DNA of 64,000 bases, from positions 124,001-188,000 of the forward strand of contig JAAZYR010000003.1 in the NCBI GenBank assembly GCA_014239555.1, read 5' to 3'. Positions 1 to 64,000 of this stretch are shown here, piece after piece. The stretch comes from Acidimicrobiales bacterium. GTDB taxonomy: Bacteria > Actinomycetota > Acidimicrobiia > Acidimicrobiales > Poriferisodalaceae. The stretch's first letter is position 1. Each line of letters opens with the position of its first letter. The notes under the pieces are model-generated. The model was not told the DNA's origin and ran no database searches. It was given only the letters and a program-made list of their open reading frames with translations. The position numbers and the translations under genes are program-made.

Positions 1-551
1 TTGGACATGGACTTTCCACTTGCGCCACCTGCGACGGATTTTTCTTTCGAGATCAAGAGATTGCCGTAGTGGGGGGCGGAGATAGTGCAGTCGAAGAAGC
101 AACTTTCCTCACTCGGTTTGCGTCAAAGGTGTATTTAGTCCACCGTCGCGATGAACTACGGGCTTCCAAAATTATGCGCGACCGAGCCCTTTCGAACCCC
201 AAATTAGAGATCCTCTGGAACAGCCAGGTCGTTGAAATCCAAGGCGACGAGAAATTGTCAGGGGTAGTGCTTGAAGACACCATCACAAAGGCGCAAAACC
301 CTTTGAGTGTTCAAGGCCTCTTCATTGCGATCGGGCATCGCCCCAACACTGATCTTTTTCGAGATCACCTAGAACTCAAGGAAAATGGATACCTGGTGAC
401 GGAGCCCAACAGCAGCAAAACCCAGATAGCTGGGATTTTTGCTTGCGGAGACGTCCAAGACGATTACTACCGCCAAGCGATAACAGCAGCTGGCTCGGGA
501 TGCATGGCAGCCATTGATGCTGAGAGATGGTTAGAGGAACACTCCACCTAG
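1..551 (+). CDS. trxB: Thioredoxin reductase, C-terminal part (5' end outside window)
   Basis: This FAD enzyme passes electrons from NADPH to thioredoxin in the cytoplasm. The reading frame is open from base 3, so the start lies upstream of the window. About 183 residues remain. The redox motif CATC is near the left edge, followed by the NADPH-binding stretch VVGGGDSAVEEA, the basic HRRDELRASK segment that contacts the NADPH phosphate, and the FAD-binding GIFACGDVQD near the C-terminus. The neighbour 82 bases downstream is thioredoxin, the usual actinobacterial pair beside the origin. Family assignment is secure; the N-terminal FAD domain cannot be seen. Confidence 0.95.
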   Translation, partial: GHGLSTCATCDGFFFRDQEIAVVGGGDSAVEEATFLTRFASKVYLVHRRDELRASKIMRDRALSNPKLEILWNSQVVEIQGDEKLSGVVLEDTITKAQNPLSVQGLFIAIGHRPNTDLFRDHLELKENGYLVTEPNSSKTQIAGIFACGDVQDDYYRQAITAAGSGCMAAIDAERWLEEHST

Positions 552-601
552 CTAAGTGACTGCAGGTAGAGGTAAGCCGATTAACTATCGATGAATGCCA
601 C

Positions 602-607
602 TAGAGT
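602..607 (+). promoter_or_regulatory. Possible -10 element for trxA
   Basis: TAGAGT fits the actinobacterial TANNNT -10 consensus and would start a transcript about 20 bases before the trxA ATG, leaving room for the GAGG ribosome site visible there. There is no clear -35 box. This is inference from pattern only. Confidence 0.25.
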
Positions 608-633
608 GCCTTCACCCGAGATGAGGACACAAA

Positions 634-957
634 ATGGCTGAGGGCATTACCGACCTTGATATGAATTCTTTTGACGAAGCGATCAATTCTTCGGATACTC
701 CGGTCCTTGTTGATTTCTGGGCGGAGTGGTGCGGCCCTTGCAAAATGATTGCTCCAATTCTTGAGGAGATCGCTTCAGAACAAGAAGGAATCAAAATAGC
801 AAAAGTTAATGTTGACGAAAGCCCTGATCTAGCTCGCCGTTACGAAATTATGAGCATCCCAGCTCTAATAGTTTTTGAAAACGGGTCACCCGCTAAAAAG
901 CTCATCGGGGCTAAGCCCAAGGGTGCTCTGCTCGAGGAGATCGGCGAATTCCTATAG
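634..957 (+). CDS. trxA: Thioredoxin
   Basis: Small cytoplasmic dithiol-disulfide oxidoreductase of 107 residues, the usual length. The active site WCGPC is at residues 32-36 and the cis-proline loop (SIPALIVF) lies near residue 77. A purine-rich site, GATGAGGA, precedes the ATG. It is the substrate of the reductase encoded just upstream. Its 3' end contains a GAGGAG that may also serve the following cwlM-like gene, whose frame is already open inside trxA. Confidence 0.97.
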   Translation: MAEGITDLDMNSFDEAINSSDTPVLVDFWAEWCGPCKMIAPILEEIASEQEGIKIAKVNVDESPDLARRYEIMSIPALIVFENGSPAKKLIGAKPKGALLEEIGEFL

Positions 958-1928
958 AGCCGACAGCGATTCGCCCGTTCGGAATCGGCGCTCAAGGCGC
1001 CCATGTTCGCGATCTTCAGGGCCGTCTGATTTCTCTTGGGCATTCCTCTGGTTTGGTTGATGGAACCTTTGGTGAATCAACGAAAGCAGCTCTGGAGCGT
1101 TTCCAAACTCAGCGAGCCATTGACGTGGACGGCATTTGCGGACCTCAAACATGGAGTCAGCTTGTGGAAGCCGGTCATCGGCTTGGCTCGCGCCTCTTAT
1201 ACCTGCAGGTACCAGCACTGAGGGGTGACGATGTTGCGGAACTCCAGCGCCTATTGACGACGCTCGGGTTCCCCATGGGTCATATAGACGGAATCCATGG
1301 CGAACTAACCGCTTCTGCAATGGTGGATTTTCAGTTGAATGCCGGGCTGGTGCCAGACGGTGTTTGTGGATCCGTCACCATTGAGGTTTTGCAACGAGTA
1401 GCAACTCGGTTTGGGGGATCCACGGAGATCACCCGACTTCGAGAGCAACATAAGTTTTCTATTGTTGGCCATCGGTTAAATGGATACAAAATCCTTGTAG
1501 CTGAAACTGGAGGATTAGATGCCATCGTTGCATCCCTCCGACGAAACCTTACGGACGCAGGGGCAGAGGTTCTCACGGCTCACCATCCCGATTGGAGTAG
1601 CCACGCCCGCCAAGCAAATAGTTTTGGAGCTGATTTTTGTATAGGAGTCGAGATCCGCGAAGGAATCCCCTCTATTTGTCATTTTCTCGGGGATCATTTC
1701 GAAAGCCCAACCGGCAAACAAATTGGAAACGCCGTTTCCTCCAATCTCCAGGATCTGTTCCCTGGGATCACATCGATAGGGATGCGACTCCCCTTGTTGA
1801 GGGAAACTCAAATGCCCGCTCTGCTGTTTCGACTGAGCGATGTAAACGCGTTGGTTCGCAGCCACCAAATGATGGCAAAGATAATTACCCGGGAAGTTCG
1901 TGGATTTGTTCAAAAAGGTCTTGAATAG
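948..1928 (+). CDS. cwlM: CwlM-like protein: two peptidoglycan-binding domains and a degenerate amidase domain
   Basis: Position between trxA and parB matches Rv3915/CwlM of mycobacteria, a cytoplasmic amidase homologue known to control MurA rather than cut peptidoglycan. Two PG_binding_1 repeats are visible (around RDLQGRLISLG...CGPQTW and DVAELQRLL...VPDGVCG), followed by an amidase_3-like fold. The zinc motifs are lost: the usual DPGHGG reads VAETGG and the later GADxxISIHxN reads GADFCIGVEIREG, so catalysis is unlikely. The first repeat begins upstream of every ATG, GTG or TTG; the first canonical start is TTG at 1053, inside the repeat. ATT at 948, seven bases after GAGGAGA, or ATA at 954 would give a whole domain. 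I chose 948, but the start is uncertain. Confidence 0.75.
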   Translation: MPIEPTAIRPFGIGAQGAHVRDLQGRLISLGHSSGLVDGTFGESTKAALERFQTQRAIDVDGICGPQTWSQLVEAGHRLGSRLLYLQVPALRGDDVAELQRLLTTLGFPMGHIDGIHGELTASAMVDFQLNAGLVPDGVCGSVTIEVLQRVATRFGGSTEITRLREQHKFSIVGHRLNGYKILVAETGGLDAIVASLRRNLTDAGAEVLTAHHPDWSSHARQANSFGADFCIGVEIREGIPSICHFLGDHFESPTGKQIGNAVSSNLQDLFPGITSIGMRLPLLRETQMPALLFRLSDVNALVRSHQMMAKIITREVRGFVQKGLE

Positions 1929-1941
1929 TACGCCAAGGCAG

Positions 1942-1950
1942 TTATCCACA
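1942..1950 (+). promoter_or_regulatory. Isolated perfect DnaA box between cwlM and parB
   Basis: TTATCCACA matches the DnaA box consensus exactly. It lies in the 50-base gap between the convergent cwlM-like gene and parB, about 6 kb from dnaA. It could titrate DnaA or be a chance match; no second box is nearby. Confidence 0.4.
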
Positions 1951-1978
1951 GGTTATGAACATCGGATATTTAGTCGAT

Positions 1979-2932
1979 TCAGTTCCGTTGGCAAATAATG
2001 TCGTAAATCCGTTGAAGATCACTTACAGTGGCAAAATCAATCGTGATTTTTCCACGTTTACTGCCTAAGTGAACGCTCACCGTAGTATTCAGATGGTCAC
2101 TCAACTGGTTCTGAGCCTCCAAGATAGACGCCTGGGGGACTGAATTTTCTCTTTTGGATGGTGCAGTCGGCGGCTGTTTATTCACACCCGACTCTTTTGT
2201 GAACTTTTCCGCATCTCTAACGGACAAGTTTTCAGTAATAATCTTCTCGAGAAGCATCGCCTGCTGCCGCGGTGAATCACACGCCAGTAAGGCCCGAGCA
2301 TGTCCGGCGCTAATTTTGCCTTCGACGACCGCTGCTTGCGCTTCGGTAGGTAGTTCCAATAGGCGCAAGGAATTAGAGATCGTTGCGCGCCCTTTACCCA
2401 TCTGGGAGGCCAACTCAGCGTGAGTCACTCCGAAATCATCAATTAATTGTTGAAAGGCCGCAGCCTCCTCTAACGCATTCAAGTCCTCGCGGTGTAAATT
2501 TTCAACCAGCGCTTCAACCAAACTTGATTCGTCGGTGGAAGACCTAATAATCGCAGGGACGGTGGTGCACCCAGCAAGCCGAGAAGCTCGCCACCTCCTC
2601 TCCCCCGCTATTAGTTCATATGTTTCGGCATCTTGTATATGCCTGACAACAACAGGCTGCAGCACACCAAACTCTTTGATGGAAGCTGCAAGAATTTCCA
2701 ATGCATGATCACTGAAAATCTTTCTTGGCTGGGACTTATTCACCACCACGGCATCTAAAGGCAATTCAACGTACCCGCGGGCCTGAGAGGGTCCATCGAA
2801 TGGGCTAATTTGAAGCTCTTCTCCCTCAACAGGTTGAGAACTAGCTGTTTTATCCTGTCGAACAGCTGGCGTCACAGGTGGGATGAGCGCTCCAAGTCCA
2901 CGCCCCAATCCTCCTCGTGGTTTAGACATCAT
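1979..2932 (-). CDS. parB: Chromosome partitioning protein ParB
   Basis: ParB is a CTP-dependent DNA clamp that loads at parS and spreads to form the partition complex segregated by ParA. At 317 residues it has the expected length. The ParB/Srx motif GERRWRASR is at 110-118, followed by a helix-turn-helix region (FGVTHAELASQMGKGRATISNSLRLL) and a C-terminal dimerisation part. The N-terminal SKPRGGLGRGLGALIP is the usual short motif that contacts ParA. The ATG overlaps the parA stop by four bases (ATGA), so the two genes are probably translationally coupled. Two parS sites lie just upstream of parA. Confidence 0.97.
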   Translation of the reverse strand: MMSKPRGGLGRGLGALIPPVTPAVRQDKTASSQPVEGEELQISPFDGPSQARGYVELPLDAVVVNKSQPRKIFSDHALEILAASIKEFGVLQPVVVRHIQDAETYELIAGERRWRASRLAGCTTVPAIIRSSTDESSLVEALVENLHREDLNALEEAAAFQQLIDDFGVTHAELASQMGKGRATISNSLRLLELPTEAQAAVVEGKISAGHARALLACDSPRQQAMLLEKIITENLSVRDAEKFTKESGVNKQPPTAPSKRENSVPQASILEAQNQLSDHLNTTVSVHLGSKRGKITIDFATVSDLQRIYDIICQRN

Positions 2933-3723
2933 GAGCTCCTTTCGGGCAAAGGCATACCCGGGGTTTGCTGATCCAATATTTCTTTGGTGACTTCGCGGTA
3001 GGCCGCTGCGCCTCTGCTCGACGGGTCATACAACTCGATGGGCTGACCGTAGCTAGGCGCCTCAGACAATCGAACGGAACGGGGCACCACTGTAGTGCGC
3101 ACCATATCTCCGAAATGATCTCGAACTTCGCTTACTACCTGCTCGGCGAGGCGGGTCCGCGCGTCGTACATGACGAGGATAATCGACGTGACTTCTAAGT
3201 CGGGATTGAGATTCTGACGGATTAGGTCCACGTTGCTTAAAAGCTGACCTAGTCCCTCGAGCGCGTAGTACTCACATTGGACTGGGATGAGCACTTCTCG
3301 AGCGGCAGCGAGGCTGTTAACGGTGACCATCCCAAGGCTAGGTGGGCAATCAATCAGAACATAGTCATACTCGTTCGCGACCAACGAAATAGCCGAACGA
3401 AGTCTCAATTCTCGACTGAACATGGGAACCAACTCAACTTCGGCTCCTGCAAGATCAAGATTTGATGGCAACAACTCCAACCCATCGATCTCGGTTGGGA
3501 CCCGTGCTGCGCTTATGGGGAGCTGTTGAACCAAAACGTTATAGGTAGAACTTTCCAGGGTTCGTGGATTAATCCCAAACCCGGTCGTCGCGTTTCCCTG
3601 TGGGTCTGCGTCGATGAGAAGAGTACGCCGTCCCGCCAAAGCAATGTTTGTCGCAACGCTAATAGCTGTCGTGGTCTTACCTACACCACCCTTTTGGTTA
3701 GCAATCGCGAGGACACGGGTCAT
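2929..3723 (-). CDS. parA: Chromosome partitioning ATPase ParA (Soj)
   Basis: Cytoplasmic, DNA-binding P-loop ATPase that moves ParB-parS complexes. It has 264 residues. The deviant Walker A motif KGGVGKTTT is at residues 10-18, with the signature lysine at the start; Walker A' (VLIDCPPSLG) follows around 120. It is first in a parA-parB pair. The upstream 130 bases contain both parS sites, so ParB bound there could also repress this operon; that is inference. Confidence 0.97.
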   Translation of the reverse strand: MTRVLAIANQKGGVGKTTTAISVATNIALAGRRTLLIDADPQGNATTGFGINPRTLESSTYNVLVQQLPISAARVPTEIDGLELLPSNLDLAGAEVELVPMFSRELRLRSAISLVANEYDYVLIDCPPSLGMVTVNSLAAAREVLIPVQCEYYALEGLGQLLSNVDLIRQNLNPDLEVTSIILVMYDARTRLAEQVVSEVRDHFGDMVRTTVVPRSVRLSEAPSYGQPIELYDPSSRGAAAYREVTKEILDQQTPGMPLPERSS

Positions 3724-3855
3724 GAAGTTCCGACTCTTTCAGATGAACCCGGAGACCCATCTCTCTGGTGCTTATCTCACTCCTTACAGCCATCAGGGTC
3801 AAGCATTCTTAGCCAAAGAACCGTTATTTCAGCGTGTTTACTGTCAACAAAGCGT

Positions 3856-3871
3856 TGTTTCACGTGAAACA
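3856..3871. promoter_or_regulatory. parS site 1
   Basis: TGTTTCACGTGAAACA is a perfect 16-base palindrome identical to the widely conserved bacterial parS consensus. It lies about 135 bases upstream of parA. Confidence 0.95.
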
Positions 3872-3885
3872 ACTGGGGCTTTCTC

Positions 3886-3901
3886 GGTTTCACGTGAAAC
3901 G
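3886..3901. promoter_or_regulatory. parS site 2
   Basis: The 14-base core GTTTCACGTGAAAC (3887-3900) is perfect; the outer bases differ from site 1. The cores are exactly 30 bases apart, close to three helical turns, which would place them on nearly the same face of DNA. Confidence 0.92.
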
Positions 3902-3917
3902 TGGTGGAGTTCTCTGT

Positions 3918-4532
3918 TCAAAACATCGGGGTTTTAGTTAATTTCTTCCAACTTCTGGGTAATTCGTGTCGTGTCGGAGTGACTAACGAAATGGAGACAA
4001 ACCTTGGTGATGTAACTGAGAACTCAAGTTCGCCGAACCCCATGGAGTAAAGAACGCTTTGTTCCCAACGGTCCACCAGTGGATCAGGAGGTTCGCTGAC
4101 AACGAGGCGCCCACCGACTCGCAACAATCCCGTGGCGCATTCCGCCGTTATAGCCGGCGATCCGAACGATCGACTAAACACCCCATCGTAAGTCCCGCGA
4201 TGTTCCTCGTGATGGGCAATAACTGCAGCGTCACCAGTCAACACGTCGATAGACTCTTCGAGGCCTAGATCACTAATGGCTTGTTCTAAAAAACTCGTTC
4301 GTGCAGTTGATCTATCTAAAAGAACTAATCGCAGATCGGGGCGGTCGTACCCGACAACCAGACCTGGCAGTCCGCCGCCGGAGCCCAAATCACACCATCT
4401 TGAGCCTTTTGCAGGATTTGCCTCGCCAAGATGCGCTCTTGCGTGTTCTATCTGTTCATCGATGTTTCCAGGTCCTATGTGTCCAAGAACCTGGGACTGT
4501 TTAAACACGGCCGTCAGCTCAAGCCGCCTCAT
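3918..4532 (-). CDS. rsmG: 16S rRNA (guanine-N7) methyltransferase RsmG/GidB
   Basis: SAM-dependent enzyme that makes m7G in the 530 loop of 16S rRNA. It has 204 residues, the usual size. The SAM-binding motif DLGSGGGLPGLV is present near residue 50, followed by LVLLDRSTARTSFLEQA, typical of the family. The ATG lies eight bases after the stop of the R3H/KH gene, so they share an operon. No mnmG (gidA) is beside it, as in other actinobacteria. Loss of this enzyme is known to give low-level streptomycin resistance elsewhere. Confidence 0.94.
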   Translation of the reverse strand: MRRLELTAVFKQSQVLGHIGPGNIDEQIEHARAHLGEANPAKGSRWCDLGSGGGLPGLVVGYDRPDLRLVLLDRSTARTSFLEQAISDLGLEESIDVLTGDAAVIAHHEEHRGTYDGVFSRSFGSPAITAECATGLLRVGGRLVVSEPPDPLVDRWEQSVLYSMGFGELEFSVTSPRFVSISLVTPTRHELPRSWKKLTKTPMF

Positions 4533-4540
4533 TAGATCAA

Positions 4541-5029
4541 TCAGTCACTAGCAACGGTCAACACAACTCGCCGACGTGGTTCGTCACCCACCGAAACCGT
4601 AGACACGCCATCGATTTCGTTGACGGCGTCATGCACGACCTTACGATCAGCAGCGTTCATCGGTTCTAAACCTTTTTCTACCCCGGAGGAAATTACGTTC
4701 TGGGCGAGTTCTTGGACGTAGGCCCGGAGCGCTTCACGTCGTCGACTCCTATAACCCCCAACATCTACACGGACCCGCGCGCGGTCCATGCCAGCCAACC
4801 GACGTTGCAACATGGTCTTACACACTTCGTGCATTGCGACCAGATGATTACCCTTAGGGCCAATAAGGAGCCCTAACTCTTTATCATCGCCATCCAAATT
4901 TACTTCGAAGCTGTCTTCATCGGCGGCAACGTTTTGAACGGTTGCTTCAATCCCAAAAGATTTAGCTAGTCCTTCCAAGAACTCACCAACCATCTTTTGT
5001 TGTTCTTCTACAGTGGTTTCAGTAGTCAT
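4541..5029 (-). CDS. khpB: KhpB/Jag-type RNA-binding protein (KH and R3H domains)
   Basis: Single-stranded nucleic-acid-binding protein of 162 residues. A KH-like domain carries the GxxG loop as GPKGNHL (about 78-84). The R3H domain carries EPMNAADRKVVHDAV near the C-terminus, with the family Arg and His. It lacks the N-terminal Jag_N domain, which is encoded by the separate gene immediately upstream (5065-5616). The mycobacterial counterpart Rv3920c also lacks Jag_N. It lies between yidC and rsmG, the canonical place. Confidence 0.93.
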   Translation of the reverse strand: MTTETTVEEQQKMVGEFLEGLAKSFGIEATVQNVAADEDSFEVNLDGDDKELGLLIGPKGNHLVAMHEVCKTMLQRRLAGMDRARVRVDVGGYRSRRREALRAYVQELAQNVISSGVEKGLEPMNAADRKVVHDAVNEIDGVSTVSVGDEPRRRVVLTVASD

Positions 5030-5064
5030 CGCAGTCTCTTGCTTCTCATTCCGGGACGTAGTCC

Positions 5065-5616
5065 CTAGTGGTCGATCTTACGGGTTCGTCGAATTGGGGG
5101 CACTTCTGCCGGGGTTTGGTCATCATCGGGGTTTTTGATCGAACGTGTGTTCGATAGCTTTGTTTCGGGTGGCTTCTGGGCCGAGCTGATGGTCCGTTTG
5201 CGACGGTTTCCTGTGGGAGCTGGCTTAACGTCCTTCTTCTGGTCGCGGTCCTTCTCCGTGTTTGGCGCGCTTTTTTTTGAAGTTTTAGTGTCGTTCGAAC
5301 CCTTGGTTTTACCAGGGTTTGGTGTAGTCCTCTTCCGTGAAGATCCCCCGGCTTTGGGTTTGTCTTTTCGTCCCGGATTTCGAGGCTTTCTATTTTTCGA
5401 ATTTCTTTCAGGGCGGCGCCTGTCTCGTTTAGGAGGCGGGGCGACGGGTCGAACACGCACCCGAACTTGGGCTTGTTTTTTCCTGAGACCAAAAATTGAC
5501 GTTTTAGGCTCGGCGACTACCTCAAATTCCACGTCTTCCCTAGAAACCGAAAGTTCGTCGAGCGCTGTTTCAACTGCGTCGGCCACGCTGGGGCCAGTTG
5601 TCACGATCCAATCCAT
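5065..5616 (-). CDS. Stand-alone Jag_N domain protein with a long basic disordered tail
   Basis: Residues 1-52 look like a Jag N-terminal domain (ATALDELSVSREDVEFEVV-type region, then KTSIFGLRKKQAQVRVRV with the SIFG motif). The remaining 130 residues are rich in Lys, Arg, Pro and Ser with no predicted fold. In Firmicutes the Jag_N domain is fused to KH-R3H; here a stop and a 35-base gap separate it from khpB, which has its own start. The two products may work as a split Jag. A frameshift is unlikely because the downstream gene is complete, although the tail could be a diverged linker. Start chosen at the ATG opening the domain. Confidence 0.8.
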   Translation of the reverse strand: MDWIVTTGPSVADAVETALDELSVSREDVEFEVVAEPKTSIFGLRKKQAQVRVRVRPVAPPPKRDRRRPERNSKNRKPRNPGRKDKPKAGGSSRKRTTPNPGKTKGSNDTKTSKKSAPNTEKDRDQKKDVKPAPTGNRRKRTISSAQKPPETKLSNTRSIKNPDDDQTPAEVPPIRRTRKIDH

Positions 5617-5622
5617 GTCTAG

Positions 5623-6669
5623 TTACTTCCGCCGCTTTCTAGTTCGCCCATCGCCCGATGTGCGTTTGGACTGAATCGGTTTTGCTTCCGGTTCATTTTT
5701 AGGCTTTTTTGCCTTGGAGGCGCCGCCTTTAGGGGAGTCCTTGCGGGAGTCTTTAGGGGAGTCCTTGCGGGAGTCTTTACGGTTTCCGGATTGGCGGTTC
5801 TTGCTGCGCTGTTCGCGTGCGTTACGACGTTCGTCCTCCGCTGATATGGCTTTTTGAGAGCGCTGATTGGGTACTTCTTTGGTAACAGGCTCGCTTTCCT
5901 CAACAACTTCAGCTTCGATGGTGTCTGATTCACCGGTGGTCAAGGGTTTCATCGTCTTGTGAATAAATGATTGCTGCCCAATGCGATAAAGACTCGACGC
6001 AATGAAATAAACCCCAAGCGCTGCCTGCACTAAAAATGCGAACACAGGAAGCATGTAGGGCATGATTTTCATCAACATTTCCATCTGCGGGTTTTGCGCC
6101 GCAGCATCGCCCCTATGTGCCTTCATTTGCGATTGTTGGAGGAAAGACAAAACAAAGGTGACAGCAACGAGGCCTAGGTAGGGGAGTCCATCCACGAAGT
6201 TCGATTGAATGACGTCTTTCGCTGCTTCCGACAGGTCAATGCCAAAGGAGACCATTTCGCCGCCATCAGCGACAAGGTCCTTATATAGGTTTGATTCTTT
6301 GTCCAAGTAGGAAGGGTTTGGAATCCCATCACCACCGATTTTCGTCATTCCATTAATGACCCTGTAAAGAACCAGGAACACTGGGAGCTGGACCAGAGTG
6401 GGGAGACAGCCGGATAATGGGTTGGCTCCGTGTGTTTGGTACAGAGCCATAGTTTCTTCGTTTATCTTTTGACGGTCACCTTTGTGTTTAGTTTGTATCC
6501 GCTTGAGTTCTGGCTGAAGCACTTGTATCCGCATCATGGAGCGGGTGCCTTTAAGGGTCAGCGGGGTTAGGACCAGCATGATTAGCAATGTCAAAAGGGC
6601 AATCGATATCGCATAGCTGCCCGAAAAGTCGTACAACCAGGCAAGCACTCGGGCAATCACATTGAACAT
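5623..6669 (-). CDS. yidC: Membrane protein insertase YidC
   Basis: Oxa1/YidC/Alb3 insertase of 348 residues that helps proteins enter and fold in the inner membrane. It has the short actinobacterial/Gram-positive form with no large periplasmic domain. Hydrophobic segments are visible near 15-38, 90-110, 165-185 and 205-230, with the hydrophilic-groove region [19 protein letters not shown] after the first. The C-terminal 100 residues are charged and include repeats of KDS(R/P), encoded by a short repeated DNA tract near 5733-5780. The start overlaps the end of yidD by 13 bases. Confidence 0.95.
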
Positions 6670-6908
6670 TGGGCCTCAGCTTTGTGTGCAAGGGTTGGCA
6701 CTGGGTCGTACCCCTGACCACCCCATGGATGACAACGTATGATGCGGCGCACAGCAAAAAAAGTGCCGCGTGAACCGCCGTGGGCCTCTATGGCGTCGAT
6801 TGCGTATTGAGAACAAGTCGGATTAAATCGGCACACAGGGGCTCGACGACTGGAAAGCGCCCGATAGAACCGGATCGCACCTAAGAGCCCTTTCCCTAGC
6901 AAACTCAT
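6657..6908 (-). CDS. yidD: Membrane protein insertion efficiency factor YidD
   Basis: Short membrane-associated protein of 83 residues, normal for the family. It contains the signature [19 protein letters not shown] and the conserved [17 protein letters not shown]. It sits between rnpA and yidC as in most bacteria and overlaps both (rnpA by four bases, yidC by 13), so the five-gene run is one operon. Confidence 0.95.
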
Positions 6909-7231
6909 GTTAATTCTCGGGATTTCTTCATTAATTCAACAATTTCGTCGTGTACCTGTGGATAAGTAACTGAAACCGCAGGAACACGGGCTCCAATGAG
7001 GTAACGACCTTTGGGAACAGAGGCACCTCTTTCACGCAAAACTGCCTTAATTTGGCGTCTCAAGCGATTTCTTTGGACAGCAGTTCCTCGAGCGCGACCG
7101 ATGGCATAGGCCACGCGCGGGTGGTCAAGGGTTACATCGGGGGAAAACATCATCCACAAAATGCGGCCAGTTACCCGTTTTGCTCGGTTTAGTATCGCAA
7201 AATCGCTTCGCTGGCTACAACTCTCAATCAA
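6905..7231 (-). CDS. rnpA: Ribonuclease P protein component
   Basis: Basic protein of 108 residues that binds the RNase P RNA for 5' processing of tRNA precursors. The family signature [17 protein letters not shown] is present. The start overlaps the end of rpmH by four bases (ATGA type), as is common for this pair. Confidence 0.95.
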
Positions 7232-7362
7232 GCGCTCAGCCGCTGACGGCCCCTGGCCCGACGCGACTTGATGATGACACGTCCAGCCTTGCTTGACATG
7301 CGATGACGAAAGCCGTGGCGACGAGCCCTGCGGCGATTATTTGGTTGAAAAGTACGTTTCAT
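7228..7362 (-). CDS. rpmH: 50S ribosomal protein bL34
   Basis: 44-residue ribosomal protein starting [19 protein letters not shown], the classic bL34 N-terminus. The frame is open further upstream, but the ATG at 7362 is preceded by GGAGG (7372-7376) at the proper distance and matches the family start. First gene of the rpmH-rnpA-yidD-yidC operon, reading away from dnaA. Confidence 0.97.
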
Positions 7363-7592
7363 GGTGTCGGCCTCCAATTTGGCCGTGGGTACGCCCGTCG
7401 CTGAGGAAGACGAAAGGGGGAGGAAGCTAGACGGCAACGTTATGAGCGGCTGCGAATACGTCTAGAGTCCAGGATTTCCTTTCACAAGAACAACGATTTG
7501 GACGACGGAATAGGAATTTTAGATAAGTCTTGCCTGGCGAGTCTTTTGACTACACCCGAACAGCATCAGCCTAGAGGGAATTACGTTGAAAT

Positions 7593-7607
7593 AGAAACTT
7601 GATTCTC
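7593..7607. repeat. 15-base direct repeat, copy 1
   Basis: AGAAACTTGATTCTC, identical to the copy at 7631-7645. Each copy is also an imperfect inverted repeat (GAGAA/TTCTC in copy 2). Possible binding site for an origin or dnaA regulator. Confidence 0.6.
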
Positions 7608-7630
7608 ACTACAAGATGGAGCAGTGAAAG

Positions 7631-7645
7631 AGAAACTTGATTCTC
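7631..7645. repeat. 15-base direct repeat, copy 2
   Basis: Identical to the copy at 7593-7607, starting 38 bases later. With the preceding G it reads GAGAA-ACTTGA-TTCTC, a five-base inverted repeat with a six-base centre. Confidence 0.6.
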
Positions 7646-7800
7646 TAATAACCTCAAAGCTTGCAACGCGACCACATTCTCGCGCGCAACGTGCTAATTC
7701 AAACCCTATTCGGAATGATTTAACACTTACAGTAGTATTTTACCTATTCTTCGCCACGGAGTGCTAGGTTCCACAACCCACGAACGAGTGGATCCTAGGG

Positions 7801-7829
7801 TTTTACACAGCAGCCACAGGTTTTCCACA
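7801..7829 (+). promoter_or_regulatory. Two relaxed DnaA boxes upstream of dnaA
   Basis: TTTTACACA (7801-7809) and TTTTCCACA (7821-7829) differ from TTATCCACA by two and one bases. They are 20 bases apart and end 21 bases before the dnaA start, a position suited to autoregulation. Confidence 0.45.
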
Positions 7830-7850
7830 CGGTTTGATTTGTGAGGCCTT

Positions 7851-9314
7851 GTGGCTGACGAAACAGTAAGTAACACAGACCAAAATGACGCTACTGGTCT
7901 TGACGCGTTGAATTCCGATTCAACCTGGACAACCTGCAAGAGTTTGCTTCGAAGCCAAGTGTCAGAAGCTGTCTGGTTGACCTCATTTCGCGACCTCCAC
8001 ATTGTGGCAATGTCAACTGAGAGAGTCGTGCTCGTAGCACCTAGCGGTGTGATTCGGGATCGTGTCTTGAACCGCTACCTACCTATGGTTCAAGCGGCGT
8101 TAGCCGACGCTGGTTGTGAAACAGACGTAATTGACATTGAGGTTCAACCAGAACTACATGCCTCAGTGGGTGTGGCCGAAGCACCCCAGATTCGCCAAGA
8201 ACCTCCTTCGGCCCCAGATCTACAAGATCGACTCGACAGCTCCACCCAGATCGAGAGCCATCGAAGCCCAGAACGAAGAGACTCCTATACCGACACGATT
8301 CACCCGTTGTATACCTTTGAATCATTCGTAACTGGCACAAGTAACCGATTTGCTCACGCTGCTGCTCTAGCAGTAGCGGAAACCCCTGGCCGTAGCTACA
8401 ACCCTCTGTTCATCCATGGAGGCGCTGGATTAGGTAAAACCCATTTACTCCAAGCAATTGTCCACTACATCAGAAGCACTTACCCCAATTACACAGCCCG
8501 TTACGTCTCGAGTGAAACCTTCCTTAATGAATTTGTTGAAGCTATTCGAACCTCAACCACCAACACTTTCAAAAGGCGCTACCGCGATATCGATGTGTTG
8601 TTGATCGACGACATTCAGTTCATGGAAGGCAAAGAGGGTCTCCAAGAAGAGTTTTTCCATACGTTCAACTCGCTTCACGGAGCCGGACGCCAAGTCATTT
8701 TGTCTTCCGATCGCCCACCAAGAAACATTGCGACATTAGAGGACAGGCTACGTAGCAGATTTGAATGGGGTCTCATAACAGACATCCAACCGCCCGATGT
8801 CGAAACCAGGCTCGCGATCCTGCGAAAGAAAACTGAAGTTGCGCGTAGTGACGTTCCTGACGAAGTATTGGAATTCATCGCTGAACTCATCACCAACAAC
8901 ATTCGCGAACTTGAAGGCGCACTCATCCGAGTCAGTGCCTATGCGTCGTTGACGGATGAACCAATAACCGTTGAATTAGCCGAACGAGTATTGAGAGACA
9001 TTATTCACAGTAACCAGTCGCGACCCATCACTTCGGAAGTCATCATCAATGCAACCTCAGAAATGTTCGGTTATGACATTGATGAACTGAAAGGAAAGCG
9101 CCGTCATCGGAGTCTGGTGCAAGCACGTCAAATAAGTATGTATGTCGTTCGAGAACTAACTGATCTGAGTTATCCCGCCATTGCCAGGGAATTTGGAGGA
9201 CGCGATCACACAACAGTGATGCACGCGGTCGAAAAAGTGGGAAATCAAATGGCTGAACGCCGCCAGGTCTACGACCAAGTAAGTGCTTTGATCTCCGACA
9301 TTAAGTCTCAATAA
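7851..9314 (+). CDS. dnaA: Chromosomal replication initiator DnaA
   Basis: AAA+ initiator of 487 residues. Domain I occupies about 20-100, domain II (variable linker) 105-150, and domain III has Walker A GGAGLGKTH at 190-198 and Walker B VLLIDDIQF at 249-257. Domain IV carries the DnaA-box-reading signature GGRDHTTVMHA near residue 455. The start is GTG at 7851, fixed by the family N-terminus. It is followed by the box-rich gap before dnaN, the usual actinobacterial oriC. Confidence 0.98.
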   Translation: MADETVSNTDQNDATGLDALNSDSTWTTCKSLLRSQVSEAVWLTSFRDLHIVAMSTERVVLVAPSGVIRDRVLNRYLPMVQAALADAGCETDVIDIEVQPELHASVGVAEAPQIRQEPPSAPDLQDRLDSSTQIESHRSPERRDSYTDTIHPLYTFESFVTGTSNRFAHAAALAVAETPGRSYNPLFIHGGAGLGKTHLLQAIVHYIRSTYPNYTARYVSSETFLNEFVEAIRTSTTNTFKRRYRDIDVLLIDDIQFMEGKEGLQEEFFHTFNSLHGAGRQVILSSDRPPRNIATLEDRLRSRFEWGLITDIQPPDVETRLAILRKKTEVARSDVPDEVLEFIAELITNNIRELEGALIRVSAYASLTDEPITVELAERVLRDIIHSNQSRPITSEVIINATSEMFGYDIDELKGKRRHRSLVQARQISMYVVRELTDLSYPAIAREFGGRDHTTVMHAVEKVGNQMAERRQVYDQVSALISDIKSQ

Positions 9315-9544
9315 GACGTGGATAAGGTTCTGGACGGCATTGTGGAGACCCCGTGGACAATTTCGACTTATCCACACAGATCGAAAGTTTTCTTTAACCG
9401 GCAGGGTTCCCTGTGGGCAGCGGTGGACAGTAGTGTCGATAAAGAAACAATGACTGACCAGCGGATTCACCCTATTGTCCACAATCCACAGGACCTATTG
9501 CCACTATTAAATTTTAAAACCCATCTAAAGAGAGGAAGTTCGAC
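9315..9544. other. oriC: Putative origin of replication (oriC), dnaA-dnaN gap
   Basis: This 230-base gap holds a cluster of DnaA boxes on both strands: CGTGGATAA (9317-9325), CGTGGACAA (9352-9360), TTATCCACA (9368-9376, perfect) and TTGTCCACA (9475-9483, the actinobacterial form), plus weaker ATCCACA-type sites such as 9484-9490. An AT-rich stretch at 9505-9519 next to dnaN could be the unwinding element. Gene context (dnaA, dnaN, parABS) agrees. Not proven without skew data. Confidence 0.8.
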
Positions 9545-10651
9545 GTGAAGTTCCGATGTGAACGTGATGCACTCGTCGAGCAATTAGGGACGGCGAGCCG
9601 AGCTGTGAGCAGTCGCGGTGGTGCTCTACCCGTACTTACAGGTATCCACCTCAACGCTCGCGACGATCTCTTAACCATTACAGGAAGCGATCTAGAAATC
9701 ACAGTGAGGGCGTCAGTTTCTGTGGCTGTCACTGAACCAGGGGAGGCCGTGCTTCCCTCGCGTATCGCAGTCGATATTGTGCGATCTCTTGATTCAGGTG
9801 CGGTGGAGGTTGAAGTTTCTGGAGAAGAGGCGAAGATTGTTGGAGGACGGTCACAGTTTTCTGTGCGGACACTCCCAGTAGATGATTTTCCTGTGCTTGC
9901 AGATCCGAGTGGGGACGAAGTGACAGTCGCTACTGCTGATCTTGCGGCTGGTCTGAAACAGGTTGTCAGAGCTGCAAGTGGTGATGATGCCCGTCCAATT
10001 TTGACTGGCGTGTTGATGTCAGCTGAAGATGGAGGTCTTCGGTTGGTGGCCACAGATTCTTATCGTCTCGCTGTTCGCGACCTTCCCGATGCGACTGTGC
10101 TTAGTGATGGCCAAAAAGTGCTTGTGCCTTCGCGAGCTCTTGATGAACTAAGTCGCGTGTTGGGTGAATCGGAAGAAGTGAGGGTTCGTTTAGGTGACCG
10201 GGAAGTCACCTTTGATGTGTCGGTCGATGATGGAGAAGTTCAGGTGACGACACGACTGATAGAGGGAGAGTTCCCTAATTACCGACAACTCATTCCTAGT
10301 AGCTACCCCAACCAACTCACTATTGGCAGAGAACCATTGTTAGAAGCAGTTCGGCGAGTGAAACTTATGGCGAGAGATACCACCCCTTTGAGAATCACCC
10401 AAAAGGCAAACTCTGTGGAGTTGATGGCTGTGACACAAGATGTAGGTCAAGCCCACGAAGAAGTAGATGCTCAGTATGAGGGTGACGAACTTACGGTCGC
10501 GTTCAATCCGGACTATCTGATCCAAGGATTAGAAGCTGCTTCTGGGGATGAAGTGGTTCTTGAAACTCTCGACGCTTTAAAACCCGCTGTGCTTCGGTCA
10601 AGTGAAGGTGGAGATTTTCTTTACCTGTTAATGCCAGTTCGCGTTTCTTAA
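9545..10651 (+). CDS. dnaN: DNA polymerase III subunit beta (sliding clamp)
   Basis: Ring-shaped processivity clamp of 368 residues made of three similar domains. The start MKFRCERDALVEQL and the end GGDFLYLLMPVRV (the usual xxLMPVR ending) are typical. GTG start preceded by GAGAGGAAG. It lies directly after oriC and before recF. Confidence 0.97.
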   Translation: MKFRCERDALVEQLGTASRAVSSRGGALPVLTGIHLNARDDLLTITGSDLEITVRASVSVAVTEPGEAVLPSRIAVDIVRSLDSGAVEVEVSGEEAKIVGGRSQFSVRTLPVDDFPVLADPSGDEVTVATADLAAGLKQVVRAASGDDARPILTGVLMSAEDGGLRLVATDSYRLAVRDLPDATVLSDGQKVLVPSRALDELSRVLGESEEVRVRLGDREVTFDVSVDDGEVQVTTRLIEGEFPNYRQLIPSSYPNQLTIGREPLLEAVRRVKLMARDTTPLRITQKANSVELMAVTQDVGQAHEEVDAQYEGDELTVAFNPDYLIQGLEAASGDEVVLETLDALKPAVLRSSEGGDFLYLLMPVRVS

Positions 10652-10667
10652 CAGTTACGTCGAAGCG

Positions 10668-11750
10668 GTGATCGTCAAACGTCTGTGGCTCACAGATTTC
10701 CGTAATCACCGAATGACCGAAATTGGGCTAGATCCCAAAGTGACTCTGATTATCGGGCTCAATGGACATGGAAAAACTAACTTCGTTGAGGGTCTTGCTC
10801 TGTTAAGCGGTGCCCGTTCTTTTCGTGGGGCGAAGGTTGATGCACTCGTAGCTGATGGAAAGTCCTCTGCGTATATCCGGGCAGAAGTCGAACAAAACGG
10901 GCGGTCATCTCTAGTTGAACTTGAGCTTGCGGTTGGTGGGCAGTCTCGAGCTCAAATAAATAAACAACGAGTTAAAAAATTCCGAGACCTCGGTGACACC
11001 GTTCGAGTGGTGGTATTTAGTCCCGATGATCTAGACCTCATAAAAGGGTCACCTGCGATACGGCGTTCGTTATTAGATGACGCTCTTGCGAGTATTAGTA
11101 GTCAATTTCGTGCCGTTAGGACCGATTTCGACCGCATTCTTCGACAGCGAAATAATTTGTTAAAGCAAGCTCGTGGACGGTTGACGGCGGACCTTGAAGC
11201 AAGCTTGGTGATCTGGAACCAACAACTGGTCGACGTGGCTGATGAAATCGGGGAACAGCGATCAAGATTTGTGTCAAATATCGAACCGGTAGTTACCAAC
11301 TTTTATCGGCGCGTTGCGGGTACCAACGACGAGGTGTCATTAAGACTGGACGCCAGTTGGTTAGAAGAAGGGTTAGCGAAGAGTCTTGTATCGGCACAAG
11401 ATGAGGAAATAAGACGGGGAATCACTTTGGTGGGGCCACATCGCGATGATCTGATTATTTTGTTAGACCACCTTCACTCCAGAACACACGCATCCCAAGG
11501 GGAACAACGAAGTCTGGCCTTAGCGTTGCGTTTGTCGATCCACGCATATGTGGCTGAGGTCTCTGGTGACAATCCGCTGGTGTTGTTAGACGACGTGTTT
11601 TCCGAACTTGACGAAGGACGAGCGCGTCGACTCGTGGAGTGTCTCCCTGATGCGCAAATCGTCTTAACGTCTGCTACCGGTACAGTCCCTCAGGGGGTCC
11701 AACCAGGGCTAACACTTGAAATCTCCGAAGGTGAAGTCAATGGGATTTGA
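10668..11750 (+). CDS. recF: DNA replication and repair protein RecF
   Basis: SMC-like ATPase of 360 residues that acts in recombinational repair of single-strand gaps. Walker A GLNGHGKT is at 30-37, the LVGPHRDDL-like segment is near 260 and the signature/Walker B stretch (SQGEQRSLALAL, VLLDDVFSELDEGR) is C-terminal. GTG start, 17 bases after dnaN. Its 3' end overlaps the DciA-type gene. Confidence 0.96.
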   Translation: MIVKRLWLTDFRNHRMTEIGLDPKVTLIIGLNGHGKTNFVEGLALLSGARSFRGAKVDALVADGKSSAYIRAEVEQNGRSSLVELELAVGGQSRAQINKQRVKKFRDLGDTVRVVVFSPDDLDLIKGSPAIRRSLLDDALASISSQFRAVRTDFDRILRQRNNLLKQARGRLTADLEASLVIWNQQLVDVADEIGEQRSRFVSNIEPVVTNFYRRVAGTNDEVSLRLDASWLEEGLAKSLVSAQDEEIRRGITLVGPHRDDLIILLDHLHSRTHASQGEQRSLALALRLSIHAYVAEVSGDNPLVLLDDVFSELDEGRARRLVECLPDAQIVLTSATGTVPQGVQPGLTLEISEGEVNGI

Positions 11751-12060
11751 GGACCATTCGCGTCGACGTTGGTTGGAACCGCGTTCCCTCAGCGATGTGC
11801 TGAAGCGAATGATTGGTGATTTCGGTGACAACGGCGCAATGTATGCAATACACGAACATTGGGGTGAGGCCGTGGGTTCAACTGTTGCTCAACATTGCAA
11901 GCCGCTTCGTCTATTAGAGGGTGAACTCCTAATCGAAGTTGATCATCCTGGGTGGGCTACCGAAGTTCGGTATCTCGAACAAGTTTTGGTTACAAATTTG
12001 ATCCAACTCCACCCAAAATTGGACCTAACGGGGATAAGAGTTCAAGTCAAAGGTTCCTGA
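11740..12060 (+). CDS. DUF721/DciA-type helicase-associated protein
   Basis: About 106 residues matching the DUF721 family: HWGEAVGSTVAQHCKPLRLLEGELLIEVDHPGWATEVRYL contains the conserved WxxxVG...H..P..L..G.L.v.v..s.WA..l pattern. The family includes DciA, a loader/partner of DnaB helicase; its location between recF and gyrB is standard in actinobacteria. I chose ATG at 11740 (11-base overlap with recF, GAAGGTGAAG upstream); in-frame GTG at 11731 and TTG at 11716 are alternatives. Confidence 0.85.
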   Translation: MGFEDHSRRRWLEPRSLSDVLKRMIGDFGDNGAMYAIHEHWGEAVGSTVAQHCKPLRLLEGELLIEVDHPGWATEVRYLEQVLVTNLIQLHPKLDLTGIRVQVKGS

Positions 12061-12141
12061 TCGGAGCTTTTTCTCTGAGAAGCGTTGAGAGCCCATTACA
12101 GGCTTTTAACCCTGCCTCTTTTATCCCCCTACGACTGGTAG

Positions 12142-14091
<1,950 letters not shown>

Positions 14092-14096
14092 CGAAC

Positions 14097-16601
14097 ATGA
14101 CTGATCTTCCACCCCCAGAGGGGCAAGCATCAAACGGTGAATCACATCTGTCGGTGCAACCGATTGCAATTCAACATGAGATGGAACAGTCGTTCCTTGA
14201 CTACGCGATGTCGGTCATCACAGCACGAGCATTACCTGACGCTCGAGACGGGTTGAAGCCGGTTCACCGGCGCATCCTTTGGTCGATGTTTTCAACAGGT
14301 ATGCGACCCGATCGGCCGCACAAAAAATGTGCGACCGTTGTAGGTGACGTCATAGGTAATTATCACCCGCATGGTGATTCTGCGATCTACGACGCAATGG
14401 TGAGAATGGGCCAGACCTTTAGTTTGGCTAACACTTTGATCGATCCGCACGGCAACTTTGGATCGCCCAATGATCCACCAGCGGCATATCGGTACACCGA
14501 ATGTCGACTCACCGATCTTGCGATGCGAATGGTGGAAAGTATCGACGAAGACACGGTCGACCTCGTCCCAAACTTTGACGGTTCCAGAGAAGAACCACTA
14601 GTCATGCCAGCTCGCTTTCCCAACTTGTTGGTAAACGGAAGCCAAGGCATCGCAGTTGGCATGGCCACCAATATCCCGACACATAATTTGACCGAAGTCA
14701 TCGACGCCACACTTCACCTCATTGACAACCCTGATGCGACCGTTCCCGACCTTATGGAATTTGTCCAAGGTCCTGACTTTCCGACCGGCGGATTGATCAT
14801 GGGACGCGCAGGTTTAACGAGCGCGTTTATGACGGGACGTGGGTCGATTCGAATTCGTGCCCGTGCAGAAATAGTTGAAGATGGTCGGAACACCCAAATT
14901 GTGGTCACTGAAATTCCGTACCAAACATCTGTCGAAAACATTGAACAGAAAATTGCAGACGCCGTGGATCGAAAAATTATCGACGGCATCAGGGAATTGC
15001 GAAATGAGTCCGCTAAAGGAGAGACACGATTCGTAATTGAACTTAAGCGGGATGCGCCGGCCAATGTTGTTTTAAACAATCTGTTCAAACACACACCACT
15101 GCAAAGCAGTTTTGCTGCGAATATCGTGGCGTTAATCGATGGGGTACCGAGGACCCTTAATTTGCGTGACGCACTTGTGGCGTACGTCGATCACCAGATC
15201 GATGTTGTCACACGACGTTCGGAATATCGGCTTGGGCAAGCTCGGGATCGGGCCCACATTGTTGAAGGTCTCGTTCGGGCACTTGACCTTATTGACGACA
15301 TCATTGCCCTTATACGCGGTAGTGAAGATCGCGTATCGGCGCTTGCCGATCTCCAAACTGAGCCGCTCTCCTTTAGCGAACGTCAAGCAAATCACATCCT
15401 TGATATGCAGTTGGGGCGCCTCACCAGGCTGGGGAAAACCCGTCTGGAGGAAGAACTCGTCGAGTTACGTGCACGGATGGAAGAACTCGAAAGCATTCTC
15501 AACAGTGAGACGCAGCTTCGCTCGGTGATTAAAGAAGAGCTAAACGAAGTTCGTGTTGAGCATGACACACCCCGACGGTCTCAGATCGTCTTCGATGCGG
15601 GCGACATGGAGATCGAAGATCTCATTGACAACGAACCTGTGGTGGTAACGCTCAGCAAGGGTGGTTACATCAAATCGGTTACTGCCGACTCATTTCGAAC
15701 TCAGGGACGCGGAGGGAGAGGCGTCCAAGGAGCGCGACTAAAAGAAGACGACATTTTGGTTCGTGTTCTGACCACCACAGCGCACTCGTATCTTCTTTTT
15801 TTCACCAATCGGGGCAAGGTGTACCGCCTCAAGGCCTACCAAGTGCCAATGATGGACCGGACCGCGCGCGGGACTGCCGTAGTGAACTTGCTGCAATTAG
15901 AACCAGAGGAGATCGTCGAGGCTGTAATCGATGCAGAAGAATTCACAGCTGACGAATACCTACTTTTTGTGACCCGAAAAGGAGTAGTCAAAAAGACGGC
16001 ATTCACCGAATACGACAAAAATCGGACTAATGGCCTCATCGCTATCAACTTGCGCGAAGGTGATGAGTTGGTTCGCGTCATTCAAGTTCGCGAAAGCGAT
16101 GACGTCGTACTGGTCAGTAGCAAAGGACAAGCCATTCGTTTCTCGGGCACCCAAGTACGACCGATGGGGCGAAGCGCCGGCGGTGTTCGAGGTATGCGGT
16201 TAAGAGAAAATGACGCGGTAGTGGCGGCAGTGGCAATCTCAGAAAACGACCAACGACACCTTCTTACAGTCACAGAAGGTGGGTACGGGAAACGCACTCC
16301 AATTGAGGCTTACCCCCGAAAAGGACGCGGCACCATGGGGGTCAAAGGGATAAAACTGACTGAGGCACGCGGCGCTGCTGTGGTCGGTGCCCGCATGGTT
16401 GATCTCGAAGACGAAGTGATCCTGGTTTCTTCTGGAGGTGTGCTTATACGAACTTCCGTGTCAGAGATTGCTGAACAACGACGTGACGCCACTGGGGTAA
16501 AAGTGATGAATATCAGCGATGAGGAAACTGTCGCTGCATTGTCGCCTGTCACCATTGAAGATGAAGTGGAAGAAACGGTGGAATCTGGAGCGGCGAGTTG
16601 A
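14097..16601 (+). CDS. gyrA: DNA gyrase subunit A
   Basis: DNA-cleaving subunit of gyrase, 834 residues. The catalytic tyrosine is in AAYRYTECR (Y133). The quinolone-determining region reads HPHGDSAIYDA, with serine at the E. coli Ser83 position and aspartate at the Asp87 position, that is, the sensitive form. Six-bladed C-terminal wrapping domain with GyrA-box-like QGRGGRGVQG near 540. No intein. Follows gyrB by five bases. Confidence 0.98.
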   Translation: MTDLPPPEGQASNGESHLSVQPIAIQHEMEQSFLDYAMSVITARALPDARDGLKPVHRRILWSMFSTGMRPDRPHKKCATVVGDVIGNYHPHGDSAIYDAMVRMGQTFSLANTLIDPHGNFGSPNDPPAAYRYTECRLTDLAMRMVESIDEDTVDLVPNFDGSREEPLVMPARFPNLLVNGSQGIAVGMATNIPTHNLTEVIDATLHLIDNPDATVPDLMEFVQGPDFPTGGLIMGRAGLTSAFMTGRGSIRIRARAEIVEDGRNTQIVVTEIPYQTSVENIEQKIADAVDRKIIDGIRELRNESAKGETRFVIELKRDAPANVVLNNLFKHTPLQSSFAANIVALIDGVPRTLNLRDALVAYVDHQIDVVTRRSEYRLGQARDRAHIVEGLVRALDLIDDIIALIRGSEDRVSALADLQTEPLSFSERQANHILDMQLGRLTRLGKTRLEEELVELRARMEELESILNSETQLRSVIKEELNEVRVEHDTPRRSQIVFDAGDMEIEDLIDNEPVVVTLSKGGYIKSVTADSFRTQGRGGRGVQGARLKEDDILVRVLTTTAHSYLLFFTNRGKVYRLKAYQVPMMDRTARGTAVVNLLQLEPEEIVEAVIDAEEFTADEYLLFVTRKGVVKKTAFTEYDKNRTNGLIAINLREGDELVRVIQVRESDDVVLVSSKGQAIRFSGTQVRPMGRSAGGVRGMRLRENDAVVAAVAISENDQRHLLTVTEGGYGKRTPIEAYPRKGRGTMGVKGIKLTEARGAAVVGARMVDLEDEVILVSSGGVLIRTSVSEIAEQRRDATGVKVMNISDEETVAALSPVTIEDEVEETVESGAAS

Positions 16602-16630
16602 GTCGCGACCAGGGATGCATGAGCCTCCCG

Positions 16631-16636
16631 TACACT
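16631..16636 (+). promoter_or_regulatory. Leaderless-type -10 element for the DUF3566 gene
   Basis: TACACT fits TANNNT and is followed by seven bases and then the GTG at 16644, so transcription would begin at the start codon. No Shine-Dalgarno site is present. Inference from geometry. Confidence 0.45.
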
Positions 16637-16643
16637 TCGACGC

Positions 16644-17441
16644 GTGGCCGAGTCTGATAAACCAGATCGAGAAAACACGCCTGTTGACGGTGTTGACGAC
16701 GAAACTTTCGCTCGAGCTGTTGGCTTAACAAGTGATGACGAAGCCCAACGAGGGTTAAGGAAGAAGAAAAAATTCCGCGGCGACGGGACAGGGGCCCAGG
16801 ATCCGCCTGAGCGTCGAGAACGTACTGTGGTTCGACGACCTCCAGCCCGTCAACGAAAACGTGACGCAGATAATGAAGAGCTAGAACCGGCCGATACCAC
16901 TGGAGTTATGCCGTTAGTTGATGCTCCGGAACTACCGGTTGAGTCGGTTGGTGCCTCAACAGACCAACCCACGGCGTACCGTCCGATTCTCCCTAATTCT
17001 TCCCCAGCGGTAGATGACCCAGTAGTGCCCGACGAAGACGACCTTGGATGGTTGAGGCGACGACGGGCGCGCGTTCGAAGAACCCGCCGCACAATTCGCC
17101 ACGTCGACCCATGGTCAGTGTTGAAGGTTTCGGTAGTGCTTTACGCCTGCCTTTACGGAGCCACAGTCTTAGCTGGCTACCTTCTGTGGACGGCGGCTGT
17201 CCAATCCGGCGTCATTACCAATATCGAATCTTTTGTTGCTGAAGTCGGCTCGTACGAAATCTGGGAAATCAACGGGGAGGAGATTTTTCGGAGGGCAACG
17301 GTCATCGGAGCAGTGTTATTTGTTGGGGGAATTGCTCTAAATGTTCTTTTGACCATCGTGTTTAACCTGATTAGTGACCTCGTAGGGGGAGTCCGCGTCA
17401 CCCTTTTGGAAGAAGACCAACCTCCAACGCAGGGAAACTAA
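16644..17441 (+). CDS. DUF3566 domain membrane protein
   Basis: 265 residues. The first 150 are charged, proline-rich and probably disordered in the cytoplasm. The C-terminal DUF3566 domain has two membrane segments (about 172-195 and 230-252) with the family pattern VDPWSVLKVSVVLYACLYG...IVFNLISDLVGGVRVTLLEED. The family always follows gyrA in many actinobacteria and its role is unknown; a link to gyrase or cell envelope is only suggested by position. GTG start supported by the leaderless -10 just upstream. Confidence 0.9.
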   Translation: MAESDKPDRENTPVDGVDDETFARAVGLTSDDEAQRGLRKKKKFRGDGTGAQDPPERRERTVVRRPPARQRKRDADNEELEPADTTGVMPLVDAPELPVESVGASTDQPTAYRPILPNSSPAVDDPVVPDEDDLGWLRRRRARVRRTRRTIRHVDPWSVLKVSVVLYACLYGATVLAGYLLWTAAVQSGVITNIESFVAEVGSYEIWEINGEEIFRRATVIGAVLFVGGIALNVLLTIVFNLISDLVGGVRVTLLEEDQPPTQGN

Positions 17442-17486
17442 CGTTGGCTACTTCACCTCCCCGCCGCTACCATCAGCAATTCGTTC

Positions 17487-17560
<74 letters not shown>

Positions 17561-17620
17561 CGTTCCGAACAATCCGTACTAAGAAGTTTGAATAGGGCGG
17601 ACCTTATAGCCGAGGTAGTT

Positions 17621-17758
17621 ATGCGTGTACTACGCCGAGCTCTACTAGCAGTAAGTGTGGGAACAGCAGTTGCCGCCGTTTTGCGGTTGAGAGGATCGGG
17701 TGGTGTCCCTCCCCGACAAGGAAGCTGGCGCCAACTCAGCGGACCGGATTTTCGCTGA
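17621..17758 (+). CDS. Small single-span membrane protein (45 residues)
   Basis: Starts MRVLRRALLAVSVGTAV, a positively charged end followed by a hydrophobic helix, and ends with a short polar tail rich in Gly, Pro and Arg. ATG preceded by GAGGT. Its TGA is one base before the GTG of the next gene, so the two are probably translated together. I do not recognise the family. The composition and coupling favour a real gene. Confidence 0.5.
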   Translation: MRVLRRALLAVSVGTAVAAVLRLRGSGGVPPRQGSWRQLSGPDFR

Positions 17759-17759
17759 C

Positions 17760-18749
17760 GTGACCACAGTTGCCGTGATAGGTGCCGGTGTCGTTGGACG
17801 ACGTGTTGCTCGACAATTAGCAGCTTCGGGAGTGGTTGACCGACTGGTTCTTGGCTCACGACGCCCAGAACGGTTGCATGGGTTCGTCCGGCAACTCATC
17901 GGAGTTGATATAGAGGTCATCGCGCCTGGGCCGCTCCCTTCAGTTGACGTGACCGTGTTGGCTCAACCGACCGGAGGGCATGCGGAATTAGCAGACGAAG
18001 CTCTCGGAAATGGTTCCCATGTTGTTTCGGTTTCTGACTCAATTAAGGACGTCGAGGCGTTACTAGACCTCGATGCGGCAGCGACTAAAGCGGATCGGTC
18101 AATAATCATTGGCGCATCTTTTTCCCCGGGGTTGAGTTGCTTGCTCGCCCGCCACGCTGGCTTAAGATTCGATCAGGTTGAGGAAGTTCACGTTGCACGG
18201 ATGGGTACTGGCGGACCGGCGTGTCAACGTCAACTGCATAGGGCAAGAACGAAAGAAGCCATTGATTGGCGTGACGGTAATTGGCGTAAACATCCCGGTG
18301 GCACAGGCCGCGAACTGGTTTGGTTCCCTGATCCGCTAGGTGCCAGAGATTGTTACAGGGCTGCGCTTCCCGACGCGCTGTTGCTTTCTCGTAACTTTCC
18401 AGACACCGACCGCATCACGGCAAAGGTCGCCGCAACTCGGAGGGATCGTTTCACTGCGTGGTTACCGATGCTTCGATCTCCCCATAGTGATGGTGGCCCC
18501 GGAGCTATTCGAATAGAAGTCCGAGGGAAACGCGATGGTGTCCAAGCAACCGACGTGATCGGTGCCATTGACTATCCATCCACTGTTGCTGGAGCTATCG
18601 CCGCAATCGCAACGGAGTGGTCTCTGCTTGGAGCTCTTCCTTCAGGTTCGTGGAGCCTGGGGATGTTGGATGACCCTGTGCCGTGGCTGCTCGAACTCGA
18701 AGAGAGAGGTATCAAAGCAGCGGTCTACGAAGGAACTTCGACAAGCTAG
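17760..18749 (+). CDS. NAD(P)-binding Rossmann-fold protein, saccharopine-dehydrogenase-like
   Basis: 329 residues from GTG 17760. The N-terminus TTVAVIGAGVVGRRVARQLA is a clear dinucleotide-binding fold, followed by VLAQPTGGHAELADEAL and VVSVSDSIKDVEALLDLD, as in enzymes that act on hidden-aldehyde or imine substrates. The conserved SFSPGLSCLLAR segment is reminiscent of saccharopine-dehydrogenase-type proteins, but the C-terminal half is not one I can assign. An earlier GTG at 17700 would add 20 residues; it would overlap the small membrane gene and break the match to the fold's usual start. Confidence 0.65.
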   Translation: MTTVAVIGAGVVGRRVARQLAASGVVDRLVLGSRRPERLHGFVRQLIGVDIEVIAPGPLPSVDVTVLAQPTGGHAELADEALGNGSHVVSVSDSIKDVEALLDLDAAATKADRSIIIGASFSPGLSCLLARHAGLRFDQVEEVHVARMGTGGPACQRQLHRARTKEAIDWRDGNWRKHPGGTGRELVWFPDPLGARDCYRAALPDALLLSRNFPDTDRITAKVAATRRDRFTAWLPMLRSPHSDGGPGAIRIEVRGKRDGVQATDVIGAIDYPSTVAGAIAAIATEWSLLGALPSGSWSLGMLDDPVPWLLELEERGIKAAVYEGTSTS

Positions 18750-18820
18750 TGACCAAGCAAGGGGAAGCCTCGAGGCGAAGAGAGTCCTCTGTTTCGAACA
18801 TAATGAATTTATTGGATTTG

Positions 18821-18826
18821 TATTCT
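18821..18826 (+). promoter_or_regulatory. Possible -10 for lgt
   Basis: TATTCT, 20 bases before the lgt ATG, fits TANNNT and would leave a short leader holding the GGAGAAGG ribosome site. No firm -35. Confidence 0.25.
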
Positions 18827-18846
18827 CGACTTGACTGGAGAAGGTG

Positions 18847-19677
18847 ATGCTTGCGGCTATTCCTAGTCCGTCAACGAACTCCATCCAGATCTGGGTTTTG
18901 GAACTAAATGCCTACGGTTTGATGATCGCCGCAGGAGCAATGTTGGCTGTCTGGATCACTGGGCGCCGTTACGTAGCTGCCGGTGGCGACTTACTCGTCG
19001 TGCATCGAATGGCGACCTGGTCAATTCCCGCTGGCATCGTCGGGGCCCGTCTGTATCACGTAGCCACTGACTTCAGTCGTTTCCAAAACAACTGGTCTGA
19101 AATCCCAAAGCTATGGAAGGGAGGACTTGGGATCTGGGGCGCCGTTGCTGCCGCCACACTTGTGGGCTGGTGGATCGTGCGCCGTGATGGAGGAAATGTC
19201 CCCGCGATGCTTGAGGCAACCGCCGTTGGTATCCCTGTAGCCCAAGCAGTAGGGAGATTAGGTAACTGGTTCAACCAGGAACTATTTGGGAGACCGACAA
19301 CTTTGGTGTGGGGACTCAAGATTGACCCGGAACACAGACCCAAGCTGTACCAAGAATCGTCAACATTCCATCCCACGTTTCTATATGAAGCTCTGTGGAA
19401 TCTTGGGGTCGCTGCCTTCATAGCGTTCCTTGTGCCAAAACTTTTGCCGAATTTGAAAAAGGGTTACAGCTGGGCTGTCTACGTACTGGGGTACACCAGT
19501 GGACGTTTGTGGATTGAATTACTCCGAGCCGATGAAGCGACTGAAGTACTCGGTGTGAGAATTAACGTATGGACATCGGTGGTAGTCGGTGTTGTCGCCC
19601 TGGTATGTGTTTGGTTCGGTCTTCGAAATGAACCTTCCGATGGTCATCGAAATTTGACGCGAACTGTTCCACACTGA
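18847..19677 (+). CDS. lgt: Prolipoprotein diacylglyceryl transferase
   Basis: Integral membrane enzyme that transfers diacylglycerol from phosphatidylglycerol to the lipobox cysteine of exported lipoproteins. 276 residues with about seven hydrophobic segments. The family signature VGRLGNWFNQELFGRPT is present near 140, and IPAGIVGARLYHV near 65 matches the conserved G-A-R-xx-H region. ATG at 18847 is preferred to GTG at 18844 because GGAGAAGG is then correctly spaced. The substrate-binding lipoprotein at 61061 is one likely client. Confidence 0.93.
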   Translation: MLAAIPSPSTNSIQIWVLELNAYGLMIAAGAMLAVWITGRRYVAAGGDLLVVHRMATWSIPAGIVGARLYHVATDFSRFQNNWSEIPKLWKGGLGIWGAVAAATLVGWWIVRRDGGNVPAMLEATAVGIPVAQAVGRLGNWFNQELFGRPTTLVWGLKIDPEHRPKLYQESSTFHPTFLYEALWNLGVAAFIAFLVPKLLPNLKKGYSWAVYVLGYTSGRLWIELLRADEATEVLGVRINVWTSVVVGVVALVCVWFGLRNEPSDGHRNLTRTVPH

Positions 19678-19720
19678 AGTGGGAGGACCCTAAGGGGACC
19701 GATTAGATCGATCGTTAGGG

Positions 19721-20749
19721 ATGCCCCCAACCATGCGGATACTAATAACTGGTTACGGAGTTGACGCCACGGATTCGCCACTGCGATCCCAAGTAGCAGA
19801 CCCTTTAAGATTTTTAGGCCACGAGGTGGTCGCAGTGGCCCCAACAGAAGCCGCTATTCGTTGGGGTCTTGACCGGTACTCACCTGAAATTCTTGTGGTG
19901 GTTCCTTCTGCTGGGGTTCCCGACCGATCCAAAGTTCGTTCGCTGACTGCAGAATCGGGGACCGTTGCCCTTTGCTTACACACGGGGCCATCTCTCATAG
20001 GTGTTCCTACAGATCTTGGAGAACTCGCTGATGACCTACGTGAATACGACCTCGTAACCGTTCCCGACCAACAAACTCTCGATGACTACGCGTTATTAGG
20101 AACATTTCGCCTTTCTCTGATGGAACCAGCTGTCCACCCACCCGCGGTATTGGAGTCGGTGTCTTCGGATCGAAAAGGATTCATGGTTGTCGGAGATGCA
20201 GATCCAGAAAATGTTGATGTGGTAATGGGTTTAGATCATCTCGACGACATTGTTGTAATGGGACGAGGGTGGGCTGAACTTCCCCTAAACGTCTCCGTTG
20301 TTGAGCCGCTCCCCCTACCAGACAGAGGCACTTTGTTCGCCGGTGCTTCTTTTGTAGTGGAATTACCGCCTCCGTTAATGCACCAATCTGCGGTCGGTCG
20401 GGCGCCGTATGAACTTGGGCTTTCGTCGGCGACGTATGAGGCTGCAGTGGTGGGGACTCCTTCTGTTGTCCAGGAACGGCCCGCGGTGTCGCAAGTATTT
20501 AACCCCAACACTGAAGTCATCACCTATAAGTCACTTAAGGATTTGCATCAGTTGTTGCCGGTGCTTTTAAGCGACGTCGCTGAGCTTGAAAAAGTTGGGG
20601 AGGCGGCCTGGTCTCGCGTGACGGCTGAACACACTTGGTCTCGACGATGGCGGTCATTGCTGGAAACGTGGGTCGTAGATCCGCAAGTTGGGATAGACGA
20701 AGAAGTTCGTTACCTCGGGCGTTCTGATGCCCTTACCCGAGCCAGCTGA
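19721..20749 (+). CDS. Glycosyltransferase-like protein (CgeB/GT4-like C-terminal part)
   Basis: 342 residues. The N-terminus MRILITGYGV is a Rossmann-like start (second ATG at 19733). The C-terminal half carries YELGLSSATYEAAVVGTPSVVQERPAVSQVF, the pattern EaaxxGtP seen in GT-B glycosyltransferases and CgeB-like proteins that read a glutamate-bearing nucleotide-sugar site, and ends with a helix VTAEHTWSRRWRSLLE also typical of that fold. Sugar donor and acceptor unknown. No good ribosome site for either ATG. Confidence 0.55.
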   Translation: MPPTMRILITGYGVDATDSPLRSQVADPLRFLGHEVVAVAPTEAAIRWGLDRYSPEILVVVPSAGVPDRSKVRSLTAESGTVALCLHTGPSLIGVPTDLGELADDLREYDLVTVPDQQTLDDYALLGTFRLSLMEPAVHPPAVLESVSSDRKGFMVVGDADPENVDVVMGLDHLDDIVVMGRGWAELPLNVSVVEPLPLPDRGTLFAGASFVVELPPPLMHQSAVGRAPYELGLSSATYEAAVVGTPSVVQERPAVSQVFNPNTEVITYKSLKDLHQLLPVLLSDVAELEKVGEAAWSRVTAEHTWSRRWRSLLETWVVDPQVGIDEEVRYLGRSDALTRAS

Positions 20750-20808
20750 CGTAATCCGCGCTGAAAGGGCAGCTCTACATTGGGTAACTACCTGACGTTG
20801 TGGGTTAA

Positions 20809-21951
20809 TCAGTCTTCTTTCAGATGTGTGAGCCACGCACGCAAATCGTCGACTAACAATCGGGGTACTTCCATAGCGGCAAAATGCCCACCATGTCCAA
20901 ACTCTGTCCACCGTTTGATGTTGTAAATCTGTTCGCACCATGCCCGTGGTGGTAAGAAAATTTCGCCAGGGAATCGGGCTATAGCCACGGGGACTTCGAC
21001 CATGTCGAAACTCATCTGAGATTGCCGCATTTCGTAATAGATGCGGGCCGAACTTGATGCAGTCTGAGTAAACCAATAAATCGAAATATTGGTAAGTAAC
21101 TGATCCCATGTGTAGCTCCGTGAAAGGTCACCTTCACAGTCAGACCAAGTGCGGAACTTTTCCAGAATCCACGCTGCGAGGCCTGCGGGAGAGTCGTCAA
21201 GGGCATAACCAATTGTTTGGGGCATAGTGCCCTGAATTTCGGCGTATCCACCGTCAACGGTTTTTCGAAACTCTAATTTTTGAAATGCGAGTAAATCTTC
21301 TGGTTGCGGATTGTCTCGGGCTTGTTGTGTTGGCCCAGCGATTGGCATCGTGATGTGGATGCCAAGCAAATGTTCTGGATCCAGGCGCCCAAGCTCAGTT
21401 GTAATAATTGACCCCCAATCTCCCCCCTGGGCTAGGTAGGAGCTGTACCCGAGATCCGCCATGAGCTGTTTGATCATCGCCGCGATTTGCGTTGGAGAAT
21501 TACCCATCTTTTGGGTAGGCCCAGAAAACCCGAAACCCGGCAAAGATGGTAGGACCACATGGAAAGCGTCGTTTTCGTGCCCCCCGTGAGCGAGAGGGTT
21601 AGTGAGCGGACCGACTACCTCGACAAATTCGGCGATGGAACCAGGCCATCCGTGAGTCATCACTAAGGGGGTGGCGTCGTCATGCGGTGATCTGATGTGT
21701 GCGTAGTGAAGTTTTTCGCCTTGGATCTCGCAAACAAACTGTGGCCATTCGTTGAGACGCATCTCTGCCGAACGCCAATCGAAAGTGCTTTCCCAATAGT
21801 GGCAAAGGCTCATCAGCGTTTCGCGGTCAGTCCCCAGGGTCCATGGTTCGTCGACTATTTGTTGAGAAAATCGGCTATTCCTTAATCGAGTTTTAAGGTC
21901 GTCGATTGCCTGGTCTTCAACATCGATCATGAATGGCAGATGGACATTCAT
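20809..21951 (-). CDS. Epoxide hydrolase family protein (alpha/beta hydrolase with N-terminal domain)
   Basis: 380 residues. The EHN-type N-terminal domain (IDDLKTRLRNSRF...) precedes an alpha/beta hydrolase. The oxyanion motif HGWPGS is near 98, the nucleophile loop GGDWGS (aspartate) near 177, ring-opening tyrosines are in the cap, and the catalytic histidine is in FGHGGHFAAMEVP near the end. It would hydrolyse an epoxide to a diol. I chose the ATG at 21951, which overlaps the upstream stop as ATGA; an in-frame ATG at 21960 is less likely. Last gene of a three-gene leftward operon. Confidence 0.88.
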   Translation of the reverse strand: MNVHLPFMIDVEDQAIDDLKTRLRNSRFSQQIVDEPWTLGTDRETLMSLCHYWESTFDWRSAEMRLNEWPQFVCEIQGEKLHYAHIRSPHDDATPLVMTHGWPGSIAEFVEVVGPLTNPLAHGGHENDAFHVVLPSLPGFGFSGPTQKMGNSPTQIAAMIKQLMADLGYSSYLAQGGDWGSIITTELGRLDPEHLLGIHITMPIAGPTQQARDNPQPEDLLAFQKLEFRKTVDGGYAEIQGTMPQTIGYALDDSPAGLAAWILEKFRTWSDCEGDLSRSYTWDQLLTNISIYWFTQTASSSARIYYEMRQSQMSFDMVEVPVAIARFPGEIFLPPRAWCEQIYNIKRWTEFGHGGHFAAMEVPRLLVDDLRAWLTHLKED

Positions 21952-22919
21952 TTTTTCCACCTCGGTTCCATAAGTTCAAAGAATCTTTCAGGTGAGATAT
22001 TGCCACCCGAGATAATGACGCCAACACGACTTCCGGCGACGTTGATCTTGTTGGCTAAAATTGCTGCCAACGCGCACGCCCCGCTTGGTTCGGCGACTTG
22101 TTTTTGGAATCGGAACAGGTAATCGACCCCGTCAAGTATTTGGTCATCAGTGACGGTCACGATTTCGTCAACATGTTGTTGCATGACAGCGAAAGTGTGT
22201 TTTCCTGGTGATGTGGTTTGTTGCCCGTCGGCGATGGTGTCGGGGACATCAATTTCAACAATTCGGCCTTGTTGGAGCGACAGTTGGACGTCGTTTCCGG
22301 ATTCAGGTTCAACGCCAACAATGCGACACCTTGGGTTGACTTCATGGGCTGCTAAAGCGCTGCCTGATATGAGCCCGCCACCGCCAACAGAAACAATTAA
22401 TTGGTCAAGTGGTCCTGAGGTTTCAAAAAGTTCTCGAGCGCATGTTGACTGGCCCGCGATGACGTCAGGGTGATCGAAAGGAGGAATCAGCGTGAAGTGT
22501 TGTTCGGAGAGTATGGATTCAGCGATGTCTTCCCTACGTTCCCTAAAGCGGTCGTAGGTGACGATTGTTGCACCGTAACTTTCAGTTGCTTGGCGTTTAG
22601 AGCTTGGGGCGTCGTTAGGCATCACCACAGTGGCAGGAACACGAAATATTTGAGCGGCTCTGGCGACGGCTTGGGCATGATTGCCGGAGGAGTAGGTGAC
22701 AATTCCTCGCGCCCGAATGTCGCTGTCGAGTGCTGCGATGGCGTTGAAAGCTCCTCGGAACTTGAACGCGCCGGTGTGCTGCAAATGTTCGGCTTTTAGA
22801 TGGATTTCTGCCCCTAAGGTTTCGTCCAATAAGCGGGAACGAAGGACAGGTGTTTGTCGCGCTACACCTGCCAGCCTTGCAGTTGCTGCGGCAAGGTCGA
22901 TTTCGGTTGGCACTGACAC
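21948..22919 (-). CDS. Threonine/serine dehydratase-like PLP enzyme
   Basis: Fold-type II PLP enzyme of 323 residues. The PLP lysine is in TGAFKFRGA (about K54), the substrate loop SSGNHAQ near 79 and the phosphate loop VGGGGLISG near 180. It lacks the C-terminal ACT domain, so it resembles catabolic TdcB or serine racemase rather than biosynthetic IlvA. It would convert threonine or serine to the oxo acid and ammonia. GTG start. It lies between the LLM oxidoreductase and the epoxide hydrolase, so the true substrate may be another hydroxy amino acid. Confidence 0.87.
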   Translation of the reverse strand: MSVPTEIDLAAATARLAGVARQTPVLRSRLLDETLGAEIHLKAEHLQHTGAFKFRGAFNAIAALDSDIRARGIVTYSSGNHAQAVARAAQIFRVPATVVMPNDAPSSKRQATESYGATIVTYDRFRERREDIAESILSEQHFTLIPPFDHPDVIAGQSTCARELFETSGPLDQLIVSVGGGGLISGSALAAHEVNPRCRIVGVEPESGNDVQLSLQQGRIVEIDVPDTIADGQQTTSPGKHTFAVMQQHVDEIVTVTDDQILDGVDYLFRFQKQVAEPSGACALAAILANKINVAGSRVGVIISGGNISPERFFELMEPRWKK

Positions 22920-22934
22920 CTCAACTTTGGCGAA

Positions 22935-23837
22935 CTATGCGAAACAGTCGAATATCTCTTGGATGGCGTGCATTTGCCCACCGCTTGTACTGGAGGGCAC
23001 CAAAATAGGCGTCTTGCATCCTTGGGCGAACCATTCTTCGACGCCATCTCTGACTTGGTCGGCGGAACCGTAGAGCGTTGCGTTCGACAACCATTCGTCG
23101 GTCATGCATGTGGCCACACGGTCGCGGTCACCGTCAGCGATAGCTGCTTCTATACCTTCCATTTCTTCGACGTACCCGGCCTGCTTCCAGTAGTTGCGGT
23201 AGTTGGGGAGAGAAACGTAACCCTGCAAGGTTTTGCGGTTACGGGCTGCACCAGCTTCACGGTCAGCGTCGATAACGGTGGGGATCATGTTCCCGATAAG
23301 GAAGTCGCTGGTCTGGACGTCTTTGGGAATGTCCGCAACCGAGTTGTTGAAGTCGTTGCGACTGGCGTTGGCCCACACAGCTCCCGCGCCGATCTCAACT
23401 GAAAGTTCGACCATCTTTCGGCGCAAAGTAGCAAGAACGATCGGTGGTAGCTCCCCATGGTGTTCAGCTGCCTTTTGCATTGCTGATACGTACTCCCGGA
23501 TATCAGTTAAAGGTTTACCCGGGGTAATCCCCAAACGTTGATGTACTGGGCCGTGGGTCACACCTATCCCGAGCCGGAATCGGCCGTTGCTTATTTCGTG
23601 GATAAAGGCGGCTGTGGCTGCCAGGTCTTCAGGGTTTCGGAAATAGATCGGTTGGACTGAAGTGCCAAAAACGATCTCGTTAGTTGCGGAAGCAATGCCT
23701 TGACATAAAGCGACACAGTCGCCCATTGAAGGGCAGTAAATGCCACTAAATCCGCGACGCTCAATTTCTGCGGCAATGTCGAGGGTTTGTTGACGTCGGC
23801 CCTGTACGGCAGCGAGTGAAATTGCGGGCATATTCAT
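22935..23837 (-). CDS. LLM class flavin/F420-dependent oxidoreductase
   Basis: 300 residues, luciferase-like TIM barrel. The F420-type N-terminus (AEIERRGFSGIYCPSMGD), the middle FGTSVQPIYFRNPEDLAATAAFIHEISNGRFRLGIGVTHGP and the C-terminal GSADQVRDGVEEWFAQGC are family features. The cofactor could be F420 or FMN. The ATG at 23837 has AGGAGG eight bases upstream. It is first in the operon with the dehydratase-like and epoxide hydrolase genes. Substrate unknown. Confidence 0.87.
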   Translation of the reverse strand: MNMPAISLAAVQGRRQQTLDIAAEIERRGFSGIYCPSMGDCVALCQGIASATNEIVFGTSVQPIYFRNPEDLAATAAFIHEISNGRFRLGIGVTHGPVHQRLGITPGKPLTDIREYVSAMQKAAEHHGELPPIVLATLRRKMVELSVEIGAGAVWANASRNDFNNSVADIPKDVQTSDFLIGNMIPTVIDADREAGAARNRKTLQGYVSLPNYRNYWKQAGYVEEMEGIEAAIADGDRDRVATCMTDEWLSNATLYGSADQVRDGVEEWFAQGCKTPILVPSSTSGGQMHAIQEIFDCFA

Positions 23838-23961
23838 TACTGTCGCCTCCTAATAGTGATTTCTCGTTTTGGTGAGATCTGACCCCATGATCATGCCCCT
23901 TAATTGGATGCTTTGTCGAAGTCGTGGTCGAGGGTTTGCTTCGGTACCCTCGGGGGACCTT

Positions 23962-24035
23962 GGGGCTGTAGCTCAGTTGGCTAGAGCACCTGCTTTGCAA
24001 GCAGGGGGTCGTCGGTTCGATTCCGATCAGCTCCA
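23962..24035 (+). tRNA. tRNA-Ala (TGC)
   Basis: 74 bases. The acceptor stem GGGGCTG pairs with CAGCTCC (one G-U pair), discriminator A. Anticodon stem CCTGC/GCAGG with loop TTTGCAA, anticodon TGC. T arm GTCGG-TTCGATT-CCGAT (one G-U pair). CCA is not encoded. It stands alone, 6.4 kb from tRNA-Ile, on the same strand. Confidence 0.98.
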
Positions 24036-24065
24036 CAAACAAAACCCCTGGAAACAGGCTTTAAC

Positions 24066-24100
24066 CACAACCCTCTAACAAGACAGGGGGTTGTGTTTTT
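24066..24100 (+). terminator. Rho-independent terminator after tRNA-Ala
   Basis: CACAACCC (24066-24073) pairs with GGGTTGTG (24088-24095) and is followed by five T residues. Located 31 bases after the tRNA. Confidence 0.8.
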
Positions 24101-24186
24101 GGTTTAGGGCCCCACAGCGACCCCAGCGAGATGACGGTGTGTCTTGAATGGGAGTTGGCCCGGAAGGCTGCCCGGGCGATCGACGA

Positions 24187-24825
24187 CTACATCGCAGCTT
24201 TGCGACTGCTGTTTGCCGGGAGTCTTGAATCGGAACTCGTGTCGAGGGTCTGGGTCACCAAATCGGCGACGAGGCTACGACTGTGCTGGATCGACAGGCG
24301 CTGCCAGCGCCGCAGCCGCTCCCACGTCTCCCAGCTGGTGTGAAGGTCGAGAAGTTCGATGGTCTCGGCTTTTGTGCTGCGGTCGAGGGTTGAGATCTCG
24401 GGCTCGAAGGTGCGGGCCACCTGGCGGCGGAGGCGGGCGGCCAGCGTGGTCTGCTGAGACCGGATCTCCGGCGACGTGTGCATGACGGCTAACGCGGAGC
24501 GGCGCACTGGCGCAACCGTCTCGAAGAGCTCGGCTCGGTGGGCGATGAGGCCATCGATTCGTGCTGCGCGGCTTCCGGAGATCGGATGAGCGATGAAAAG
24601 TTCCGGGTGTTGGGCCTTCTGGTGCTCCGCCAACGCCACCGCTAGCGCATCTCGGTCCCGGAAGTGGTGGTAGATGGACCGGGAGGTCATTCCCACCCGG
24701 GAGGCGATGTCTTCGATGGTGGGGGTGAGATTGCCCTCGCGGTACAGGATGAGCAGGACATCGATCACCGCTTCGCGGGTACGCCGGCCCCGGGCGACAC
24801 GCCCGTCCCCGACGGTCTCAGTCAC
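24187..24825 (-). CDS. TetR family transcriptional regulator
   Basis: 212 residues. The N-terminal helix-turn-helix shows TPTIEDIASRVGMTSRSIYHHFRDRDALAVALAEH (about 34-68), the standard TetR pattern. The C-terminal ligand domain is unassigned. Its start overlaps the stop of the sulfatase by four bases, so it is the second gene of a two-gene leftward operon. A palindrome (26266-26282) upstream of the sulfatase start is a candidate operator, which suggests autorepression. GC content is visibly higher than in the origin region. Confidence 0.9.
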   Translation of the reverse strand: MTETVGDGRVARGRRTREAVIDVLLILYREGNLTPTIEDIASRVGMTSRSIYHHFRDRDALAVALAEHQKAQHPELFIAHPISGSRAARIDGLIAHRAELFETVAPVRRSALAVMHTSPEIRSQQTTLAARLRRQVARTFEPEISTLDRSTKAETIELLDLHTSWETWERLRRWQRLSIQHSRSLVADLVTQTLDTSSDSRLPANSSRKAAM

Positions 24826-26240
24826 GCTGGGTCCAGGGTCGACGCGAGCAAGCCGCGAAGGCGGACCGACTCGTCTCCGGCGCTCGGGTCGCTGGCCCGG
24901 TTGGTGACCTCGTCGGGATCGGCCACGAGGTCGAATAGTTCGCTGAGCTCACCAGTGTCGGCGTTGAAGGTGGCCCGCCATTGGCCGTCGGTAATGGCCT
25001 GCCAGGTCGGGAGCTTCGGGAGCAGGCGAATCATGCTCACCGCGTGATGGCGGGCAGTGCCTTCACCGCCGGTAACGAGTGTCACCAGCGACCGGGACGG
25101 GGCACCATCAAGGGCGGTAGCCGTCCCAGCGTCGAGCAGCGTGGCCGCGACGTCGAAGGCTTGGACCGGTTTGGTTTCGACCCGGCCGGTGGTGCCGCCG
25201 GGGGGGCGCACGATCAACGGTACCCGCACCGACGATCGGTAGAAGTTCATCTTGGCCATTAGGCCGTGGTCGCCGAGCATCTCGCCATGGTCGGCCGAAT
25301 AGACGATCCACGTGTTATCTAGCTGGCCCTTTTTCTCGAGTTGGGCAAGAAGGTCTCCGATTCGTTGATCGATCAGCGACACCATCGCGTAGTACTGACG
25401 GGCGCCAGCCAACACAAACTCGTCGGTCAGCAACTCGCTGTGTGAGTGATTGCGGAGTCCGTTCAGGTGGGTGGCCCATTCGTCTGTCGTCGCTGTCGGC
25501 TCAGACCGAGCGGTGCGTTCGATGGCGGCTTTGGCGTAGTGGTCGGCCCAGACGGGGTCGCCCATCAGCGGCACGTGTGGCTGTACGAACGACAGTTGAA
25601 GAAACCAGGGCACGTCGTCCGGCCGACGGTCAAGCCATTGTTGCGCCTCGTCAGCCAGAAAGCACGTGAGATCGAGCTCCTGGGGCAGGGGAGAGGTGAC
25701 GCCGTTCCAGTGCCGGTCTCCGCCCCGGAAATTGGCCTGCACTATCTCCTGGTACGGCTCGAGTGCACCGTGTTCGCGCAGGAACTGCATGTACGGGGTC
25801 TCGACGTCGAAGAGGTGCACATACTTGTCGAACTCCTCGACGACGTGATCGAACCCGAAGCTCCCTATCCATTCGTCGGTCGGTGCGGGCGTGCCCGGCT
25901 CGGCCGCCATCGGCCAGGCAGAGAAGTGGGTCTTGCCGATCGACGCCGTGGTGTAGCCGGCCTGCTGTAGGTGGCGGGGGAAGGTGTCCCATTCGGGTTG
26001 GCAGTCGCCAGCGAAATTTCCGAGCACCCCGTGGTTGTTGGGGTAGCGGCCGGTCAGTAGCGAGGCGCGGGCCGGCTGGCAGATTGGGCTTTCGGTCCAG
26101 GTCTGGTCGAAGCGGACGCCTTCGGTGGCCAACCGATCCAGATGGGGGGTGACGACGATGTCGTTGCCGGCGCAACCCATGACGTCGGCACGGTGCTGAT
26201 CGGCGTAGACGAACAGCAGGTTGGGCTGACGGGCGCTCAC
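24822..26240 (-). CDS. Sulfatase (formylglycine type)
   Basis: 472 residues, alkaline-phosphatase superfamily. The formylglycine signature is SPICQPARASLLTG with the modified cysteine at about 54, and the N-terminal metal site is YADQHRADVMG. DHGEMLGDHGLMAK gives the second metal site near 310. It has no signal peptide, so it probably acts in the cytoplasm. It needs a formylglycine-generating enzyme, none of which is encoded here. GTG start preceded by AGGAG. Substrate unknown; choline-sulfatase-like or aryl-sulfate activity would fit. Confidence 0.92.
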   Translation of the reverse strand: MSARQPNLLFVYADQHRADVMGCAGNDIVVTPHLDRLATEGVRFDQTWTESPICQPARASLLTGRYPNNHGVLGNFAGDCQPEWDTFPRHLQQAGYTTASIGKTHFSAWPMAAEPGTPAPTDEWIGSFGFDHVVEEFDKYVHLFDVETPYMQFLREHGALEPYQEIVQANFRGGDRHWNGVTSPLPQELDLTCFLADEAQQWLDRRPDDVPWFLQLSFVQPHVPLMGDPVWADHYAKAAIERTARSEPTATTDEWATHLNGLRNHSHSELLTDEFVLAGARQYYAMVSLIDQRIGDLLAQLEKKGQLDNTWIVYSADHGEMLGDHGLMAKMNFYRSSVRVPLIVRPPGGTTGRVETKPVQAFDVAATLLDAGTATALDGAPSRSLVTLVTGGEGTARHHAVSMIRLLPKLPTWQAITDGQWRATFNADTGELSELFDLVADPDEVTNRASDPSAGDESVRLRGLLASTLDPA

Positions 26241-26265
26241 TGGAGCTCTCCTGGTATCAAGACAA

Positions 26266-26282
26266 TTTCATACTCTATGAAA
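26266..26282. promoter_or_regulatory. Candidate TetR operator upstream of the sulfatase operon
   Basis: TTTCATA-CTC-TATGAAA is a perfect seven-base inverted repeat with a three-base centre, in an AT-rich patch 26 bases upstream of the sulfatase GTG. On the minus strand it contains TAGAGT, which fits a TANNNT -10 box, so binding would block transcription. Confidence 0.65.
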
Positions 26283-26311
26283 ATATATTACCTTCGACCA
26301 GCTACCCCGCA

Positions 26312-26719
26312 TCAGGTCCCGCCAACGTTGATCGTTATGCGGCCGCTCGAGTGAAGCGAACAGAACCCCTCGACGGTGGCGGCCTCGGCGAACCTCGTAT
26401 CGAGCCGGTCGCCAGGAGGAATAACGAAGGGCCCAATCTGATGAGCCGTCGAGTCCTCATTGATCACGGTGAGCTGGTCCCGAAGCCTGAAATCAAGATC
26501 TTGGGGGATGATGTCGACGTCGCGTCCCAAACTGAGGCTCATCGCCGTGCCTGCTGGGATAGTGATTACGTGCTGTTCAGGCTCTGGTTGGCCTACAAGA
26601 CGGCTGAGAGTGACGGTGCCGATGACCATCGCCGTCGCCACAATGACGAAGAGGACCAACACGGCTCGGGAAGAGCGATCCGCGCGACCGCCGGAAATCT
26701 TCGTCCAGGAAGCGTCCAC
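26312..26719 (-). CDS. Membrane-anchored cupredoxin-like protein
   Basis: 135 residues. One N-terminal membrane helix (about 17-40: AVLVLFVIVATAMVIGTVTL) is followed by an extracytoplasmic beta-rich domain. The end of this domain resembles a blue-copper site: histidine in TAHQIGP, then EGFCSLHSSG with Cys and His. The usual final methionine is not visible, so a copper site is likely but altered. The GTG at 26719 follows the minus-strand -10 TAGATT by eight bases; a TTG at 26728 is an alternative. Divergent from the MFS gene. Confidence 0.65.
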   Translation of the reverse strand: MDASWTKISGGRADRSSRAVLVLFVIVATAMVIGTVTLSRLVGQPEPEQHVITIPAGTAMSLSLGRDVDIIPQDLDFRLRDQLTVINEDSTAHQIGPFVIPPGDRLDTRFAEAATVEGFCSLHSSGRITINVGGT

Positions 26720-26727
26720 AACCCCCA

Positions 26728-26737
26728 AATCTAATCT
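26728..26737. promoter_or_regulatory. Overlapping divergent -10 elements
   Basis: On the minus strand TAGATT (26733 to 26728) lies eight bases before the cupredoxin GTG. On the plus strand TAATCT (26732-26737) would serve the MFS gene. The two hexamers share two bases, so RNA polymerase could occupy only one at a time. Confidence 0.45.
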
Positions 26738-26800
26738 GTGTTCGATAGAGTTTCAGCGGTTTGCTGCGTCGGCAGCGGAATAGCCGATGGGAGCTGGGGC

Positions 26801-28135
26801 GTGACACAGGTTGATGACCCAGTGCTCGGGACTGGTGAACCACTTTCGACCGGGCACCAGGACATTGAACGAGTGCAGCGTCGGACCGTCGGAACGCTGC
26901 TCACGAGTCAAATGTGTGGCGGAATCGGGTTGGTGGCTGGCTACTCCGTGACGGCTCTGCTCGCGGATGACATCACTGGCTCAAAGACCTTGGCAGGTCT
27001 TGCCGCTGCCTCTCTGTCCATCGGCGCCGCGGTAGCGTCCTTCCCGTTGGCGCGCATGATGGCTCGAAGCGGCCGACGTCCCGGTCTGCGGACGGGCTAT
27101 GTCCTTGCGTCGATCGGTGCGTTTCTTGCTGTGTTGGCGGCAATCACCCGGCAGTTTCTGTTCCTGCCTCTTGGAGTGGCCCTCATTGGCGTCGGCAACG
27201 CCACCAACATGGCGACTCGGTACGCCGCAGCGGACCTCGCCAAGCCCGAGCGCCGTGCGTCGACAATCGGCTTGGTTGTCGCGGCCACGACCATCGGTTC
27301 GGGTTTCGGATCGCTGGTCTCTCTGTCGGTGTTCGACCCCCTCGGGCGCAGCCTCGGTCTCCCCGACTACGCGGGTTCGTTCCTCATCGGCGCCTTGCTG
27401 TTCCTTGTGGCAGCCGCGATTGTAGAAATTCGATTGAGGCCGGATCCGCTAGTACTCGCGGGCGGGGTGGGTAGCGAGGGCCAAGACACAAGAATGCCGT
27501 TCAGAGCTGCGCTGGGGCTCATACTCGCGAACCCCAAGGCTCGGCTGGCAGTGCTCGCGATGATGATCAGCCAGGCCACGATGGTTGGCACCATGACCCT
27601 CACGCCGCTGCACATGAACGACGGCGGACAGAGCAAGGGTGCCATCAGCATCATGCTGTTTAGTCACATCCTTGGCATGTACGCCTTGAGCCCCCTGGTC
27701 GGACGGCTTGCCGATCTGATCGGGTGCTACCCGATGCTGATTTTTTCAGGAGTGCTCTGCGCGGCCGGGGCGTTGTGGGCAGGATTCACGCCTCCCGAAG
27801 GATTCATCGGAATTACTGGCGGCCAGACCGTGATTGGCTTCGCGTGGTGTTTTGGCATCATCGCAGCAAGCGGGCTCCTAACAGAAGCGTTTGCGGTCGA
27901 ACAGCGTGCCAGCGTCCAAGGCGCCGGCGACATGTGCATGATGGCGTTTGGTGCAGTCGCCGGTATTTCGGCTGGCGCCATCGTGGCTTATCGCAGCTAT
28001 CTCGATCTCAATTTGGCTGCTGCGATTCTCGGCGTGATGCTGGTGCTTGCGGTGCTGTTCACCGTCGTGGCTACGGACCGGGGTGGTCAGCGCGGGCAAA
28101 CTGTGTTTGCTGTCACGCCGGTGCCCGGGCACTGA
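26801..28135 (+). CDS. MFS transporter
   Basis: 444 residues with about 12 hydrophobic segments. The cytoplasmic loop PLARMMARSGRRPGLRTGYV is the MFS motif A region. The start was set at GTG 26801, preceded by GGGAG; the frame opens earlier at GTG 26738, but that would begin right at the putative -10. Substrate unknown. Divergently transcribed from the cupredoxin-like gene with overlapping promoters. Confidence 0.85.
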   Translation: MTQVDDPVLGTGEPLSTGHQDIERVQRRTVGTLLTSQMCGGIGLVAGYSVTALLADDITGSKTLAGLAAASLSIGAAVASFPLARMMARSGRRPGLRTGYVLASIGAFLAVLAAITRQFLFLPLGVALIGVGNATNMATRYAAADLAKPERRASTIGLVVAATTIGSGFGSLVSLSVFDPLGRSLGLPDYAGSFLIGALLFLVAAAIVEIRLRPDPLVLAGGVGSEGQDTRMPFRAALGLILANPKARLAVLAMMISQATMVGTMTLTPLHMNDGGQSKGAISIMLFSHILGMYALSPLVGRLADLIGCYPMLIFSGVLCAAGALWAGFTPPEGFIGITGGQTVIGFAWCFGIIAASGLLTEAFAVEQRASVQGAGDMCMMAFGAVAGISAGAIVAYRSYLDLNLAAAILGVMLVLAVLFTVVATDRGGQRGQTVFAVTPVPGH

Positions 28136-28156
28136 GCGTGTGGCGAGCCCGCTGTC

Positions 28157-28309
28157 TTAGAGGGCGTTGTGTGAGGAGCTTTTCTGGCGTAACCAGGATC
28201 GAGCGGCCCACATCAGCTCAGTTGCCTCTTTGTGGGTCATAGCATCGCGCTTGTTAACGAACGCAGGAGTCGTCGGTTTCTTGTCGCTCACGTTAAAAGG
28301 AGAGGCCAT
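28157..28309 (-). CDS. Hypothetical 50-residue protein
   Basis: A short open frame in the gap after the dehydratase gene, on the same strand. It would start MASPFNVSDKKPTTPAFV and end in a soluble, mixed-charge sequence (RDAMTHKEATELMWAARSWL-type helix). Codon use looks coding-like, but there is no ribosome site and I do not recognise it. It may be a remnant of a longer gene. Confidence 0.3.
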   Translation of the reverse strand: MASPFNVSDKKPTTPAFVNKRDAMTHKEATELMWAARSWLRQKSSSHNAL

Positions 28310-28411
28310 CGGAGGTCGCAGCTAGCCACCAAATGATGCCGTTGACCTTGCCCGCTTTTTTTGGCTCCGCGGGTCTCGAATACCAGAGTCCGCCGTAGCT
28401 CGCCTTGTTCA

Positions 28412-30121
28412 CTACTGCACACATCCATAGTGAGCCGATGACACGTGTCGGGCGTAGCGGCGCAATACCGAACCCTGCGGGATCGTGCTCGGTAAGTCCC
28501 TCGGCCCGATTGTCGCCATCCGTTGCTGTAACTCACTGTCGTTGATTGCTACGTCAAGAGTCCGATTAACAGGATCGATGACAATCGTGTCGCCGTCCTG
28601 CACCGCTGCGAGCGGACCGCCGTCGGCCGCCTCAGGGCAAATATGCCCGATGAGAATCCCGTGCGAGACACCGCTGAACCTGCCATCAGTGATGAGGGCA
28701 ACGTCCTTGCCCAAACCGCGTCCTTGCAGCTCAACAGTGAGCATCACCATCTCGGGCATACCCGGGCCGCCCTTGGGGCCGACGTTGCGCACCACAACCA
28801 CGTCGCCAGGCACGATGACTCCGGACTGAATGGCCGTCATGGCGTCCGGTTCGTTTTCGAACACCTTGGCAGTTCCACGGAACTCGCCCGTGTCTAGAGT
28901 CTTGCCTCCCAGTTTTAGGACACAACTCTCCGGAGCTAGATTTCCGTGTAGGACCGTGATGTGGTTGTTCGGTTGGGCTGTCGGGGCCGACACCGGTTGT
29001 ACCAAGTCCTGGTCACCTAAATCAGACAGTGAGGCCACGTCTGTCAGGTTTTCAGCGAGAGTCTTCCCAGTGACCGTCATGGCGTCGCCATGTAGGAACC
29101 CGTTATTGAGAAGTTCCTTCATCACGATCGGCACTCCACCGAGTTCGTGTAGGGCGACCATCGAGTACGGACCGTGTGGCTGAAGATTCCCAATGAGCGG
29201 TACCCGCTCGCCGATCTCCTGGATGCGATCGATGGTGAGGGCTACCTCTGCATCACGAGCGATCGCCAGCAAATGCAGGTACATGTTGGTTGAACCGCCC
29301 ATAGCGTAGGCGGTGGTGATGGCGTTCTCGAAGCCCTTCATGTTCATGATGTCCCGGGGACGAATGTCACCTTCGATCAGGGTGTACAGAGCTTCGGCGG
29401 TCGCCTCCACCTGAGCCTTAACGTCGTCGTGAATATCGCTCGCGGCGTCGTAGTCGGCCGGATGCGAGGCGCCCCGGGGCAACATCATCCCCATCGCCTC
29501 TGTGATGGTGCTCATGGTGTTTGCTGTAAACATCGCCCCGCAGGTGCCACTACCGGGCATCACGTTTCGTTCGACCTCTTCGAATTCCTCTCGGCTGATC
29601 CGATCAGCTCGCATCGCCGCTCGTGCCTCGGCCCAGTCGAGAATCGTCAGGTTGTTACCCTTCGACGCCCATGGCTCAAAGTTCACGCAGCCCGGTGAGC
29701 TCGTCCCCGGGTAGATCACGAGTCCAACGTCGTTAGTGCGAGCGAGGGGCATCATCGCGGCTGCGCCCGTCTTGTCACAGCCCGAGATGACAACCATTGC
29801 CTCGCAGTGATGGGCCCGATGCCCGATCTCGAATGAATCGGCGATGATGTCTCGTGACACAAGGCTGTAGCTGGCATTGGGTGAACCCTGGGTGAGAGCG
29901 TCGGAAACCGCCGGCGCACCAACGACCAATCCTTGTCCGCCATGCGAAGCGATCGACTCTGACAGCAGGTCCGATATGCGTTCGACTCGGTTGTTGCAGC
30001 GATGGGCGTTTGTGTAAGCCCCCGCCACTGTAACGATTGTGTTCTTCGCGGCGATGGTCTCGGGCTCAAACCCGGCTGCCCGCAACTCGAGACTTGCCCG
30101 CTTCCAATGATTCCCTGCCAT
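28412..30121 (-). CDS. Dihydroxy-acid dehydratase family protein (IlvD/Edd)
   Basis: 569 residues, normal length. Three cysteines at Fe-S positions are visible: HRCNN near 40, GCDKTGAAAMMP near 113 and GSGTCGAMFTANTM near 185. It dehydrates a 2,3-dihydroxy acid to a 2-oxo acid. The true substrate may be a valine/isoleucine precursor or a sugar acid; other ilv genes are absent here and the neighbours are catabolic, so I withhold the name ilvD. The ATG at 30121 is six bases after TAGGGT, a leaderless layout. Confidence 0.88.
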   Translation of the reverse strand: MAGNHWKRASLELRAAGFEPETIAAKNTIVTVAGAYTNAHRCNNRVERISDLLSESIASHGGQGLVVGAPAVSDALTQGSPNASYSLVSRDIIADSFEIGHRAHHCEAMVVISGCDKTGAAAMMPLARTNDVGLVIYPGTSSPGCVNFEPWASKGNNLTILDWAEARAAMRADRISREEFEEVERNVMPGSGTCGAMFTANTMSTITEAMGMMLPRGASHPADYDAASDIHDDVKAQVEATAEALYTLIEGDIRPRDIMNMKGFENAITTAYAMGGSTNMYLHLLAIARDAEVALTIDRIQEIGERVPLIGNLQPHGPYSMVALHELGGVPIVMKELLNNGFLHGDAMTVTGKTLAENLTDVASLSDLGDQDLVQPVSAPTAQPNNHITVLHGNLAPESCVLKLGGKTLDTGEFRGTAKVFENEPDAMTAIQSGVIVPGDVVVVRNVGPKGGPGMPEMVMLTVELQGRGLGKDVALITDGRFSGVSHGILIGHICPEAADGGPLAAVQDGDTIVIDPVNRTLDVAINDSELQQRMATIGPRDLPSTIPQGSVLRRYARHVSSAHYGCVQ

Positions 30122-30127
30122 CCCCAC

Positions 30128-30133
30128 ACCCTA
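30128..30133 (-). promoter_or_regulatory. Leaderless-type -10 for the dehydratase gene
   Basis: TAGGGT on the minus strand, then six bases (GTGGGG), then the ATG at 30121. Fits TANNNT-N6-start. Confidence 0.45.
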
Positions 30134-30170
30134 CTTTTCAAAATTGAGGTCGCCCGGCGCGGCAATGGAT

Positions 30171-32306
30171 TCAGAGCGCGACCCCAACCCGATGGCCGCT
30201 GCGCACCGCTCCCTCGATATACCACTCTTCATCGGCGTCACCGACAATGTGTACCTCGTGGCCGTCAGCTAAGAGGGCGTCAGCTAGCGAGCGGTCAGCG
30301 TGAACTGCTCCGGCGAAAATTACTGTGTCGGCGTCGAGGTGGAGGGTCATGTCGGCCTGCCGATATTCGACCTGCGTTGGCGAAATAGAAGTTGTTTCGG
30401 CTTCAGTGTGAAACGTGACGCCAGCAAGCCGTGACTCATGGAGCGTCCGCCAGCGGCGAGGATGGGCCATAGCGGTGGCAGGCTGGGTACCCGACTCGAG
30501 TACGTGGACGATGCGTCCCCGATCGGCGAGAAAATGTGCAATTTCGGTACCAACAAGATCGCCATGTACGACTACGACGCGGCGACCAATTGGCATCCAA
30601 AGACGCGAGAGAAGACGCACCCGGCCCATATCGGCCGTGAGTCGCAGAAGGCGACTAATCCTGAGAGCCAGTCGTGTCAGCATCCCTGGACGACGAAGTG
30701 CAACGAGATCAGCATCGCCTGTCAGTTGGGCCCGAAGATCATCACCGGTTAACACATGGGGAAGATCGGCGCCGGGGAGTTCAGGCCGGGCCCGGCGCGC
30801 GCCTGTGGCAACTACGACAGCGTCCGGGGCAAGGTTCGCAATCAGTTCATTATCAGCTCTCACACCGGTGTGGATTTCGACACCAGCCTCGCTGATTGCC
30901 GTGCGAAGAAACTCAATAAATTCCCCGTTGATGGGGGTGGTTAGCGACGAAAAACGCGTCGTTCCCCCAAGTTGGTTAGAAGCTTCGAGCAGGGTGACTC
31001 GGTGACCGCGCTCGGCTGCAACCCGCGCGCATTCCATGCCGGCAGGTCCGCCACCGATGATGGCCACATGGCGCGGCGACGCTGCAGGTAACGGATCAGG
31101 TTCGTCGTAATGGCCAAGTCGTGCGTTGACGGCACACACCGGTTGGCCACTCCAGAAGTTCTGCGCGACGCAGACGAGACAATTGATGCAGGGACGAACC
31201 AGCTCGGGGCGGCCGGCATCTAGGCGTCGGACTAGATCGGGATCTGCCAGGAGTTGGCGGCCCATCGCGACAAAGTCGGCGTTGCCGCTACTAAGGATGC
31301 GTTCAGCGTCGGAAGGACGGATTCGCCCGACTGCAAGAACGGGTACGTTGACTGCTTCTTTCACACCTCTGGCCAAACTCTCATATTGATTGGGATGCCA
31401 AGGAATTGGCGCATCGGTGAACCCAAGCCCGGTCCCTGCTGACGAAGTTGCTGAGACGTGAACCGCGTTCGCTCCCGCATCGACAGCCGCTCGGGCGTGG
31501 TCGGCTGCATCCTGAATGGTAATCCCACCTTCAACGCCATATTCGTGGCCATCCAGGCGCACGATGATTGCGAACTCCGTCCCACACCTGTGACGAACCG
31601 CAGCGATGACATCAGTGAGGAGTCGGGTCCGTCCCTTACGAGAGCCCCCGTAGATATCGTCACGGCGGTTCCACGCTGGAGACAGGAAGGTAGAAAGGAG
31701 GTAACCGTGGGCCGCGTGGACTTCGACTCCGTCAAATCCAGCCCGTTGCACTCGAGTGGCGGCGGTGGCGAAGTCTTGGACGATATCCGCGAGTTGTGCT
31801 GCTGTCGCTTCAGCGTAGGACGGCATTTGCCCTCCGGTAAGGGTCGCCATCTGCAGCAATTCTTCCATGGTCGTGTCCGCCATCATTCCCCTGGGATCTG
31901 AGGGGGGTGGAGGCAGTGACGGTACAAGTGCCGGTCGACCCTCAGAGACGTCAACGCTCGACGTTTTTCCGTGATGGCAAATTTGGACAATGATCTTCGC
32001 CCCGTGGGCGTGGACAGCGTCAGCGAGCCGCTGGAGGTTGGGGATTACCTTGTCGTGCGAGAGTGCTGGTTGGTGTCGAGCAGTCGCACCATGCGGATAG
32101 GAGACAGCTGAGGTTTCAACGATTAGAAGTCCCACACCTCCCTTGGCACGCGCCTCATAGTGGGCGATAGTTTCGTCGGTGATTAGGCCCTCTTCGGTGC
32201 AGTTGTTCTGGTCCATCGCTGGTAGGACGATGCGGTTACGTAGCTCAAGCGGACCAAGCCGTCCAGGAGAAAGCAGCTTCGGAAACAACGAGTTCACACC
32301 ATTCAT
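30171..32306 (-). CDS. NADH:flavin oxidoreductase / 2,4-dienoyl-CoA-reductase-type protein
   Basis: 711 residues, three modules. Residues 1-340 form an Old Yellow Enzyme barrel (FMN) with HAAHGYLLSTFLSP and GRIRPSDAERIL. Around 380-400 four cysteines in PCINCLVCVAQNF...QPVC bind a 4Fe-4S cluster. The rest is an FAD/NAD domain beginning HVAIIGGGPAGMECAR. Such proteins reduce dienoyl-CoAs, trimethylamine or alicyclic enones. It lies next to a dehydratase and a short-chain dehydrogenase, fitting a ring- or side-chain-degradation cluster. Confidence 0.9.
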   Translation of the reverse strand: MNGVNSLFPKLLSPGRLGPLELRNRIVLPAMDQNNCTEEGLITDETIAHYEARAKGGVGLLIVETSAVSYPHGATARHQPALSHDKVIPNLQRLADAVHAHGAKIIVQICHHGKTSSVDVSEGRPALVPSLPPPPSDPRGMMADTTMEELLQMATLTGGQMPSYAEATAAQLADIVQDFATAATRVQRAGFDGVEVHAAHGYLLSTFLSPAWNRRDDIYGGSRKGRTRLLTDVIAAVRHRCGTEFAIIVRLDGHEYGVEGGITIQDAADHARAAVDAGANAVHVSATSSAGTGLGFTDAPIPWHPNQYESLARGVKEAVNVPVLAVGRIRPSDAERILSSGNADFVAMGRQLLADPDLVRRLDAGRPELVRPCINCLVCVAQNFWSGQPVCAVNARLGHYDEPDPLPAASPRHVAIIGGGPAGMECARVAAERGHRVTLLEASNQLGGTTRFSSLTTPINGEFIEFLRTAISEAGVEIHTGVRADNELIANLAPDAVVVATGARRARPELPGADLPHVLTGDDLRAQLTGDADLVALRRPGMLTRLALRISRLLRLTADMGRVRLLSRLWMPIGRRVVVVHGDLVGTEIAHFLADRGRIVHVLESGTQPATAMAHPRRWRTLHESRLAGVTFHTEAETTSISPTQVEYRQADMTLHLDADTVIFAGAVHADRSLADALLADGHEVHIVGDADEEWYIEGAVRSGHRVGVAL

Positions 32307-32477
32307 CTTGCCGGATCGTCATCCCAATGACTCGACACTGCTGGTATCGCGCTTAACGAAGCGGTATGACTCACGTGGTGGAGTGCGGCCGCATTAAGAA
32401 CTGGCCCTCGCCCCTGCTAAGCAATCTGGCTGTTGTTTAACAGTCGCGGCCACGGTGACCGCGGTAAGGGGAAGGTC

Positions 32478-32483
32478 TAGTCT
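32478..32483 (+). promoter_or_regulatory. Leaderless-type -10 for the SDR gene
   Basis: TAGTCT, six bases, then GTG 32490. The hexamer lies inside a small inverted repeat, GGTCT-AGTCTC-AGACC, that could bind a regulator. Confidence 0.45.
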
Positions 32484-32489
32484 CAGACC

Positions 32490-33335
32490 GTGGATACCCT
32501 CAAAGACAAAACAGCAGTCATCACGGGAGCCGCCTCGGGGATAGGGCTTGCAATGGTTCGCCGTTTTGCGCGTGCAGGGGCGAAGCTAGTCCTATCTGAC
32601 ATAGACGACGCCAAGCTTGCCTTGGCTTTGGAAGAGGTGATCGGGCGAGGCGCGACGGCGGTAGCCGTGGCCACCGACGTCGCAGATGAAACTCAGAACC
32701 ATTCATTACTCGAAACTGCCATTGATGAGTTCGGGCGCGTCAATGTGGTGTGTCTTAATGCGGGCGTACAGGGATCGATCGGGCGATCATGGTCTCTATC
32801 CCAAGATGACTATGAATGGACTCTTGGTATTTTGCTCGGTGGGGTGATTCATGGTGTTCGAACCTTCGTGCCCCACTTGGTCGATCATGGTGACGGTCAC
32901 GTAGTGATCACCGCCTCAGTTATGGGGCATGTTTCATCGCCATTCAACGCTCCTTACACCATCAGTAAACATGGCGCCGTGGCCCTCGCTGAGACTCTCT
33001 TCCATGAACTACAAACAGAGGGGTCCACTGTCGGTGTGACTTGTTTGTGTCCGGGATCTGTGAATACCAACATCGCGAACGCGATGGCCGCACGACCGCC
33101 GGGTTCAGTCGGCTCCGCCAAAGACGGCCTAGGCCACCAGATCCTCGAAATATCCCAGCGCGCGTTGCTGGGTGGGTTGGATCCTGCAGTAGTAGGCGAC
33201 CAGGTTCATGACGCAATACTTAGTGGTCATTTCTGGTTGTTTACCGACGAGAATTGGGATGCCCCGATAGCAGCGCGAGCTGCTGAAGTCGCCGAAAGAC
33301 TTCAACCCCAATTCCGGGCACCGCCTCTGGGATGA
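32490..33335 (+). CDS. Short-chain dehydrogenase/reductase
   Basis: 281 residues, classical SDR. The NAD(P)-binding TGAASGIG is at 12-19, with aspartate in VLSDIDD favouring NAD(H). NAGVQG is near 89, the catalytic serine in VITASVMG near 140 and YTISKHG near 155. Divergent from the dienoyl-CoA-reductase-type gene across a 183-base gap. Substrate unknown. Confidence 0.92.
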   Translation: MDTLKDKTAVITGAASGIGLAMVRRFARAGAKLVLSDIDDAKLALALEEVIGRGATAVAVATDVADETQNHSLLETAIDEFGRVNVVCLNAGVQGSIGRSWSLSQDDYEWTLGILLGGVIHGVRTFVPHLVDHGDGHVVITASVMGHVSSPFNAPYTISKHGAVALAETLFHELQTEGSTVGVTCLCPGSVNTNIANAMAARPPGSVGSAKDGLGHQILEISQRALLGGLDPAVVGDQVHDAILSGHFWLFTDENWDAPIAARAAEVAERLQPQFRAPPLG

Positions 33336-33603
33336 TCAGACTCAAGATCCGTGATTCGGGGATTCGGAGAGGTCGAGAGAACACCACCCAAGCAACTGGG
33401 AAGGTTTCGTTCTCATAGAAACGGCGGGCTGATTTGTATCCGAACGTCAGCCATTGGTTGTAGATGTGCTTACGAACGTATTCGACACGAAATTAGCTAT
33501 TACGTGGTTATGGATATGGAAGAAGGATCGGCCATCTGGGCTCGGTTCTCCAGCCTTGAGATGGTCTACGCTTGCGCCGTGTCAAACGCTCGAGGGGGTG
33601 AAT

Positions 33604-34770
33604 GTGAGCGAGGTCGGTGACTCCGGTTTGTCCGTCTATGAGCGGTTGATCGGCGAGGATCGAGTTTCAGGGCGGTTGTATACCGACCCGGCTGTCTTTG
33701 AACGCGAAATGGAACGGATCCACCATCGGGGCTGGATGTTCGTCGGCCATGAAAGCGAAGTGGCCGAACCGGGCGAGTTTGTCACTCGGCGCTTGGGACG
33801 CCAGCCGGTGCTGCTCACCCGCGATGACACCGGCGTGGTGCGATTATGGTCGAATCGTTGCCCCCACCGCGGCGCCACGGTGTGTGCCCTCGATCAGGGT
33901 CAAACCCGTTTCTTTCGTTGCCCGTACCATGCGTGGACCTTCGACAATGCGGGAGCGTTGGTGGCGCTGCCGGGCGAAGAGGGTTTCGGGCCGACGTTCG
34001 ATCGCGACATGCACGGACTTGCGCCGGTGCCCCGCATGGACACGTACCGGGGTTTTGTGTTCGGCAGTTGGTCCCACGAAGGCCAGACGCTGCTTGAGCA
34101 TCTGGGCGACGCCCGAAATCTGATCGACCGGGCGTGCGATGTTTCGCCAGTGGGTGAGATCTCGCTTCGGGCAGGGTGGCTGCGCCACCGCATCGGAGCT
34201 AATTGGAAGATGGCCGCAGAGAATGTTTGCGATTTCTACCATCCGCCAATTACTCACGGCTCTTCCGGTCTGATGGGAGGCGTGCCTCCGGGCTATTTCA
34301 GCGACGCGTACGGCGGGTTGACGAGAGACCTGGGCGGTGGCCACGGAGAGGTCGACTACCGGCACACGGAGGGCGGATCACAGACTGGGCTCGGGCCTCA
34401 TGGGTTCATCTTCCCTAACCTGTTTATCGAGGCCTCGAGCATCTTTGTAATTCAGCCGGTGAGCGTGGGGGAGATGACCCACCTACAGACGCCGATCACG
34501 TGGGTCGGCCTGCCCGAGGAAATGCAGCGTCCCCAGTCGAGACGATTCGCTATGGCATTCGGAGCGGCCGGTGTGATCGAACCCGACGACGCTGCGACAT
34601 GGGAGCGGATGCAGCTCGGTCTGCAGGCCGGTGAGCCGGAGTGGGTGATGTTGGAGCGCGGCGTGCAGTTCGACGACACTCGCGAGGGCCGGGCCCTCGA
34701 CGAGATTGTTATGCGCGGTTTTTGGCGCCACTACCGCTCGCTGATGACTGACAAGGCAGCGGTGAGATGA
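33604..34770 (+). CDS. Rieske aromatic-ring-hydroxylating oxygenase, alpha subunit
   Basis: 388 residues. The Rieske 2Fe-2S ligands are C86/H88 (CPHRG) and C106/H109 (CPYHAW). The mononuclear iron site is ENVCDFYHPPITHG near 210. The beta subunit follows with a four-base overlap, so the enzyme is a two-subunit dioxygenase of an aromatic acid or similar compound. No ferredoxin or reductase gene is adjacent. GTG 33604 was chosen because GAGGGGG lies five bases upstream and the family N-terminus begins there; an upstream extension is unlike the family. Confidence 0.92.
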   Translation: MSEVGDSGLSVYERLIGEDRVSGRLYTDPAVFEREMERIHHRGWMFVGHESEVAEPGEFVTRRLGRQPVLLTRDDTGVVRLWSNRCPHRGATVCALDQGQTRFFRCPYHAWTFDNAGALVALPGEEGFGPTFDRDMHGLAPVPRMDTYRGFVFGSWSHEGQTLLEHLGDARNLIDRACDVSPVGEISLRAGWLRHRIGANWKMAAENVCDFYHPPITHGSSGLMGGVPPGYFSDAYGGLTRDLGGGHGEVDYRHTEGGSQTGLGPHGFIFPNLFIEASSIFVIQPVSVGEMTHLQTPITWVGLPEEMQRPQSRRFAMAFGAAGVIEPDDAATWERMQLGLQAGEPEWVMLERGVQFDDTREGRALDEIVMRGFWRHYRSLMTDKAAVR

Positions 34771-35276
34771 GCGGCATTGAGGAACTCCTGGAACAGCAGC
34801 GTGTTGAGCAGTTGCTATTTCTCGAAGCCCAACTCATCGACGGGCGTCGCTTTGCTGAATGGGAGGCGTTGTGGGTTGCGGATGGGATCTATTGGGTACC
34901 AGCCAACGGTGACGACACTGATCCACGTAGGCAGGTGTCGCTGATCTATGACAACCGATCACGTATGCATAACCGGGTCGAGCGCTATGCGGGTGGAAAG
35001 GCCATCTCTCAACAGCCACCACCGCGTACGGTCCACCTCGTCAGCAACGTCACCATCAAGCCACCCGAATCAGATGAGGTTGTGGGCGGTGACGTTTCGC
35101 TGATTGTCCACTCAGCGGTGCATGTAGCCGAATCTCGCCCAGGGGTACGCGTCGACTGGGCCGGCCGGGTTATCCACCACCTCGTCGAACGTCAAGGAGC
35201 GTTGCAAATCGTGTTCAAGAAGGTCATGCTCGTTGACAACGATCAGGAGCTGACCACGATCGATTTCCTGCTCTGA
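34767..35276 (+). CDS. Aromatic-ring-hydroxylating dioxygenase, beta subunit
   Basis: 169 residues, NTF2-like fold that forms the structural trimer under the alpha subunits. Typical features: EAQLIDGRRFAEWEALWVADGIYWVP at the N-terminus and the tail VFKKVMLVDNDQELTTIDFLL. Overlaps the alpha gene by four bases (ATGA), so coupled. Confidence 0.92.
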   Translation: MSGIEELLEQQRVEQLLFLEAQLIDGRRFAEWEALWVADGIYWVPANGDDTDPRRQVSLIYDNRSRMHNRVERYAGGKAISQQPPPRTVHLVSNVTIKPPESDEVVGGDVSLIVHSAVHVAESRPGVRVDWAGRVIHHLVERQGALQIVFKKVMLVDNDQELTTIDFLL

Positions 35277-35431
35277 ACAACGCCGCGTGGTCCATACCTC
35301 CGAGCGGTAAAGGTTTACGGGGTTGTGATCGGTGAACTGCTTCAGAGCCCCAGAATTCACAAAGCGGTGAGAATCAGTGTGAACAGATAGTTAGTATTTC
35401 TGCACCCACGCAGTAAGCGTCGTTGGGTTGG

Positions 35432-36226
35432 ATGAAGGGTCGACCAGTGGAGCAGGAAATTAAGTTCCAGGACGGCGAGTCCTACGAACAATGGATGGGA
35501 GTGTGGAGCCAACTAGTTGGCGACCAGTTTCTAGATTGGCTTTCCCCTGAGACCGCAAAAACCTGGATAGATATTGGCTGCGGTAATGGGACGTTTACTG
35601 AACAGATTTACAATCAGCATGATCCCTCTGAAATCCAAGCCATTGATCCATCTCCTGAACAAATCGATTTTGCATCAAGGCGCATAGTTTCCAAGAGGGC
35701 ATCCTTCCAGGTGGGGGATGCCATGGATCTAGAATTTGAAGCTGATCGCTTTGATTATGCGACTATGGCTCTGGTTTTGTTCTTTGTACCCACTCCTGAG
35801 GTCGGCGTTTCTGAAATGATCAGGGTTGTTAAGCCCGGCGGTGTTATCTCAGCTTATGTTTGGGACGTTTTTGGGGGCGGTCTGCCCATGGAGGCGATCA
35901 GCGCTCAACTTCGCAACTTAGATATACCCCACCCATTGGCACCATCTGCAGAGGTCTCAGGTATACACACCCTTGAATCAACATGGCTTGAAGCTGGATT
36001 AAAGGAGGTAGAGGTGAAACAAATTTCTGTGAATCGAACCTTTGAAAACTTCGAACAGTTTTGGGATATCACTACTTCTTCACCTTCCATTGGACCTGTC
36101 GTGTCCAAACTCCCCGCCGACGTGGGACATCAAGTGAAAACAATGACACAGGACGCTCTTGGCGTAGACGACAGCCAAACAGTAACAATTCATGCTTTTG
36201 CGAATGCCGTTAAAGGGATTGTGTAA
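35432..36226 (+). CDS. Class I SAM-dependent methyltransferase
   Basis: 264 residues. Motif I WIDIGCGNGTFTEQI is near 44 and the later segment DYATMALVLFFVP with VKPGGVISAYVWD is typical of the UbiE/Methyltransf_11 group. The substrate is unknown. It appears to be more AT-rich than the oxygenase genes before it, which may mean a different origin. The ATG at 35432 was chosen; TTG 35423 and GTG 35447 are in frame. Confidence 0.85.
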   Translation: MKGRPVEQEIKFQDGESYEQWMGVWSQLVGDQFLDWLSPETAKTWIDIGCGNGTFTEQIYNQHDPSEIQAIDPSPEQIDFASRRIVSKRASFQVGDAMDLEFEADRFDYATMALVLFFVPTPEVGVSEMIRVVKPGGVISAYVWDVFGGGLPMEAISAQLRNLDIPHPLAPSAEVSGIHTLESTWLEAGLKEVEVKQISVNRTFENFEQFWDITTSSPSIGPVVSKLPADVGHQVKTMTQDALGVDDSQTVTIHAFANAVKGIV

Positions 36227-36363
36227 ATAGACCTCAATGGTTTCTGACTATTGGCAGAGGTTTGTGTTTGGTTCAGGAATTAATCGGCGGGAGCGACGGG
36301 ACACTCACCGTTAGCTCAAAACCACGAATCGGAACCAGCGGCACCCCCAAATACTTGTTGCTA

Positions 36364-36369
36364 TAGATT
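36364..36369 (+). promoter_or_regulatory. Leaderless-type -10 for the carboxylase gene
   Basis: TAGATT, six bases, then ATG 36376, with no ribosome site. Same geometry as at 32478 and 30128. Confidence 0.5.
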
Positions 36370-36375
36370 TTCGGT

Positions 36376-37929
36376 ATGAGTTGGGAACAAGAAGTTGCAG
36401 AACTAGATCGAAGGCTTGATCTCATTCAACAAATGGGGGGCACCGCAAGCGTCGAATTTCATCATGGGCGAGGAAAGCTCACCGTCCGTGAACGAATCAA
36501 CGCCCTGCAAGACCCCGGAACCTTCCGCGAAGTTGGGGCACTCGCTGGGACCCCCGTGTTTGATGAAAATGGTGAGTTAGAAAGTCTCACCCCGGCCAAT
36601 TATGTGATCGGCACAGCCGAACTTGAAGGTCGACGAGCTGTTCTGTGCGGAGGAGATTTCACCATTCGTGGAGGTGCCGCCGATGGCAACATCGGGCAAA
36701 AGTACATCGTCGCTGAGACACTGGCCCGCGATCACCGAATGCCGCTGATACGCCTACTGGACGCAACAGGCGGAAGCGTTAAAACATTCGAAAAACTCGG
36801 CCACACATATTTGCCTGACACCGAGTCCCCAGATATTTCAACAGAACTTTTAGGTCAAGTACCAGTCGTGTCCGCAGTCCTGGGATCGGTAGCAGGACTC
36901 CCAGCAGTTCAGGCCTGTCTGGCGCATTTCAGCATCATGGTGAAGGACACGAGCCAAGTATTCGTTGCTGGACCCGCAGTAGTAAAAGAAGGCGTAGGGG
37001 TCGATATCACTAAAGAAGACCTGGGTGATGAGCGAGTCCAAATCCCTAATGGCGTTATCGACAACCTCGCCGAAGATGAACAGGACGCTTTTGAACAAAC
37101 CCGAAAATTTCTTTCCTACCTACCCTCAAACGTTTGGGAGATGGCACCTAGAGCTGAACCCAAAGACCCGGTAAATCGCAGAGAAGAGATGCTGCTAGAA
37201 GCAATACCTCGTATCAAAAGAAGGATTTATCACCCCCACAAAATCCTTGATGCTGTCCTCGACATCGACTCGTTTTTCGAGATAGCTCCCCTGTCAGGCC
37301 GTGCCCACATAACAGGCTTGGGGCGAGTAGACGGTTTCCCTGTCGGGGTAATGATCAACAATCCGTTGTATTACGGCGGTGCGATGGGCCCACTCGAAGC
37401 TGAAAAAGCAATGCGACTCGTTCAGCTATGCGACACCTTTCACCTTCCACTCGTCTGGTTGTGTGACGAGCCGGGCTTCCACGTAGGACCCGAAAACGAA
37501 GTCCAAGGAATACTTCGAGGCGGAGCACGCGCCGTGACGGTCTTCTCAGCTTCGAAAATGCCTTACATCTCGTTCCTTATGCGCCAGTGCTACGGAGTGG
37601 CAGGTGGCCTTCATGTTCGCCACAGCGGCATGTACCAGCGCTACGCCTGGCCATCAGCACACACAGGTTCTATGCACATTGAAGGGGGGACAATGGTTGC
37701 GTACAAACGAGAAATTCAAAATGCTGAGGACCCCAAAGCGAAACGAGAAGAAATAGAAGCACGTTTAGAAGCGATCGCTTCTCCCTTCAGAAACGCTCAC
37801 GCCATGGACATCGAGAATCTGATTGACCCACGAGACACGCGACCCTTGCTGTGTGAATTTGTGCAACAAGCTCAAAGCGTTCTACAAACCCAACTCGGAC
37901 CCACAGCAGGCGCCTCTTTCAGGCCATAG
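36376..37929 (+). CDS. Acyl-CoA carboxylase beta subunit (carboxyltransferase)
   Basis: 517 residues, the size of propionyl-/acetyl-CoA carboxylase beta chains. Features: GRGKLTVRERINAL at the N-terminus, the acyl-CoA pocket around GGSVKTFEKLG and the second crotonase half with GRVDGFPVGVMINNP. It moves CO2 from carboxybiotin to an acyl-CoA. The biotin-carrying alpha subunit is not in the window. The acyl preference (propionyl, methylcrotonyl or geranyl) cannot be read from these motifs. Confidence 0.9.
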   Translation: MSWEQEVAELDRRLDLIQQMGGTASVEFHHGRGKLTVRERINALQDPGTFREVGALAGTPVFDENGELESLTPANYVIGTAELEGRRAVLCGGDFTIRGGAADGNIGQKYIVAETLARDHRMPLIRLLDATGGSVKTFEKLGHTYLPDTESPDISTELLGQVPVVSAVLGSVAGLPAVQACLAHFSIMVKDTSQVFVAGPAVVKEGVGVDITKEDLGDERVQIPNGVIDNLAEDEQDAFEQTRKFLSYLPSNVWEMAPRAEPKDPVNRREEMLLEAIPRIKRRIYHPHKILDAVLDIDSFFEIAPLSGRAHITGLGRVDGFPVGVMINNPLYYGGAMGPLEAEKAMRLVQLCDTFHLPLVWLCDEPGFHVGPENEVQGILRGGARAVTVFSASKMPYISFLMRQCYGVAGGLHVRHSGMYQRYAWPSAHTGSMHIEGGTMVAYKREIQNAEDPKAKREEIEARLEAIASPFRNAHAMDIENLIDPRDTRPLLCEFVQQAQSVLQTQLGPTAGASFRP

Positions 37930-38298
37930 ACCCACTATTTCTTAACGGTGTCTTTCACAGGTAGCTGCGGCGTAAACGCATGGATCCCCACCGCTGGTCT
38001 TGAGTGCTGTGGTCAAGTAACGGCAGGGATCCGTGGTTTCCCCTTCGAGAGGGGCGGGGAGACCTATGGGGGGCCTCTTCTCTAGTGGTAACGCGGTTTT
38101 GCTACGCGGTAGCGGATGGGGCTACTCATGGTTGACTCTCATGCCCACTCTCATTCGGAGTTGACGGTTACGTGGCCCTCGCAACGACATATGACAGCGA
38201 GGAACCACGGATGGTGATCAAAACAGCCGAAATGCCCCGCAAGGGAAGCCTTCTAAGCCGTTTTCAGTCACACCCGAAGAGGGTTTAACCGATGTGAT
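37930..38298. other. Gap between carboxylase and DoxX genes, with inverted repeat and micro-ORF
   Basis: About 370 bases. The repeat ATGGATCCC (37980-37988) / GGGATCCGT (38026-38034) could form a nine-base stem with a 37-base loop and no T-run. A possible 38-codon frame lies at 38172-38288. I see no other gene, riboswitch or mobile element. Confidence 0.4.
38172..38288 (+). CDS. Possible 38-residue peptide or gene remnant
   Basis: A GTG-started frame that would read MALATTYDSEEPRMVIKTAE and end in a basic tail, SRFQSHPKRV. The frame stays open and coding-like for 17 codons upstream of the GTG. No ribosome site is clear. It may be the end of a decayed gene. Weak call. Confidence 0.2.
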   Translation: MALATTYDSEEPRMVIKTAEMPRKGSLLSRFQSHPKRV

Positions 38299-38673
38299 TC
38301 AAAAAATGGAGCCGAGCCAAAGCAGCACAGTAATCAACACCACTTGGATGATCAGGCGGATGATGTGTGCGGTCGTGCTCAAGACGCTCCCGTTGAAGGG
38401 CACATCATTCAAGTACATGTTCAGATTGGCTAAGGACATCAACACCACGAGAACAACGAGGCATCGAGCCGACAAAGGTCTAGTGGCTGGAATCATTATC
38501 CCCAGCCCCAAGGCAATTTCTAAGACCCCACTGGAGTAGGTCCAAAACGCTGGTGTCCCGAGATAGCTAGGAACGATTTCATTAAAAGCCTTGGGGTTTA
38601 TGAAGTGCTGTATGCCGATCCAGAAAAAGGTCAAGCCGAGTAAGGCCCCAGTGACGTTTCGGGCAACATTCAT
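38299..38673 (-). CDS. DoxX family membrane protein
   Basis: 124 residues with four hydrophobic segments (about 8-28, 44-62, 70-88, 100-122), the DoxX layout, including GLTFFWIGIQHFINPKAF. The family is linked to thiosulfate oxidation or redox stress in a few species; function here is unknown. Convergent with the carboxylase gene. Confidence 0.8.
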   Translation of the reverse strand: MNVARNVTGALLGLTFFWIGIQHFINPKAFNEIVPSYLGTPAFWTYSSGVLEIALGLGIMIPATRPLSARCLVVLVVLMSLANLNMYLNDVPFNGSVLSTTAHIIRLIIQVVLITVLLWLGSIF

Positions 38674-38697
38674 AAACGGATCTCAATGTACCGCCAC

Positions 38698-38830
38698 TTA
38701 CCGGGATAGCTCCCCTCCAAAAATAGAGAAGACAGCCACAATCAAGAATCCGGTAACAACTCCGACCTCCAAGATCGTGGCAGCGGTCAGAACAATCTTG
38801 GTGGCCGTTGCTGCATGCCGTTGATTCGCG
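38698..38830 (-). pseudogene. Probable remnant of a small membrane protein
   Basis: In the gap before the DoxX gene, one minus-strand frame encodes a hydrophobic helix (VLTAATILEVGVVTGFLIVA) between two stops. There is no ATG, GTG or TTG before the helix, so I treat it as a fragment. Confidence 0.25.
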
Positions 38831-38884
38831 TCTTAGCTACCTGGTAGGCCTTTGGTCTCAGTTGCTAACTAAGGAGAGTGGAAC

Positions 38885-39172
38885 GTGGCGAAGGCGTACG
38901 CAATAGGACTGCTGAAAATTAATGATCCCGAAGCGATGGGTCCGTACCTGGAATCTGTGGAGAAAACAGTCACCGATCACGGAGGTCGTTATCTTGTTCG
39001 AGGAGGCACACAGCACTACACAGAAGACGACCCGAACCCCGTGGCAGTAGTGCTTGAGTTCCCCGACAGTGACTCAGCAATCGCTTGGAAAAGCTCAGCT
39101 GCATACCAGGACATCTTGCCTTTCCGTCTGGATAATTCCGAGGGGCCTCTCGTCATTTGCGATGGTGTTTAA
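38885..39172 (+). CDS. DUF1330 family protein
   Basis: 95 residues, dimeric alpha-beta barrel type. Typical pattern: YLESVEKTVTDHGGRYLVRGG, then VVLEFPDSDSAIAWKSSAAYQDILPFR. Function of the family is unknown. GTG start with AAGGAG upstream. Followed closely by a strong terminator, so it is a single-gene unit. Confidence 0.88.
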   Translation: MAKAYAIGLLKINDPEAMGPYLESVEKTVTDHGGRYLVRGGTQHYTEDDPNPVAVVLEFPDSDSAIAWKSSAAYQDILPFRLDNSEGPLVICDGV

Positions 39173-39200
39173 CCACCTTGCCTATGTGACTTAGACAGAG

Positions 39201-39223
39201 GGCCGCCCACAGGGCGGCCTTTT
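39201..39223 (+). terminator. Rho-independent terminator after DUF1330 gene
   Basis: Perfect eight-base stem GGCCGCCC / GGGCGGCC with loop ACA, followed by TTTT. It could also stop transcripts of the convergent MFS gene. Confidence 0.9.
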
Positions 39224-39245
39224 GTCATTTCATAATGTCAGCGGG

Positions 39246-40715
39246 TTAGTTGCTCTCGGAAGAGTTGGTTTTGCCTATCAGATAGACAGCCAACGCTGCA
39301 ACGGGACCCGTTGCAGCCGTAATGAACCACGCTTTTTGGAAGGAGCCGAGATCTGTGCCTTGGCCGACGACGGTAATGAGTGCAGCGATACCGATTGTTG
39401 CGCCAACTTGCCGACCCACCTGGTTGAGCGAACCGCCAACCGCGAATTCAGCTGGGGGGACCTCACCCACCGCAGCTGCACTCACAATAGGGAACGTTGT
39501 CGCCACCCCAATCGCAACCAAGATCGACGCTGGTAACCAAAGAGCCCAGTAATTCGGGGTTTCAGTAACAAAAAGGGCATACATCAGTACGCCTATTCCC
39601 CACGAGAAAGAGCCTGGTACGGCGATGCGGCGCACCCCATACTTTGTTCCGAGTTTTCCGATTAACGGGGCCATGAGCGCCACGAAAAGCGGAAGTGGGG
39701 CGGTAGCGAGGCCGGCCGTGCGAATCGAATAACCCCAGCCTTGGGTGAGCCACAAAACATTGACAAGCAGCGATGCTGAAAGCCCCGCCGACTGGACAGC
39801 GGTCGCAATGTTGGCCATTGTGAGCGACCGGATCCGGAAGAGGTGCGTAGGTAGAGCGGGCGCTCTATGAAAACGGCCTTTGAAGAGAGTGGCTGCCAAA
39901 AGGATCAAAGAAAGGGAAGTTGCGATCAGTACACCTGATGATGACCAGCCCCATGGCCCGACTTGGATGATGGAAAACGCCAGCAACGCCATCGACGTGG
40001 CAAGCAACACGGCCCCGACAACGTCGGGGAATGGTGCGTTTGCGTCAGGGGTTGTCCGAGGAAGTGTTTTCCTGCCAGTCAGGTAGCTCAAAAGACAGAA
40101 AGGAGGCAAGACAAGAAATGCCCAACGCCACCCATACGCGTCGACGATTAGAGCCCCAACTGCTGGACCAGTGGCGACGCCTAGAGCTGTCAACGAACCC
40201 CATTTTGCGACCGTGGCCATCCTCGCTGAATCGGGGGTTCCCGCCAATAAGAGCCCTAGTGATGCAGGGGTGAGGAGAGCTCCACCGATGCCTTGAGCTA
40301 CGCGTGCTAGAACGACGACCGGGAAGGTTGGCGCTGCCCCAACTAGCAGCGACGCCAGAGCGAACACCGCAAGGCCGATCATGAAGACGCGCCGTCTTCC
40401 GAACCGGTCAGCGAGTCGCCCTGCCGGAATCAGCAATGCTGCGAACGAAATCGTATAGGCGTTGAGAACCCATGTGAGAGAGCCTCGACTTGTCTCGGTG
40501 AATGTGCGCTCGAGATCAGGGAACGCCACATTCATCGTCGACACGTTGGCGGTGACGAGAAAGGCACCTAGTGCTGTGGACAAGAAAATGAGACGTGTCT
40601 GCTTGAAGTTGTTCTTTTCGCTGAAGGGAGTTTCAGCCTCAACAGAACTGAGCGACGCGACAGTAAATACTTGGGGGAGGGCGCTGCGTTGAAAGCCCGT
40701 TCGGGTACTGGTCAC
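39246..40715 (-). CDS. MFS transporter, DHA2-type (14 TM) drug exporter
   Basis: 489 residues from GTG 40715. About 14 hydrophobic segments. Motif A: GRLADRFGRRRVFMIG; motif C-like: WGSLTALGVATGPAVGALIV. Probable proton-driven efflux of drugs or metabolites. The start is uncertain: the first membrane helix begins 47 residues in and there is no ribosome site at 40715. The frame is open for 88 more codons upstream, but that part does not look like protein of this family. Confidence 0.82.
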   Translation of the reverse strand: MTSTRTGFQRSALPQVFTVASLSSVEAETPFSEKNNFKQTRLIFLSTALGAFLVTANVSTMNVAFPDLERTFTETSRGSLTWVLNAYTISFAALLIPAGRLADRFGRRRVFMIGLAVFALASLLVGAAPTFPVVVLARVAQGIGGALLTPASLGLLLAGTPDSARMATVAKWGSLTALGVATGPAVGALIVDAYGWRWAFLVLPPFCLLSYLTGRKTLPRTTPDANAPFPDVVGAVLLATSMALLAFSIIQVGPWGWSSSGVLIATSLSLILLAATLFKGRFHRAPALPTHLFRIRSLTMANIATAVQSAGLSASLLVNVLWLTQGWGYSIRTAGLATAPLPLFVALMAPLIGKLGTKYGVRRIAVPGSFSWGIGVLMYALFVTETPNYWALWLPASILVAIGVATTFPIVSAAAVGEVPPAEFAVGGSLNQVGRQVGATIGIAALITVVGQGTDLGSFQKAWFITAATGPVAALAVYLIGKTNSSESN

Positions 40716-40956
40716 TCTGGGCCGGGCTCGGTAAAGGCGAGTGCTCGGTTCACCATTCCACCTGAAAGAGCCCGACGCAGATACGCATCCCCGCACGGTA
40801 CTGGTCGTGGGCCCGGGGTGTTTTGGAACTTGTTGAGAATAGGGCTGCTTGGGTCTAAGCCGAGCGCGGAGATTGCAGTCTCCGACTTTATGAAACGGAA
40901 GTACCGTAGGGCTAGGCGCAAAGATGCGAAGAAAGCAATGAAATTGTGATGGGCAG

Positions 40957-41037
40957 ATGAGTAAACGAACCTGGCGCATTATTTTCGTCGTTATTCTCGT
41001 CGCCTACGTTTGGGCGGCGGCTCGAGCGATCTTGTGA
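40957..41037 (+). CDS. 26-residue single-span membrane peptide coupled to hemolysin III
   Basis: MSKRTWRIIFVVILVAYVW starts with a basic end and continues as one hydrophobic helix, then ends AAARAIL. Its TGA overlaps the GTG of the hemolysin III gene by three bases (GTGA), a layout typical of translational coupling. No known family. Ribosome site weak. Confidence 0.45.
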   Translation: MSKRTWRIIFVVILVAYVWAAARAIL

Positions 41038-41669
41038 CCCAACCCCTTTTCCGAGGAGTGTCACACCGAGCAGCTTTTATTGCTTCGGTCACGCTTGCCC
41101 CAATAGTGGTCGTCTCAGCACCAGGGGTCTGGCCTCGACTAATTACAGGGCTGTACAGCACGGCCATAACAGCCTTGTTCGGAGTGTCTGCCCTTTACCA
41201 CCGGGTGAATTGGGGAGCGGTAGGGAAGAGGAGGCTGCAGAAATTCGATCACGTGACCATATTCTTCGCAATCGCCGCGACCTATACCCCAGTAGCCGTA
41301 TTTGTTTTGTCGGCTTGGGCCGCGAAATTGGTGTTAGCGCTGGTCTGGGGGGGTGCCGCCATAGGTGCATTCATACGCATCCGATTCACGCAAGCCCCAA
41401 AATGGGTTGTCGCGGGCCCGTATCTAGTTGTTGGATGGTGTCTTTTGGCTGTGGTCCAAGATGCCTGGCACCAGCTTGGGGTGCTGGGGTTCGTTCTTTT
41501 TCTCACTGGTGGATTGCTGTATACCGCCGGGGCTGTTGTATTTGCCTCTCAAAGACCTGACCCGTGGCCAAGTATGTTCGGATTCCACGAAATATTTCAC
41601 TCTCTCACCGTCGCCGCGGCAGCACTTCACTACGTAGCTTTCGTGTTCGTTGTATTACCGAAAGCTTGA
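41034..41669 (+). CDS. Hemolysin III family (PAQR-like) membrane protein
   Basis: 211 residues with seven hydrophobic segments. Family motifs: FRGVSHRAAFIASV with the metal-site histidine, SALYHRVNW, DHVTIFFAIAATYTP and FGFHEIFHSLTVAAAALHY, giving the zinc histidines of PAQR-type proteins. Role unknown in bacteria; hydrolase activity has been proposed for the superfamily. GTG 41034 is favoured by overlap with the small upstream peptide; a TTG at 41010 is in frame. Confidence 0.88.
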   Translation: MTQPLFRGVSHRAAFIASVTLAPIVVVSAPGVWPRLITGLYSTAITALFGVSALYHRVNWGAVGKRRLQKFDHVTIFFAIAATYTPVAVFVLSAWAAKLVLALVWGGAAIGAFIRIRFTQAPKWVVAGPYLVVGWCLLAVVQDAWHQLGVLGFVLFLTGGLLYTAGAVVFASQRPDPWPSMFGFHEIFHSLTVAAAALHYVAFVFVVLPKA

Positions 41670-41795
41670 TATGTGGGCCACAAAAGAGTGTGATACCAGC
41701 TTGCACGATCAAAAAGTTCAGAGTTGCGCCCAACAGCTCGGAGCGGACCAGACCCCAGTGCAATACCATTCATTGTCTTAGAGGAGAGTCCCCGC

Positions 41796-42326
41796 ATGGG
41801 TTTAGCTATCAATGAAGGCAAATATCCAATTGATGCGGTCCACTCCCAACTGGGATTTTATGTGACTCATCTAGATATCTCCTTAGTTAGAGGTACCTTC
41901 AATGTCTTCACCGGTTCGTTGACAATCGGAAGCACTGTTGCCGACGTGGCGGTCTCGATCGAGGCTGAAATGGCGTCGGTCAACACTGGTAACGCGGCAC
42001 GAGATAAGCACATACTCGGCGGCGACTTCTTCGACGCGACTAACCATCCCCAAATGGCATTCGCATCGACGTCGGTCTCCGAAACCAATGATGGTTATGA
42101 ACTGAAGGGCGACCTCACCATCAAGGGGATCACCAACACGGTTACTTTAGCTGGCACCTATAACGGCTCAGCGGTGTTCCCCATGGATGGGTCGACACAC
42201 TACGGATTTAGCATGTCAGGAACGATTAGCCGCAGTGCGTTCGGTGTTAGCTACGGAGTACCAATGGTCACAGACGACGTGGGGTTGGTGCTTGAAGCGC
42301 AGTTCATCGAAGCAGCCTCTGAGTAG
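41796..42326 (+). CDS. YceI family protein
   Basis: 176 residues, lipocalin-like barrel that binds isoprenoid or other lipids. Pattern: YPIDAVHSQLGFYVTHLDISLVRGTFN at the N-terminus, then GGDFFDATNHPQMAFAS and ELKGDLTIKGITNTVTL. There is no signal peptide, so it is cytoplasmic, unlike the periplasmic E. coli protein. The start ATG has GAGGAGAG seven bases upstream. Confidence 0.9.
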   Translation: MGLAINEGKYPIDAVHSQLGFYVTHLDISLVRGTFNVFTGSLTIGSTVADVAVSIEAEMASVNTGNAARDKHILGGDFFDATNHPQMAFASTSVSETNDGYELKGDLTIKGITNTVTLAGTYNGSAVFPMDGSTHYGFSMSGTISRSAFGVSYGVPMVTDDVGLVLEAQFIEAASE

Positions 42327-42641
42327 CTGTATCTGCTTTCTTAGGCATGTTTTGCTTCAATTCTTGTCACCATAAAACCGTAAGCAACGTTCTTTAGGTC
42401 ATTGCCTCAAAGTCACTTGAGGCAAGAGGAATTCGAAAAGGGCGAAGATCGCTGTGTCATTTAACATCTGGGTGCTAATCCCAATAAGAACCTTTGCCAC
42501 CAACTAGGGCCTCGGATCCTGCCCCGGTGCCGGAAGCATGGGAAAAGATATGCTGCTGACGAGTCCGGTCACATGGACTTGCTGGGGGGTGAAACGAGCG
42601 ATGTCAACGCCTGCAGGCGACCGTGTTCTCGCTAATCATCC
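42327..42641. other. Gap upstream of the catabolic operon, with hairpin
   Basis: 315 bases without a gene. Main feature: the perfect inverted repeat at 42402-42425. The rest shows no clear promoter; the region near the next GTG has a loose -10-like TAATCA. Confidence 0.5.
42402..42425. promoter_or_regulatory. Perfect nine-base inverted repeat
   Basis: TTGCCTCAA-AGTCAC-TTGAGGCAA. No T-run on either side, so a factor-independent terminator is unlikely; an operator for the following operon or an RNA hairpin after yceI are both possible. Confidence 0.5.
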
Positions 42642-43658
42642 GTGAGTGACGACCAAGTACCTGTAATTGACATGCAACCATTTCTGACCGGCGATAAGAA
42701 AGCGAAACAAGCAGTCGGACGTCAAGTTGACGAGGCGTTGCAGACGATTGGGTTCTTCACCCTGATCGGGCATGGCGTCCCCGACGAGTTGATCACGCTA
42801 ACTCGCGAAACAGCGCTTGAGTTTTTTGGATGTTCCCTTGACGAGAAGATGAAAATCGCAAATCCGCCCGAACACATGAGTCGCGGCTACAACTGGGTGG
42901 GAAATCGCTCATTGGCATACACCCTTGGGGAAGAAACCCCACCAGATCTCCAGGAGGGGTTCGCATTTGGGCCCTTTGATTTGGGGGAGGGTCCTTATTA
43001 TGCAGCGCCAGCCGCCTCGAGCTTCTTTGCTCCAAACATTTGGCCCGAACAGCCTGACGCTTTTCGTAGGGTCTTTGAAGAGTATTACCGTGAGATGGTG
43101 TTGCTAGCGGAGAGTGTTATGGCAATCTTCGCTGTTGCACTCGATGTGCCGGAGTCCTACTTCGCGGACAAGACTGACAAACACACGAGCGTCATACGTG
43201 CAGTCCATTACCCCGCGCAATCTGAACCGCCGGTTGCCGGGCAGCTCAGAGCTGGTGCCCACACTGACTATGGAACGTTCACAATCCTGTATGGAGATGA
43301 CAGCCCCGGAGGACTCCAAGTAAAGCACCGTGACGGAGACTGGCTTGACGTGCATCCATCCCCGGGGGCACTGATATGTAACGTCGGAGACCTCATGTCT
43401 CGATGGACTAATGACCGCTGGATTTCCAACCTTCATCGCGTAGCCAATCCTCCTCCCGAATATGCAGCTATTGATCGAATAGCGATCCCGTTCTTCCACA
43501 ACGCGAATCATGATGCTGTGATTGAGTGCATCCCTTCTTGTCTCGGTCCAACCGGTGTGGCTAAATATTCGCCGGTACTCTTCAGCGAGCTCTACCTTGG
43601 CAAGCAGAACAGGGCAGAGCGCAAACTCAACAACACGGACAGAAAATCTTACGACTGA
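42642..43658 (+). CDS. 2-oxoglutarate/Fe(II) oxygenase, isopenicillin-N-synthase family
   Basis: 338 residues. Non-haem iron ligands H207, D209 (GAHTDYG) and H265 (NLHRV) with the 2-oxoglutarate arginine following in the last beta strand. It hydroxylates or desaturates a small molecule using O2. First gene of a tight operon with aminotransferase, MmgE/PrpD, LLM, amidohydrolase and dihydropyrimidinase. The GTG start gives the usual N-terminus VPVIDMQPFL. Confidence 0.9.
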   Translation: MSDDQVPVIDMQPFLTGDKKAKQAVGRQVDEALQTIGFFTLIGHGVPDELITLTRETALEFFGCSLDEKMKIANPPEHMSRGYNWVGNRSLAYTLGEETPPDLQEGFAFGPFDLGEGPYYAAPAASSFFAPNIWPEQPDAFRRVFEEYYREMVLLAESVMAIFAVALDVPESYFADKTDKHTSVIRAVHYPAQSEPPVAGQLRAGAHTDYGTFTILYGDDSPGGLQVKHRDGDWLDVHPSPGALICNVGDLMSRWTNDRWISNLHRVANPPPEYAAIDRIAIPFFHNANHDAVIECIPSCLGPTGVAKYSPVLFSELYLGKQNRAERKLNNTDRKSYD

Positions 43659-44770
43659 TGCGCTACGCCCATGTGGGGTTGGAAACGGCCGAGTATTACG
43701 TACCCGGATTACCCGCTGACTATGTGTCGCAGCGCTATGGCATTCCGCTTGCAGAGATTTCTAAACTGGGGTCGGCGGAGAATCCTTACGGGTCGTCTCC
43801 AGCGGCGCTGGAAGCGGTTCGCGACAATTTAGAAACGTTGCATCTCTACCCATCATGGACCGCTGATCCGCTCCGGGAGAAGATCGCTGACACCTATGGA
43901 TGTGATCCTTCAGAGGTAATCTGCGGGGCCGGCGAAACTGAGATTCTCTCACTGATCACGCGAGCATTCTGCCCTCCAGGTGACAAGATTCAAATGCCTG
44001 GGCCATGCTTCCCGATCTACCACCTTTTTGCCGAAGCGGAGGGTCGAATTCCGGTGCTTGTCCATACCGCAACGGATCGCCAATCTATGGCGCTTAATGT
44101 GGACGCCTATATCAACGCGATAGAGCCTGACACCAGGATTGTCTACGTCACTAACCCCCATAGCCCCTCTGGCACTTGGCTTGAGGAGGCAGAAGTGCGG
44201 CGAATTGTTGAGGCCTCAGCAGATGCGCTGGTCGTACTCGATGAGGCTTATGTCCACTATTCGGACACCCCTGGTTACATTCACCTTGCTGCCGAATATG
44301 ACAATCTTGCGGTGCTGCGCACTTTCTCCAAGGTTTATGGGTTGGCCGGTTTGCGAGTTGGTTTTGGGGTGGCCCGACGCGCGGTTGTCGACGCGTTGCT
44401 GGCAGTCAAACCGACATGGAACATGGGGCAATTACAAATATCGGGAGGGATAGCTGCGCTGGATGACCATGCACACGTCGCGCGGACGGTCGAGACGATT
44501 GTAAAAAATCGAATGTACGTCCAAAACCGATTCGAAGAACTTGATCGTTTCCAGATAGTGCAAAACAGTCGAGCTAACTTCTTCCTCGTCGAAATCTTGG
44601 ATCCCGACACAGACTCAACCAAAGTTTTCGAGGGCCTTCTCGAAAGAGGTGTGGTGGTGAAGGACGGGTCAGTGTCATTTAGAGGTCTTGATGACCGCTT
44701 CCTCCGTTGTGACGTCAACCTCAAGCAGCACATGGACCGTCTTGTCGATGCCCTCGCCGATCTCCCCTAA
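43658..44770 (+). CDS. Class I/II aminotransferase (HisC-like)
   Basis: 370 residues, fold-type I PLP enzyme close to histidinol-phosphate aminotransferase. The PLP lysine is K225 in TFSKVYGLAG, with VTNPHSPSG near 165 and VLDEAYVHY near 193. No other his genes are nearby, so the substrate is likely the product of the catabolic operon (perhaps an amino acid or beta-amino acid). Its ATG overlaps the oxygenase stop (TGATG). Confidence 0.88.
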   Translation: MRYAHVGLETAEYYVPGLPADYVSQRYGIPLAEISKLGSAENPYGSSPAALEAVRDNLETLHLYPSWTADPLREKIADTYGCDPSEVICGAGETEILSLITRAFCPPGDKIQMPGPCFPIYHLFAEAEGRIPVLVHTATDRQSMALNVDAYINAIEPDTRIVYVTNPHSPSGTWLEEAEVRRIVEASADALVVLDEAYVHYSDTPGYIHLAAEYDNLAVLRTFSKVYGLAGLRVGFGVARRAVVDALLAVKPTWNMGQLQISGGIAALDDHAHVARTVETIVKNRMYVQNRFEELDRFQIVQNSRANFFLVEILDPDTDSTKVFEGLLERGVVVKDGSVSFRGLDDRFLRCDVNLKQHMDRLVDALADLP

Positions 44771-46148
44771 CTCTTCCAGCTTGACCGCTGATCTGGCCGA
44801 CTTTCTTGCCGGGATGACTGGTTCTGTTGATTCGCGCTTATTGAACTCAGCTACGAACTGCCTTGTCGACACCGTTGGTTCGATGGTATTCGGAGCCGAA
44901 AAACCCTGGTCGCGCATGGCGATCGATCAGGCCGTTTCTTCTGGCGCAATCGGGCGGTCCACAATTATTGGAAAATCCGACACAGGCACAACACCGACTA
45001 TGGCTGCGTTAGCCAATGGAGCCTCAGCTCACGCCTTCGAACTTGATGACGTTCATGAAGAGGCCATCAATCATCCCGGTGCAGTAGTGGTGCCTGTAGC
45101 TCTGGCCCTGGCGGAAGACTTGAACCGGACAGGTCGCGATCTGCTCGAAGCTATCGTCGTCGGTTACGAAGCAATGGGACGTGCAGGTATCGCGGTAGGA
45201 CCGGCTGCCCACATGCTCGCGGGCTTCCACCCCACGTCAATGTCGGGGGTTTTTGGCGCAGCTGCTGCGGCTGGTCGTCTCTTGGACTTTGACGAGGTGA
45301 AACTCAATCATGCGTTCGGGATCGCCTCCTCGCTGGCCTCGGGCACCATGGAGTTCGCAGCGTCAGGGGGAATGACAAAGCGAATCCATGCGGGACGCGC
45401 GGCGGAAGGGGGTCTCACCGCGGCGCTGCTCGCCAATCGTGGCTTTGAAGGCCCAGCCGATGGCTTGGCTGGACGATATGGGTTTTGTCGAATCTTCACG
45501 GATGCCCCGCGAGTTGAACTGCTTACCCATCGCTTGGGTGAACGGTGGATGATTGACGAGATCACTGTAAAACCGTACGCAGCCTGTAGCGACGTACACC
45601 CGCTAATCCAAGCCACGATTGAGCTGAGGCGCGAATTTGACATACAGCCGGGAGACATCGACCAGATTGTTTTGGAAGCGCCAACTAAGGCAGCTACTCA
45701 GAATGATATGGATGGCACCGTGTCGGTGATGGCTGCTCAGTACTCAGCACAGTTCAACGTGGCCGCAGCGTTACTGGCTGACCCATCCGATCCGGAGACA
45801 TATCAGCCTGAACGCATCTCGGAACCAGAGATTGGCGCGCTGCAATCAAAGGTGGTCTCGATTCGACCGTCACCAGAGTTTGACGCCACCTATGCATGGA
45901 AAATGGGTGGGCGTGTCCACATCGACCTCGTGGACGGAACGACACTGAGCCGCACAGTGCACGGACAGAAGGGTTCGATGCATGACCCACTCAGTGCCCA
46001 CGAGTTAGCGACAAAGTTCGCACATCTCACCATGGGCCGATCTGACCCGAACTTGGAGACGTTGCTATCTAACGTGGTCAATGCTGGGGCCCTCGCTGAT
46101 CTTACGAGAGCACTGCGTCGAGGTGGCCTAGGCTACGCCGGACGTTGA
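44748..46148 (+). CDS. MmgE/PrpD family protein
   Basis: 466 residues. Family pattern: FELDDVHEEAINHPGAVVVPVALALAE, then GFHPTSMSGVFGAAAAAGRLL and GGMTKRIHAGRAAEGG. Members include 2-methylcitrate dehydratase, cis-aconitate decarboxylase and iminodisuccinate epimerase, so it may dehydrate, decarboxylate or epimerise an acid in this pathway. ATG 44748 gives a 23-base overlap with the aminotransferase; an ATG further upstream (44688) would add a non-family extension. Confidence 0.87.
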   Translation: MPSPISPNSSSLTADLADFLAGMTGSVDSRLLNSATNCLVDTVGSMVFGAEKPWSRMAIDQAVSSGAIGRSTIIGKSDTGTTPTMAALANGASAHAFELDDVHEEAINHPGAVVVPVALALAEDLNRTGRDLLEAIVVGYEAMGRAGIAVGPAAHMLAGFHPTSMSGVFGAAAAAGRLLDFDEVKLNHAFGIASSLASGTMEFAASGGMTKRIHAGRAAEGGLTAALLANRGFEGPADGLAGRYGFCRIFTDAPRVELLTHRLGERWMIDEITVKPYAACSDVHPLIQATIELRREFDIQPGDIDQIVLEAPTKAATQNDMDGTVSVMAAQYSAQFNVAAALLADPSDPETYQPERISEPEIGALQSKVVSIRPSPEFDATYAWKMGGRVHIDLVDGTTLSRTVHGQKGSMHDPLSAHELATKFAHLTMGRSDPNLETLLSNVVNAGALADLTRALRRGGLGYAGR

Positions 46149-46158
46149 GGAGCGCCAC

Positions 46159-47220
46159 GTGATCAATCTGGGTCTAATGATCTCCTCAGGTGCGCCCCGG
46201 CGAGCAGGCGGCCCAGATCTTCCGGGTGGTTTCGGCGCTATCGTTGGCCAAGCCCAGTGGGCCGAAGAACACGGGTTTGAAGGAGTCTGGGTCGGCGAAG
46301 GTCGTCTCGCCACCAATGCTGTTGTTGGTATCACCCTCATTGCCGCGAACACGCAACGGATAAAGGTCGGTAGTGGAATACTCCCGTATCGAACTCGTAA
46401 CGCGGCGCTGATGGCGGTTACTTGGAAGACTCTTGATGATTTGGCGCCAGGACGGATGCGACTCGGTCTCGGGGGGTGGTGGGAGCCCCTTGCAACCCGA
46501 TGCGGATTGCCCAACGCTAAACCGTTGAAGGCAATGCGCGAAGTCATCACAGTCACCAAGGGAATGTTGGCCGGTGAGATGGTCACACATCACGGTGAAT
46601 TTGTTGACGTCGACAGCGTGAAGTTTGATGGGCCGACCGACGACGACGGGCGCGCGTATCCGGTTCCGATCTACATCGGGGCGGTACGAATGGGGATGTG
46701 CCGCCTGGCGGGCGAACTTGCCGACGGGGTTCTACTTGATTTTCTCGTACCTCCGTCGTATAACGACCTGGCGATGGCGGCCGTACGCGATGGGGCGAAA
46801 GCATCAGGTCGCTCACTCGATGGTTTTGATGTACCGCAGCTCATAGCCGCGTCTATCGACGATGACGATCCTCAAAAAGCGATTGATGACTGCAAAGAAT
46901 TCCTCACGCAGTACATCGCACAGCAACCTCACATTGCTGAATTCTGTGGTGCTGAACCAGAGTTGGTAGACAGGATCCAATCGATTCTTGGTTGGCCAGC
47001 AACCAAGGCCGAGGTTCGAGATGCCATGGGGCTCGTGTCGAACGAAATAACTCAGCAAGTGGCGGCTTGTGGGACAACTACCCAGGCGCTTGACAAAATA
47101 AATGAATGGAGTGACCACGGCTGCACGGAAGCTGTGATTACCCCGCTTGGCGCTGATGCGTTTGGAACTCTTGACCAACTTGCCGCTAAAGCGAATCTCA
47201 AGAAACTAGGAGCTACCTGA
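46159..47220 (+). CDS. LLM class flavin/F420-dependent oxidoreductase
   Basis: 353 residues, luciferase-like barrel. Family features: AEEHGFEGVWVGEGRL, KVGSGILPYRTRNAALMAVTWKTLDDLAPGRMRLGLGGWW. It lies one base before the amidohydrolase gene and ten bases after MmgE/PrpD, in a true operon. It could be a monooxygenase (like RutA) or an F420H2-dependent reductase. The cofactor cannot be read from sequence. Confidence 0.87.
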   Translation: MINLGLMISSGAPRRAGGPDLPGGFGAIVGQAQWAEEHGFEGVWVGEGRLATNAVVGITLIAANTQRIKVGSGILPYRTRNAALMAVTWKTLDDLAPGRMRLGLGGWWEPLATRCGLPNAKPLKAMREVITVTKGMLAGEMVTHHGEFVDVDSVKFDGPTDDDGRAYPVPIYIGAVRMGMCRLAGELADGVLLDFLVPPSYNDLAMAAVRDGAKASGRSLDGFDVPQLIAASIDDDDPQKAIDDCKEFLTQYIAQQPHIAEFCGAEPELVDRIQSILGWPATKAEVRDAMGLVSNEITQQVAACGTTTQALDKINEWSDHGCTEAVITPLGADAFGTLDQLAAKANLKKLGAT

Positions 47221-47221
47221 G

Positions 47222-48052
47222 ATGACCGAAACCGTGAGATGTGCCCTGATCCAGACCACAGGTATTACACCCCGCGACGAGATGATGGCTCAGCAAACAA
47301 TTCTGATTCGAAACGCCGCCGCTCAAGGTGCGCAGATCATTGGTCTGCAGGAACTTGCCACCGGACCGTACTTTTGCCAGAACGAGTCTGACGAGTGGTT
47401 TGACTTAGCGGAGTCGGTCCCCGATGGGCCAACGACTTCGGAGATGATGGCACTTGCCGCTGAACTCGAGGTGGCGTTAGTGGTGCCTCTGTTCGAGGAA
47501 GATGACAACTTCTTTTACAACACAGCTGTAGTAATCGATGCCGACGGCACGTTTCTTGGTCGCTATCGCAAGACCCACATTCCTTACGCGAAGACCTACC
47601 GGGAGAAGTACTACTTTAAGCCAGGCAATACAGGGTTTCCCGTCTTCTCGACAAGGTTCGCCAAAATCGGGGTGTACATCTGTTACGACCGGCACTTCCC
47701 AGAAGGAGCCCGAGCTTTGGGTAAGAACGGCGCTGAAATAGTGTTTATCCCGTCAGCGACAGGTGGACGATCAAAGCAGTACTGGCACATTGAACAACGG
47801 GGGCACGCTATCGCCAACGGCTACTTCGTCGCGACGAGTAATCGAGTGGGTAAGGAGTCCACAGGCCCCAATGAGTTCTATGGGCATAGCTACTTTTGTG
47901 ACCCTTACGGCCGGATTCTCTCGGAAGCTGGTGAAGAAGAAGAGGTCCTGATCGCTGATATTGATCTGTCATCTCTCCGAGCTACCCATGTCGACATGCC
48001 ATTCTGGCGCGACCGCCGTCCCGAAACCTACGACGACCTAACTGCGAAATAA
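47222..48052 (+). CDS. Carbon-nitrogen hydrolase, N-carbamoyl amidohydrolase type
   Basis: 276 residues, nitrilase superfamily with the Glu-Lys-Cys triad E44, K117 and C154 (VYICYDRHFPE). The sequence around the cysteine, the YWHIEQRGHAIANG helix and the neighbour dihydropyrimidinase point to beta-ureidopropionase or N-carbamoyl-amino-acid hydrolase, releasing CO2 and ammonia. N-carbamoylputrescine amidase is the main alternative. Confidence 0.88.
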   Translation: MTETVRCALIQTTGITPRDEMMAQQTILIRNAAAQGAQIIGLQELATGPYFCQNESDEWFDLAESVPDGPTTSEMMALAAELEVALVVPLFEEDDNFFYNTAVVIDADGTFLGRYRKTHIPYAKTYREKYYFKPGNTGFPVFSTRFAKIGVYICYDRHFPEGARALGKNGAEIVFIPSATGGRSKQYWHIEQRGHAIANGYFVATSNRVGKESTGPNEFYGHSYFCDPYGRILSEAGEEEEVLIADIDLSSLRATHVDMPFWRDRRPETYDDLTAK

Positions 48053-48062
48053 AGGACGAGAG

Positions 48063-49466
48063 ATGAGGACCGCGATTACAGGGGGCACTGTCGTTACCGC
48101 TATTGAAACTGTCTTGGCTGATGTGTTAATTGAAGGCGAGATTGTAGTGGGCGTGGTGCACCCCGATAGTGAGATGACACGAACCTTCGCTGAGGGCGCC
48201 GATCGGGTGATTGATGCCCAGGGGAAGTTTGTTGTGCCAGGCGGCATTGATGCTCATACGCATTTACAGGCGACTGGCCAGATAGCCCCTGTTCTTGAAA
48301 CGTTTGAAACGGGTACCGTCGCGTCGGCGTTTGGTGGGACGACAACCATCATCGATTTCGCTTTCATGAGTGGCGATGAGCGGCTACCAGACGGCTACGA
48401 ACGCCACCGAGAAAACGCTGCTGGCGAATGTGCGGTGGACTATGGATTCCACATCATGGTGGCCAATGTTGATGAGCAGTCTCCAAAGGAGATGGACCTA
48501 CTTGTTCGAGAAGGAGTCACCAGTTTTAAGATGTTTATGGCTTACCCGGGCCGGGTTTATTCCGACGATGGTCAGATCCTTCGCATGATGCAACAGGCAG
48601 CCGAGAATGGCTCCTTGATTCAGATGCATGCTGAGAACGGGATAGCGATTGATGTCCTAAGAGAACAGGCTGCCGAGCGCGGCGATATTGAACCGCTGTT
48701 CCATGGGGTTACCCGCACCCCGATACTTGAGGCTGAAGCTGTGCATCGTGCCATCGCCCTGTCCGAAGTTGCTGGCTCGCCGCTTTATATCGTTCACTTG
48801 TCCTCTTCAAACGCACTTGAAGAAGTCGTAGCTGCTCGAGATCGTGGGCTTAATGTTTTCGCGGAGACGTGCCCTCAATACCTGTTTCTTGACCTCAGTG
48901 ACTTGGATCGACCCGATTTCGAGGGTTCAAAATTCGTGTGTTCACCGCCACTCCGACCTCAAGAACATCAGGACCATCTGTGGCGAGGGCTGCGTACCAA
49001 CGACCTGCAAGTAGTCGCTACTGACCATTGCCCATTTTGTTGGGAGCAAAGAGAAATAGGGAGAAATGATTTTCGGAGTATCCCTAATGGTTTACCTACC
49101 TTGGAACACCGGATGGAGTTGATGTTCCAAGGCGCTGTTGCGGAAGGACGACTGTCACTTAATCGTTGGGTGGATATGTGTTCCCGAGCGCCAGCAAAAA
49201 TGTTTGGTCTTTATCCTCGAAAGGGAACTATTGCACCGGGTTCAGATGCTGACATCGTTGTCTTCGATCCGAACAGTCCACACACACTGTCTGTTGAAAC
49301 CCACCATATGAATGTCGACTACTCCTGCTATGAGGGCATGAGGATGACTGGCCAGGTTGAGAAAGTGCTCTTGCGTGGCAAGGTTGTCGTTGACGGCACT
49401 GAATACTTAGGGACAAAAGGTGACGGTCAGTATCTTCCGCGAGATATCTGTTCCAATTTGCTTTGA
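48063..49466 (+). CDS. Dihydropyrimidinase / hydantoinase
   Basis: 467 residues, metal-dependent cyclic amidohydrolase. Metal ligands H65 and H67 (GIDAHTHLQ), a carbamylated lysine K156 (SFKMFMAYPG), further ligands in QMHAENG and IVHLSSS, and aspartate in VATDHCPF. It opens dihydrouracil- or hydantoin-type rings to N-carbamoyl acids, which the adjacent amidohydrolase can cleave. Last gene of the operon that begins at 42642. Confidence 0.93.
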   Translation: MRTAITGGTVVTAIETVLADVLIEGEIVVGVVHPDSEMTRTFAEGADRVIDAQGKFVVPGGIDAHTHLQATGQIAPVLETFETGTVASAFGGTTTIIDFAFMSGDERLPDGYERHRENAAGECAVDYGFHIMVANVDEQSPKEMDLLVREGVTSFKMFMAYPGRVYSDDGQILRMMQQAAENGSLIQMHAENGIAIDVLREQAAERGDIEPLFHGVTRTPILEAEAVHRAIALSEVAGSPLYIVHLSSSNALEEVVAARDRGLNVFAETCPQYLFLDLSDLDRPDFEGSKFVCSPPLRPQEHQDHLWRGLRTNDLQVVATDHCPFCWEQREIGRNDFRSIPNGLPTLEHRMELMFQGAVAEGRLSLNRWVDMCSRAPAKMFGLYPRKGTIAPGSDADIVVFDPNSPHTLSVETHHMNVDYSCYEGMRMTGQVEKVLLRGKVVVDGTEYLGTKGDGQYLPRDICSNLL

Positions 49467-49478
49467 CCTGAATGAGGA

Positions 49479-50744
49479 TCACACTTTGTGCGGGATCACG
49501 TCTAGAGGATCTCCATGGGCAAGTGCGCCGTTGTTGAAGACAGCTCGAATGTCAGCTGCAGTGGCCCTATTCACGAGAGCTGCAACCGCATCGCTAACTG
49601 GGGCGAGATTGCCGGTCGTAGCGTCAATGAGAACAAGATCTGCGCGTTTACCGACCTCGATAGAACCGCGTTCATGATCGACTCCAAGAATTCGGGCTGG
49701 GTTCATCGTAATCATTTTGAGCATCTCGCTTGCCGTAGGAAACGAAGGGTCTGCTCGGAGAGCGCGTATGACCCGCGACGCGAATTGGATTTCGGCAAGA
49801 GGGTCCGGGGAAGCCAAAATCACGTTGTCAGTGCCAATTGCCACATTCATCCCGGCCTCAAGCATCAGGTCGAACCGGGGTATACCCAACCCGATAACAG
49901 CATGATTGCGAGGGCAACAAACGCCAGGTATGCCAGCTTCGGCGAGTCGCTGCATCTCCTCAGGAGTGGCAAATGTGAGATGGACTGCGAAGTCTGGTTG
50001 CAAATGGTCAACGACTCTGTGGACGTCGCTTTGCCCGGTTCGCTCAATGGAGGTTTCACGATAGGGAGGTGACTCAGCAACATGGAGAGCCAAAAGGCCA
50101 TCAAGGGAGCGAACTTGGGTCGCAACTTGAGCCAATGCTTCGTCAGTGAGATCGTTAGCGCTTATCAGCGAAAAACCGGCGCCCTCTTCAACGATGCCCG
50201 AAACTTCGGCAAGGGCGTCTTCGGTTAAAACACCACGGTTGGAAGCAAGCGCGGTTGCTGGTTGCGGCGGGTATGAAGCAAAGCGACCGAGTGTTAATGG
50301 TTGTATCGGCCGATCAGCGGCTACCTCTTCGAGCAGTTTTACACCAGGACGGCCGCCTTCTCGAAAGTCCACAAATAAAGATGTCCCGCACGCAATCATT
50401 TGATCGAGGGTTTGACCGAGTTGTTCCTTCACAACCTCATCGGGGGTTAATGAGAGAGCCTGGTGACGGAGACCGTCGGGGGGCATAAATACATCCCAAT
50501 AGGGCAATCCGAAGCCTGTCTCTTTTAGGAAACCGTCGATTACATGGGTATGGGCGTTTAGAAAAGCGGGGCAGATGATCATGCTCGACGCGTCGAAGTG
50601 CAGGACGTTGGAATTTTCTGATGGGGTGTTTCCCAGTGCTGAGATACACCCATCTTCACCAACCTTTATCCAACTTTCTTGGCTGGCGGTGAGGTCGGGA
50701 CCACGTAAAATCGTCGCCCCGGTTAAGACGAATTCAACTGCCAT
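49479..50744 (-). CDS. Amidohydrolase (AHS-type deaminase/chlorohydrolase)
   Basis: 421 residues. Metal site H65/H67 in FLNAHTHV, a later LLALHVAESPPY histidine, VHLTF histidine and IGTDNVILAS aspartate. The fold fits cytosine/adenosine-type deaminases or a cyclic-amide hydrolase. Convergent with the dihydropyrimidinase gene. Substrate unknown. Confidence 0.85.
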   Translation of the reverse strand: MAVEFVLTGATILRGPDLTASQESWIKVGEDGCISALGNTPSENSNVLHFDASSMIICPAFLNAHTHVIDGFLKETGFGLPYWDVFMPPDGLRHQALSLTPDEVVKEQLGQTLDQMIACGTSLFVDFREGGRPGVKLLEEVAADRPIQPLTLGRFASYPPQPATALASNRGVLTEDALAEVSGIVEEGAGFSLISANDLTDEALAQVATQVRSLDGLLALHVAESPPYRETSIERTGQSDVHRVVDHLQPDFAVHLTFATPEEMQRLAEAGIPGVCCPRNHAVIGLGIPRFDLMLEAGMNVAIGTDNVILASPDPLAEIQFASRVIRALRADPSFPTASEMLKMITMNPARILGVDHERGSIEVGKRADLVLIDATTGNLAPVSDAVAALVNRATAADIRAVFNNGALAHGDPLDVIPHKV

Positions 50745-50830
50745 TATGAGAGGTTTCTAAGAGTTTTTGAGGTGCGATTGTTTGGCATAAAGACTGTGGC
50801 GGTCATGCACGCAGGCTTAGCGCGCGAACG

Positions 50831-52066
50831 CTAAGAGAGTTTGCTATCTGAATCTGTGTCCAGTTCAGAACGAATCTCGTCACCATGCTGGTTGAGTCTG
50901 GGTGCCCCGCGGTAAATGCCGGATGGGTCATCGCTGAACTTGATGGGGCTGTTCAATACGACAGTCGGGCGATGATGGTCGTGGTCAACGCGGACAAGCA
51001 TTTCTCGAGCTGCGACATGAGGGTCGTTCACCCAATCGGACGGGTCGTACACGGGCCCTACTGGCACCTGATTGCCAAGTGTTTCAACTACTTCGGCAGT
51101 GGTGCATGCCGCTGCCCATCCGCCGATGGCTTCGTCCACATACGCTTTGTTACGGACCCTTCGGCGGTTGTTTCGGGTTCGATCATCGCTTATGAGGTCT
51201 TCTCGCCCAATAAGTTGACATAAGAGTTCGAAGTGTGGCTGGGTCGGAGTGGCAATGACACAATGCCCGTCTTTAGTGGGGTACACGTCGTACGGGCTGA
51301 GTCCATCAACACCGTTCCCCATTGGACGCATTGGGCGACCCATGTAGGACCACACCATTTGGCTTGCTTCAGACATCGTCATCATCACGTCAACCATGGC
51401 AACATCAATGAACTGACCTTTGCCGGTATCGCGAGCTCGCCACAATGCAGCCAACATGCCGAGAGAGGCCATAGTGCCAGGCACGGTATCGCCGATGGGT
51501 GGGCCAACTTTCATGATGTGGTCTTCGTCTTGGCCAGTAGCAGCGATTACACCGCCCATCGCTTGCGCGATGAGATCGTAAGCAGGCCAGTTGGCATAAG
51601 GGCTCGGAGCAATTCGCGTATCCCCGAATCCTCGGATTGCTGCATACACAAGCTTTGGGTTGCGTTCGTGACATACCTCCCAACCCACCCCAAGATGATC
51701 CATTACCCCAGCGCGCATGTTCTCGATAAGACCATCGGATGTCTCTACGAGACGAAGGAAGACTTCTCGATCCTCATCTGTTGTGAGATCAAGGCAAATA
51801 GATCGCTTATTGCGATTGCGCATCGAGTAATTGCCAGAATAAAAACGCTCCTCGTCATCTCGGGTCCAAGGACCCTGATGCCTAGTCATCTCTCCTTGTG
51901 GAGGTTCGACTTTGATCACATCTGCCCCCATATCAGCGAGGAGCATTGCTGCGAATGGTCCGGCGAGGGCGTGTGTGACATCAAGGATGCGTAATCCTTG
52001 GAGTGGCCCTGTGGGGCCAGATGCCATTGGCGCCGCGGTTTGATGGGCCTCAAGGTGGTCAGTCAT
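50831..52066 (-). CDS. CaiB/BaiF family CoA-transferase
   Basis: 411 residues, family III CoA-transferase. The N-terminus LRILDVTHALAGPFAAMLLADMGADVIKVEPP is classic; the catalytic aspartate is in PAYDLIAQAMGG near 180. It would move CoA onto a carboxylate product so it can enter beta-oxidation. ATG at 52066 has GAGG close by; the second methionine (residue 14) is an alternative start. Confidence 0.9.
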   Translation of the reverse strand: MTDHLEAHQTAAPMASGPTGPLQGLRILDVTHALAGPFAAMLLADMGADVIKVEPPQGEMTRHQGPWTRDDEERFYSGNYSMRNRNKRSICLDLTTDEDREVFLRLVETSDGLIENMRAGVMDHLGVGWEVCHERNPKLVYAAIRGFGDTRIAPSPYANWPAYDLIAQAMGGVIAATGQDEDHIMKVGPPIGDTVPGTMASLGMLAALWRARDTGKGQFIDVAMVDVMMTMSEASQMVWSYMGRPMRPMGNGVDGLSPYDVYPTKDGHCVIATPTQPHFELLCQLIGREDLISDDRTRNNRRRVRNKAYVDEAIGGWAAACTTAEVVETLGNQVPVGPVYDPSDWVNDPHVAAREMLVRVDHDHHRPTVVLNSPIKFSDDPSGIYRGAPRLNQHGDEIRSELDTDSDSKLS

Positions 52067-52300
52067 AACCTCATTTTGCCTTGTTGTGCATGTCGACGCG
52101 GCTCCGAATCAAACATGCAGCACCTGTCAGCACGTATAGCGAGGTCCTTTCGGGACTAAACAGCGGGTTTCCATCCTCGAATTGTTGCTTGTGTCACCTA
52201 CTTGTGGAGCACCGAAGAATGGCATCAGAAAGGATGTAGTGGGGATTAGAACGCACCAGTGCTCAGGCGAGGCTTGGGCCGCAGGTGCAATGATGGGGTG

Positions 52301-53125
52301 ATGACCGATCGCTCCTACGTCAGTTTGACCTTCGACGTCGACACCATCTCCCTTTGGATGAGTCGGCAAGATCGCACCGCGTTCAGCCGAGGCGAATTTG
52401 GGGTCGTGGGTGCTCGTCGCATACTCAAACTTCTTGGTTCACGGTCGATACACGCAACTTTTTTTGTTCCAGGAGTAACGGCTTCAACATATCCAGACCT
52501 CCTAGAGGAAATTGTTGACGGTGGCCACGAGGTGGGTCATCACGGAAACCACCACGAAAACCCTGCACGGCTCGAACGCGACGACGAAAAGCGAGTCCTT
52601 GAGGAAGGCCTAGCGATCCTTGAAGGTATGACCGGCAGACGACCGGTGGGCTGGCGGTCCCCAGGTGGGTATGTGACTAGTAGCACTTTCGAGCTGCTCA
52701 TCGAAGCTGGGTTCTCATATGACTCGTCATTAATGGGCCATGACGTGCGTCCTTACTGGTGCCGGCTGAACGACCGATGGGTAAAAAACGAAGGTGTTGA
52801 ATGGGGAGAAGAAGTCGATTTAGTTGAGTTGCCCTGGGCCTGGCACCTCGATGACTTCCCATGGTTCGAGTACATCCCACCTCAAGGAGGCAACCTGACA
52901 GCTCCATCGGCGGTTCTCGAAACCTGGCTCGGCGACCTGGACTGGGCGCTTGCACATGAGCCGGGTGGGGTATTGACATACACGATGCATCCCCAAGTCA
53001 TCGGGCGAGGTAATCGAATGCTCATGCTTGAACAACTTCTCGACGAGGTCGAGAAGCGTGGTGTGGGATTCACGACCCTCGAAGACGCCGCTACCAACTG
53101 GCGGGCTGCCCATCCATTTAGCTGA
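52301..53125 (+). CDS. Polysaccharide-deacetylase-fold hydrolase (possible cyclic imide hydrolase or deacetylase)
   Basis: 274 residues, NodB-type barrel. Metal ligands: aspartates in LTFDVD (12-14) and histidines in GHHGNHHEN (80-85). FVPGVTASTYPDLLEEIVDGGHEVGHHG is the NodB core. There is no signal peptide, and the same fold includes allantoinase PuuE and bacterial cyclic imide hydrolases; that function fits the neighbours better than polysaccharide deacetylation. ATG 52301 chosen over a longer frame. Confidence 0.82.
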   Translation: MTDRSYVSLTFDVDTISLWMSRQDRTAFSRGEFGVVGARRILKLLGSRSIHATFFVPGVTASTYPDLLEEIVDGGHEVGHHGNHHENPARLERDDEKRVLEEGLAILEGMTGRRPVGWRSPGGYVTSSTFELLIEAGFSYDSSLMGHDVRPYWCRLNDRWVKNEGVEWGEEVDLVELPWAWHLDDFPWFEYIPPQGGNLTAPSAVLETWLGDLDWALAHEPGGVLTYTMHPQVIGRGNRMLMLEQLLDEVEKRGVGFTTLEDAATNWRAAHPFS

Positions 53126-53196
53126 ATTTCAGGCACAACTGACGTTGTTGTCTCGACGAGATGTTTGGTTAGACGACGTGAGTTGAGTCAGTTCAT

Positions 53197-53202
53197 TAAA
53201 GT
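53197..53202 (+). promoter_or_regulatory. Leaderless-type -10 for aroM-like gene
   Basis: TAAAGT, seven bases, then GTG 53210, the start that gives the AroM family N-terminus. Supports a promoter for the three-gene operon. Confidence 0.45.
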
Positions 53203-53209
53203 TTCTGCT

Positions 53210-53860
53210 GTGGAGCCGCTGCTTGTTTTAACTATTGGCCAAGCGCCTCGAGATGACATCGAAAAAGAACTCCGCCAAGTATTGGGAGCGCGACCTATCG
53301 AGGTCCGTGGCGCACTCGATGGGTTATCTACCGACGAAATCGCACACCTTGCCCCTCAGAATGCATCTGACACCTTTCACACTCGTCTCGCCAACGGCGC
53401 CGATGTGATGATTTCCAAGCGGGCCGCCACCATTCGTCTACAAGAATTACTTATAGAGAGGGAGAGTCGCCCAGTGTTGGTTGCCTGCACAGGTAAATTC
53501 ACCGGACTCCCGGACTACCCGAACGTGTTGTTCCCTTCAACGATTCTTGAAGGTGTTGTGGACGCTGTCGCTCCTGCCGAGTGCACTTTGGGAGTGTTGG
53601 TGCCCTTGGCGGAGCAGGTCGAGTCGTTAGCTCAACAATGGCAACGATCTGATCGAGAAGTAGTGGTTGCTGCCGTGAAGCCAGGCGAAGACCCCACAGC
53701 AGCAGCAGCCATACTGGCTGGAGCCGAAGTAGACCTTGTCGTACTCGACTGTTTCGGATACGAGACGTCATTATTGAACCAAGTTCGCGAAACAACCGGA
53801 GTGCCGGTTCTCTCAGCCGTCCGATGCACCGCACACATCGCCTCAGAGCTGCTTGGATGA
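53210..53860 (+). CDS. AroM family protein (Asp/Glu/hydantoin-racemase-like)
   Basis: 216 residues. MEPLLVLTIGQAPRDD is the AroM start. Two cysteines are at racemase-like places: C93 in VLVACTGKF and C181 in LVVLDCFGYE, resembling the CNT and GCT motifs of aspartate/glutamate/hydantoin racemases. E. coli AroM, of unknown role, keeps only the second as I recall its sequence. With the neighbours, a hydantoin or imide racemase is a plausible guess. Upstream TTG codons (53165, 53183) are in frame but less likely. Confidence 0.8.
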   Translation: MEPLLVLTIGQAPRDDIEKELRQVLGARPIEVRGALDGLSTDEIAHLAPQNASDTFHTRLANGADVMISKRAATIRLQELLIERESRPVLVACTGKFTGLPDYPNVLFPSTILEGVVDAVAPAECTLGVLVPLAEQVESLAQQWQRSDREVVVAAVKPGEDPTAAAAILAGAEVDLVVLDCFGYETSLLNQVRETTGVPVLSAVRCTAHIASELLG

Positions 53861-54933
53861 CCCGCAACTTGGACGCGACAGACGTCGACGATCTCGCTGT
53901 TGGTGCCTGGATCCTCGGGACTGGAGGGGGAGGAAACCCCTACCTCAACCACCTCAACATGCAACAAATAGCTGCCACAGGCACACAGTTTGAGTTAATT
54001 GACCCTCAAGAATTAGATGACGACGCTCAGGTTGCGGTGGTGTCCACCATGGGCGCACCACTGGTGATGCAGGAACGCCTCCAAGATGCACGCGATGTAG
54101 CCCGGGTAGTGGAGATAATGAGCGAGTACTTAGGGGCATCGTTCGACGCGGTCATGGCGACTGAAATTGGCGGGTCCAACGCCTTTCAACCCTTAATGGC
54201 GGCCGCTCACCTTGGTTTACCAATCGTCGATGCAGATGCCATGGGGAGGGCTTACCCGGAAGCACAAATGACGAGTTTCGCTATCGGTGGTCTTCAACCC
54301 TGGCCGCTGGCGCTCGTGGACCCGCGGGGGATCGAAGCTGTTATTACAAACGTCCCCACGTGGAAGTGGATGGAACGAACCAGTCGTGTACTTACTATCG
54401 AAACGGGTTCGATGGCCGCGACCTGTAAGGCCCCGAGAAGTGGAGCTGAGGTCAAACGCTGGGGCGTAGCGAATTCAATGAGTTTCGCGATCCAACTTGG
54501 GGCCAGAGTCCGAGAAGCACGCGCCGCTCACGAGGACCCGGTGGCAGCTATCTGCGCTGCAGCCGAGGGCCAACTGATTTTTACCGGCAAAATTATCGAT
54601 GTTGATCGACGCACAACGGGTGGCTTTCTCCGCGGCACAGCCAAACTCGATGGGTTGGACGAATATTCCGGATACCACGTCGAACTTGACTTTCAGAACG
54701 AATGGTTGGTCGCGCGTCTTGGAGACCAGGTCATCGCGACCGTGCCTCACCTCATTTGCTTGCTCGACGCAACTTCAGGTGAGGCAATCGGGACAGAGAC
54801 AGCCCGTTACGGTCAACGGGTGGCTCTCATCGGCATTACCGCGCCGGCTCTGTTCCTGAGCCCGGCGGGTCTCAAATATGTAGGGCCCCGTGCGATGGGA
54901 TACGACCTTGACCCCGTGGACCCCTGCCCATGA
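53857..54933 (+). CDS. DUF917 family protein
   Basis: 358 residues. Starts with GAWILGTGGGGNPY, the family's glycine-rich motif, and shows VVSTMGAPLVMQERL, then ATEIGGSNAFQPL. DUF917 proteins usually lie beside hydantoinase/oxoprolinase genes, as here. The function is unknown. ATGA overlap with AroM gene. Confidence 0.88.
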   Translation: MTRNLDATDVDDLAVGAWILGTGGGGNPYLNHLNMQQIAATGTQFELIDPQELDDDAQVAVVSTMGAPLVMQERLQDARDVARVVEIMSEYLGASFDAVMATEIGGSNAFQPLMAAAHLGLPIVDADAMGRAYPEAQMTSFAIGGLQPWPLALVDPRGIEAVITNVPTWKWMERTSRVLTIETGSMAATCKAPRSGAEVKRWGVANSMSFAIQLGARVREARAAHEDPVAAICAAAEGQLIFTGKIIDVDRRTTGGFLRGTAKLDGLDEYSGYHVELDFQNEWLVARLGDQVIATVPHLICLLDATSGEAIGTETARYGQRVALIGITAPALFLSPAGLKYVGPRAMGYDLDPVDPCP

Positions 54934-56441
54934 GACGAATCGGTATTGACGTTGGAGGTACTAACACTGACGGGGCGCTACTTGATGGCGTCGAAGTAGT
55001 CGAGACCATCAAGACACCAACAACCGACGATGTATTAAGTGGCATCCAAAAAGTTCTCGAAGGTCTTTCTCACCATGACATCGGAGCCGTAGTAATTGGC
55101 ACAACCCAGTTCACCAACGCAGTTGTCCAACGAAGCCAGTTAAACCAGGTCGGATTCTTGCGAATTGGGTTACCAGCTGGCCGGTCACTGCCCCCACTCG
55201 TTGGCTGGCCCCCCGATCTCGCTGAAGTGGTCCGAGGCAAAACGTTGATGGTACGAGGCGGCATCGAATACGACGGACGTCCCTTCGAAGAACTAGACGA
55301 ACCAGCTGTGATTGAGGCCGCTCACCAGTTCGCTGACCTGGGCAATAACGCCATAGTGATTGCGGGCAGCTTCTCACCTATCGACACTCGTCAAGAAGAT
55401 CGAGCCGCCGAAATCATTTCGGAATACCACCCAAAGGCCCAAATCACAGTGTCTCACCGCCTTGGCCAACTTGGTCTGTTGGAACGAGAAAATGCAGCAG
55501 GTTTGAACGCTTGCCTATTAGAACTCGCTGGATCAGTCATCTCAGCTTTCGCGTCTGCGATTGACCAGATTGGTTTCGGATCTGGCACCCGTTTATTTTT
55601 GACCCAAAACAACGGCACCCTTCTCCAAGTGGAGGAGGCAGCCAAGTATCCGGTCCTCACGTTCGCGTCGGGTCCCACCAACTCCATGAGAGGCGCAGCT
55701 GCCCTCGGAGGCGTAACCGATGGGCTTGTTGTTGATGTTGGCGGAACTACAGCGGACTTCGGGGCACTTGTGTCGGGTTACCCCCGACAAGCCAACGCCG
55801 CAGTGGAAGTCGGTGGGGTGCGCACTTTATTTCAACTTCCCGACGTCCTTTCGATTGGGCTAGGTGGCGGAAGCCAAATCCATCTGAACCCCCTAGGACT
55901 CGGCCCAGACAGCGTCGGGCAGCGGCTATCTACCGAGGCACTCGCCTTCGGCGGTTCCGTCCCAACGCTTACCGACGCCGCCATAGCAGCAGGGCTATTG
56001 AAAATCGATGGGACGTCACGCCCAGATCTACCGAATGCTGACGAAATTCTTGCTCACGCAGCAACGATGATCGTCGGAGGCGCTGATCGGATGAAACTTT
56101 CCTCCGACGAAGTGCCCTTGATAGCAGTTGGTGGCGGAGCTTTTGCAGTGTCGGACACTATGCAGGGCATAAGTGAGGTGGTCCGACCTGGCTACGGTGA
56201 CACTGCGAACGCAATTGGGGCTGCTTTGGCTGAAGTCAGTGGCGGTGTTGACCGAGTTTTCCAAGGTATGGGGCACGACGCTGCGGTCGCCGAAGCTATT
56301 CAAATAGCGACTGAAGATGCCGTGACCTCGGGAGCTGATCCGTCACTGGTTGAGGTCATCGAGGTGGAAGACCTACCCATTGCTTATCTACCTGGCGACG
56401 CTCGGCGTGTTCGAGCTCGTGTCGTCGGTCCTCTCAAATAG
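54930..56441 (+). CDS. Hydantoinase/oxoprolinase HyuA-like protein
   Basis: 503 residues. The start MRRIGIDVGGTNTDGALLDG is the ATP-binding actin-like fold of hydantoinase/oxoprolinase A; VVIGTTQFTNAVVQR and LVVDVGGTTADFG follow. Such proteins split 5-oxoproline, N-methylhydantoin or acetophenone-type substrates with ATP. No HyuB partner is present; in this single-gene arrangement DUF917 is the partner. Overlaps DUF917 by four bases. Confidence 0.9.
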   Translation: MRRIGIDVGGTNTDGALLDGVEVVETIKTPTTDDVLSGIQKVLEGLSHHDIGAVVIGTTQFTNAVVQRSQLNQVGFLRIGLPAGRSLPPLVGWPPDLAEVVRGKTLMVRGGIEYDGRPFEELDEPAVIEAAHQFADLGNNAIVIAGSFSPIDTRQEDRAAEIISEYHPKAQITVSHRLGQLGLLERENAAGLNACLLELAGSVISAFASAIDQIGFGSGTRLFLTQNNGTLLQVEEAAKYPVLTFASGPTNSMRGAAALGGVTDGLVVDVGGTTADFGALVSGYPRQANAAVEVGGVRTLFQLPDVLSIGLGGGSQIHLNPLGLGPDSVGQRLSTEALAFGGSVPTLTDAAIAAGLLKIDGTSRPDLPNADEILAHAATMIVGGADRMKLSSDEVPLIAVGGGAFAVSDTMQGISEVVRPGYGDTANAIGAALAEVSGGVDRVFQGMGHDAAVAEAIQIATEDAVTSGADPSLVEVIEVEDLPIAYLPGDARRVRARVVGPLK

Positions 56442-56475
56442 GGTGTTCTAGGAGGCGGTTAGACAACATCAACAA

Positions 56476-57222
56476 TCAAGAAATGAGACCAGGACCGCTC
56501 GGGTATTCATGCATATTCCGAAGCATGTGAGCAGGTCCGTGTGGCCCATTGATGGCCGCGTGCTCGCCCCAAATTTGTTCTTTCATCCAACCAAAAATCT
56601 CACGCCGTTCGGCCAGATGGGCCAAACTCTGCGCCCTTTGTATCGCCTTCTCGGTCACGGTCGACTCATCAGCAAGTTCTTGCACGATTCCTATCTCGAA
56701 CGCTTCTTTTGCAGTCCACCGTTTAGCAAATTGGACAGTCTGGTAAAACGCGTTTTGGGGCATCTTGTGGCGAAAGATGGCGAGTTCAGGCGCAGGCATC
56801 GCGATGCCGATCTCAATTTCATTCGCGCACATCAACCCACGATCAGCTCTCATGACACGCTGGTCGTGGCTGAGTGCCCACATGAAACCGGCACCGAAAG
56901 CGTGACCATTAATCGCACCGACCGTAGGCATCGGAAAGGTAATTAACCGCGCCGCGAGGGCCATAAATTCTTCGGCGAAGGGTTCCAAATCCCCGCCTTT
57001 GTGAGGGGTATCGCCTGTGAACCATTCCAAATCGAGGCCGTTGGAAAAAAACTTTGGGTCTGAAGAAGCAGTCACAACGGCATGAGGGCCGTCAATGGCT
57101 TCGACATCATCCAATGCGTCGTTGAGGTTACGGACCAGCTCGGTGGTCCAACGGTTCTCGCCATTAGTTAGCGTGATCACGCTCACGTCGACGTGGCGTT
57201 GGAGAGTGATGAGGTCGCTCAT
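56476..57222 (-). CDS. Enoyl-CoA hydratase/isomerase family protein
   Basis: 248 residues, crotonase fold. The oxyanion segments FFSNGLDLEWF and GAINGHAFGAGFMWALSHDQRV are visible. The usual glutamate pair of hydratase (E144/E164) is partly altered in the region NEIEIGIAMPA, so isomerase or hydrolase activity is possible. ATG 57222 chosen because it follows TACGTT by seven bases (leaderless) and matches the family length; the frame is open upstream. Confidence 0.86.
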   Translation of the reverse strand: MSDLITLQRHVDVSVITLTNGENRWTTELVRNLNDALDDVEAIDGPHAVVTASSDPKFFSNGLDLEWFTGDTPHKGGDLEPFAEEFMALAARLITFPMPTVGAINGHAFGAGFMWALSHDQRVMRADRGLMCANEIEIGIAMPAPELAIFRHKMPQNAFYQTVQFAKRWTAKEAFEIGIVQELADESTVTEKAIQRAQSLAHLAERREIFGWMKEQIWGEHAAINGPHGPAHMLRNMHEYPSGPGLIS

Positions 57223-57229
57223 CTTGCCT

Positions 57230-57235
57230 AACGTA
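57230..57235 (-). promoter_or_regulatory. Leaderless-type -10 for the enoyl-CoA hydratase gene
   Basis: TACGTT on the minus strand, seven bases, then ATG 57222. Confidence 0.45.
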
Positions 57236-57402
57236 GACCGACAACTACTGGAGACGCATCTTTGTGAGTATTTCTGATTCTCTTGGTTCTGAAGTTGGCT
57301 CGTTCGTGTTAATAACTCCACTGATATCGGGCCCTTTGAATTTCGGAGGCTCGTTCGATAAAAGCAAGTGCTTAAGTCGGTGGACTAAATAGCGAAAATG
57401 GG

Positions 57403-58311
57403 TCAGTTTTCGCGCGCGACGAGGTGTCCCGGTCCTGCTTCGATGAGTTCAACGAGTTCAGGTCCCTGCCCACGTCCCCACACTGGGCTGGGGATTTCAT
57501 CGGTGAGGAGTGGTCGGGTTCGTCGCTGGTGGGGGTCGGCGATCGGTACCGCGTCGAGTAGCCGACGGGTATAAGAGTGTGTGGGGTTTTCGAAGATTGC
57601 GCGACGTGGCCCAATCTCAACCACTTGGCCGAGGTACATCACAGCTACGCGGTGTGCAATGCGTTCCACTACCGCCAGATCGTGGCTGATGAATAGATAG
57701 GACAGCCCCAGTTCTTGCTGAAGATCCAACAAGAGGTTCATGACCTGAGCTTGGACCGATACATCTAAGGCGGATACCGCTTCGTCGGCGATAACCAATT
57801 CAGGATTGAGGGCGAGAGCTCGAGCGATGCAAACTCGTTGACGTTGCCCGCCTGAGAATTGATGAGGGAAGTTTCGAAGCATCGAGCGTTCCAGGCCGAC
57901 TAGTTCAAACAGATTGCCAGCCCGTTCTTCGGCTTCTTCTCCGCTGGCAATGGCGTGCACCTTTAGAGGCTCAATGACTGCGGTACCGACGCGGACTCGT
58001 GGGTCGAGGCTGGCAAACGGGTCTTGGAAGACGATCTGCATGGTCTTTCGATGTGGCCGAATTTCGCGTGGGTCAAGGTGGGTGATGTCAACGCCCTTGA
58101 GTAAGACTCGCCCTTCGTCGGGGTCGTGGAGCCGGATTATGAGGTTAGCTAACGTTGATTTGCCGCAGCCGCTTTCACCGACCACAGCTAACGTCTCGCC
58201 GTGGTCGATGTGGAGTGAGACGTTCGTTACCGCATGAACCTGGGCGTGGCGATCGGCAGGGAAACGCTTGGAGACGTTTTCTACGCGAACCAGAGGTTCG
58301 AGGGTGCTCAT
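57403..58311 (-). CDS. Dipeptide/oligopeptide ABC transporter ATP-binding protein (DppF-like)
   Basis: 302 residues. Walker A GESGCGKST near 44, ABC signature FSGGQRQR near 155, Walker B LVIADEAVSALD, and the C-terminal oligopeptide-importer extension (HSYTRRLLDAVPIADP). One of two ATPases powering the importer. Overlaps the DppD-like gene by four bases; last gene of the five-gene operon. Confidence 0.93.
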   Translation of the reverse strand: MSTLEPLVRVENVSKRFPADRHAQVHAVTNVSLHIDHGETLAVVGESGCGKSTLANLIIRLHDPDEGRVLLKGVDITHLDPREIRPHRKTMQIVFQDPFASLDPRVRVGTAVIEPLKVHAIASGEEAEERAGNLFELVGLERSMLRNFPHQFSGGQRQRVCIARALALNPELVIADEAVSALDVSVQAQVMNLLLDLQQELGLSYLFISHDLAVVERIAHRVAVMYLGQVVEIGPRRAIFENPTHSYTRRLLDAVPIADPHQRRTRPLLTDEIPSPVWGRGQGPELVELIEAGPGHLVAREN

Positions 58312-59156
58312 TGAAGGTTCCCGGCTAGATGGAATGCCTCAGGGTCGTCTTTACCGGCCATGCTGCCTAATCGGGGTACCGCACTGATTAAACCCTGGGT
58401 GTACGGCTCCTTCGCTGAGTGGAAAATCTGATCGACTGGACCCTGCTCGACGACTTTTGACTGGTTCATGACGACGACTCGATCGGCGACTTCAGCGATG
58501 ACTCCCATGTCATGAGTGATGAGCATTACCGCAGTACCAGTTTCGACTTGGAGTTGTTTTATGAGGCCAAGGATTTGAGCTTGGATGGTTACGTCAAGGG
58601 CGGTCGTGGGCTCGTCGGCGATAAGCAGACGGGGTCCGCAACATAAAGCAACGGCGATCATTATTCGTTGCCGCATCCCACCGGACATCTCATGGGGGTA
58701 CTGTCTGATTCGTTTGTCAGCCTCGGGGATCCGCACTAAATCGAACATTTGGCGGGCTCGGGCCATGGCTGCTTTGCGGCTTAACCGCTCGTGGATGCGC
58801 AAAGACTCAGCGATCTGTTCCCCTACGGGGTACACCGGGTTCAAGCTAGTAAGCGGCTCTTGGAAAATCATCGCGATTTGATTGCCACGGATGCCACGCA
58901 TGGTGGCCTCATTTTGAGTGAACAGGTCGATTGTTGAACCGTCGGGCATTGTGAATTCGGCTTGGCCGCGTTCGATTTTGGCTCTGGTGCCCATTTCGAT
59001 TAGCCGCATGATCGAGAGAGCGGTTACTGACTTTCCTGATCCTGATTCGCCCACGACTCCTAGAGTTTCGCCGGGCTCAATGGTGAAGCTCACTGAGTCC
59101 ACCGCAGTGAGGTCATCGAAGGTGACGGTTAGGTCTTTTAGCGCGAGGAGAGCCAT
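58308..59156 (-). CDS. Dipeptide/oligopeptide ABC transporter ATP-binding protein (DppD-like)
   Basis: 282 residues. Walker A GESGSGKSV near 37, signature MSGGMRQRI, Walker B LLIADEPTTALD and the oligopeptide C-terminal motif (YTQGLISAVPRLG). It is shorter than many DppD proteins (about 320-330) because the tail is truncated after the motif. Shares one base with the DppC-like stop (TAATG). Confidence 0.92.
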   Translation of the reverse strand: MALLALKDLTVTFDDLTAVDSVSFTIEPGETLGVVGESGSGKSVTALSIMRLIEMGTRAKIERGQAEFTMPDGSTIDLFTQNEATMRGIRGNQIAMIFQEPLTSLNPVYPVGEQIAESLRIHERLSRKAAMARARQMFDLVRIPEADKRIRQYPHEMSGGMRQRIMIAVALCCGPRLLIADEPTTALDVTIQAQILGLIKQLQVETGTAVMLITHDMGVIAEVADRVVVMNQSKVVEQGPVDQIFHSAKEPYTQGLISAVPRLGSMAGKDDPEAFHLAGNLQ

Positions 59157-60034
59157 TAGCGTCCCCTGAGTTTTGGGTTGAAGGCGTCTTGGAGGCCATC
59201 ACCGATCAAGGCGATACTGAGCCCGGTGATGACGATGGCGATACCTGGGAAGGCGACCGTCCACCAGGCGGTGAGGGTGTAGTTCCTGTTCTTGCCCATT
59301 ATTGATCCCCAGCTGATCGTGTTGATGTCCACCATGCCTAGGAAGGCCAGACCGGCATGGAAGAGAATGGCGATGACCACTAAAAGGGTGGCAGCTACCA
59401 AAAGGGGAGGCATGGCGTTGGGGAGGATCGTGCGGGTCATAATTCGCAGGTCGTTGGATCCGATAGCGCGGGAAGCCTTCACGAACTCCATTTCGCGGAC
59501 CCTTAAGAATTCAGCTCGGGTGAGGCGAGCTGGTAACGCCCACAGTGTGAGGCCGATAGCAAGGGTTTCCTTCCATGTCCCGGGCCCCATGAGATAGATG
59601 AGAACTAATGAGAAGAGCAGGGATGGCATAGCTTGGAAGATTTCAGTGAATCGCATCAGTAAAGCGTCAATCCAACCGCCGAAGTAACCAGCCAAGCTCC
59701 CCACTACTAAACCCAGACCCATGGCCATTGACCCAGCGACTGCGGCGACGAAGAGTGTCGTCCGACCGCCAGTAATGACGCCCGCGAGGATGTCTCGCCC
59801 TAGGTAGTCAGTTCCCAATAATGGGCCCGCGTCGTCACCTGGACCCAGGAATGGTCCAGCTGCCATTTTGTGGGCCTCTTGGCCGTAGATGGCGGGCCCG
59901 AAAATAGTGACGAGTACGATGAAGGTGAATACAACTAATCCCGCGACCGCTGCCTTGTTCCGCAAGAACATGCGAAAGGCCCCACGACCCCCAGCTTCCG
60001 TGGATGAGTCGATGGCGATTCCAAGGTCAGTCAC
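59156..60034 (-). CDS. Dipeptide-type ABC transporter permease (DppC-like)
   Basis: 292 residues with six hydrophobic segments. The EAA loop is visible as LTRAEFLRVREMEFVKASRAIGSNDLRIMTRTILPNAMPPL. N-terminal extra helix as in DppC/OppC. Overlaps DppB-like by four bases and DppD-like by one. Confidence 0.92.
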   Translation of the reverse strand: MTDLGIAIDSSTEAGGRGAFRMFLRNKAAVAGLVVFTFIVLVTIFGPAIYGQEAHKMAAGPFLGPGDDAGPLLGTDYLGRDILAGVITGGRTTLFVAAVAGSMAMGLGLVVGSLAGYFGGWIDALLMRFTEIFQAMPSLLFSLVLIYLMGPGTWKETLAIGLTLWALPARLTRAEFLRVREMEFVKASRAIGSNDLRIMTRTILPNAMPPLLVAATLLVVIAILFHAGLAFLGMVDINTISWGSIMGKNRNYTLTAWWTVAFPGIAIVITGLSIALIGDGLQDAFNPKLRGR

Positions 60035-61017
60035 CGGGACCCTCCGACACGTATCCGAGGGTCAATGAGCCGGTAGACAAGGTCTGTAAGCAAGTTGGCA
60101 ATAATTACCATGGCCGCGGAGAAGATCACGATGCCGACAACCATGGGGCTGTCACGCCGGAAAATCGAGGTGATCATGAGTCGACCGATCCCAGGCCAGG
60201 CGAACACGAACTCGACGAGCAACGCGCCCGAGAGCAGATTGCCGATCTGTAAACCCGCCGCTGTGACTACCGGGATGATCCCGTTGCGAAGGGCGTGTTT
60301 GTACACAACGACTCGCTCGTGAGCTCCCTTTGCCCGGGCGGTCCGGATGTAGTCGGATTCCAGTACTTCAAGCATGGACGCCCGAGCTAGCCGAGAGTAG
60401 ATAGCCAGGTAGATGATGCCGAGGCTGATTGCCGGTAGGACGAGATGCTGGAGCGTGTCGATGGTTTCACCGAACCAGCCACCTTCATAACGAACATCCT
60501 CTATGCCCCCCACTGGCAGAATGCCCCACTTTGCAGCGAACACGACAATGAACATGAGTGCCAACCAAAACACCGGGGTGGCGAAACCGACGAGACTCAT
60601 CACCGTTACGCCATGAGAGGCAGGGCTTTCGGGTCGTCGAGCGGTGAACACTCCTAAAGCCACGCCGATTGTCACAGAGAAAAGAAGTGCAGCGCCAGCC
60701 AGCAACACTGTCGCGACGAGCCGTTCCAAGATGAGGCCGAGGACTGGCTCGCTGAAGTATGTGGACTCACCAAGGTTTAGCTGGGCCACGTTACCTATAT
60801 AGGTTCCGAGTTGGATGAGCAGTGGCTGATCCAGACCATAGTCAGCTCTTATTTTGGCTAAGAATTCGGCGTCACCGACTCCTTGTTCCCCGGCGAGATA
60901 GAGCGCAGCGTCGCCCGGAGCGATCTGAATCAGGAGGAACACTATGACCACTACTGCTAGTAGCAGTCCAATTGCCTGTCCTAATCTGATCCCGATGCTC
61001 CGGGCGAGAGCTGTCAC
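60031..61017 (-). CDS. Dipeptide-type ABC transporter permease (DppB-like)
   Basis: 328 residues with six hydrophobic segments. The EAA loop is near 240: YIRTARAKGAHERVVVYKHALRNGIIPV. DppB/GsiC subtype. Follows the substrate-binding protein gene by 43 bases. Confidence 0.92.
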   Translation of the reverse strand: MTALARSIGIRLGQAIGLLLAVVVIVFLLIQIAPGDAALYLAGEQGVGDAEFLAKIRADYGLDQPLLIQLGTYIGNVAQLNLGESTYFSEPVLGLILERLVATVLLAGAALLFSVTIGVALGVFTARRPESPASHGVTVMSLVGFATPVFWLALMFIVVFAAKWGILPVGGIEDVRYEGGWFGETIDTLQHLVLPAISLGIIYLAIYSRLARASMLEVLESDYIRTARAKGAHERVVVYKHALRNGIIPVVTAAGLQIGNLLSGALLVEFVFAWPGIGRLMITSIFRRDSPMVVGIVIFSAAMVIIANLLTDLVYRLIDPRIRVGGSR

Positions 61018-61060
61018 ACTCGTCTTTCTTTGGTCTAATTACCGGTTGTTGGGTTGGTTC

Positions 61061-62791
61061 TTACTTGTCCAGCCAAATGTTTTCCATGCCCGAAAGTGGC
61101 CCCCACGCCCCGTCTGGCTGGTCCCTTACGTACAGCTGGTTAGCTCCGAAGATTGGCAGAGCGTTAATGCCGTAGAACGGTAACTCAATCGCTGTGATTA
61201 CCTGGAACTCGTCGTAGAGCGCTTTCCGTTTTGCGACATCTGGTTCTGCCGCAGCGGCGTACAGCAACTCGTCGACCTTCTCATTGCAATAGGCCGAGTT
61301 GTTCACGAACACGCCAGGTCTAATGTTGGCGCACACGTAAGCTCGTTGGACGCCTATGACAGGGTCACCCCAGTTGAAGTAGGCGTTCATTGTCATGTGC
61401 CAGGCGTCAGGTCCGCCGAAGAAGATCCCAGCCCAAGACGGCAAGTCGGCTGACTGCATGACCTCTACGTTGATACCGACTTCGTCAAGAGCCAGAGCGA
61501 TGTATTCAGCTACGTTGCGCTGCTGCTCGTTCGGACCCGGAATATAGTTGATCCTCAAATCCAGGCCGTCCCCGTAGCCAGCGTCGTACAGCAACGAACG
61601 TGCCTTGTCCAGGTCAACGTCGTAGCGCTCAACGTCTTCGTTATAGAACGGACTTGATGGATGGATACCACCCAGTAGCTCCATGGTCTGTCCCTGGTGC
61701 AAGGTGTTAATCACGTAGTCGCGGTCGATGGTGTACGCGATGGCCTGGCGTACCCGAAGGTCGCTCATAATGCTGTTGGCCATGTTGAACTGCAAATGGT
61801 TCAACGAGCCGACGCCTCCCAGAAGGTCGGGAATAGCGACCAGATCCGGATTGTTACTTACCTTTTCGGCGTTGATAACGCTCGCGTAGCCACCTGAATC
61901 ATATTCTCCGCTTTCCAACCCAAGCATCGTCGCGTCTTCGTCGGGGACGATTACGTAGATGATCTTGTCCAGGTAGGGACGATCGGGGATAAAGAAGTTC
62001 TCATAACGTTCCAGCACGATCTTTTGTGTGTTCTCGTACTCGGTTAGGCGGAACGGACCTGAACCAATTGCGCCCTCCACGTTGTTCGGGTGACCCTTCA
62101 TCTCATTGATAGGAGTGCCGTCGTCCATGATGTGTTTCGGCATGACGGGCATCATCACATCGGACACGGCGATCCACAGTGCCGGGTGCGGGGTGGCAAG
62201 ATGCAGCACCACTGTGAGGTCATCAGGTGTGTCGATTGACTCAAGCGGACCCCACATCCCGGTGAAGGGATGATTTGCCTGGATCACTTCGATTGAAAAC
62301 TTCACATCGGCTGATGTGATCGGTGCTCCATCGTGGAACGTTGCGCCCTCTACCAGGTGGAAGGTTATGGTCAAACTGTCGTCGGAAACCTCCCATGATT
62401 CAGCCAGGTATGGCTGGGGTTCCCAGTTGCTATCTAGGTGCGTTAGCGAAGCGAAGATTTTCGAACTGGGCTGCGCAATGCCGATTCCGGAATTGACACC
62501 ATGGTTGACGTTCGCGCCCACTTGGGTGGTCGCAATAACCAATGTCCCGCCGTGCTTGGGTTGTGGAGCGGCCGGCCCTGAGGTCGCCTCCTCTTCGGCT
62601 GCTGGCGCGTCATCACTCGCTGCTGGCGCGTCATCACTCGCTGCTGGCGCGTCATCGCTCGCTGCCGTCGAACTGCTGTCGCTGCTGCTTGAGCTGCTGC
62701 TGTCGCTGTCGCTGTCGCTGCTACCGCATGCTGCAGAGAACAATGACAATGCTGCGAGCAGCGTGACTATTTTCATCCATCGATAAAACAT
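61061..62791 (-). CDS. Extracytoplasmic substrate-binding lipoprotein (SBP_bac_5)
   Basis: 576 residues. Signal peptide with lipobox LFSAAC ending in the lipidated cysteine near 21, then a Ser/Asp-rich linker containing three ASDDAPA-type units. The binding domain matches the peptide/nickel family (HGGTLVIATTQ; YTIDRDYVINTLHQGQ). It catches the solute for the permease; the ligand may be a peptide or another amide, since family members also bind opines and glutathione. Start at 62791 (second in-frame ATG): GGGGGG lies nine bases upstream, whereas the ATG at 62800 is directly after it. Confidence 0.9.
   Translation of the reverse strand: MFYRWMKIVTLLAALSLFSAACGSSDSDSDSSSSSSSDSSSTAASDDAPAASDDAPAASDDAPAAEEEATSGPAAPQPKHGGTLVIATTQVGANVNHGVNSGIGIAQPSSKIFASLTHLDSNWEPQPYLAESWEVSDDSLTITFHLVEGATFHDGAPITSADVKFSIEVIQANHPFTGMWGPLESIDTPDDLTVVLHLATPHPALWIAVSDVMMPVMPKHIMDDGTPINEMKGHPNNVEGAIGSGPFRLTEYENTQKIVLERYENFFIPDRPYLDKIIYVIVPDEDATMLGLESGEYDSGGYASVINAEKVSNNPDLVAIPDLLGGVGSLNHLQFNMANSIMSDLRVRQAIAYTIDRDYVINTLHQGQTMELLGGIHPSSPFYNEDVERYDVDLDKARSLLYDAGYGDGLDLRINYIPGPNEQQRNVAEYIALALDEVGINVEVMQSADLPSWAGIFFGGPDAWHMTMNAYFNWGDPVIGVQRAYVCANIRPGVFVNNSAYCNEKVDELLYAAAAEPDVAKRKALYDEFQVITAIELPFYGINALPIFGANQLYVRDQPDGAWGPLSGMENIWLDK
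62598..62660. repeat. Three tandem 21-base repeats in the lipoprotein gene
   Basis: Units at 62598-62618, 62619-62639 and 62640-62660; the first two are identical, the third differs by one base (A to G). Encodes the acidic ASDDAPA linker; copy number may vary by slippage. Confidence 0.85.
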
Positions 62792-62845
62792 TTGGTTCAT
62801 CCCCCCATACCTACCCCAAGGCTGAGGCAGTATGTCAGCCGAACC

Positions 62846-62992
62846 CTAGCGCTCTAAATCGACGTTGCGCGCCGGTTGGGGCGGGTACCAGCGACTGTTG
62901 TCTTCAACCAACTTGACGACGACAGTAATAGGAGTTTCTAAATAAATCCGAGTGAGTTGTTGCTGCTGGTCTACCTCAAATAATCGACTCAC
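62846..62992 (-). CDS. Hypothetical 48-residue protein downstream of LLM gene
   Basis: Starts with GTG one base after the LLM stop and reads MSRLFEVDQQQQLTRIYLET, then a beta-rich VVVKLVED segment and a polar tail with WYPPQPARN. The position right after a longer gene and the coding-like composition favour a real gene, but no family is recognised. Ribosome site unclear. Confidence 0.4.
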   Translation of the reverse strand: MSRLFEVDQQQQLTRIYLETPITVVVKLVEDNSRWYPPQPARNVDLER

Positions 62993-62993
62993 C

Positions 62994-64000
62994 TCAAAAT
63001 TTGGATTTCCACCCACCAGTCGCCTGGATTTGGGCACACTCGGGAACAATCTGGTGTCCGACCCGGGCGATTTGTTCGTGGATTTCTTGCACTTCACCAG
63101 AAGGACAGTCCATCTTCGCGACCACAAGGGAGTAACCCGCTTCTGCAAATTTTTCTAAATCCTCCAGCACCTGTTCAGAAGTTCCGGTGCAGATCTTTCT
63201 TGGCGTTTGATGGGCGAGGGCATCATCACTGTCGGTAACTCTCATGGTTGTGGCAGCCATCATGATGAAGGTCGAAGGGTCCCTCCCTGCTATCTCGAGG
63301 TCGGTTTTGATTATCGTCTGGAGATCAGAGTGGCGGTTCGGGTCCGCAAAAGGGTCAAGAAATACTGGATAAAAACCGTCGCAATGAGCTGCCGCGCGAC
63401 GCGCCCCAAGGGGAGACACCCCTCCATAAATGATGGGGGGGTGAGGCTTCTGCAGAGGTTTTGGGTCCATTGAAACGTTGTCGAACGAGTAGTAGTCGCC
63501 GTCAAAAGAAACGAAGTCGTCTTGCCAACTTCGCTTATAAATCTCGATGCACTCGACGGTTCGTCTCCCGCGCTCAGCAAAGTCAACACCGAGAGCATCA
63601 AACTCCTCGGCCATCCAACCGGCGCCGACCCCGAGCAGAAGACGGCCTCCCGACAGTACGTCCACCGTCGCGAATTGGCGGGCGTCACTCAACGGCCCAC
63701 GGTAGGGCGCAACGAGCACACTGGTACCAAGTTTGATTGTGTTCGTGGCAGAAGCAACTGCTCCCATCACAACTGCACCATCGAGCATCTCGTGTCGCGG
63801 TGAATAAGAGCGGGCACCGGTCTGATTAGCGATATGCGCACTCTTTGTTTCTGAGGGCATACACACGTGATCGGGAAACCAAATTGAATGAAACCCATTG
63901 CGTTCAGCAGTTTGTGCAATCGCCACTGGTTCAAGCGTTGCCCCTGGGACACTTCGGGTGTAGTTGTTTACATCATCTCGATAACCGACACCGTGGGTGT
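62994..64000 (-). CDS. LLM class F420-dependent oxidoreductase, 5' end outside window
   Basis: The frame is open to the right edge, so the start is beyond the window; at least 335 residues. Features: GFHSIWFPDHVCMP, IKLGTSVLVAPYRGPLSDARQFATVDVLSGGRLLLGVGAGWMAEEF and the final GTSEQVLEDLEKFAEAGYSLVVAKMD. The DHV...GVGAGW pattern favours the F420-type group. Substrate unknown; it lies upstream of the ABC importer operon. Confidence 0.88.
   Translation of the reverse strand, partial: THGVGYRDDVNNYTRSVPGATLEPVAIAQTAERNGFHSIWFPDHVCMPSETKSAHIANQTGARSYSPRHEMLDGAVVMGAVASATNTIKLGTSVLVAPYRGPLSDARQFATVDVLSGGRLLLGVGAGWMAEEFDALGVDFAERGRRTVECIEIYKRSWQDDFVSFDGDYYSFDNVSMDPKPLQKPHPPIIYGGVSPLGARRAAAHCDGFYPVFLDPFADPNRHSDLQTIIKTDLEIAGRDPSTFIMMAATTMRVTDSDDALAHQTPRKICTGTSEQVLEDLEKFAEAGYSLVVAKMDCPSGEVQEIHEQIARVGHQIVPECAQIQATGGWKSKF

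Follow-up and report, generated by a model that had tools for sequence, protein, structure and literature searches.

A candidate cysteine-pair racemase of the AroM family beside DUF917 and HyuA genes in a marine actinobacterium, and its cysteine-less LuxR-fused relatives

The window analyzed here, a stretch of 64,000 nucleotides from an acidimicrobial genome, encodes an AroM family protein. On the best reading, this protein works without a cofactor and uses two cysteines to racemize or epimerize a ring compound resembling a hydantoin, imide or diketopiperazine. For stand-alone AroM proteins in general, the probability that they are Cys/Cys racemases or epimerases is put at roughly 0.7. In this marine actinobacterium the enzyme probably inverts the configuration of a ring compound that its partner enzymes go on to open. 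The wider proposal, in which AroM forms a distinct branch of ring-compound racemases and its cysteine-less, LuxR-fused descendants are substrate-sensing regulators of ring-opening genes, is more tentative, with a chance somewhat below even.

The aroM gene (53210–53860, plus strand, as are all features of the window given below) starts with GTG and codes for a protein of 216 aa; an alternative TTG start at 53165 would give 231 aa. In a Pfam profile search the product scored 178.7 bits with PF07302 (cut-off 23.8), covering profile positions 3–219 of 219. Its score with PRK10481.1, the NCBIfam equivalog model of Escherichia coli AroM, was 162.7 bits, less than the 198 required, and by sequence the two proteins are members of one family but of different ortholog groups. 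Close relatives of the window protein are found in Acidimicrobiia. It scored 22 bits with PF01177 (Asp_Glu_race; cut-off 31) and therefore falls outside this Pfam family, while a canonical hydantoin racemase (L141) scored 27.7 bits on the AroM profile, over AroM's own cut-off. Two cysteines about 88 residues apart, C93 in VACTG and C181 in LDCFGYE, had been reported in the earlier note, and both were located with a spacing of 88: the Cys93 codon TGC (53486–53488) follows strand 89–91, and the Cys181 codon TGT (53750–53752, LDCFGY context) follows strand 176–179. The loop T8-I-G-Q-A-P-R-D-D16 after strand 1 (53231–53257) is near-invariant in the AroM alignment and, from its position, is a candidate for substrate binding.

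The AlphaFold2 model of the window protein (68 sequences; mean pLDDT 94.9, pTM 0.89) was compared with known structures by Foldseek and VIA-align. It consists of two pseudo-symmetric alpha/beta halves, as in the Asp/Glu/hydantoin racemase superfamily, and the structural match is collinear along residues 1–216 of the model. Among the 20 Foldseek matches at E ≤ 0.001, 18 are chains with this superfamily fold. AroM has the full-length fold in common with the hydantoin racemase of Pyrococcus horikoshii (2eq5; Z 16.3, rmsd 3.2 over 187 residues) and the allantoin racemase AllR (5lfd; Z 15.2), with an identity of 15–20%. Arylmalonate decarboxylase (Z 15.5) had the lowest Foldseek E-value, 9.4e-7, with maleate isomerase (Z 15.1) close to it, and since these two enzymes are near-tied with the racemases, the fold by itself leaves the reaction undecided. 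An enzyme with this fold could use its cysteines for decarboxylation, like the former, or for C=C isomerization via a covalent cysteine adduct, like the latter.

In profile alignments with four hydantoin-type racemases encoded in AroM clusters, Cys93 falls on their first cysteine and Cys181 on their second, and the same Cys/Cys register was obtained in one hhalign comparison of AroM with 47 hydantoin-type racemases (probability 96.3, E 1.7e-9). Control comparisons with seven unrelated neighbour families gave probabilities of 0.1–1.5. Sequence searches matched the Cys181 region to allantoin and hydantoin racemases, and the second motif L-x-C-x-G is common to both groups. By this register and the predicted strands, one cysteine follows the central strand in either half, as is characteristic of the superfamily. 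However, the signature of hydantoin racemases proper, N-terminal NPNxx and a CxxDPG first motif, is absent, and AroM carries TIGQAPRxD and CTGxF instead. The hydantoin racemases L141–L144 open with INPNSN where AroM has TIGQAPR, the first motif on the racemase side is CFSDPG or CAADPG rather than CTGxF, and the cysteines of the L018 racemase are 99 residues apart versus 88 in AroM.

The AroM alignment takes in enterobacteria, bacilli, alphaproteobacteria, actinobacteria and archaea. Cys occupies the C181 position in all of 110 distinct stand-alone proteins and the C93 position in 107, the other three having Ser there, which gives 107 C/C and three S/C pairs; the mean column identity of the alignment is about 42%, and judged by these counts the conservation of both cysteines exceeds chance. 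Contigs were scanned for AroM with two patterns from a three-sequence alignment, one containing C181 and neither containing C93, so that the scan collection is biased for Cys181 and unbiased for Cys93. All stand-alone proteins found in whole genomes by profile HMM alone, free of this pattern bias, are C/C. The gammaproteobacterial genome sample yielded only the genome on which it was centred.

These counts bear on the use of the fold for decarboxylation or isomerization. The E. coli form with Ser93 would suit such a reaction, as it retains the second cysteine only, the one used by arylmalonate decarboxylase, in which the titles of mutant structures imply Cys188 at the second site and Gly74 at the first. 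Yet the first cysteine that the wild-type decarboxylase lacks is present in 107 of the 110 AroM proteins, both AroM motifs are in register with the hydantoin-type racemase motifs, and the AroM genes lie among ring hydrolases and peptidases, with no malonate or maleate genes. A non-racemase reaction of this kind is considered unlikely, and a racemase is preferred.

Two of the S/C proteins, AroM of E. coli and Enterobacter, belong to the aroL-yaiA-aroM operon; the third is from Lysinibacillus. As stated in the earlier note, E. coli AroM is without the first cysteine: its sequence is LLMSTANI around the first site and LDCLGF around the second. It shares PF07302 and the second cysteine with the window protein but differs from it in Ser at position 93 and in its operon. 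In the tree it is nested among Pantoea and Ewingella proteins of one clade, all of the C/C type. E. coli AroM is thus a derived exception at the first cysteine, with C93 as the family norm, which means that C93 does not single out the window gene. Replacement of one catalytic cysteine by a hydroxyl residue has a precedent in the Asp/Glu racemase EcL-DER, where Thr takes its place (PMC8142540); its Cys/Thr pair may be compared with Ser93 of E. coli AroM, although EcL-DER acts on Asp/Glu and has little sequence similarity to AroM (5ell, Z 12.1, 10% identity). A restriction of C93 to HyuA-linked AroM proteins was considered and rejected, as DUF1177-linked ones carry it too.

Paired AroM-related paralogs located about 5 kb apart were also observed in four Hyphomicrobiales genomes (L137–L140 and L147–L150). 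They seemingly retain the first cysteine (LMCCAE, LLACAAE) and have WGYGDGL or FGYGIGL where the second cysteine motif would be.

Homologues adjacent to HyuA keep C93 except for those fused to a LuxR-type domain, which look like regulators rather than enzymes. In Shinella, an AroM protein encoded next to DUF917-HyuA is missing both cysteines, and its C-terminal part is a GerE (LuxR-type) HTH domain. This architecture was found in 12 distinct alphaproteobacterial proteins (L021:6910–7800, L023:7965–8915, L088:1202–2158, L111:7986–8900, L114:290–1387 and L120:314–1330, and further in L121, L122, L125, L126, L136 and L151); the GerE domain was confirmed directly by Pfam in 10 of them and by matching tail sequence in the other two. 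Both cysteines are lost in all 12, the replacements being S/S, S/A, T/S or M/S, and P109, P158 and D180 are changed as well, while G10, P13, R14, G34, L36, T94, G95, G128, P132 and Q136 are kept throughout. The genes of 11 fusions are divergently transcribed from a DUF917 gene and the remaining one from a DUF1177 gene. In a quick tree built with the two cysteine columns left out, all fusions fall into a single clade (SH-aLRT 93), so the double loss may be one event; the replacement residues vary within the clade.

The sensor-like appearance of the fusions could mean that AroM is a non-catalytic ligand binder, a sensor or chaperone, throughout the family. This is very improbable, because exactly the fused proteins have lost both cysteines, in contrast to the 107 of 110 stand-alone proteins that keep both, and because a stand-alone C/C AroM is also present in 8 of the 12 fusion-bearing genomes or records. 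The loss of both cysteines with retention of most other invariant residues supports catalysis by stand-alone AroM, as we infer. The simplest reading is that an enzyme was turned into a sensor, with the pocket kept and the acid/base cysteines dropped. The fusions look like ligand-sensing regulators derived from an enzyme and are candidates for a new type of one-component regulator with a dead-racemase sensor domain. Such a fusion probably senses the same ring compound and would control the DUF917-HyuA genes. The racemase-like contexts of the two cysteines, pointed out in the earlier note, are thus supported by fold, register, conservation and loss in the fusions.

Downstream of aroM in the window are genes for a DUF917/S-Me-THD family protein (53857–54933; PF06032, PF20906), a candidate ring hydrolase scoring below the cut-offs of the NCBIfam thiohydantoin desulfurase models, and for a 503-aa protein of the HyuA (hydantoinase/oxoprolinase) family (54930–56441; PF05378, PF01968), which matches N-methylhydantoinase 7hk5 with E 4.5e-28. 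ATGA overlaps join the aroM stop to the DUF917 start (53857–53860) and the DUF917 stop to the hyuA start (54930), and the three genes therefore look translationally coupled. AroM-DUF917-HyuA is also the sole block conserved among the acidimicrobial loci compared. The DUF917 and HyuA neighbours named in the earlier note hold up; the D-hydantoinase is not conserved beside AroM. This enzyme (48–49.5 kb) was rejected as a partner since it is absent in close relatives, and the D-hydantoinase, carbon-nitrogen hydrolase and amidohydrolase genes of the window are mostly missing at other acidimicrobial AroM loci. The D-hydantoinase (TIGR02033, 549 bits, over cut-off) is encoded in one run with a luciferase-like oxidoreductase and a carbon-nitrogen hydrolase (46159–49466), perhaps a pyrimidine or hydantoin breakdown cluster. 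Directly 5' of aroM is a gene for a CE4-type polysaccharide deacetylase or PuuE-allantoinase-like hydrolase (52259–53125; PF01522), which adjoins aroM in some close relatives only. The best match of its product is peptidoglycan deacetylase 3qbu (E 1.4e-46), with PuuE allantoinase 3cl6 at E 2.1e-18; rather than deacetylating the cell wall, it may be a further hydrolase of rings or amides.

Three settings of AroM genes were distinguished. The first, AroM-DUF917-HyuA, occurs in Acidimicrobiia, Salipiger and other alphaproteobacteria. The second, OPT-DUF917-DUF1177-AroM followed by an M29 or PepE peptidase, occurs in bacilli, proteobacteria and archaea, often with a separate hydantoin-type racemase. 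The third is the enterobacterial operon named above. A search of the PDB with DUF1177 gave nothing useful. The peptide transporters and dipeptidases of the second setting would fit cyclic peptide-like substrates as much as hydantoins. The separate racemases, of the C82/C181 type, were seen in L018, L020, L022, L023 and many bacilli; their presence in many AroM clusters implies that AroM is non-redundant with them or does something else, and suggests a pathway with either two stereocentres or two substrates.

In glutamate racemase the catalytic pair is Cys74/Cys185 (PMC8142540). If AroM works like this enzyme and other Cys/Cys racemases, C93 and C181, each just after a strand in one pseudo-symmetric half, would serve as an acid–base pair placed on either side of an acidic C-H in the substrate. 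One thiolate would take the proton and the other thiol would protonate the opposite face. Fitting C-H groups would be the C5-H of a hydantoin or the alpha C-H of a cyclic dipeptide. The ring, most likely hydantoin-, imide- or diketopiperazine-like, would then be opened stereospecifically by the coupled DUF917 and HyuA proteins. That AroM acts on the ring substrate of DUF917 and HyuA, as proposed at the outset, draws its support from gene order, and we infer about an even chance that its substrate in the window operon is the ring they open.

The window genome and five congeners yielded no PF01177 protein above the cut-off, and hence no recognizable glutamate racemase MurI; other genera of the family do have PF01177 proteins. 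D-glutamate must consequently be obtained in some other way; the window genome has three class IV aminotransferases. That AroM stands in for MurI, making D-glutamate for the cell wall, was considered in view of this absence and rejected as extremely improbable, because AroM belongs to the DUF917-HyuA operon and because AroM and PF01177 proteins are both absent from six genomes in its bacterial family, of which four are at least 90% complete, indicating that this lineage can do without both.

The name AroM goes back decades, to the aroL-aroM operon of E. coli (a 1986 paper cited in PMC11055893), and the family is still called uncharacterized. According to passages of PMC11055893, AroM proteins lack experimental characterization, are enriched in cyclodipeptide oxidase clusters alongside DUF917 and PF01177 proteins, thus the same family with the same partners, and have a predicted structure that resembles hydantoin and Asp/Glu racemases, from which isomerase activity was already suggested. 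The idea of a racemase-like AroM beside DUF917 is therefore not new. Those passages make no mention of cysteines, the E. coli exception or LuxR fusions, and no paper came up in a literature search that combined AroM, LuxR and hydantoin. The register and conservation of the cysteines, the derived state of the E. coli protein and the LuxR fusions without the two cysteines appear to be new here, with earlier reports elsewhere possible.

With a proposed catalytic pair, a short list of candidate substrates and a natural Cys-free control, the function of AroM is directly testable, and E. coli AroM is a poor model for the family. If the racemase reading is true, AroM would supply a missing stereochemical step in what may be the degradation of cyclic peptide-like compounds by the DUF917/HyuA and DUF1177/OPT clusters.
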